32,061 nt of DNA, taken from positions 1-32,061 of IMG/VR virus record IMGVR_UViG_3300045740_000094; one strand, written 5' to 3'. This DNA comes from a virus. Shown here piece by piece: positions 1 through 32,061 of this stretch. The first letter of the stretch is position 1. Each line of letters opens with the position of its first letter. The notes beneath the pieces are model-generated. The model made no database searches, was not told where the DNA came from, and saw only the letters and a program-made list of their open reading frames with translations. The position numbers and the translations under genes are program-made.

Positions 1-1105
1 GAACATTCAAAGAACGATAGAGTTTTTCTTGGAAATACTTAATATCAGTAATTTCTCCAAGATTCTGACCACCAGGAAGAGTAGAGATTTCAGTTCCTCT
101 ACCACCTTCACGACGAGGAAGCCAGAAATCCTCAAGCATACTCATGTACTTTTTATCATCACGAATTTCTCCAGTGTTAGCATCATATACTAACTTGTTA
201 CGATAACGCATCATAACATCACGGAGATATTGCTCTGCTTTTACTTTGGGGAGATTGCCCACATCAATGTAGAAGATTCTTCTTTCTGGAGCACGAGACA
301 AACGGTAGATAACCAGTGAGTCCTCAATCATGCGAAGTTGATTGAGTGCCTTAATTGCTTTGTGAAGATATGAAAGAGTTGATCCCTTGTTTCTATCTAC
401 AAGACCTGATGTGCAATAAGTGATTGAATCCTTTGACATTTTGATGCCATTGGATTGACTTGTTGAAGTTGGATTTAAAGTAGGATAAGCAGTTTTTGGA
501 CTGTAGATAAAATACTCTTCGATTTCAGGGAACTCATAATCCATTGGATTATCAGTATTAGAATTTCCGAGTCTATATTGATCTTTCTTTTTCTTTTTAT
601 CTTGCCTTACATAACGCATTTTCATTGCGTCAATGTATCTTAATTCTTGAATACCTTCGTGGGGATTCTTGAGGTCAATAATTTTGTGATAATAAATTCT
701 TCCATCCACATACCAGTTTCTGTAGATTTCGTGTGCCTTCTTATCGAAATCTAAGAGTTCTAAGATATACTTAAATTCATCTCTAATTTTTTTCTTGATA
801 CCGTCACTTGCATTCAGATTATCTAAGTCAATCTGAACAGGACTATCATTCGTGTCTGATACAATTGCTTCATTTACAATATCTTCGATGGCACTATCAC
901 ATTCTGGGTGAAGTGCCATCTCCCGATATCTTTTAATGAGATCGAATTCAGTTCTATAGATCCCTTCAATATCAACATATGAACCAAAAAAACCACTACT
1001 CAGATAGTGGTCAACCCCGTCCTCGTTATTAGGTGGAACGGGGGAAACCGCATTCGGAGATAGTGGTTCAGTATTCTCAATAGAGAATCCAAATAACTTT
1101 GCCAT
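1..1105 (-). CDS. 20: gp20 portal vertex protein, N-terminal part (runs off left edge)
   Basis: This is the start of the T4 gp20 family portal. The portal forms the dodecameric ring at the unique capsid vertex, through which gp17 pumps DNA and to which the neck attaches. The frame is open from an ATG at 1105 to the window edge, giving about 368 codons. The N-terminus begins MAKLFGFSIE and includes SGFFGSYVDIEG, then FDLIKRYREMALHPECDSAI, a stretch I recognise as typical of myoviral gp20. Further in are the DFDKKAHEIYRNWYVDGRIY and SRAPERRIFYIDVGNLP stretches of the portal core. The C-terminal part lies outside the window. It follows gp19 by 33 bases, a gap that holds a late-promoter-like ATAAATA but no clear Shine-Dalgarno site. 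A hairpin followed by a T run lies within about the first 40 codons. The family call is very secure. Confidence 0.96.
   Translation of the reverse strand, partial: MAKLFGFSIENTEPLSPNAVSPVPPNNEDGVDHYLSSGFFGSYVDIEGIYRTEFDLIKRYREMALHPECDSAIEDIVNEAIVSDTNDSPVQIDLDNLNASDGIKKKIRDEFKYILELLDFDKKAHEIYRNWYVDGRIYYHKIIDLKNPHEGIQELRYIDAMKMRYVRQDKKKKKDQYRLGNSNTDNPMDYEFPEIEEYFIYSPKTAYPTLNPTSTSQSNGIKMSKDSITYCTSGLVDRNKGSTLSYLHKAIKALNQLRMIEDSLVIYRLSRAPERRIFYIDVGNLPKVKAEQYLRDVMMRYRNKLVYDANTGEIRDDKKYMSMLEDFWLPRREGGRGTEISTLPGGQNLGEITDIKYFQEKLYRSLNV
986..1011 (-). terminator. terminator-like hairpin inside gp20 coding sequence
   Basis: On the minus strand a perfect 7-base-pair stem (ACCACTA, loop TCTGAG, TAGTGGT) is followed at once by a run of six T. 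This is the layout of an intrinsic terminator, but the stem has only three G-C pairs and lies within coding sequence (residues of the SSGFF region). It could be partial attenuation or a coincidence of codon choice. Confidence 0.35.
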
Positions 1106-1132
1106 TATTAAAGTTTTTATCTACGTATGATC

Positions 1133-1139
1133 TATTTAT
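1133..1139 (-). promoter_or_regulatory. putative late promoter upstream of gp20
   Basis: Minus-strand ATAAATA (in context AATAAATAGATC), about 28 bases before the gp20 ATG, overlapping the end of the gp19 stop. It resembles the T4-like late promoter core TATAAATA. Confidence 0.55.
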
Positions 1140-1753
1140 TATGCTCCAGTTCCCGGTGCTTCTGGGAAGTAGTATTGAACTTGGAAATCAACAGTAAACT
1201 CTTCAATTGTGTCTGAAGTGTCATATGAAAGATCAATCTGAGAAACAGCAGTTGGGAAAATATCGATGAAACGATATTGCGCCAAAATGTTTGCGTTGTC
1301 CCCAGTTGTGTTGTTACCCTGAGCATTTGATGGGCTTCTGCCAAGTTGATAAACAATAGCATTACCCATGTAATCTGTTGGGTTATTCAGACCAGAGTGA
1401 TCTCCATACTGAGCAACGTTTTGCATCCAAGCTTCAAATGCTCTTCTATGTGAGAAGTTTTCATCGTTAATGATGGTTACAGTCCAAACATCAAATGTTC
1501 TATCTCCAGCAACTTTCAGAGTGCGACCTCTGAAAGGGACTTCGATTGGAGCAACGTTTGATGCTGGAAGGGCAGCTGCCTTACAAAGAAAACGGAAGTT
1601 CTCTTTGTCAAACTGCCCATTACCATCACCTTGAACTCCAAGGTTTACTCCTGCGGGAAAGGTAACGTCAACCTCAAAAAGATTAGGACGAGCACCACCA
1701 CCAATCAGTTTTGATTTAAATTGTGAAATGCCTCTTGTTGGAATTTGTGCCAT
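1139..1753 (-). CDS. 19: gp19 tail tube protein
   Basis: This is the major tail tube subunit of the T4 gp19 family. Hexamers stack inside the sheath to form the DNA conduit and the spike driven through the host envelope on contraction. It has 204 residues, against about 163 in T4. The N-terminus MAQIPTRGISQFKSKLIGGG followed by ARPNLFEVDVTFP is characteristic of cyanophage gp19. Later stretches include PFRGRTLKVAGDR and FDVWTVTIINDENF, which match the tube beta-sandwich fold, and the protein ends with VDFQVQYYFPEAPG. The start is decided by a strong AAAGGAGG site a few bases upstream. A TATAAAT motif lies just before that, so the gene probably has its own late promoter as well as read-through from gp18. 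The upstream gap to gp18 is 36 bases. Confidence 0.97.
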   Translation of the reverse strand: MAQIPTRGISQFKSKLIGGGARPNLFEVDVTFPAGVNLGVQGDGNGQFDKENFRFLCKAAALPASNVAPIEVPFRGRTLKVAGDRTFDVWTVTIINDENFSHRRAFEAWMQNVAQYGDHSGLNNPTDYMGNAIVYQLGRSPSNAQGNNTTGDNANILAQYRFIDIFPTAVSQIDLSYDTSDTIEEFTVDFQVQYYFPEAPGTGA

Positions 1754-1762
1754 TTTTAGGTT

Positions 1763-1769
1763 CCTCCTT
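1763..1769 (-). promoter_or_regulatory. strong ribosome binding site of gp19
   Basis: Minus-strand AAGGAGG with 9 bases to the ATG at 1753. It is the clearest Shine-Dalgarno site in the window and fixes the gp19 start. Confidence 0.9.
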
Positions 1770-1773
1770 TAGT

Positions 1774-1784
1774 GATTTATAATC
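1774..1784 (-). promoter_or_regulatory. putative late promoter upstream of gp19
   Basis: Minus-strand GATTATAAATC, which contains TATAAAT, one base short of the T4-like late core TATAAATA. It lies about 21 bases before the gp19 ATG, inside the 36-base gap after gp18. Confidence 0.6.
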
Positions 1785-1789
1785 TAAAA

Positions 1790-4012
1790 TCAAACTCTAC
1801 CAGCAACTTCTTCGAAACTTACACCAGTTCTGGTGGCAACGAAGGTAAGTGTGACGTAGTTGATAGACTTAGCTGGTTTCAGGAAGATATCAGCTCTGAA
1901 CTCATTATTATCAATTACATCAGGAGTGTTATTTGTTTCATCACAGATAACGAGGAATCCATAGAGTCCTCTCTTTGCCTGAATGTCACGGAGATATGGT
2001 TCAACGATGTTAACGAAGTTTGCTCTGGTAATTTGATCGTTCAGTTCGAAGAGTTGTGCTTCTGCTGACTTCTGAAGTGCTTGCTCAACTGTGAGGAACA
2101 GTCTGCGAACGTTGATTCTATCAAAAGCAGATGCGTAACCAAGGGCAGTCTTATCACCAAAGAGAAGAATACCAGTTCCTGGTTGATTCACGATCGCATT
2201 AACTCTCTGAGGATACAGTTGATCTCTCTGAGCCTTGTTGGGATTATATGCAAGTTTGATTGCATTATTCAGAATTCCTCTTTGTTGTCCTGCAGGTGAG
2301 AACCATGGGAAAGCAAAGATTGAAGTTCTTACACACAGACCAGCAACATCTGGGTTACATGGGAGGTAACGGAACTTGTTGTTGAATCTGTCATAAGTGT
2401 ACTTGTATCCACTATCAAAGATCGCATAGGATGAAGATGAAAGTGAACTGAAGAACTGAATTACATTATCAGTCTGTGTATCGGTGTTGGTGATAGGACC
2501 ACCATCTCCTTGAATCAGATCAGCTCTGTGTGGGGAGATAACAGCAATACAATCTTTTCTATTGTTTGCAATTGAAATAAGATGATTTGCCTTTGCTTGC
2601 GACTCAAACTTGTTGCCCATTCCAGGACCCATGATCAGATAATCAACAGCAATTTCATCTTTGTTGGAGAAAAGATTGTATGATGTGAAGAGATTGCCAA
2701 GAGTTGCAGTCATTCCGTTTGATGCGGAATAGTCAACACCACCACCTAAAGCATAGGTTACGTTACCTAAAGCACTATAAGTAGTTCCTTGAGCAAGTTG
2801 GTTCCACTGACCAGCACCTTCGGTTACTTTGGTAAATCCTGAAGAGAATCCAGTTGCAAGTGGAGTTGTTCCGTGATAGGAATCATTTCCAGTTGAAGGA
2901 TTGTCTCCAACATAAACATAAGAAGAGTAAAGTGCCAGATAATCTTTCCAGAAATTTTTCTGAGGTGCGTTGACTGCAGAAACTGAATCACTTGCTTTAG
3001 AAAGATTCAGATGCTTCTCTAAAACGTTGCCTTGAATACCAGTTACTGAACCAGTGTCATCAACAACAACTACGTGCAGAGCATCGTTCTTACCCTGTCT
3101 ATCAAGAACATATCCGTTGCTGATAGGCTTAGGTGCAATCGAACTCCAGAAAATGGTAGTATTTGTCAGATTCAGAGTTTGTGAATCATACCAGTCTGTT
3201 GCGGTTGTAACTGCAGAAACAGCACCGTTTCCTGTTGAAATTCCTGCATTATTGTAGAAGGTGATTGCATCAGATGCAAGGAAAGAAGCATTTGCGTTTC
3301 CTTGAGCATAGTTGATTGGATACTCAGTTCCATTATCAGTTGCTGCTGTAGAAACTCTTGAGAGAATCTTAACATCAATTGAACTGGTTCCAGTTGTTGA
3401 AGCAGTGGAAACACCAGTGATGATACCCTTAATGTATCCGTTGAATCCTGTGGTCGATCCTACACCAGGAATAACTGCGTTTACAAGAGGAGTTGTAACA
3501 CCATATCCAATAATTGCACCAGCAGAAGATAAGTCCGTGGTAGTAATTCCAAGTGTTTGATCTGCTTTATCATCAATCATACAGATTTTCAGATTGTTTG
3601 CCCAAGAACCTGGGTTCTTTGCAGCAAATACATAATCTGCGAGGTCATCAGAGTAGTTTGCCTGATAATCATCAAAATTCTTGATTTTCAGTGCGGTTGT
3701 GTATGCAAAACCTACACCAGAATTTGCGTTATTTAAGCTGGTGCCATCAGTTCTTACAACCTTAAGAACACCACCATATGAAAGGAATGATGATGCACTC
3801 ATCCAATACTCGTACTGACCATCCGTAGAGAGTGGTTTGCCGAATACGTTGATGAGTTCTTGTTCTGTGGTGATGTCAATTGGATCGTCAACTGGACCAA
3901 TCGAGAAAGGACCCGCAATTGCTCCAATATTATCTAAAACATTATCAGCTCTCCCTACAGTTAAATCAACTTCTCTGACGAGTACGCCTGGAGATAATTG
4001 AGGAGTCGCCAT
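1790..4012 (-). CDS. 18: gp18 contractile tail sheath protein
   Basis: This is the tail sheath subunit of the T4 gp18 family. It polymerises around the gp19 tube and contracts to inject DNA. It has 740 residues, against 659 in T4. The N-terminus MATPQLSPGVLVREVDLT and the following IGPVDDPIDITTEQELINVFG are the standard N-terminal sheath signature. The C-terminus, with ICDETNNTPDVIDNNEFRAD then IFLKPAKSINYVTLTFVATR, is the conserved sheath C-terminal domain that links subunits. The middle (roughly residues 130-430) is rich in Gly, Thr and Ser and corresponds to the variable surface-exposed domains of sheaths. The start ATG at 4012 has an AGGAGA site at good spacing. The 79-base upstream leader also holds a TAATAAATA motif and a small stem-loop, so independent late expression is likely. 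Confidence 0.97.
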   Translation of the reverse strand: MATPQLSPGVLVREVDLTVGRADNVLDNIGAIAGPFSIGPVDDPIDITTEQELINVFGKPLSTDGQYEYWMSASSFLSYGGVLKVVRTDGTSLNNANSGVGFAYTTALKIKNFDDYQANYSDDLADYVFAAKNPGSWANNLKICMIDDKADQTLGITTTDLSSAGAIIGYGVTTPLVNAVIPGVGSTTGFNGYIKGIITGVSTASTTGTSSIDVKILSRVSTAATDNGTEYPINYAQGNANASFLASDAITFYNNAGISTGNGAVSAVTTATDWYDSQTLNLTNTTIFWSSIAPKPISNGYVLDRQGKNDALHVVVVDDTGSVTGIQGNVLEKHLNLSKASDSVSAVNAPQKNFWKDYLALYSSYVYVGDNPSTGNDSYHGTTPLATGFSSGFTKVTEGAGQWNQLAQGTTYSALGNVTYALGGGVDYSASNGMTATLGNLFTSYNLFSNKDEIAVDYLIMGPGMGNKFESQAKANHLISIANNRKDCIAVISPHRADLIQGDGGPITNTDTQTDNVIQFFSSLSSSSYAIFDSGYKYTYDRFNNKFRYLPCNPDVAGLCVRTSIFAFPWFSPAGQQRGILNNAIKLAYNPNKAQRDQLYPQRVNAIVNQPGTGILLFGDKTALGYASAFDRINVRRLFLTVEQALQKSAEAQLFELNDQITRANFVNIVEPYLRDIQAKRGLYGFLVICDETNNTPDVIDNNEFRADIFLKPAKSINYVTLTFVATRTGVSFEEVAGRV

Positions 4013-4017
4013 GTTTT

Positions 4018-4023
4018 TCTCCT
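4018..4023 (-). promoter_or_regulatory. ribosome binding site of gp18
   Basis: Minus-strand AGGAGA with 5 bases to the ATG at 4012. It decides the gp18 start. Confidence 0.85.
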
Positions 4024-4028
4024 GATAC

Positions 4029-4043
4029 TTCAGTTTGTCTGAA
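4029..4043 (-). other. small stem-loop in the gp18 leader
   Basis: Minus-strand TTCAG-ACAAA-CTGAA, a perfect 5-base-pair stem with a 5-base loop, between the promoter-like motif and the ribosome binding site. It is short, so it could be chance; a role in message stability is one possibility. Confidence 0.35.
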
Positions 4044-4045
4044 AA

Positions 4046-4054
4046 TATTTATTA
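4046..4054 (-). promoter_or_regulatory. putative late promoter upstream of gp18
   Basis: Minus-strand TAATAAATA, one mismatch from a TATAAATA core, about 33 bases before the gp18 ATG in the longest gap of the window (79 bases). Confidence 0.55.
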
Positions 4055-4091
4055 AAATTGACTTTTTAGGTGGGGAAACGGCGCATGAACA

Positions 4092-4322
4092 CTACCAATC
4101 AGGGTAAGACCAGTCGGAAAATGGGTCCTTCTTTTTCCTTTCACTGACAATTCGTTTAATCGTACACTCTTTACATTCATATGAATATGAAGATGGTACT
4201 GGTCCTCTATTTTTTCTTGTTCTATAAAATCCTTCGATTAAGTTTTTTATTTCACCACAAGTCCTACACTTCCTATCATTTAGAAGTAAATGTCCAAGTC
4301 TAATTTGACCATCTAAGTCCAT
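4092..4322 (-). CDS. small four-cysteine (zinc-finger-like) protein
   Basis: A hypothetical 76-residue protein. It contains CRTCGE near residues 19-24 and CKECTIKR near residue 50, so two C-x2-C pairs are separated by about 27 residues rich in basic and aromatic amino acids. This spacing fits a zinc-binding treble clef or HNH/endonuclease VII-like zinc site, but no catalytic His-Asn-His residues are visible, so nuclease activity is not supported. The C-terminus (KKKDPFSDWSYPDW) is charged and aromatic. I chose the ATG at 4322 over the in-frame GTG at 4340. The ATG overlaps the gp17 stop as TAATG and has a GGGAG site upstream inside gp17, which is the usual coupled arrangement. Its position between terminase and sheath gives no firm clue to function. 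Alternatives are a DNA-binding packaging accessory or a host-directed regulator. Confidence 0.8.
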   Translation of the reverse strand: MDLDGQIRLGHLLLNDRKCRTCGEIKNLIEGFYRTRKNRGPVPSSYSYECKECTIKRIVSERKKKDPFSDWSYPDW

Positions 4323-5971
4323 TAAGATAGATACTCCCACATATAAGATCTGTCACCATATTCATCAGCATACCAACGATCTCCCTCAGAATCTACAAAA
4401 CTATTATTATCAAATCCATCAACGATGAATCCAAAAGGTGCCATATCCTGTTCGATTTGATTTTTCTGTTCCTCATAGATTCTCTTACGAACATCCTGAT
4501 CAGTAAGTTCCTTAAAGTAATCCTGAGCAACTAACCATGCATAGATCACTAAGCACATAGCTAAGTCATCATTACAACCTTCTTCTGCTTCGAATGAATT
4601 ATGCTTCTGAATGAAAGTCGTAAGTTCTGCAATAATCTCATAGTCATTAATAAGAAGTTTGTTTTCCTCAATCATAGTCTTGAGGTTTAGGCATCCAACT
4701 TTCTTAACCGTCTTGGACATTTTCACCCCAAGTTGGGTTTTCTTTCCCGAGAATCCTTGCCCAACAATTTGTCCTGCTCTACCACGCATAGAGCACATCA
4801 AGAGATTATTATATTCCAAGTCATAATGAACGATGCTTGCCACTTGATCTCCAACATCATTTACCTCACATAGGATGTAAGAATCATTATAATTCTTTGC
4901 AACGTCCACAATAATGCTTGGGAATAGCATCGGTTTGATTTCGTTGTTTCTATACTTTGCTACTACCTTATGTGGGAATGTTGTAATGTCTATGACCGTA
5001 AATGCAGAGTAGTCATTTCCTACACCACGAGCAACGTCAACTGTGATTACATAATCGTGGTTTTCTTTTACATCTTCATAAACATCTAAACCAGCACTTC
5101 TTTTAAGAGGATGATCATAAACCAAACTCTTCAGTTTGCTGGGAGCAATCAGAGTATCAACAGATCCTAAGAACTCACACTCAAACTCAACCTTAAACTG
5201 CTGGTCTGATGTGTTGGCAATAGTTTGAGCCTTCCAAACTTCATCTCTTCCAGGAACTTCACTCCAGTGAACATCAGTTGGAATATATTCGTTCTTCTTC
5301 TTTTCTGCATCGTGCCACATGCGGTAGAAGTGATTCATACCGTGTGGTGTAGAAACGATGATTACTTTCGTGCTCTTACCAGAAGTAATAGTAGGATAAA
5401 CAGATGCAAAGAAGGAATCTGCAATATGGTTTGGAACGAACGCAAATTCGTCCAGGAAGAGGATATTGAATGACATGCCTCGGACAGCACTTGCAGACGT
5501 AGAAGCAGCCAGAATCTTTGATCCATTCTCTAATTCTAAAGAACCTTTGTTCCAAGATATAATACCCTGCTGCATCCACTTAGGTAAGTTTTCGTATGCA
5601 GTCTGTAACCTATCCAGGAGCTCCCTTGCGGTTGCTGCTTTGTTTGCAAGGATACCTATGTTGACATTATCATTAAAGACGGCATAGTGGAGCAGGAAGG
5701 ACACTACAGTGGTTGATTTACCAGTCTGTCGTGGCATCTTACAGATATTAAACCTATGATTGTGGAAGTTATTAACCAACTTCTCCTGAAAAGGATACAT
5801 CTGGAAAGGTTGCAATCCCTTATCCAGAGTCACAATCTTCACATAGTTCTTTGCAAAGTAAACAGGATCTTCCTTACACTTCACAAACTCAAGAATCTGA
5901 TCTTGAGTAAACTCGATTGGTGTATTTGCTTTTTTTAGTAACGGATTACCAAGATAAACATCATTTGACAT
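4322..5971 (-). CDS. 17: gp17 large terminase (packaging ATPase and nuclease)
   Basis: This is the large terminase of the T4 gp17 family. It is the motor that cuts concatemeric DNA and drives it through the gp20 portal. It has 549 residues, close to the usual length. ATPase motifs visible are Walker A MPRQTGKST at residues 79-87 (K85), Walker B ILFLDE at 170-175 with the catalytic Glu at 175, and coupling motif STP at 207-209. The C-terminal RNase H-like nuclease shows VITVDVARG with D312, ILCEV with E369, and GCNDDLA with D468/D469, which supply the acidic metal-binding triad. All key residues are intact. The upstream gap is 16 bases with a weak AGG site. In T4 the gene follows gp16 directly, but here a 543-residue gene intervenes. 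Confidence 0.98.
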   Translation of the reverse strand: MSNDVYLGNPLLKKANTPIEFTQDQILEFVKCKEDPVYFAKNYVKIVTLDKGLQPFQMYPFQEKLVNNFHNHRFNICKMPRQTGKSTTVVSFLLHYAVFNDNVNIGILANKAATARELLDRLQTAYENLPKWMQQGIISWNKGSLELENGSKILAASTSASAVRGMSFNILFLDEFAFVPNHIADSFFASVYPTITSGKSTKVIIVSTPHGMNHFYRMWHDAEKKKNEYIPTDVHWSEVPGRDEVWKAQTIANTSDQQFKVEFECEFLGSVDTLIAPSKLKSLVYDHPLKRSAGLDVYEDVKENHDYVITVDVARGVGNDYSAFTVIDITTFPHKVVAKYRNNEIKPMLFPSIIVDVAKNYNDSYILCEVNDVGDQVASIVHYDLEYNNLLMCSMRGRAGQIVGQGFSGKKTQLGVKMSKTVKKVGCLNLKTMIEENKLLINDYEIIAELTTFIQKHNSFEAEEGCNDDLAMCLVIYAWLVAQDYFKELTDQDVRKRIYEEQKNQIEQDMAPFGFIVDGFDNNSFVDSEGDRWYADEYGDRSYMWEYLS

Positions 5972-5987
5972 AACGAAAACCTACTAC

Positions 5988-7619
5988 TTAATTACAGTTC
6001 CAACGACGCAGTGCTTTATTGATTCTTGAATCTGGATCTCTCGCAGTTTTTGCTGAAGTAAGTTTTGACTTCATTCCTTTCATACGACTACAAAATGAAG
6101 ATCTGCGTTTTGCTCTCTTACCACTGGGATTTTTTTCAGTAACTGCTGTTTGCAATTTAGAACCTGGATTTTCTCTACGGTAAGCATTAACTGCTGCTTG
6201 ACTTAAACCATCAGTCTTATCTTGACGATTTACTTTCTGCCAATCTTCTCCAATAGTTTTATTATTCAAGAGATAGTTTTTGGATCTTTGATCAATAACT
6301 TGAATCAAAGGCATTCCTGGTTGAAGTCCAGATACATTATATTGAAGAACTTGAGATCCTGGATACACCTTTTGAATCTCATCAGTTACATCTTTTCTAG
6401 ATGGCATGTTTGGTTGTGGGAAGAACATTCTTGCAGAATAAGTCTTTCCTCTCCAAGAAAGAATAACAGCAATAATGTTTCCATTCTCTGCTTGAAGTCT
6501 AGTTGCTTCTTCTAACTCAACCTCTTCACTTACAGATTTCCAACCACCACCTTTCGACTTATACCATTTTGATGCCCAACCATTAGCATATGCACTTGGA
6601 TATACATCAAACTTTTGTCTAGCAAGTGCCTTTGCTCTAGACCAGAGTTTTGGATTGGTTGGTTTATTCTCCTCTTCCAGTTTCTTCAGTTCTTTTTCAC
6701 CTTCAATTTGTTCTAGAATTTCATTAACCAATTTACTTTCACTAGTTGGAACACAATTTGGAACAATTCTCTTTCCTTTCTTTTTCATGCCAACCTGCTT
6801 ATATCCAGACCAACATGCCTCTTCCATTTCTCCACTATCCACATAGTCTGCAGCACTATCCAAGTAATCTGCTGCTTTTGTAATCTTGGATTGTACCCAT
6901 GCTTCAATATTACCCTCACCTTTACCCATTTTCTTCTGAAGTCTTTTAACTGCAGCTGCTACAGTTGATAGTTCAGATCTTGCCATAGAATACTCGTGAT
7001 CTTTCACTGAAAAATCTTCCCATGCTTTCTTACCATAAGAACATTCTGATTTAGTCTCTCTTTTATCACAAAGAGGGCAATATCTTTGCTCTTCCATTTC
7101 TTCCTTAATCTTATTAGATACCATGACTGGTTTTCCTCCTTTACCTGATCTATCAGCAACAGGATCTTTTGCTCTCTTTCTTCTTACAGCAGCAGCAATT
7201 TGATCCTTAGACATTTTTGCTGCCTTTTCCTTTGAAAGACATTTTGGTTTTGGTTCTCCAGGTTCACGAGCACATTTACCAATTCTTTCACCTTTAGTGT
7301 TGTAACGATCCCATCCACCACCACCTACACCACCTTCTCCACCTTTTCCAAACCAATCACGAAGATCTTCGGATACTTTTACATCTTTGAATTGCTTATG
7401 ATGTTTCTTAGCATCCGATTCCATTTTCTTCAAACGGGTATAGTAATCTGGAATTTCATCTAAGTGTTGAAGAGCAATATCTCTTGCAAGATCATGATCT
7501 TTAGTATGTTCATGCTCAATAGGTTCACCCATGTCAAGTTGTTTTTGAATGAAAGAAACATCAAGACGATGCTTCTTTGCAATTTGTTCAACTGTTTTAT
7601 GAGATTTCAGAGCATTCAT
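5988..7619 (-). CDS. 543-residue mosaic protein of unknown function between gp16 and gp17
   Basis: Function unknown. It reads as a string of short modules that I recognise as recurring in cyanophage proteins. Residues about 34-66 hold an EHEHTKDHDLARDIALQHL-type helix resembling DUF5661. Residues 88-165 hold a glycine-rich basic module (DWFGKGGEGGVGGGGWDRYN, then IGKCAREPGEPKPKCLS). A C-x2-C-x8-C cluster lies at 181-193, and ACWSGYKQVGMKKKG, then VPNCVP, at 268-291. A LWSRAKALARQKFDVYPSAY module lies at 324-343. A possible small alpha-beta unit with SWRGKTYSARMFFPQP lies at 388-403. The C-terminus ends DGLSQAAVNAYRRENPGSKL and then SFCSRMKG...RRWNC. It has about nine cysteines and many lysines, suggesting nucleic-acid or metal binding (inference). 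The ATG at 7619 is preferred over an in-frame TTG at 7649 because it clears the gp16 stop by 10 bases. No clear Shine-Dalgarno site is present, but an ATAAATA motif lies just upstream. Confidence 0.85.
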   Translation of the reverse strand: MNALKSHKTVEQIAKKHRLDVSFIQKQLDMGEPIEHEHTKDHDLARDIALQHLDEIPDYYTRLKKMESDAKKHHKQFKDVKVSEDLRDWFGKGGEGGVGGGGWDRYNTKGERIGKCAREPGEPKPKCLSKEKAAKMSKDQIAAAVRRKRAKDPVADRSGKGGKPVMVSNKIKEEMEEQRYCPLCDKRETKSECSYGKKAWEDFSVKDHEYSMARSELSTVAAAVKRLQKKMGKGEGNIEAWVQSKITKAADYLDSAADYVDSGEMEEACWSGYKQVGMKKKGKRIVPNCVPTSESKLVNEILEQIEGEKELKKLEEENKPTNPKLWSRAKALARQKFDVYPSAYANGWASKWYKSKGGGWKSVSEEVELEEATRLQAENGNIIAVILSWRGKTYSARMFFPQPNMPSRKDVTDEIQKVYPGSQVLQYNVSGLQPGMPLIQVIDQRSKNYLLNNKTIGEDWQKVNRQDKTDGLSQAAVNAYRRENPGSKLQTAVTEKNPSGKRAKRRSSFCSRMKGMKSKLTSAKTARDPDSRINKALRRWNCN

Positions 7620-7629
7620 GTTTTTATTT

Positions 7630-8061
7630 TTATTTATCTTCCGGATCAAGTTGATTCTTTAGTAACTTGGATAATTCTGCTGTAGATCCAACAAATAGAG
7701 CATTTGTGACATTTGTTGGACCCTTAACTTTTTGCTCATCAATATCTTTGAGTTTCTTTTGTAAGTCAATTAATTTGTCTGTAGCATCCGCAACATTTTT
7801 AATCAACTGACCAGCAACTTCATAAGCACGAGGCATTTCACTTTCTTGCGCAAGTTCTAGAATACCGTTAAGTGCTTCCTGACCTTTTTCGATGATGGAA
7901 TATAAGTTTCCTCTTGTATACTCATAGTCTTTTTTCAAGTCGTCTGAGATTGAAGAAATGGATTCAATCTTTTTTTCAACTGTTTCTACTTCTGAAGATA
8001 CAATATCTCCCGCAACATTAAATGTATCATTTAAGTTGTCAAACTTTTTTGTCATTTTCAT
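7630..8061 (-). CDS. 16: gp16 small terminase
   Basis: This is the small terminase subunit of the T4 gp16 family, an oligomeric regulator that recognises viral DNA and stimulates the gp17 ATPase during headful packaging. It has 143 residues, near the T4 length of 164. Its middle is strongly helical and heptad-like (EVETVEKKIESISSISDDLK; VADATDKLIDLQKKLKDIDE), matching the central coiled-coil oligomerisation region. The C-terminal stretch TNVTNALFVGSTAELSKLLK resembles the conserved gp17-interacting end of cyanophage gp16. The start ATG overlaps the gp15 stop as ATGA; a second ATG two codons later (MTKKF) is an alternative. Coupled translation with gp15 is likely. Confidence 0.93.
   Translation of the reverse strand: MKMTKKFDNLNDTFNVAGDIVSSEVETVEKKIESISSISDDLKKDYEYTRGNLYSIIEKGQEALNGILELAQESEMPRAYEVAGQLIKNVADATDKLIDLQKKLKDIDEQKVKGPTNVTNALFVGSTAELSKLLKNQLDPEDK
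7631..7637 (-). promoter_or_regulatory. putative late promoter upstream of the 543-residue gene
   Basis: Minus-strand GATAAATAA context containing ATAAATA, about 12 bases before the ATG at 7619, inside the end of gp16. The distance is short for a promoter with a leader; it would fit only a very short leader. Confidence 0.35.
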
Positions 8062-9056
8062 AACGTTCCATCAAAACCAAAATCGTCCCCAAACTCTATG
8101 AGATTTGCATCAGCAGTTGTAATTAGTTTAACCTCAGCACCCGATACATGATTTGATGGTGATGTTTCATCAAATCCTCTTTCAACTGTAATTTTATTTG
8201 CTGACTTAGAAGCAACTCTAAAGTTTTCATCATCAATAATAATTACTCCACCAACTCCTATTGAAGAAGCATCAGCAACTTCAATAATTGTTGCTAAATC
8301 TGTAAGATCTTTTGCCAAGGTTGTTACAACATTATTTGAGTAACTCTTAGTTGCTCTTGGATCAACAGAGTAAGTTACTTCTCTTGTAGGTGTATTTGTA
8401 CGATCTCCAGCAATATAACCAACAGAAACCTTTTGGATGACATCCTTGGATACATCTGCAACAGGTCCAAACAGATATGTTTTTGCTGTAAATCTGAGAG
8501 TATATATTAATGCTCTTCTTGTCGAATAATCACCTTCATAATCATCCTGCATAGAGATACCTTCAAGAACAACAGGAATATCTCTCTTTTCTCCAATAGT
8601 CTCAACCAAATCTACACTCATCGTATATGCTGGTTGGAAATAAGGAACTATTTGCTCAATAATTTGCAGCATATCATCATTCAACTTTGTCATGATGCTC
8701 AGTTCAAATGACATATTATATGGAACTGGCATGAATGATTTTCTTGGTTGGGTCTTATCTGCTGTTATTGCAGATAAAAACGTTTGAGTAGTTGTTACCT
8801 TTCTAGAAGTATCATAAGTAAGTCCAGTAAATTCAAATGACATTCTGGGAAGACTCATTTGAACTGGTTTGTTGAGATCTGGAACCTGCTCTAATCTTGC
8901 TAAGAACTTTTGTGTAGGACCATAAGCGAGAGGTACTTTTATAGAACTTACAACTTGATTGGAATTATTTGTATGCTTAATCGCAATATTATTGAACAAA
9001 GAACCAAACGAAATAATAGTTCTTCTTAATATTTCGTGGTAAAAATATTCAAACAT
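8058..9056 (-). CDS. 15: gp15 tail terminator / sheath stabiliser
   Basis: This is the T4 gp15 family tail completion protein. It forms a hexameric ring capping the tube and sheath and joins the tail to the neck. It has 332 residues, against 272 in T4. The first 240 residues are the family core, starting MFEYFYHEILRRTIISFGSL and including VPLAYGPTQKFLARLEQVPD, MSLPRMSFEFTGLTYD, FMPVPYNMSFELSIMTKLND and DDYEGDYSTRRALIYTLRFT. The extra C-terminus (about 258-313) carries a module with IDDENFRV and TVERGFDETSPSNHVSGAEV. Related modules occur in the 842-residue protein and in gp7 of this window. The upstream gap holds an ATAAATA motif that overlaps the gp14 stop, and no clear Shine-Dalgarno site is seen. 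The end overlaps gp16 by 4 bases. Confidence 0.95.
   Translation of the reverse strand: MFEYFYHEILRRTIISFGSLFNNIAIKHTNNSNQVVSSIKVPLAYGPTQKFLARLEQVPDLNKPVQMSLPRMSFEFTGLTYDTSRKVTTTQTFLSAITADKTQPRKSFMPVPYNMSFELSIMTKLNDDMLQIIEQIVPYFQPAYTMSVDLVETIGEKRDIPVVLEGISMQDDYEGDYSTRRALIYTLRFTAKTYLFGPVADVSKDVIQKVSVGYIAGDRTNTPTREVTYSVDPRATKSYSNNVVTTLAKDLTDLATIIEVADASSIGVGGVIIIDDENFRVASKSANKITVERGFDETSPSNHVSGAEVKLITTADANLIEFGDDFGFDGTL
8118..8285 (-). repeat. RG-type module in gp15 C-terminal extension
   Basis: Residues 258-313 of gp15 read as a strand-rich unit with GVGGVIIIDDENFRV, a short spacer, TVERGFDETS, and then NHVSGAEVKLI. Matching units occur in the 842-residue protein and in gp7. It lies beyond the gp15 core found in T4. 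Confidence 0.75.
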
Positions 9057-9078
9057 TTGTCAGGAAAGTTAGATATAT

Positions 9079-9085
9079 TATTTAT
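9079..9085 (-). promoter_or_regulatory. putative late promoter upstream of gp15
   Basis: Minus-strand CATAAATAATATA context, containing ATAAATA, about 23 bases before the gp15 ATG and overlapping the gp14 stop codon. Confidence 0.5.
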
Positions 9086-10467
9086 GGATTACCAAATGGA
9101 TTTAACTCGGAAAAGTCCATAATCTCATCTGCTTCAGTTTCAATAGTATCATTTTGAGCATATCTATCTACTTTATCGTATTGCTCAACAACTCTTAGTT
9201 TGTATGATGCTCCAGACTTAGATCCTGTCAAGACATCACCTTTAGCAAAGTTTCCACTAATATTTGATACTTGGAGAACATTAGTTTGAGAGTTCCATTT
9301 TTTAACTCTGGCAGTTGTTCCACTAATACTTCCTGTTACAATTTCATTAGGAACATAAGTTCCTATTCCTGAAGAATATGGTGAAGATATTGTGATTGTT
9401 GGAGTTGTTGTGTATCCAAGTCCAGCATTCTTGACATAAATTGATGTTACAACACCAGCAGCATTAATATAAGCTGTTGCTACAGCAGTGATTCCTGTTC
9501 CCACTGGAGCAGGACTAATAGTTACAGTTGGTGGATTTTCGTATCCAGACCCACCAGAAGTTAGAGTTACAATTCCAACAATTCCATTACCAATTGTTGC
9601 AGTTGCAGCTGCACCTGCTCCTCCACCACCAACAAAAGCAATTGATGGAGCAACGGAATATCCATATCCAGGATTTATAAGTTCTACGCCTTGAACTTTA
9701 TATTTTTCTTTGTTTCCATTACAATCAACCAAACCACCGATCATCGTAGCAATTCCTACTGCAGTTAATCCACCAGTAGGTGCAGAAGAAATTGCTACTC
9801 TTGGAGCAGATGTATATCCGTTTCCTCTATTTGTAACGGTAATAAATCTAATTCCACCATTAACTATTCCAGTAATAGCAGTAGCAGTTGTTCCACTACC
9901 AACCATAGTTAGAGATTGAATATAACCTTCTTCTTCTACGTTATCATCAATATAATCAATTCCAGTATCAACAACTTCATCTTCATATCTAAAGAGTTCG
10001 CATCTTAACTCATAGACATAATTTTTCTGAAGTTGATAGAATGGTTTTTCGTGCTCAACAAATTTAATTTCAAATAATCTATCACCGAGAGGGAAATAAA
10101 TCAAGTCTCCTTCTTTAGGTCTTGTTGCCAACTCTATATTTGGAACATTTTTTATTAAAGGACTGATATAAGTTTCGAATCTTTCTCTAGAAATAACCAG
10201 AGTCAAATCATTTAATGGTTGAACACCAAATTTTGAAAGTATTGTTCCCTGCCCTTCATAACCATCATAAGTACTAACATATGCTTCTAATGGATATGCA
10301 TTATCAAATTTAGATTCTATAACCTCTTTGATTATAGTATTTGTTGTAATATATCTCCTTGGAATATAATATATCTCAACTCCATACATTCGGAGTTGTT
10401 CGTTTACCAAATCCTGGATCAAACTTTGTTCGGATTTTGAACCTTGTAGGAAAAATGGATTAAGCAT
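9082..10467 (-). CDS. 14: gp14 neck protein with repeat-containing extension
   Basis: This is the T4 gp14 family neck protein, which helps close the packaged head and forms the tail-docking site with gp13. The core is recognisable from MLNPFFLQGS and LRMYGVEIYYIPRRYI through RPKEGDLIYFPLGDRLFEIK and YQLQKNYVYELRCELFRYED (about 1-165), and again at the C-terminus (DEIMDFSELNPFGNP). T4 gp14 has 256 residues, but this protein has 461. The extra length is an insertion at about 185-425. It holds four Gly-Tyr repeats (Tyr at 218, 270, 309 and 352) of the type GxGYxxxPxVxI, and then a module with RVKKWNSQTNVLQV and GDVLTGSKSGA. Both module types recur elsewhere in the window. The start lies next to the gp13 stop with an AGGAT site, suggesting coupling. 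Confidence 0.94.
   Translation of the reverse strand: MLNPFFLQGSKSEQSLIQDLVNEQLRMYGVEIYYIPRRYITTNTIIKEVIESKFDNAYPLEAYVSTYDGYEGQGTILSKFGVQPLNDLTLVISRERFETYISPLIKNVPNIELATRPKEGDLIYFPLGDRLFEIKFVEHEKPFYQLQKNYVYELRCELFRYEDEVVDTGIDYIDDNVEEEGYIQSLTMVGSGTTATAITGIVNGGIRFITVTNRGNGYTSAPRVAISSAPTGGLTAVGIATMIGGLVDCNGNKEKYKVQGVELINPGYGYSVAPSIAFVGGGGAGAAATATIGNGIVGIVTLTSGGSGYENPPTVTISPAPVGTGITAVATAYINAAGVVTSIYVKNAGLGYTTTPTITISSPYSSGIGTYVPNEIVTGSISGTTARVKKWNSQTNVLQVSNISGNFAKGDVLTGSKSGASYKLRVVEQYDKVDRYAQNDTIETEADEIMDFSELNPFGNP
9373..9840 (-). repeat. four Gly-Tyr protein repeats in gp14 insertion
   Basis: Residues 210-365 of gp14 hold four copies of a unit with the form GxGYxxxPxVxI and a following Gly/Ala-rich linker: RGNGYTSAPRVAI, PGYGYSVAPSIAF, GGSGYENPPTVTI and AGLGYTTTPTITI. 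Spacing between the tyrosines is 52, 39 and 43 residues. The unit is absent from T4 gp14 and also occurs in gp7, gp8 and the 842-residue protein here. Confidence 0.88.
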
Positions 10468-10468
10468 A

Positions 10469-11308
10469 TTATCCTATCATGTCTAATGGTGGGAGTTCAT
10501 AAGTATTAGACATTCTTTCCATGATCAAATCTATTTCTCTTTGAGCATCATCATAAATTTGTCTGCCATTAAGTTCTATGCCACCTGGCAGTTTTACTCC
10601 TTGGAATTTAATTAAATTCTGACCCCACTGACGTTTGATCAAAGCAGTCAAATATGGTTTTAAGAACGAATCATTCCACACTCGTGAGTAATCATTTGGA
10701 TCCAACATTCTGTAGCAATCAATAACAAGATAAGTATCAGAACTCATCGCACCCCAATCAATATCTAGATATAGTCTATCTTGTCTTTTGTTAAATCTAA
10801 TCTGTTTTTGTGTAGTGAGTAAAAATTCAATATCTTCAAGATAAGTTTTTACCATCGCATAAGTTAGTATTTCAGTCGATCCCCAATAATAAACATCGTT
10901 TAAGAATAACTGATACTTAACACTAAACATGTTATTAGTAATAGTGTTAGTTCCATCAAAGTGGAATATCTTATTAACACCAATTACTGATGGTGGAATT
11001 TGTAAATAATTCCCAGTTTCATAAAAGTTAAATTGAGTAGTAAGTCCAACATTTTGATTAACGGTGATTGTTGAAACTCCTACCCCATTAGCACCAGATG
11101 CTTTTCCTCTATTAATATCATCATCTGTGATTTTATATTTCAAGAAAGTTTGATATACACCATCAAAGTGTCTTTCTTGAAAAAATTGAATGGCATCGTC
11201 AACTAAATCTTCAATCTGCTCATCGGCAACATTAATTTCTAAAACTGGAGCACCCAGTTTTCTCTTACAATAATCAATTAATTCTTGCCTGGTTGATGGT
11301 TGTGCCAT
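10469..11308 (-). CDS. 13: gp13 neck protein
   Basis: This is the T4 gp13 family head-completion or neck protein. With gp14 it plugs the filled head and accepts the tail. It has 279 residues, against 309 in T4. Family features are the N-terminus MAQPSTRQELIDYCKRKLGA, the acidic ADEQIEDLVDDAIQFFQERH helix, and the region from FNKRQDRLYLDIDWG through YLVIDCYRMLDPNDYSRVWN to the C-terminal GGIELNGRQIYDDAQREIDL. The ending LPPLDMIG is also typical. The start ATG overlaps the stop of the small upstream gene as TAATG, with only a weak purine tract, so translation is probably coupled to that gene. Confidence 0.95.
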   Translation of the reverse strand: MAQPSTRQELIDYCKRKLGAPVLEINVADEQIEDLVDDAIQFFQERHFDGVYQTFLKYKITDDDINRGKASGANGVGVSTITVNQNVGLTTQFNFYETGNYLQIPPSVIGVNKIFHFDGTNTITNNMFSVKYQLFLNDVYYWGSTEILTYAMVKTYLEDIEFLLTTQKQIRFNKRQDRLYLDIDWGAMSSDTYLVIDCYRMLDPNDYSRVWNDSFLKPYLTALIKRQWGQNLIKFQGVKLPGGIELNGRQIYDDAQREIDLIMERMSNTYELPPLDMIG

Positions 11309-11472
11309 TAGAATTTAGATACAACTTCTTGCTGTTTTAGATATAATTTAATATAAGACTTTGAGTAGTTCTTAAGAACTTCAATATCATCTATACTATC
11401 TATATCTCTAGAAAGTTTTTCATATTCAAACATCTTATTGACATCTTCTAGTTGTATTTGATCTGGGTTCAT
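11308..11472 (-). CDS. small conserved-looking protein upstream of gp13 (54 residues)
   Basis: A 54-residue gene below many length cut-offs. Translation from the ATG at 11472 gives MNPDQIQLEDVNKMFEYEKL and then SRDIDSIDDIEVLKNYSKSY, ending KQQEVVSKF. The protein is predicted to be almost entirely helical and charged, with no membrane segment or cysteine. It is supported by an AAGGA site at good spacing, an ATGA overlap with the upstream 72-residue gene, a TAATG overlap with gp13, and the lack of any other use for this 160-base stretch. I recall similar small proteins beside gp13 in other T4-like cyanophages, but I cannot confirm this here. The role is unknown; a small neck or baseplate assembly factor is one possibility. 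Confidence 0.82.
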   Translation of the reverse strand: MNPDQIQLEDVNKMFEYEKLSRDIDSIDDIEVLKNYSKSYIKLYLKQQEVVSKF

Positions 11473-11687
11473 TTTGATAAATTCCTTAATAAATCTTTAA
11501 TTTCACTTAGATCATTTTTGACCTGATCAATATCATTTTCCAATTTTTCAATTCTTTTCCTCTCATTTTCTTTATTCTTTTTCATATTGATATATGAATT
11601 ATAGGATAAAGAATCTGAATTAACTATCATATTTGTATTTGCATCCCTATAAAGATTGGGATGATTTTCTACTTTAATTTTTTCCAT
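11469..11687 (-). CDS. small coiled-coil protein (72 residues)
   Basis: Hypothetical. The N-terminal half (MEKIKVENHPNLYRDANTNM, then IVNSDSLSYNSYINMKK) looks like a short folded motif with the His-Pro-Asn-Leu-Tyr-Arg-Asp stretch. I associate that stretch with small cyanophage proteins that resemble phage-encoded peptides displayed on baseplates. The second half, from ENERKRIEKLENDIDQVKND to LSEIKDLLRNL, is a clear heptad coiled coil of about 35 residues. It starts 2 bases after the 842-residue gene stops and ends in an ATGA overlap with the 54-residue gene. There is no obvious Shine-Dalgarno site, so it is probably translated by coupling to the structural gene upstream. Function unknown; a trimerising structural accessory protein is plausible because of the coiled coil. 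Confidence 0.82.
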   Translation of the reverse strand: MEKIKVENHPNLYRDANTNMIVNSDSLSYNSYINMKKNKENERKRIEKLENDIDQVKNDLSEIKDLLRNLSK

Positions 11688-11689
11688 AA

Positions 11690-14218
11690 TTATGCAAGTG
11701 CAATAACTCTAAGATTTTTCAATCTTGGAGGATAAGCTTGGTTAGTAGAAGATCCTACAATTTTGATTGTAAAATATCTAAATGAAGGTAAATTGTCAAC
11801 AGTAAATTCATAATCTTTAAATTCTATTGATTGAGAATCAAATCCAACAGTATCAGTTTTAGCAAATCTAGCATCTGGTGTTCCGTCACTAAGGGAATCA
11901 TTAGGTTCTAATCCAGAATCTAATCTCTGTTTATTTGCATATCCGGGGAATGGATAATATACTGGAGTTTCATCCCTATTACCCAAAACAGAATATAAAA
12001 CTCTAAGATCACAGTAAGTATTGATATGTGCAGAAACTAATACTTTAATCGATGTTGCAGAATTTTCTAATGAAAGAATATCGGTAGCATAAACAAAAGA
12101 TGATGGATCATTTTCTAATGTAGAAACTCTATCATCTGCCGCATAATTTTCGATTGGATTATTAATCCTATTGGTTGTAAAAATAATACCAACTCTATCC
12201 AGATCTATAACAGGAGAAACATAATTACTTGCTGTAAATAAATTTGCAGTTAAGGTAAAAGACTTGTTTCCCGGCAAACTTGAGAGTTTTGTGGATTCAT
12301 TTACTGAAGAACACACCAATCTTGGATTTGCAAAATAATTATTTGAATTTAAATTTATATCTTGAATTCCACGGTCTAAGAATGAAGTTTCAGTTCCATC
12401 AACACTTGTACCACTAACTGTTCTGACAAAAGAACTAATACTAGTTCCAGGAACAGTCAAGGTTTGTACAACTGGTCTTATGCTTTCAAATTGTATATTT
12501 TGAGTTGCTTTTATTCCAGAACCACCCGAAGATTTCGTTGCATTAATATAAAGATCTGGGAATGAAGATGTACTTCTATTAGTTATACCTTGTGGTAACG
12601 AACCAGTATATTCAGTATTAGATGTGTTTATTTTTAGAGTATAGTAATCGAAATCTATCGGATCCGATACAGAAGCATCCGACAATATGTGTTGTTTATT
12701 AATCCTTCTCAACGAAACACCAGCAATCTCATACTTATACACAAATGCTCCTATAGTGTAACTAAATGAATTAGTTCCATCAATTCCTCTAGTTATTCCA
12801 GTTAAGGTATTTGCATTTACTCCTGTATAAGAAATTATTTCATCTCCAATCAAAATATATCCTGGATTTGTGCTTGCAACTCCTACATTTTCAAATGTTG
12901 AGAAATTGGTAGCATCTTGCAAGATAATTTGTGAAGTTGATGTCGCATCATATCCGGTAGTTAATGTCGTTGGAATAACATCAGGTTCAACTCCAGAAAT
13001 TATCACAGAATTTTCTGTTGCGTGCATTCCGTGATTTTTATGATTTACTTTTATGTGAAGTCCATCAGATATTTCGATTATTCCATTTGAAAGGATAGTA
13101 ACATTTCCACCGACAGATGCATTAAGATTTGTGGTTATTCCCGAATTATTAATATATTGAATAGTTTTTCCTGCACCAACCTCAAATGTTCCTTGAACCT
13201 GATCTATTATTAATTGATTTACTCCAAAAATATCGGATACTGAAAATTTTGCATTAAGTCCTAAAGAACTTACTCCAACTTGAGTAGGAGTTAAAATATC
13301 ACCAATAACATATCCGGCACCACCACTAGTGATTGTGGCAGCAACTGCTACTCCATTTTGTATACTGACACTAGCTGTTGCATTAACACCACTACCAGTT
13401 ACACTAGTTAAAGATACATTATTATAAGTGTAGTTTCCTGCAGATGGAGTATATCCTATACCTGGATTAATCAATCTTAATGTACCAAAAGCAGATCCTG
13501 CAGAACCGACATAGTTTCCAGTTCCGTTTGATCCCTGCTGTAATATTGTGTTTCCTAATGTTAGATTAGAGTCTTGAACTGTTGTGCCCAATCCAACTCT
13601 AATTTTTCTGGATGTAAACTCTAAGGAGTCTTTTAATAAGTTTGGTGCTTGATTATTTCCTACTTCTAAGTCTGGATTGTAAAAATTGATACTTCCTTCA
13701 GTTTCCGTAAATCTTGCTCTATAAAGTCTAAATTTTAAATCTTCGTATGGACTTTCATTCCAAGTAGATCCATTTTGCGACTTATACAGTCCACCAGAGT
13801 TCGGTTGTTTTGTTGTTACTCTTCTAGAAGACTCTTGCCCACCTTGTAATGCAACTGTTTCTGATACATTACTTACATCAAATTCACCAACATTAGAAAC
13901 CCATACATTATAAAGATCTGAATTTGATGTTATCACTAATGCGTGAAATGTTCCACCAGACAAATATACAGGGGATTCAAAAGTAAATTTTGTTGGGACT
14001 GATGCGTTACTAGATATATTTACTTTACTTGCATCAAGTACAACTTCCGCAAATGGATAAATTGAACTTGTAGGATATCCAAGTTCTATAGGTCTTAATT
14101 GAACTGTTACTGGAAGTTGATCGTCTTTAGATTGAAAAAACAACTCAACAGAAGTCACAAATATCCCACTAGTGGGATTAACATAAAAAGTTTGTGCTAA
14201 TGGATCTGCTAGTTTCAT
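11690..14218 (-). CDS. 842-residue virion structural protein (DPLAQTF family; possible detached C-terminal half)
   Basis: A large baseplate or tail-fibre type structural protein. It starts MKLADPLAQTFYV, then GIFVTSVELFFQSKDDQLPV, features I recognise from large phage structural proteins whose N-terminal part is DUF4815-like. Residues 1-120 look like a beta-sandwich (SPVYLSGGTFHALVITSNSD). Next come LKFRLYRARF, two Gly-Tyr repeats (INPGIGYTP, TSGGAGYVIGD) and an RG-type module (LIGDEIISYTG then TGITRGIDGTNSF). The C-terminal domain includes PGNKSFTLTANLFTASNYVS and ends PPRLKNLRVIAL. It lies in the same frame as the upstream 1826-residue gene, 72 bases on and after three in-frame stops. A GGGGA site precedes the ATG. 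By position it could replace T4 gp9-gp10, but no direct similarity to those is claimed. Confidence 0.85.
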   Translation of the reverse strand: MKLADPLAQTFYVNPTSGIFVTSVELFFQSKDDQLPVTVQLRPIELGYPTSSIYPFAEVVLDASKVNISSNASVPTKFTFESPVYLSGGTFHALVITSNSDLYNVWVSNVGEFDVSNVSETVALQGGQESSRRVTTKQPNSGGLYKSQNGSTWNESPYEDLKFRLYRARFTETEGSINFYNPDLEVGNNQAPNLLKDSLEFTSRKIRVGLGTTVQDSNLTLGNTILQQGSNGTGNYVGSAGSAFGTLRLINPGIGYTPSAGNYTYNNVSLTSVTGSGVNATASVSIQNGVAVAATITSGGAGYVIGDILTPTQVGVSSLGLNAKFSVSDIFGVNQLIIDQVQGTFEVGAGKTIQYINNSGITTNLNASVGGNVTILSNGIIEISDGLHIKVNHKNHGMHATENSVIISGVEPDVIPTTLTTGYDATSTSQIILQDATNFSTFENVGVASTNPGYILIGDEIISYTGVNANTLTGITRGIDGTNSFSYTIGAFVYKYEIAGVSLRRINKQHILSDASVSDPIDFDYYTLKINTSNTEYTGSLPQGITNRSTSSFPDLYINATKSSGGSGIKATQNIQFESIRPVVQTLTVPGTSISSFVRTVSGTSVDGTETSFLDRGIQDINLNSNNYFANPRLVCSSVNESTKLSSLPGNKSFTLTANLFTASNYVSPVIDLDRVGIIFTTNRINNPIENYAADDRVSTLENDPSSFVYATDILSLENSATSIKVLVSAHINTYCDLRVLYSVLGNRDETPVYYPFPGYANKQRLDSGLEPNDSLSDGTPDARFAKTDTVGFDSQSIEFKDYEFTVDNLPSFRYFTIKIVGSSTNQAYPPRLKNLRVIALA
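12728..12931 (-). repeat. RG-type module in 842-residue protein
   Basis: The chain shows IILQDATNFSTF, YILIGDEIISYTG, LTGITRGIDGTNSF and IGAFVYKYEI in order. This has the same order of a strand, an (I/G)DE turn, an RG-GT turn and a closing GAxV strand as the gp15 extension. Confidence 0.72.
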
Positions 14219-14290
14219 TTATCCCCAGAATAATTTATTTTTTATAGTCCCTTTAGATATATTTAGATGGTTTTATTGGTCAAAAGAAAA
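14219..14290 (-). other. 72-base spacer between the two large structural genes
   Basis: The spacer is in the reading frame shared by both flanking genes. It holds two further in-frame TAA stops (14273-14275 and 14219-14221) after the TGA at 14291-14293. It also has an AT-rich stretch with CTATAAAAAATAAATTA, which may be a weak late promoter, and a GGGGA ribosome binding site just before the 842-residue gene. Confidence 0.65.
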
Positions 14291-17200
14291 TCAATAACCT
14301 CTTGGTGAAGACGAACCTGGTGATGATCTTGGTAGATTAGGTGAACCACCAATAAGTGGTCTATTATAATTTGCTGCATAACCACCACTTGGACTTGCCA
14401 ATCTACCACTTTGCTGTCCGGACACATATACATACGGATCAACTGTCCATGCTCCAGGACTGCTTGCATTTTGACCTGTCCAAGTACCTTGTGCTCCTGG
14501 TCTATACTGATATTGTCCTGGACCAACTAAGACTCCATTTGAAACTGTTCCGTCAGCATTAAATGTAACTCCACCAACTGTTCTTCCTCTAATTGATGTT
14601 GGAGAAGAGTTGAATATATTGACAGTTGAAGATGAAGGTGTAGATGATCCGGGACTAGATGGACGAGATGGAGGTCTTGTTACTCTTGGATCTGCTGGTG
14701 CTGGCCCAGAAGGTGGGGGAATTGGAACAGAAGTAACTGTAGTGTTAGTTTGAGTACTAGTCACTGGTTCTGTTTCATTAGCGAGACCCGTTTCAAGTCT
14801 AAGATCTCTAGTTACTAGGATATTTTCCTTAGTATTAGTTTTAAATCCTTCAGCATAGAACTTTTCTTCTGCACTTGTAGTAACCAATCCACCAACTGTT
14901 GTATTAACTTCACTATTTGTCATTCTAAAGAGTTTAATACCAACCTGGAATTTTGGTGAAGACAAGTTGTTAGGATTTGGAATATGGAAAGATCCTATAA
15001 GAGTACCGACATTATCTGTAATAAGTCTAACGTCAGTGACTGTTGCTACTGCACCACTTGTCCCTCCACGAAGTATCACTCCTTTAGTTACATGACCTTG
15101 ATACAAACCTTGAGTTATGTTTGATAGTGAATATGTATCGACATTTAATATAGTCGATGATGCAGAATAAACACTAGGTAGAGTATTATTTCTACTATAT
15201 GGATTTAAAGTAAAGACATCTGTTGGTCTATTATATGGACCATATTTGTGATTAGGTGCCGCTACTCTAAATTTAAATTCATTAAGTTGAGGTGGTGATA
15301 TGCATCCGGGTGCTCTTTCAGATCTTTTTCCTCCAGGTGTCGGTGCAAGTGAAATTGTAGGGAAGAAAGGTATAGGATTATATAAAATATTTGGTTCAGC
15401 ATAAACAGTTTCACCAACTTGGAAAACACCACTAATCATACTAATTTCAAGTAGTTTTGGTGTGCAATAATTTGTGATATTGACACCATCAAAGAAATTG
15501 TAAACCTGAGTAAATGGTTTCATTCTCTTGGCAGTGAATTCAATATTTCTCTGCCTCATATAAGGAACTAAATCAATACTTACAATAGAGTCTCCAAGAG
15601 ATCTATTATTAAATTGCTCTGACGCAATTTGTCTGTTACCTTCTCTTGTTCTTGTTCCAGTGTTAGTTGTAGTTACAGTTGTTTCTGTAACATTTCTAGA
15701 ATTTTGTGTATATCTTCTAACATCAGTTTGCGTAGATGAACCAGTCCAGTTAGTTTCCCAAGAATTCCATGTAACAGGACCAAATCCAGTTTGTGCGTCA
15801 AATCCTTCTTGGGTAAGTTGTTGTAAGGTTTTAGTGTAATTACCCTCAACCTCTATAGATGTAGATGGAAGTCTAACAGGATCGATCCAAACATCTGATG
15901 CTGGATATAATTGAATTGTTCCTGTATAATAAGTGCTTCTAAATGGAGCAACATTTACTACTTTAGTTGCATATGGTTGAGAAGTTTCTAAAACCTCTTC
16001 AAAATCTAAAGTTAAAAGTTGTCCAGTTACTTTAACTCCAGATCCTACCAAATCTTCTACAAACCTTAAGTCTGCATTAGTATTTGAAGTTTGAGTAAGT
16101 CCAAGTAAAGATTCTGATCCAATAACTAAGTCTAATTCTGTTGTATAATGAGTTGGTCTCAACTCAGAATTAGAAACATCAATAGAATTTTTTACACCAG
16201 TAACTTTTCTCTGATACAAAGTACCAGCAAAGTTATCCACAAAAAATCCAGATTTAAATCTATCTAAACCATTTGCATCTCTAACTTTAAAATTAGAGGT
16301 ATCAGTTTCTAAAAGTGATAGTGTTGTATAGAATTCTAAATTGCTTATTCTCTGTTCCAACTTTTGAATGTCGGACATTCTATATCTCTTATGTCTCACC
16401 AAAGAAACGGTTGCTTCATCAACTGTTTCGAGATATGCAGGAAGACTAATAGTTGCAATTTCTATTGCATCAGCAACTGGAAGTGGAAGTTGTGGATTTT
16501 CTGAAGGTTCTCCAGCTTTTAATTGGAAAAGACCGTCTTTAGTGAAAAATATCTTATCAATTCTTGGAAGATAGAATGAATAATCGATAATGATAGATTC
16601 ATCAGAAGCCAATATTTTTGTATATTCATTTTGATTAGAAACAAAATTTCTACCCAAGAATTCAAACGGAGACCTTGATCCTGCAGTTGGTGTGATTGTC
16701 GAAACTCTAGGTCTAACATCAATTACATCTGATACTGATCTTTGTGTTTTATTAACTACACTAGGAAGATTTTTATAGTCAAATTGTTGATATGAATTTA
16801 CTGTTAAAATATCACCTCTATCAGAATCCGAAATTTCTGCAGATTCAAAAATTATTCTAATTTTTTTATTAGATTCTTGTGTATCAGACTTTCTAATTAT
16901 TTTTGAATAATTATAAACAGTTTCCGAATATCCAGGATCTACAACATATCTGTTTGTAATATTATTACTACCAGCAGAAATACTTGATACTATTGCTTCG
17001 ATTCCGGATTCTTCAAATTTGACAAGTTCACCTACGGAGAATGAATTGTCATTTAAGTAAATAAAACCAACTGACAAATTGCTTTTAGATTCTACAAATA
17101 GAGCAATAGTTTCTCCAGAATCACTAACAATTCTTTCACCAACTATTAAATCAGAAGTTGATCCTGTAGGTCCAGAAAGTGTTGAAAATGTTATTGTAGG

Positions 17201-19771
17201 AATATTAGGATCGTTAGTGTCATTAGACTCAAAAATTCCATAGATGTTAGTAACGTCTGGAGTCAATAAACAAATCTCTTCATCTTGAACCCTGGTTCCA
17301 TATGGATAATTTCCATATGTCAATCCATCATTTAAAGTAGTGCTTCCAATACCAGATCCTGCATATTTTGAATTAGAAACAATTAAAGAATTAATTCTCT
17401 TCTTATTTTTAACTTTTTCAGTAACATTAATTTTTCTTAATGTAGTTATAAGTTTTGCTGATCCATTTCCAGAAAGTCCGTTTATGACTAAACCTCTTCC
17501 TCCAGTATTAAATTGGAATTTATCCGAACTTAATGGTTCAATAGTACCATCATTTCTTATTAATACATATCTTTCTTCATCATAAGGTAAAAATGTTTCA
17601 TCAGATGAAACTAACGTTGGAGAAATTGTAATACTATTTGAGGAAATAGTTACATCATATTGTCTTCTAATTGTCAAGTTAGACTCTGTTAGATCTACAG
17701 ATGCAATTTTTTCTTTTGGTAATAAAGTATAAAGTGTATTATCTGTAGAAGATTGTAATCTAGTTGTTAAGATTCTAAAATCACTTGGAGATATGGATGT
17801 AGTTGGAAGAGAACCTTGACATACACCAGATACAGTTGTTATTCCGGTTATTTCTAAGAAAGATCTTTGTACATTCTTTACTCTAGCATAAGTAGGATCC
17901 GTAAAACTTGGATCCGAGAATGCAACAAGATTTCCTACAGTTGCAATTCCAATAAAGTAGATATCAGAAGAAGTTACAGTAGATACTCCAGTTGCAGCAT
18001 CTCTTGGACTTATATTTACCTGACCTATAATATTTAATGGATACTGAATAGTATCTGCACTAAATGTTGCAGCAGATCCAACATTTGAATAAATTGATTT
18101 TACATCTCCAATACCATAAGATGTAACTGCGGTAGAAACTCTAGTATTTTCAATACCATCAAAAATCAATCTTTCACCAATACTAAACTTACCCGTAATA
18201 TTATATGCAGTTAATATACCAGAATTGGAAAGATCATATCTTAAAAATCCTACTGCTCCACTCGATTTACCTTTTACTTGAGTTGGAGTGGATAATGTAA
18301 TTGGTTCATTTAGAGAAATTTCCGTATGAGTTTGAATATCATAGAGAGAAATATCCCACTGGTTCAAATTCAAATTACTAGTATTGTAAGAACCAGATTC
18401 TAATGCAAAATCATATACTCTAGCAACACCAATTTCCTTTCCTGCTGCTATTGTACTTGCTACCCCAGATATTGTATAACTTGTCTGAGAAGTTCCTACT
18501 CTACTATCTCGTAAACTTACATAATATGAGGTAGATATGCCGATAGTCGGACATCCATTTACTCTATTGAGGGTAAATGATGGTCCTACAGAGTAAATTA
18601 ACTGTTGATTTGTTAATAACTGAGTGGTTCTTGGTTTTTGAAAATCTATAAAGGTTGTGGAAACAGTTTCACATTCAAATCCACGAATATATGCTTTACT
18701 TGGAGATATCTGATATGTTCCTAAGTCATCAGATGGAACATTACCAGAATAAGTCTGCACATTTTTAGGAAAAACACCATTATTTCCTAAGTAGTTATTC
18801 AAAGTTTCTCTAACAACTAAAGTTGGAGGAACTACATAATAGTCTCCCGATTCGTCATAAGTTCTTCTGGCAAACTCTTTTCTAAGTTCACCCAACTCAG
18901 CGTTTACAACTCTGTCAATTAAAGTACCATCAATTATAGAGGCAATTTGAACAAAATTTGATGGATTTTCAACATCTTGAGGAACTTTTGCTAAAACTGC
19001 GTTAATGGAAAATCTATCCGCTCCAGGAGCAGCATAGTTTAAAAATCCATTAGCATTATCATTTAAAGATTGATCTTCATTTGAAGTTACTATTCTTTCT
19101 TCAATTTGAAAACCTACTTTATAATTTGGTCTATTATCATACCTATCCAAAAATAATATTTGACTAGATACTGATACAAAAGTTCCTCTCAGATAATATA
19201 CACCACTACTTAAAATAAATGCAGATCCAACTGATGTTGAATTTTCTGCTAAAGTTCTAGCAAAAGGTTCTCCAGAATTAATGAGAACATTTCCAGTGGA
19301 TAATAAAATGTCTTTTTCGCATATTAATTGCTCACCATCAAGAAACGTACTAGATCCATCAACTCCAGTATCTAGATAGTTTAAATGAAGTGTATTATTT
19401 TCTCTTTCGGAAGAACTTGCAGGAGTAACAATTATAACCTTTGCTCTTACTCCACTAATTGATCCTCTGATAGTAGATCCTGTTAATGTGCCAATATATG
19501 CCGAAACATCAATTCCATTAAAAGAAGGTTCAATCTCTACTGCATCAAACTGATTATTATATTCCCAACTTCCCGGTATTACAACGGTCCCTTCACTTTT
19601 TAAGGTAAAGTTGCCAAGTTGTTCAATCTGATTTTGTAAAGCAGATTGAATTGACGTTAACTCTCGTGCCTGAACAGGATATCCAGGCTTGAACAATATC
19701 TTTTGATAGTTTTTTTGTGGATCAAAATCATCAAAATATGGAAAAACGTTGAGGTTAGTCTGTTGTGGCAT
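14291..19771 (-). CDS. 1826-residue virion structural protein with DUF4815-type N-terminus
   Basis: A giant baseplate or tail-associated structural protein. The N-terminus (MPQQTNLNVFPYFDDFDPQK, then LFKPGYPVQARELTSIQSAL and GTVVIPGSWEYNNQFDAVEI) is a strong DUF4815 signature. Much of the middle is beta-rich and of low complexity. The C-terminal third carries VVNVAPFRSTYYTGTIQLYP, a positively charged motif at FTAKRMKPFTQVYNFFDGVN, then ITNYCTPKLLEISMISG, RGGTSGAVATV and SAEEKFYAEGF, as in other DUF4815 proteins. The last 150 residues are a Pro/Ser/Gly/Tyr-rich tail (VPIPPPSGPAPADP; GQYQYRPGAQGTW). In relatives I remember, DPLAQTF follows this point in the same chain; here it begins the next gene. 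The ATG at 19771 lies 6 bases after the gp8 stop. Its exact baseplate role is not known. Confidence 0.86.
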   Translation of the reverse strand: MPQQTNLNVFPYFDDFDPQKNYQKILFKPGYPVQARELTSIQSALQNQIEQLGNFTLKSEGTVVIPGSWEYNNQFDAVEIEPSFNGIDVSAYIGTLTGSTIRGSISGVRAKVIIVTPASSSERENNTLHLNYLDTGVDGSSTFLDGEQLICEKDILLSTGNVLINSGEPFARTLAENSTSVGSAFILSSGVYYLRGTFVSVSSQILFLDRYDNRPNYKVGFQIEERIVTSNEDQSLNDNANGFLNYAAPGADRFSINAVLAKVPQDVENPSNFVQIASIIDGTLIDRVVNAELGELRKEFARRTYDESGDYYVVPPTLVVRETLNNYLGNNGVFPKNVQTYSGNVPSDDLGTYQISPSKAYIRGFECETVSTTFIDFQKPRTTQLLTNQQLIYSVGPSFTLNRVNGCPTIGISTSYYVSLRDSRVGTSQTSYTISGVASTIAAGKEIGVARVYDFALESGSYNTSNLNLNQWDISLYDIQTHTEISLNEPITLSTPTQVKGKSSGAVGFLRYDLSNSGILTAYNITGKFSIGERLIFDGIENTRVSTAVTSYGIGDVKSIYSNVGSAATFSADTIQYPLNIIGQVNISPRDAATGVSTVTSSDIYFIGIATVGNLVAFSDPSFTDPTYARVKNVQRSFLEITGITTVSGVCQGSLPTTSISPSDFRILTTRLQSSTDNTLYTLLPKEKIASVDLTESNLTIRRQYDVTISSNSITISPTLVSSDETFLPYDEERYVLIRNDGTIEPLSSDKFQFNTGGRGLVINGLSGNGSAKLITTLRKINVTEKVKNKKRINSLIVSNSKYAGSGIGSTTLNDGLTYGNYPYGTRVQDEEICLLTPDVTNIYGIFESNDTNDPNIPTITFSTLSGPTGSTSDLIVGERIVSDSGETIALFVESKSNLSVGFIYLNDNSFSVGELVKFEESGIEAIVSSISAGSNNITNRYVVDPGYSETVYNYSKIIRKSDTQESNKKIRIIFESAEISDSDRGDILTVNSYQQFDYKNLPSVVNKTQRSVSDVIDVRPRVSTITPTAGSRSPFEFLGRNFVSNQNEYTKILASDESIIIDYSFYLPRIDKIFFTKDGLFQLKAGEPSENPQLPLPVADAIEIATISLPAYLETVDEATVSLVRHKRYRMSDIQKLEQRISNLEFYTTLSLLETDTSNFKVRDANGLDRFKSGFFVDNFAGTLYQRKVTGVKNSIDVSNSELRPTHYTTELDLVIGSESLLGLTQTSNTNADLRFVEDLVGSGVKVTGQLLTLDFEEVLETSQPYATKVVNVAPFRSTYYTGTIQLYPASDVWIDPVRLPSTSIEVEGNYTKTLQQLTQEGFDAQTGFGPVTWNSWETNWTGSSTQTDVRRYTQNSRNVTETTVTTTNTGTRTREGNRQIASEQFNNRSLGDSIVSIDLVPYMRQRNIEFTAKRMKPFTQVYNFFDGVNITNYCTPKLLEISMISGVFQVGETVYAEPNILYNPIPFFPTISLAPTPGGKRSERAPGCISPPQLNEFKFRVAAPNHKYGPYNRPTDVFTLNPYSRNNTLPSVYSASSTILNVDTYSLSNITQGLYQGHVTKGVILRGGTSGAVATVTDVRLITDNVGTLIGSFHIPNPNNLSSPKFQVGIKLFRMTNSEVNTTVGGLVTTSAEEKFYAEGFKTNTKENILVTRDLRLETGLANETEPVTSTQTNTTVTSVPIPPPSGPAPADPRVTRPPSRPSSPGSSTPSSSTVNIFNSSPTSIRGRTVGGVTFNADGTVSNGVLVGPGQYQYRPGAQGTWTGQNASSPGAWTVDPYVYVSGQQSGRLASPSGGYAANYNRPLIGGSPNLPRSSPGSSSPRGY
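14294..14750 (-). other. Pro/Ser/Gly/Tyr-rich C-terminal tail of the 1826-residue protein
   Basis: The last 150 or so residues are low-complexity: a proline run (VPIPPPSGPAPADP), RPPSRPSSPGSSTPSSSTVN, a short ordered-looking piece (GVTFNADGTVSNGVLVGPGQ, then YQYRPGAQGTWTG), and a second Ser/Pro end (LPRSSPGSSSPRGY). Composition differs sharply from the rest of the gene, and the tail precedes the break to the next gene. Confidence 0.85.
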
Positions 19772-19777
19772 AATAGT

Positions 19778-21334
19778 TTAGAATTGCAAAATTACCTTGA
19801 TATCTTCTTTTTGGTTTGATGATCTAGTAATGGAGGGTCTATTATCAACATAAATTATATTTCCAGAGTGCTTTTCAACTTCTGGAGTAGCAATACCATT
19901 CTCAAAATATTGTCCAAAATAGTATGTCCTACTATTTATTACGGTAGAGATGCCACTAAATGCTGTATCTATACTTAATGAAGTTCCACTTGATCCAACA
20001 ACAACAGTTGTTCCTCCAGAACCAACTGAAGATGTGAATTGATTTAAATTAAATCCGTAAGTCGGATTTGTATTGCGAGTTCCGTCAGTATTAAATCCTG
20101 CCAGACTTCTATCCTGCCAATATTTTAAAACTCCAGTATTCTGATCATAAGAAACTACTCTTCCAACTGCAGTTGATCCTAATCCTACAGTCTGAGTTAT
20201 AATAGAATCTGCGATAAAAGTTGTTGAACTGTATCCAATACCTGTCAATTTTATTGCAGATAATGCACTAACTTTATTTGCAGTAAGAGTTGTTGCAGAA
20301 TTATATGCCAAAGGATTTTCAACAACACCTACTCTTGCTATTTGATTTCCAATAATAAAATCTGGGTCCTGAAGATCATTTTCAATTCTGGAATATAGCA
20401 TTACACTATAAGCACCCAATTCACGATAGATATCATATCCATGTCCACCTTTAGGAGGTATAATAACATCAAATGTAGGTCTGGTAATTCCTGTAGGAAC
20501 ACTGCCAGATTCTAAATCTACACTACCAAAGGTATAACCAGATCCTCCATTTGAGATTGTAATGGATTCTACCTTAGAATCTGCATTAACTACGATGGTT
20601 GCTTCTGCACCTGAACCATCACCTTTAATTGGCACGTTATAATATGTAGTATTTGCAGTTCCAAGACCAACTCCTCTATTAGTGACAGTTACGATCTTTA
20701 ACTGACCACTAGTTGTTGCATTATTTCTTACCGCAGAGTCAGTTGTATTTGTTTCCCAATCCTTTGGTACTGGTATAAAGTTGAGAGAATCGAACTTAAT
20801 AATATCACTTGGTTTAATGGTATAGAGATATTTCCAAATATACCCATCTCCACTATTACCAGCAGATCTTGGCTCTAAATCGGTAAAAGTTGGTTCATCT
20901 AGTGATGGTCTACCTTCAGGATTTTCTGGAGAAACTCCATTATTTAAACAGATATAAACCTTATAATCACTATTAACGACATAATAATTTGCCGAATATA
21001 AACTAGTTGCTCCAGATGGTTTTGATGTATTTGTTCTACTTATATCATGACGATACATGTCATAAGTAATTCCAGAAGTCCAAGTATTTTTTCTTACAAC
21101 CTGACATATATCACTTGCATTAATTTTCTTTAATGCAATCATCGTATCCCAATAATCATTTTCCTCACTGAAATTATCCTTAGGTGCTGGTGGAGTTACA
21201 TCCCAAGTTGGGGAATAATCCGTTGCATTAGGAAGACCAACAAAGGCATAATAAGAATTTGCGGAAGAAGTTGCAGCAGAAACAAAGTTCTTCGCATTTA
21301 ATATTCTTAATTGGTCAGTTATAATTGCGGACAT
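19778..21334 (-). CDS. 8: gp8 baseplate wedge protein
   Basis: This is the T4 gp8 family wedge subunit, which joins gp7 and gp10 in each baseplate wedge. It has 518 residues, against 334 in T4. The start MSAIITDQLRILNAKNFVSA with NSYYAFVGLPNATDYSPTWD is typical of cyanophage gp8. Also typical are TYDMYRHDISRTNTS, YYVVNSDYKVYICLNNG, SGDGYIWKYLYTIKPSDIIK, GGHGYDIYRELGAYSVMLYS and IENDLQDPDFIIGNQIARVG. The extra length comes from a Gly-Tyr insertion (VTNRGVGLGT, ISNGGSGYTFG) and a second insert with VGRVVSYDQNTGVLKYWQD, which resemble modules in gp14. The gene follows gp7 after 20 bases. That gap holds an ATAAATA motif and no Shine-Dalgarno site. Confidence 0.94.
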   Translation of the reverse strand: MSAIITDQLRILNAKNFVSAATSSANSYYAFVGLPNATDYSPTWDVTPPAPKDNFSEENDYWDTMIALKKINASDICQVVRKNTWTSGITYDMYRHDISRTNTSKPSGATSLYSANYYVVNSDYKVYICLNNGVSPENPEGRPSLDEPTFTDLEPRSAGNSGDGYIWKYLYTIKPSDIIKFDSLNFIPVPKDWETNTTDSAVRNNATTSGQLKIVTVTNRGVGLGTANTTYYNVPIKGDGSGAEATIVVNADSKVESITISNGGSGYTFGSVDLESGSVPTGITRPTFDVIIPPKGGHGYDIYRELGAYSVMLYSRIENDLQDPDFIIGNQIARVGVVENPLAYNSATTLTANKVSALSAIKLTGIGYSSTTFIADSIITQTVGLGSTAVGRVVSYDQNTGVLKYWQDRSLAGFNTDGTRNTNPTYGFNLNQFTSSVGSGGTTVVVGSSGTSLSIDTAFSGISTVINSRTYYFGQYFENGIATPEVEKHSGNIIYVDNRPSITRSSNQKEDIKVILQF

Positions 21335-21351
21335 TTTATGAGTTTTTTATC

Positions 21352-21358
21352 TATTTAT
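21352..21358 (-). promoter_or_regulatory. putative late promoter upstream of gp8
   Basis: Minus-strand CATAAATAG, one mismatch from CTATAAATA-type late promoters, about 18 bases before the gp8 ATG and overlapping the gp7 stop codon. Confidence 0.5.
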
Positions 21359-24300
21359 GAGGTGTAGTCTTCGTATTTTAATGGATTATATCTTTGAATA
21401 ATTGGTGAAGTTGCAATTCCAGAAATTCCATTATTATAGTAAGCAAATGATTTTGCATCACTTCTGGTCATATTGTATATTCTTCCCCAACTATACTCTC
21501 CATAGAAAGAACTAAATCCTAAACCAGTTAGTCCATTATAGTTGGATACACTAACTGTTACTTTTGCAACATAAGTTAAACCAACTCCAGTAACATTAGT
21601 TTGCCCTATAGAAACTGCTGCCACTTGATATACATTATCAATAAATGAAGTTCCAATTCCAATAGTAGAACCACTTTGATTTATAGATGTTACTCCATTT
21701 CCAACGTTAGAATTATAAACGACAAAGTAGTATCCTGTTTGGATTCCACTAATTCCTGTTGTAGCAATTCCCACAGAATTTACACTGAGATCTCTAAGGA
21801 ATGAATTCTTAGGTATGAAGAAATCAAACACAATTCCTGTTGAGGCAACTCCTACAGAAGTTGTCTTTATTCCAGAAATAATTCCAAAATCACCTTGATA
21901 AGAAACTCTATTAATAACCTCTCTATTTACGGTTGGAGACTCTATCAATACAACTGGTGGATTTGATGTTGTGTATCCAGTTCCTGGTGAAGATACTGTT
22001 ATTGAAGAAATAGTTCCTCCAATAGATACTGAAGCAATAGCAGATGCTCTTTGAGTTATTCCTAATCCCACTGGATTTTCAATAACGACGGTTGGTGCTA
22101 CTGAATAACCAAGTCCACCATCAGATATAACAACAGAACTTATGGTTCCTGCAACAGAGACTATAGCAGTTGCTGCAGCAGAAACTAAGTTATCTTGAGA
22201 TGTTATAACAATTTTCTTTTGAGGAATTTCAGTGGTTCCGTCTTGGAAATATTCATCAGCACTATCGAAGAAAGTTTTAACACTTTCTACAAAAATTTGA
22301 GTGGATGCTGCAGATACATTTTGGATAATGTTTGTTGAAGGATTAATTAATGCCTCATAAAGAACTCTATCTTTAGCAACTTGTTGACCATTAAGAATTC
22401 TATCCTCGGTTTGCCTGCACCAAATTACGGGTCTGCTATAGTTTGGATCTTCAGAAATTCCTGGAGAGGTATAAACATTTGTTCCAACAATATCAGTAGA
22501 AAGAATTTCATTTACAATTCTATTATTTTCTTTGAATGAAATATTATCATCATTTAGAGTCAAAGTATCTCCAACTTTTACGGTTTCTAAAATATCAATA
22601 TTTACAGTATCAACTTCACTAGTTCCTTTGTAGAAGATAATCTTACATCTATCTCCTTCTTTTGGTGGTTCTGCAAAGGTTATAACACTACCCCCATTAA
22701 ATGAATAACCTTTTCCTGGAACTTGCAAAACGTCATTTAAGAATATAAGAAGAGTAGACTCAACATTAATATTTGATCCTTTTTTGGATCTGATGGTGGT
22801 TTGATTGCCATTCAATTTAATTGGGAATGTAACTCTATTTCCATCAAATAAATCATCAATAACATCAAAAACTTGAAGATCTCCAATAACCCATCCACTA
22901 AATTCATCATTTATTGTTTGGTCTATGGTAATTTGGAATTCTTTAAACGAAATTGATGGATCTGTTGGTATTCCGGATTGTCCACCAACTGCTACAGTTA
23001 AAATTTCACTTTGTCCGTATCCGTATCCAGTATTGATAATTTCAAAAGAAATTACACTAGATCCCTGCCCAACCACAATATTTGCTTTAGCACCTGTTCC
23101 AAGACCACTAGATGAAGAACTATAAACCAAAGGAATATCTGAGTATGATAATGGAGAATCAAAAATAACTAATGGTGGATTTGATGAAGTATAACCAACT
23201 CCTGGGTTAGTAATAGCAACACTCACAATATGTCCACCACTAATAGCAGCAGTTCCAATAAATTGGATATTTGATGTAATACTGGAAGTTACTACTCCAA
23301 CATTTACTATTGTTTGTATTCCTACTCTATACCCAGATCCACTGTTTCCAATACTAATTGATGATATTGTTCCAGCAACAGATACATTAGCAGTTCCTCC
23401 CGCAGCAACTAAAGGTTGATATCCAAGACCTGATGTTGAACCAACGGAAACAATTACTCCACCACGAGGAATACTAGCAGTGTTTACATCACTAGTTGTT
23501 GATGTTGCTGTTCCAGTGAATCTAATTGAAGTGATTCCAGAAGACTCTATTAAATCATAATCTCCTACAATAGATATTGCTCCAGATCTTTGTGGACCTT
23601 GGAATATATCATTTACTAAGACAATAGCATTACTTGTAGAGAATCCAGATATATTTGAACGATTTGAAGTCAACGTAAATTGACTAGTAACACCATCAAA
23701 GTCTGAAGAAAGACTATCAAAAATATAATTTTTCGAATATGGTTCAGAATCTGTATTAGGCACTCCAGATTTCATAAAGACTCTTCCACTAAATGTAGAA
23801 TGCGTTTCTAGTCCAACATAATCTCTTTCATCTGGTTTGTTCGTTGTTGTTCCTATTGGAGTTAATCCATAAGGAGCCTCTGCAAAGTATAGTGTATTTT
23901 CTACAATATTATAATTTCCGGAAATTTTTGTTACTATAGTATCTTTTGCATGTGTTGCAATTCCAGTTCCAAGCCAAGGTCTTCTTACAGTAAGAGTATT
24001 TGGATTGGTGTTTAATCCTACAGAACTAATTCTCATGATTTCATCATCAATTTTAATCAAATCACCAGCAAAGAATGATGTTATTCCTGTAATATCAAAT
24101 CTAGTTTCTGCTCTAGAAAGGAAACTTGAAAGTGAAGATGTTATAGCTGTAGAAACAATCGGAGATTGAATCATATTATCAATTGATAATAATACTTTAG
24201 AATTTGGATTCAGAGATGTAAATCGATGCGAAGTACCGATACCAACACTAGTGAATTCAACTGTATTGGGTGGAACTGCTAAAGCATCAGCAGTTGAAAG

Positions 24301-27300
24301 AGCAACCCTTACATAAAGTTCATTTTCTTTTACAATATAAACAGTACTTGGAAGTTTATTTGTAACTCCAATTCCTGATACAGTAGTCGTAGCAATTCCG
24401 ATAGAAGATGTAGTACCAGCACCAGAATATGAATACTGAACTTTTTCTCCAGTAACAAAGAAATTTTCAGGAATTTTTATTGTCGATGTAGTACCTATAC
24501 CAATAATATTTGGATCACTTCCGTCAAAGTATCTTTCAAAAATTGGTCTTTGGTTGTAAGTTAAATTAAAGTCTTTTTTAATATCACTCTCAGCACCTAA
24601 ATAAAATCCATCTCCAGAATTTATAGATGCATTAGTAAAATCTATTGCTGTGATAGGAAGGGTATCATCAACATCTCCAATAGAATTTGTAAATACTACA
24701 ACTTCTACATCAATATTTGGATTTGGTGTAAAGTTAATGTCTACATCTCCAGATCCTTTTACAGTTGATCCTATAGATCCTATAGAACCATTAGTCTGAA
24801 TAATACCAAACTCAGAAATGTGTGAATCTACACCATCATCTAATATTGCAATTTCAGATACTTGATATTCATTATTTGTAGTATCTTTGATAAGAACAAC
24901 ACAATAAGCTCCATCATAGGTAGAGGAGTATGATGAAATAGTTGTTATTCCTGGGGATGGTGATGATGATATTGCGACAAAATTTGATTGAATTTTTGAG
25001 TTATTAAATGATGTAGAATCCGTGGAAGTTGGATTATCTGATAGATTGATATGTAAAGAGTTAATTTTATATTCTGAAGTTGTTGTATTGTATGGAATAA
25101 AGTCTAGGTTGATATTTGATCCGGAATAATAAACATGATATGTACCCAATCCAGCAGTAGATGCTGATTGTAAATAAGTTGTATTTAATTGACCATATTC
25201 TACAGATTCTATTGATGTTCCATCATGTAAAATTGTAATTTCGTCAGACTCAAAATATGACTCATCGGAAGCAGAAATTTGAACCATAACTTTCGATGAT
25301 CTATATGTTGAAGCAATTCCAACTACAGTTACTGGAGATGAAGATGAAGTAGGTAAAATACTTGTACTTGAACCAACATAAACAGCATCTCCTAAATTAA
25401 TATGTCCAACTCCAGTTACGATAGGTTCTAGACTATAAGCAACTACACTTACATCATAATCATTAATTAGATTTTTTACTGGATAAAATAAAAGTTGACC
25501 TCTAGATCCACTGATATTAAAATCAAAAGATCCCAAATCAGAATAAGATTCAACTCTTCCATATTGATTTAAGAATCCTATTGAACGATTTTGTAATAAA
25601 GAAACAAGTAAGATTTGTCTATCGTTAGTAAATAATCTATCTTTAGTAAATGTTATAAACTTTGTAAATGTGTTATCTAAGTGGAAATCATAAACAGTAC
25701 TAAATTTAGTGGTTCTTGGATTGCTGTTAAATTCATTACTAAAATCATCCACAGTAAGAACTCTATTTCCTACGGATTCAACATAATCCTGAAGAATTCT
25801 AGAATTGAATATAATTTGATTTGATTTTGTTGCACCATCAATAAAAATGTTATTTTCTCTTGCAAGATCAAAATCATATACACAATTTAAATCAACAACA
25901 GAAGAAATGTCAGCAACTCCTACAAAGTCGCCATTATTTTGACTAGTGGAAATTCCAGAAAATTCATCTGTAGAAGAATGAACTTGAAGATCACTAAACT
26001 TCTTAAATCCCGCAGTATGATTCAAAGAACTTACTGGTTCTTCCCAAGTGTTGTATTGAACTTCTGACTTAAGTGAATATGAGAAATATTGATAATAGTC
26101 AGAATCATGAATTCTTTGAGTTTCATCATTTAAGAATCCTTTATTGGTTTTCCATCCATCATTCGATATATTGAAAGCAGAAACTTGATAAGTCAAATCT
26201 GGGTTAAATCTAAGAGTGGTTACAATACCAACAGATTTAGAAGTTAATCCTTTGATTTGAGATCCAGTAGTAAAATCATCAGAACTTGATACTTTTAGAA
26301 TACCATTCTTACTATCCCATTCTTCTACTAAACCATAATAATTTTCGGATACCACTTCTTCTCCCACATAAAAATCATTAGATTTCAAAGAAATATCAAA
26401 TATAGGGAAATACTTTTCTGGGACTACAATTCCTGAAGAATTAATAGCATCATAATTTCCAGGATATTCGTTATTACCAAGATATTCACTTAAATTATAT
26501 GAAATAGTCGCACCAATTCCTCCAATATTTGGATCAGTATTAACAACAGTAAAGAGGGAATAATTATAAGAAGACGAGTTATAACCCTTAGCAGTAGACC
26601 CTACACCTACACTAACATGCTCTACTAATATTTTTTCTCCAATAGCAAATGGGAAATCATTAATGCTACTAAAACTTGAACCTAATGTTACAACAACATC
26701 TTTGGAATTATTATCGAAACTAATATTTGTTACTGGAATTCCATTTGTGTTATTGATTGGAATAATAGTTGGAAATATTCCTGAAATACCCTTAGTATTA
26801 CTTAAAATAGTAACCTCAGAATCTCCTAAAGAATAAGACAAATCTACATCGGATATGATCGATTGATCTGATCCTTTTAAAACCAAATCAGGAGATAAAC
26901 TATAATTTTTTCCAACAGAAGAAATTCCGATCCTATCAATTGAATAAAATGCATTTACAGTGAGTAGATCTGGAAGTTTTGCAGTTGGTCTAAGCGTTAA
27001 ATCTGATGGATAATCAAATCCAAAATTTTGAATTTCAACGGATGTAATATTACCAATTTCATTAGACTGAAGTTCAACTAGAGCACCCGATCCATTAATT
27101 GTTTTTATTGTAGAAATGCCAGGAATTGACTTTGAATTATCAAAATTTGCATTTGATAAAATGTTTAATACAGCATCGATTGGTCCATCTGTACTATCGG
27201 AATTGGTAATATAATTTACTACAGAATTTGAGTTTGTATAGGATTTAACCTGAGGAGTTTCTGCAATATTATACTTGAATGTAGTATTACCCACTCCAAT

Positions 27301-30300
27301 TACTTGGAAAGAACCGGAGTAAACACTATCTACTAACTTTATACTGTTATTATTCAATACTTCAGTATCTTCAACAATTTCTTTCTTTGTTGTTGGAGAA
27401 ATATCTGTATTTTTTGGAGTTAATTTATAATAAAGAGTTTTTGGTGTAGAATCATTTACAGTTAATGCAACATATGCATTTGCAGAAATTCCTATCTGTC
27501 CGGACTTTACAACTTCACGATCTGCAAAATCAGCATAAAATTCAAATTTATTTTCAAAGGTTGAATCATAGTAAAAATCAAAATCAAATGCAGAATAAAG
27601 TTGAGAATTATTAGTAAACGATAAAGAAGAATCTGATAAATCAAATATTAAACGGGAATTCTTCACCAAATTAATTTGTGGATTTACTTCAGAGAAAGAT
27701 CCACTACCAGTAGAAGTTAAATTTATATAATTTGGGAAATTCTTAGTAGCAGAATAATAAGTTGTTGCTAACTTTATTTCATCCTTATTGACTAAGATTA
27801 CATAGTAAATATTTTGATTTACTAATCCGCCTATTGGAGAAACTGATTTATATAATACTTTATCTCCAGAATTATATCCATGATTTTCTAAAGTAATAGT
27901 GTTCGAAACTATATTTACTTTATCAGATGTGAAAGATCTTTCATTTAAAACCAATACTCTATTATAGTCATTATATTTTACATAAAGAGTTGTTGATGCT
28001 GAAGAAACAAGAGAAACATTAACAGAATCTAAGAGAGATAAACCGTGTGTTGATGCTGTGGAAACAGTAACGGTGTTCTTGTAAACACTGCCCAATAAAA
28101 TGTCATCATAATTTGTAGACAAACTATGAATGGTTCCAGATCCAACTCCAGTGATAAAAAGTGTAGATTTTGTTGAATTAGTAGTTCCTAATCCTACAAA
28201 AGAACCGTTTGTTCCAAGTCCAATATTAACAGTGGATATTCCAATAAGATCATCTGAAACTCTTGCAGCATAAACTATGGAATTTTCTCCTAAAGTAAAG
28301 GAAGAAACTCCATCAGTGGATACGGAAATTGGACTACCACCATTTGATGAGTATACTAATTCTGTATTTGTTAGTAATTGATGTCCTGGAATATAAATTG
28401 TCTTTGTTGGAATAAAAATTTGAGTTATTCCTGCTCCAGGATTTGAGAATGATAAAGTCGATCCAACGCCTGTTCCTGAAGTAGTTCCTAAACCAACTGA
28501 TTCTGCTGGATTTAAGTAATATTTTTTATTTAATTTGTATTGATAGGATGTTTGTATTCCAGTCTTAATTGAGAATTTTCTTGGTTTCTCTGTTAATGCA
28601 ATACCTACAGGGAATGTAGAGAATCCTGAAACTGTATTATTTTGATTTCTTAATACTCTAATTCTAGAATTGTCTCTATCAACATTTAATACCTTTACTT
28701 CTTCATCAAGGATTTTGTAAATGTCATTTTCTCTTATCGATAGATTTCCGCGTACATTAAAATAAGTTACAATACCAGTATATGCTGTAGATCCAACTCC
28801 TACACTGAGATTTAGGATATTTGTATTTACTACAATATTTGATGTTTCTTTAATTTCAGGAATAGAAATAGAAACGAGATCGTTATTCAAATAACCATGA
28901 GGAATTGTAGAGTAACCTACTAAGTAATTGGTATTACCCTCTAGTAAAAATTCTACATTAGTAAATTCTGAAGTTGCTACACTAACAGATTGTACATTTT
29001 TACCTTTTATAGAAACTACTTTTGATATATCCGAAGTTTCTTTATAAGTTATAATATCACCAACTTTATAGTTGTTTCCTCCAGTAATTATTCCTGCTGA
29101 TGAAATTTTTCCTACAGATATTGATTTTACTTTGGAAATTTCACTAATGTTATTACTAGTTTTATTTAAATAATTGTAAAAACTATTTGGTTCGTCAAAG
29201 TTATATGGATTAATATTTCTAAGTAGTCCACTATTCATCAAATCAAAATTATTTTGATTTGATGATATTTGATAGTTAAATTCTATACTCTTTGACTTGT
29301 AAGTATTTCCAATTATGTATGGGAATAATGGTTTTTTGTAGTTTGAGAATGGTCCACCAGATTCAACTGGACCATCATCAACTGTACAGAAATAAGCATA
29401 TACTCCTTGAGGAAATTCAGGTGTTACGCAGAATCTTCCATTATGTTCGTCTAAATCTCCAGATCCATCATACTCATAATCTTCCACAAAAAATCCACTA
29501 GGATAAATCGACAAAGATGGTCTATTTGGTTGAATTGATTCTACATATCCAGGTTGCAAAGGTTTTACTGTTGCTGCACCAGAAGCAACCGAATATCCAT
29601 ATGGTCCGTATATTGGATTTCCATCATAAGCCCATCCAAGTATCGGTGAGTGTGAAACGGACTTTTGTTCTATTCCATTTAGAACAACTAGATCGGGAAC
29701 GTATACAATTTCACCATTTACATTTTTTTGAGATAAGCAATATTTTCTTAAACTTCTAGGTGAATATGCATGGCAATATTGTAGTTCATAATCTTGATTA
29801 AAGTTATTTACTACAATACCATCATCATCTGTTATTTTTTGAGTCTTTATTAATCTTTCAACTTGGTTAATTCTCCATGATTTTATTTCTGCATTAAGTT
29901 CTAGTTTTGATCCGGCAGGAACAATATTGATTGATGTTGTGTCTTGAGTGTAACCACTACCTTTACTTTGAATTTTAACAGATACAATTTGTCCGTTTTT
30001 TATAATTGGAACTAATTTTGCACCAAATCCTGACCCATTAACTACTAGATCAGGAACTGCAGTATATCCAGATCCAAAATTATTGATGACAACATCTGTT
30101 ATTGATCCATTATTGATAACTGGTGTCATCTGTGCAGATGATGCACTATCTAATGAAAACTCAGGTTGTCTATTAAAATTGATAATATCTTCAGATCCAT
30201 AATTAAGTCCACCATCATTAACAAAAACTGATTGAACTTTTCCTCTAAAGACAGGTTGTAAAACTGCATTAAAGTTTTGATTTGAAAGAGTAGAAATTCC

Positions 30301-32061
30301 AATATTTCCAACAACATTAACACTTATTGGTTCGTAATTAAAAATATGAGTTCCAGAACCAACTGATGTTATATCAACATACTGTTTAGTTTTAAAATAA
30401 AAATTCTTTTCTTCAGATGAAATCCCTACAATAGATAATTTGATATTATCTTCGTCAACCTTTGTTACATAATAAGATGTTGATGCTAGTCCACCAGCAA
30501 GTGATCCTGTAGACGTATAAGTAATGATTTCACCACTCAAATAATTATGATTTTTTAGTGTAATCTGATTAAGTGCAGTATTAATTCCTGCCGAAGTGCA
30601 AGAAGTCTTTTTGGATTGATAATTTTCACCAGAACTTGTTACAGTTATTGATGATATTCTTTTTTTCAGAGTAGAAGACTTAAATTTATGATTTCCTACT
30701 CCATAAGAAGTTAACGATATTGTGTTTATTCCTGATACACTATCGGAGAAGGATTTGTGTAATTTTATGGTAAATGCATCTTGAACAGAAACATAATATG
30801 CGGAGGACGTGGAAAGTCCACCAACTGCAGTTTGTCCCTGAGGATCATAAAAGACATACTCATTATCTCTAAATTTATGGAAAGTAGTAAATCCTATTGT
30901 TTCATTAGAAAGATTTACTAAAGATGATGAAGATGAATTGAATAAAACTTCATGCTCAAATGATGTTAGATTTGCCTTTGCAGCAGCACCAAATCCATTT
31001 CCTCCAGTAATTAATACTTCAGGTTCATCTAAGTAGTCAAATCCAGAATCAATAACATCAATCTTCAATAATGATCCATTTACTGAAGAATATACAGATG
31101 CCCCGGTGCCAACAGAATCATAAATTTGAACTGTTGGTGGATTTATTACATCAAAATCATTAGAGGAAGAAAGTACATCAACTTTCTTTATAGGACCATA
31201 GTAAACAATATCATTTGATTTATAACCATAAGATTCAACTCCATTTACAAAAATACCGATAGCACCAGATGGAGTTTCATCCTTTACTATTTCATCAAAA
31301 CTTCTTCTAATTTTTCTTAAAAGATTTTGTGGTTGTATATATTTTCTTTCTAAAGATTCTGTAGTTTGACTTCTGAAAACAAAAATATCTTCAAAAGCAG
31401 ATCCGGAAATTGAAATGTATCTTTCATTAAAGATATCATTTCTACTTCTTGCTATTTTAAAAGTATTGCTCGAAAGTCTTACTACAAAGTAAATTCCAGT
31501 TTGAAGATCTAAGGTGCTATCTTCTCCGGAATAATAAACTACAGAATCTCCAGTATATAAACCATGATTTTGAGCATGAATTTCATAATCATCATTAAAA
31601 GTTCCTGAAAATACTACTTTTCTGACATTTGGGAATATTGTTTCACTTCCATAAAAAGGAATTGAAGATGAAGCAACATAAATTGCATCTTCACTTTCAG
31701 AAAAGTATACATTTTGAACATCAGTATTGTAAATACTTAGATCATTATCATCATAAATTAAATTTGATTTAAGTAATTGCTTTTCTGCTTTGTATTCTAA
31801 GGATAAATTTAGTATAGAATCTAATCTAACTTCAATAGAGTTTTTATTTAAATATGAAACTACAAAACCTAAGTAATTTTCACCAATTGATGAAATTACT
31901 TTTACAGTATCATCAATTTTAAAATAATGTTGATCATAAAAATCCAGTTGATAAACAGGACCAGATGATGAATCTTTTAATCTTAATGATTTAACATTAT
32001 AAGTTACTGGAATATTAAAAAACCAATTATTTGCTCTAATGCCAAGTAATTTTTTACCAAG
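21355..32061 (-). CDS. 7: giant gp7-like baseplate wedge protein, N-terminus beyond right edge
   Basis: The frame is open from the stop at 21355 to the right edge, giving 3568 codons with no stop. I read the part above 31068 codon by codon; the TTG at 31068 is only an internal codon. Position directly before gp8 and the cyanophage pattern indicate the gp7 wedge protein, which is 1032 residues in T4. A YHYH-type domain lies at about 29390-29657. At least five copies of a beta module with NHG-type starts and YYV centres occur. Several Gly-Tyr repeats cluster near 31040, 30060, 29960, 23330-22980 and 22110-21960. One RG-type module lies near 24000, and a YGLVEEWDSKNGILKV module near 26330. The whole chain is Ser/Thr/Gly/Asn/Ile-rich and beta-like, with no membrane segment. 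A host-receptor role for the modules is inference. The gp7 name rests mainly on position. Confidence 0.82.
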   Translation of the reverse strand, partial: LGKKLLGIRANNWFFNIPVTYNVKSLRLKDSSSGPVYQLDFYDQHYFKIDDTVKVISSIGENYLGFVVSYLNKNSIEVRLDSILNLSLEYKAEKQLLKSNLIYDDNDLSIYNTDVQNVYFSESEDAIYVASSSIPFYGSETIFPNVRKVVFSGTFNDDYEIHAQNHGLYTGDSVVYYSGEDSTLDLQTGIYFVVRLSSNTFKIARSRNDIFNERYISISGSAFEDIFVFRSQTTESLERKYIQPQNLLRKIRRSFDEIVKDETPSGAIGIFVNGVESYGYKSNDIVYYGPIKKVDVLSSSNDFDVINPPTVQIYDSVGTGASVYSSVNGSLLKIDVIDSGFDYLDEPEVLITGGNGFGAAAKANLTSFEHEVLFNSSSSSLVNLSNETIGFTTFHKFRDNEYVFYDPQGQTAVGGLSTSSAYYVSVQDAFTIKLHKSFSDSVSGINTISLTSYGVGNHKFKSSTLKKRISSITVTSSGENYQSKKTSCTSAGINTALNQITLKNHNYLSGEIITYTSTGSLAGGLASTSYYVTKVDEDNIKLSIVGISSEEKNFYFKTKQYVDITSVGSGTHIFNYEPISVNVVGNIGISTLSNQNFNAVLQPVFRGKVQSVFVNDGGLNYGSEDIINFNRQPEFSLDSASSAQMTPVINNGSITDVVINNFGSGYTAVPDLVVNGSGFGAKLVPIIKNGQIVSVKIQSKGSGYTQDTTSINIVPAGSKLELNAEIKSWRINQVERLIKTQKITDDDGIVVNNFNQDYELQYCHAYSPRSLRKYCLSQKNVNGEIVYVPDLVVLNGIEQKSVSHSPILGWAYDGNPIYGPYGYSVASGAATVKPLQPGYVESIQPNRPSLSIYPSGFFVEDYEYDGSGDLDEHNGRFCVTPEFPQGVYAYFCTVDDGPVESGGPFSNYKKPLFPYIIGNTYKSKSIEFNYQISSNQNNFDLMNSGLLRNINPYNFDEPNSFYNYLNKTSNNISEISKVKSISVGKISSAGIITGGNNYKVGDIITYKETSDISKVVSIKGKNVQSVSVATSEFTNVEFLLEGNTNYLVGYSTIPHGYLNNDLVSISIPEIKETSNIVVNTNILNLSVGVGSTAYTGIVTYFNVRGNLSIRENDIYKILDEEVKVLNVDRDNSRIRVLRNQNNTVSGFSTFPVGIALTEKPRKFSIKTGIQTSYQYKLNKKYYLNPAESVGLGTTSGTGVGSTLSFSNPGAGITQIFIPTKTIYIPGHQLLTNTELVYSSNGGSPISVSTDGVSSFTLGENSIVYAARVSDDLIGISTVNIGLGTNGSFVGLGTTNSTKSTLFITGVGSGTIHSLSTNYDDILLGSVYKNTVTVSTASTHGLSLLDSVNVSLVSSASTTLYVKYNDYNRVLVLNERSFTSDKVNIVSNTITLENHGYNSGDKVLYKSVSPIGGLVNQNIYYVILVNKDEIKLATTYYSATKNFPNYINLTSTGSGSFSEVNPQINLVKNSRLIFDLSDSSLSFTNNSQLYSAFDFDFYYDSTFENKFEFYADFADREVVKSGQIGISANAYVALTVNDSTPKTLYYKLTPKNTDISPTTKKEIVEDTEVLNNNSIKLVDSVYSGSFQVIGVGNTTFKYNIAETPQVKSYTNSNSVVNYITNSDSTDGPIDAVLNILSNANFDNSKSIPGISTIKTINGSGALVELQSNEIGNITSVEIQNFGFDYPSDLTLRPTAKLPDLLTVNAFYSIDRIGISSVGKNYSLSPDLVLKGSDQSIISDVDLSYSLGDSEVTILSNTKGISGIFPTIIPINNTNGIPVTNISFDNNSKDVVVTLGSSFSSINDFPFAIGEKILVEHVSVGVGSTAKGYNSSSYNYSLFTVVNTDPNIGGIGATISYNLSEYLGNNEYPGNYDAINSSGIVVPEKYFPIFDISLKSNDFYVGEEVVSENYYGLVEEWDSKNGILKVSSSDDFTTGSQIKGLTSKSVGIVTTLRFNPDLTYQVSAFNISNDGWKTNKGFLNDETQRIHDSDYYQYFSYSLKSEVQYNTWEEPVSSLNHTAGFKKFSDLQVHSSTDEFSGISTSQNNGDFVGVADISSVVDLNCVYDFDLARENNIFIDGATKSNQIIFNSRILQDYVESVGNRVLTVDDFSNEFNSNPRTTKFSTVYDFHLDNTFTKFITFTKDRLFTNDRQILLVSLLQNRSIGFLNQYGRVESYSDLGSFDFNISGSRGQLLFYPVKNLINDYDVSVVAYSLEPIVTGVGHINLGDAVYVGSSTSILPTSSSSPVTVVGIASTYRSSKVMVQISASDESYFESDEITILHDGTSIESVEYGQLNTTYLQSASTAGLGTYHVYYSGSNINLDFIPYNTTTSEYKINSLHINLSDNPTSTDSTSFNNSKIQSNFVAISSSPSPGITTISSYSSTYDGAYCVVLIKDTTNNEYQVSEIAILDDGVDSHISEFGIIQTNGSIGSIGSTVKGSGDVDINFTPNPNIDVEVVVFTNSIGDVDDTLPITAIDFTNASINSGDGFYLGAESDIKKDFNLTYNQRPIFERYFDGSDPNIIGIGTTSTIKIPENFFVTGEKVQYSYSGAGTTSSIGIATTTVSGIGVTNKLPSTVYIVKENELYVRVALSTADALAVPPNTVEFTSVGIGTSHRFTSLNPNSKVLLSIDNMIQSPIVSTAITSSLSSFLSRAETRFDITGITSFFAGDLIKIDDEIMRISSVGLNTNPNTLTVRRPWLGTGIATHAKDTIVTKISGNYNIVENTLYFAEAPYGLTPIGTTTNKPDERDYVGLETHSTFSGRVFMKSGVPNTDSEPYSKNYIFDSLSSDFDGVTSQFTLTSNRSNISGFSTSNAIVLVNDIFQGPQRSGAISIVGDYDLIESSGITSIRFTGTATSTTSDVNTASIPRGGVIVSVGSTSGLGYQPLVAAGGTANVSVAGTISSISIGNSGSGYRVGIQTIVNVGVVTSSITSNIQFIGTAAISGGHIVSVAITNPGVGYTSSNPPLVIFDSPLSYSDIPLVYSSSSSGLGTGAKANIVVGQGSSVISFEIINTGYGYGQSEILTVAVGGQSGIPTDPSISFKEFQITIDQTINDEFSGWVIGDLQVFDVIDDLFDGNRVTFPIKLNGNQTTIRSKKGSNINVESTLLIFLNDVLQVPGKGYSFNGGSVITFAEPPKEGDRCKIIFYKGTSEVDTVNIDILETVKVGDTLTLNDDNISFKENNRIVNEILSTDIVGTNVYTSPGISEDPNYSRPVIWCRQTEDRILNGQQVAKDRVLYEALINPSTNIIQNVSAASTQIFVESVKTFFDSADEYFQDGTTEIPQKKIVITSQDNLVSAAATAIVSVAGTISSVVISDGGLGYSVAPTVVIENPVGLGITQRASAIASVSIGGTISSITVSSPGTGYTTSNPPVVLIESPTVNREVINRVSYQGDFGIISGIKTTSVGVASTGIVFDFFIPKNSFLRDLSVNSVGIATTGISGIQTGYYFVVYNSNVGNGVTSINQSGSTIGIGTSFIDNVYQVAAVSIGQTNVTGVGLTYVAKVTVSVSNYNGLTGLGFSSFYGEYSWGRIYNMTRSDAKSFAYYNNGISGIATSPIIQRYNPLKYEDYTS
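21955..23350 (-). repeat. Gly-Tyr repeats near the gp7 C-terminus
   Basis: The translated gp7 chain has a run of related units here: NSGSGYRVGIQTIV, NPGVGYTSSNPPLVIF, NTGYGYGQSEILTV, DGGLGYSVAPTVVI and SPGTGYTTSNPPVVLI. They are spaced irregularly, with one longer non-repeat insert between the third and fourth. More units lie near 30060 (NFGSGYTAVPDLVV) and 29960 (SKGSGYTQDTTSIN), and a divergent one near 31040 (DSGFDYLDEPEVLI). Confidence 0.85.
23920..24112 (-). repeat. RG-type module in gp7-like protein
   Basis: The chain shows RFDITGITSFFAGDLIKIDD followed by EIMRISS, LTVRRPWLGTGIATHAKDTI and VTKI. It is the third copy of the unit seen in gp15 and the 842-residue protein, with RPWLGT in place of RGxxGT. 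Confidence 0.72.
29390..29657 (-). other. YHYH-type domain inside gp7-like protein
   Basis: The translated segment reads SHSPILGWAYDGNPIYGPYG at one end and LDEHNGRFCVTPEFPQGVYA at the other. That is the pattern of YHYH domain proteins (family consensus with GWAxDGxPIYGPYGY and a closing Tyr-His-Tyr-His). The closing motif here is YAYF, so both His of the name motif are lost. The His of HSPI, the Asp of AYDG and the His and Asn of DEHNG remain. The function of the YHYH family is unknown. Here the domain is embedded in a virion protein. Confidence 0.8.
30340..30935 (-). repeat. two tandem NHG/YYV beta modules in gp7-like protein
   Basis: Two neighbouring copies read: TTFHKFRDNEYVFYD, VGGLSTSSAYYVSV, FTIKLHKSF and TSYGVGNHKF; then LKNHNYLSGEIITYT, AGGLASTSYYVTKV, DNIKLSIVG and TSVGSGTHIF. 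Other copies lie near 31440-31605 (QNHGLYTGDSVVYY), 27690-27905 (LENHGYNSGDKVLYK ... LTSTGSGSF) and 24220-24488 (FVTGEKVQYSY ... TSVGIGTSHRF). Confidence 0.78.

Follow-up and report, generated by a model that had tools for sequence, protein, structure and literature searches.

A YHYH-family domain without the family's histidine triad in a giant gp7-position baseplate protein of a T4-like cyanophage

YHYH domains on phage tails and the phage of origin

YHYH domains (PF14240) in tail and baseplate proteins were treated in a 2021 paper (PMC7824862). The passage concerned states that fusions of the domain to tail or baseplate components are frequent and describes a conserved histidine triad plus an aspartate with predicted zinc binding. 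For the YHYH domains of jumbo phages it proposes a metal-dependent hydrolase, which would act as a tail-associated aid in breaching the cell wall, and it cites AOO14285.1. The embedded domain and its fusion to the baseplate are thus already in print. The original prediction for the DNA studied here, which placed a YHYH-type domain in a tail baseplate protein, regarded the family as mainly known from cellular proteins; this view is outdated in the light of that paper and of the distribution of the domain. A tblastn search with the 171-aa segment matched 463 of 50,697 phage records, all at less than 60% identity and almost all with Synechococcus, Prochlorococcus or cyanophage in their names. At least 599 viral-contig stretches encode a relative, and a search of plasmids gave two records.

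The window, by which we mean the whole stretch of DNA analysed, is IMGVR_UViG_3300045740_000094, a 32,061-base fragment of an ocean virus. Besides the genes listed in Table 1, it carries T4-like structural and packaging genes (portal, tail sheath, terminase large subunit, tail sheath stabiliser, neck and tail tube). Its terminase is 84–86% identical to those of Bellamy, SynMITS9220M01, S-SM2 and S-SCSM1, and its portal 84% identical to that of S-SM2. This gene set, together with the identities of terminase and portal, shows that the window comes from a T4-like cyanophage near S-SM2 and Bellamy.

The 3568-aa ORF at the contig end aligns over residues 7–2934 with positions 435–3364 of the 4179-position profile phrog_2885, 'baseplate wedge subunit' (2975.5 bits), which assigns it by sequence to the gp7-type family. 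Since the alignment starts at profile position 435, the contig end cuts off about 430 N-terminal residues; the long ORFs of relatives measure about 4000 aa. The gp7 position is indicated by the gp8-like gene directly downstream; the gp6 position falls beyond the contig end. In S-SM2, Syn33 and P-HM1 the homologous giant gene is preceded by gp25 and gp6 (order gp25-gp6-gp7 in S-SM2). PF14240 is the sole Pfam family found in the 3568-aa protein, and this is the sole PF14240 match in the record. The gp7-like wedge proteins of cyanophages (phrog_2885; S-SM2 gp7, Bellamy 111, P-TIM68) are the same protein with the same domain, and over the domain the window is 46–49% identical to the named isolates S-SM2, Bellamy and P-TIM68. 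We saw no notable difference from these proteins, of which the window encodes an ordinary member. The gene adjoining gp8 on its other side (14291–19771, minus strand) encodes an 1826-aa protein with a DUF4815 domain (PF16075, 173 bits) and matches phrog_358, to which no function is assigned.

Table 1. Features of the window discussed in the text
Feature	Position	Strand	Basis or remark
gp7-position baseplate wedge protein, 3568 aa, N terminus cut by contig end	21355..32061	(-)	phrog_2885
gp8-like baseplate wedge protein, next gene downstream	19778..21334	(-)	PF09215 52.6 bits; phrog_438 562 bits
YHYH-family domain as modelled, residues 714–930	29272..29922	(-)	AlphaFold2 pLDDT 89.4, pTM 0.83
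PF14240 match, C-terminal half only (profile 87–183 of 193)	29377..29667	(-)	Pfam profile search
YCHA (Tyr-Cys-His-Ala), counterpart of the YHYH motif, residues 762–765	29767..29778	(-)	hhalign and joint alignment
SHSPILGWAYDGNPIYGPYG, with conserved H804, D813 and glycine/tyrosine motif	29596..29655	(-)	H, D, P and Y invariant in 96/96 embedded viral rows
GWAYDGNPIYGPYG motif	29596..29637	(-)	exact, once in protein
DEHNG motif (D871, H873, N874)	29437..29451	(-)	once in protein; Asp 93/96, Asn 93/96, His only 60/96
YAYF, ordinary C-terminal element of the clade	29389..29400	(-)	once in protein

The domain, its predicted fold and its name motif

A Pfam search of the segment, the check proposed with the original prediction, gave a significant match of PF14240.11 (YHYH) to residues 799–895, with 86.9 bits against a gathering score of 25 and an E-value of 2.2e-24; the domain alone scored 89.4 bits. 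In a six-frame search the window matched with an E-value of 4.2e-27 and none of 14 control genomes did, so that the match is far beyond chance. Taken with phrog_2885, this bears out that a baseplate wedge protein contains a YHYH-family domain, and the motifs named for it, GWAYDGNPIYGPYG, DEHNG and YAYF, are present letter for letter on the minus strand. The match does not extend over the whole profile, whereas secreted and stand-alone members align from position 2–24 onwards. With the secreted Bacteroidota and Acidobacteriota members that carry YAYF (L120, for example), the window shares the C-terminal elements HSPIxGxxxDGxPIYGxYGY, DLDxxNGR, TPEYPxGTYAYF and PYxxG.

AlphaFold2 gave confident models for the window domain (78 rows; Table 1) and for L120 (44 rows; pLDDT 92.1). 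After the HSP the strand order agrees between the two, although strands are offset by about 5 to 10 residues; the N-terminal halves differ. Among predicted viral structures in BFVD, the window model matched the stand-alone S-RIM14 protein A0A1D7SKQ1 (E 4.1e-11, rmsd 2.0 over 130 columns) and another stand-alone YHYH protein (E 7.8e-10). Altogether 16 matches had an E-value of 0.001 or better, and the named ones comprise baseplate or structural proteins of cyanophages, the YHYH proteins of S-RIM14 and P-TIM40, further YHYH proteins from Mimiviridae and Megaviridae, and one protein of an uncultured phage. The predicted fold is therefore related to that of YHYH members in the C-terminal half; the N-terminal half differs in its predicted elements. 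Foldseek matched nothing in the PDB (best E 1.0 for the window and 2.3 for L120), VIA-align gave no match with Z of 2 or more, and sequence searches for a solved structure of a YHYH domain returned none of weight. A phmmer match to Rv0577 (E 0.046, 43 residues covered) was taken as chance.

The four residues that give the family its name do not lie at YAYF. In cellular members YHYH occupies profile positions 74–77, as two cellular fragments ending there map to positions 2–77 and fragments starting there map from 73 or 74. This is ten positions before the start of the window match, and the window counterpart, YCHA, lies outside the range 29390–29657 originally given for the domain. An hhalign comparison of the embedded and secreted alignments (E 1.5e-57) pairs ELQYCHAYSPR of the window with GGEYHHHVNPT, so that both motif histidines are replaced in YCHA relative to YHYH. 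YAYF, judged by its place within the match (799–895 on 87–183), stands at about profile position 176–179, where profile-drawn members read YAYF, YAYY, YGYY, YSYY, YVYY, YYYA or YHYH, and it occurs beside an intact upstream motif in six profile-drawn Bacteroidota loci (L209, L210, L213–L215, L217). Secreted-type relatives from Bacteroidota and Acidobacteriota show the order GHP...GEYHHHxNP...HSPIIGYAFDGYPIYG...DLDxHNGRFCVTPEYPxGTYAYF, which means that YAYF and YHxH co-occur in one protein. YAY is present in 44/44 secreted cellular rows, a set found with the patterns YDGNPIYG and TP[ED][YF]PxG[VT]YA, which favour it. We thus rejected YAYF as a mutated YHYH. The original prediction was right that the name motif is changed, since the window reads YCHA at the true position, and wrong in locating the change, YHYH to YAYF, at the C terminus.

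The histidine triad in embedded, secreted and stand-alone members

We followed the triad as H71, H79 and H81 in L120 numbering, that is, the first histidine plus YHxH, through a joint alignment. The passage of PMC7824862 names no residues, and from our alignment its triad would correspond to these columns. The embedded class comprised 96 rows: the window, two sets of viral-contig loci (69 and 17) and nine copies from named phages. The 69 are what was kept after near copies had been removed from the 79 loci, out of 80, that passed the script. Two of the nine (L234_2 and L235_1) come from the gp9/gp10-neighbour protein and not from gp7, and for most viral-contig rows the gp7 position is a putative one. 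None of the 96, the window included, keeps any triad histidine or YHxH, and the triad columns lay outside the patterns used to scan for this class. The same holds for large-ORF loci from metagenome-assembled genomes (0/8). In contrast, the secreted members, which are about 400–700 aa long, keep H71, H79 and H81 in all 44 rows aligned, these being hand-picked from 73 script-parsed genome loci with omission of, for instance, near copies, large ORFs, and L102, L144 and L153, in which one or all of the triad are missing. The triad is also complete in 18 of 19 other cellular rows, hand-picked from profile-drawn loci. Stand-alone cyanophage rows have it in 61/65 cases, the other four showing Lys at 71, and YHxH in 65/65, with QYHYHDSH among the six patterns of that scan and thus favouring an intact motif. 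When genome loci were counted without row selection (75 of 80 parsed), the triad was found in 58/62 ORFs of up to 1000 aa and in 0/13 longer ones.

The YHYH domains therefore split into a triad-less embedded class and a triad-intact stand-alone class. We did not find this split, or any paper on triad loss, in the open-access literature, a search that reaches few of the subscription papers. The accession cited for the hydrolase, AOO14285.1, belongs to S-RIM14 isolate Sn_11_0110, in which it is a structural protein gene of 18.6 kb; the stand-alone protein is its neighbour, AOO14286.1. The domain of AOO14285.1 reads GGEYAHLSNPQRLRY...EHSPIIGWAFDG...DLDQYNGRFCKTPEYPDGTYAYF and GGEYAHLSNP, with two histidines in this stretch; it cannot form a triad and, by its sequence, falls in the triad-less class. 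Thus the published proposal concerns the same Pfam domain on a baseplate component, but the triad it describes is missing from both the window and the accession it cites. The aspartate is left unspecified in that passage: the Asp preceding the first triad histidine is kept in 11/96 embedded rows, and D813 and D871 are kept in the window.

Two cellular YHYH-family proteins titled Acidobacteria (L144 and L153, 730 and 694 aa) also lack YHxH, which indicates that loss of the motif is not confined to phages. YHYH was also seen within very long phage-like ORFs (L085–L089, L092, L095–L099, L117, L162), triad-less where parsed, on contigs binned as Euryarchaeota, Planctomycetaceae, Woesearchaeota, Flavobacteriales, Lewinella and others; several of these resemble viral contigs that ended up in cellular bins. 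In L204, PF14240 lies in a 753-aa ORF with an N-terminal THHHLDH, which suggests a fusion of YHYH with a metallo-beta-lactamase-like domain. In a tree built from 87 rows and 116 columns, the secreted YAYF rows (support 81) and the stand-alone rows (89) came out as one group each, and the embedded rows did not. With 40 of its 84 inner branches open it gave no conclusion on a single origin for embedded and stand-alone copies, and it leaves capture of the embedded domain from a cell a plausible origin.

Candidate roles of the embedded domain and its stand-alone paralogues

We know of no tested function for YHYH domains and of no experiment in which any member was shown to bind a metal, to catalyse a reaction or to play a structural part. 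The reading we favour, as a somewhat better than even proposition, is that the embedded domain has a structural or contact role in the wedge and no catalytic one, with the fold kept and the likely metal site lost. The domain would be an insertion about 1,200 residues into a gp7-position wedge protein of about 4,000 residues and would keep the fold and polar core of the family's C-terminal half. The three histidines are likely metal ligands in other members; their loss in the embedded class would abolish binding and would leave the domain as a rigid structural or surface-contact module. Since the triad histidines are lost, the domain is most likely non-catalytic.

Against this reading stand H804, D813, D871 and N874, which are nearly invariant and could form another site. 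In L120 numbering, H96, D105, D168, N171 and Y185-A186-Y187 are kept in 91–96 of the 96 embedded rows.

A surface module of the baseplate that binds a receptor or glycan and so helps in host recognition would be compatible with the place of the domain in a large wedge protein. We consider it unlikely, as no lectin fold was matched and conservation in the domain is above that of most of the protein, unlike typical host-range tips. Among the long ORFs of 13 relatives, mean pairwise identity is 0.66 in the Pfam part, a value exceeded by 1.9% of 100-aa windows, against 0.48 overall and 0.43 in the N-terminal half of the domain, although domain conservation is inflated here because the relatives were found with this domain as query. 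The C-terminal half thus ranks with the better conserved parts of the protein, and this speaks against a receptor tip that changes fast.

It had also been suggested that the domain could bind a metal, for which a site was to be sought among the retained His, Asp and Asn. Such a site could combine H804 either with the histidines H764 and H873 or with the set D813, D871 and N874. The H804- and D813-type residues are present in 96/96 embedded rows and the D871-type Asp and N874-type Asn each in 93/96. The histidines, however, do not behave as a set: all three occur together in only 45/96 rows, and the H764 and H873 types co-occur no more often than by chance (Fisher p 0.26; rows not independent). 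Besides, members with an intact triad conserve the Asp/Asn set just as well, so that it gives no sign of replacement. We discarded a replacement site made of H764, H804 and H873 as unsupported. With none of the three family histidines kept, metal binding becomes less likely than originally supposed, and binding through other residues seems to us quite improbable.

The least probable role, for which we see hardly any room, is that of a tail-associated metal-dependent hydrolase breaching the cell wall: it has the published prediction and the intact candidate site of stand-alone cyanophage YHYH proteins in its favour, but 0/96 embedded rows keep any candidate histidine, the domain has two histidines or fewer in 39/96, and the cited AOO14285.1 is itself a giant structural protein with two. 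Judging from the alignments, hydrolase function appears unlikely for the triad-less embedded class, while host-surface binding may still apply.

Beyond the structural or contact module that we prefer, one can tentatively imagine, though we regard it as doubtful, that cyanophages converted a metalloenzyme domain of the tail into a 'pseudoenzyme' module free of metal, which across the group is part of the giant gp7-position protein. The active form, where kept, would then be a separate virion protein, joined in some phages to an esterase-like domain, and cell-wall digestion as published would fit this small paralogue rather than the giant protein that the statement was made for. The split of classes corrects the published functional prediction at the cited accession, and the triad-less embedded and triad-intact stand-alone classes form a ready pair for experiment.

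The stand-alone cyanophage proteins (phrog_2576 / phrog_25852) contain the same domain as the window. They differ in having GGHxxxxGxYHYH intact, in a length of about 460–670 aa and, in some, in a separate C-terminal domain; those of S-RIM14 read GGHPEQNGRYHYH. In ACG-2014d (AIX37418.1), P-TIM40 (YP_009188175.1) and S-RIM14 (AOO14067.1) they are encoded directly after the gp7-like gene. No stand-alone YHYH protein was found within the 32-kb window, and the 28 relatives of the window that were searched (28 of 80 loci, on contigs of 11–215 kb) each have one PF14240 match, in the large ORF; the complete genomes of S-SM2 and P-HM1 also have one each. The embedded domain is thus kept where no paralogue is seen, although the majority of the 28 contigs are fragments, and there its role would go beyond docking to the paralogue.

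The stand-alone phrog_2576 proteins AIX37418.1 (L234:7809–9572) and AOO14067.1 (L240:24938–26659) have a C-terminal half that, from its motifs (LLHGAGGNG, GSSNGG, NDTTVPY and GHNT), looks alpha/beta-hydrolase-like. AIX37418.1 matched the NCBIfam scl-PHA depolymerase model with an E-value of 6e-6, but at 25.9 bits against a cut-off of 150, and sequence searches found no solved relative. The P-TIM40 version has a weak Ig-like tail in its place. In two further proteins, S-RIM14 AOO14069.1 (L240:27943–31497) and ACG-2014d AIX37420.1 (L234:10794–14258), YHYH is split into two PF14240 stretches by an insert of about 150 aa. AOO14069.1 matches the baseplate wedge subunit phrog_708, and its domain ends in YYFCYNHANM, which may resemble the copper-ligand loop of cupredoxins.
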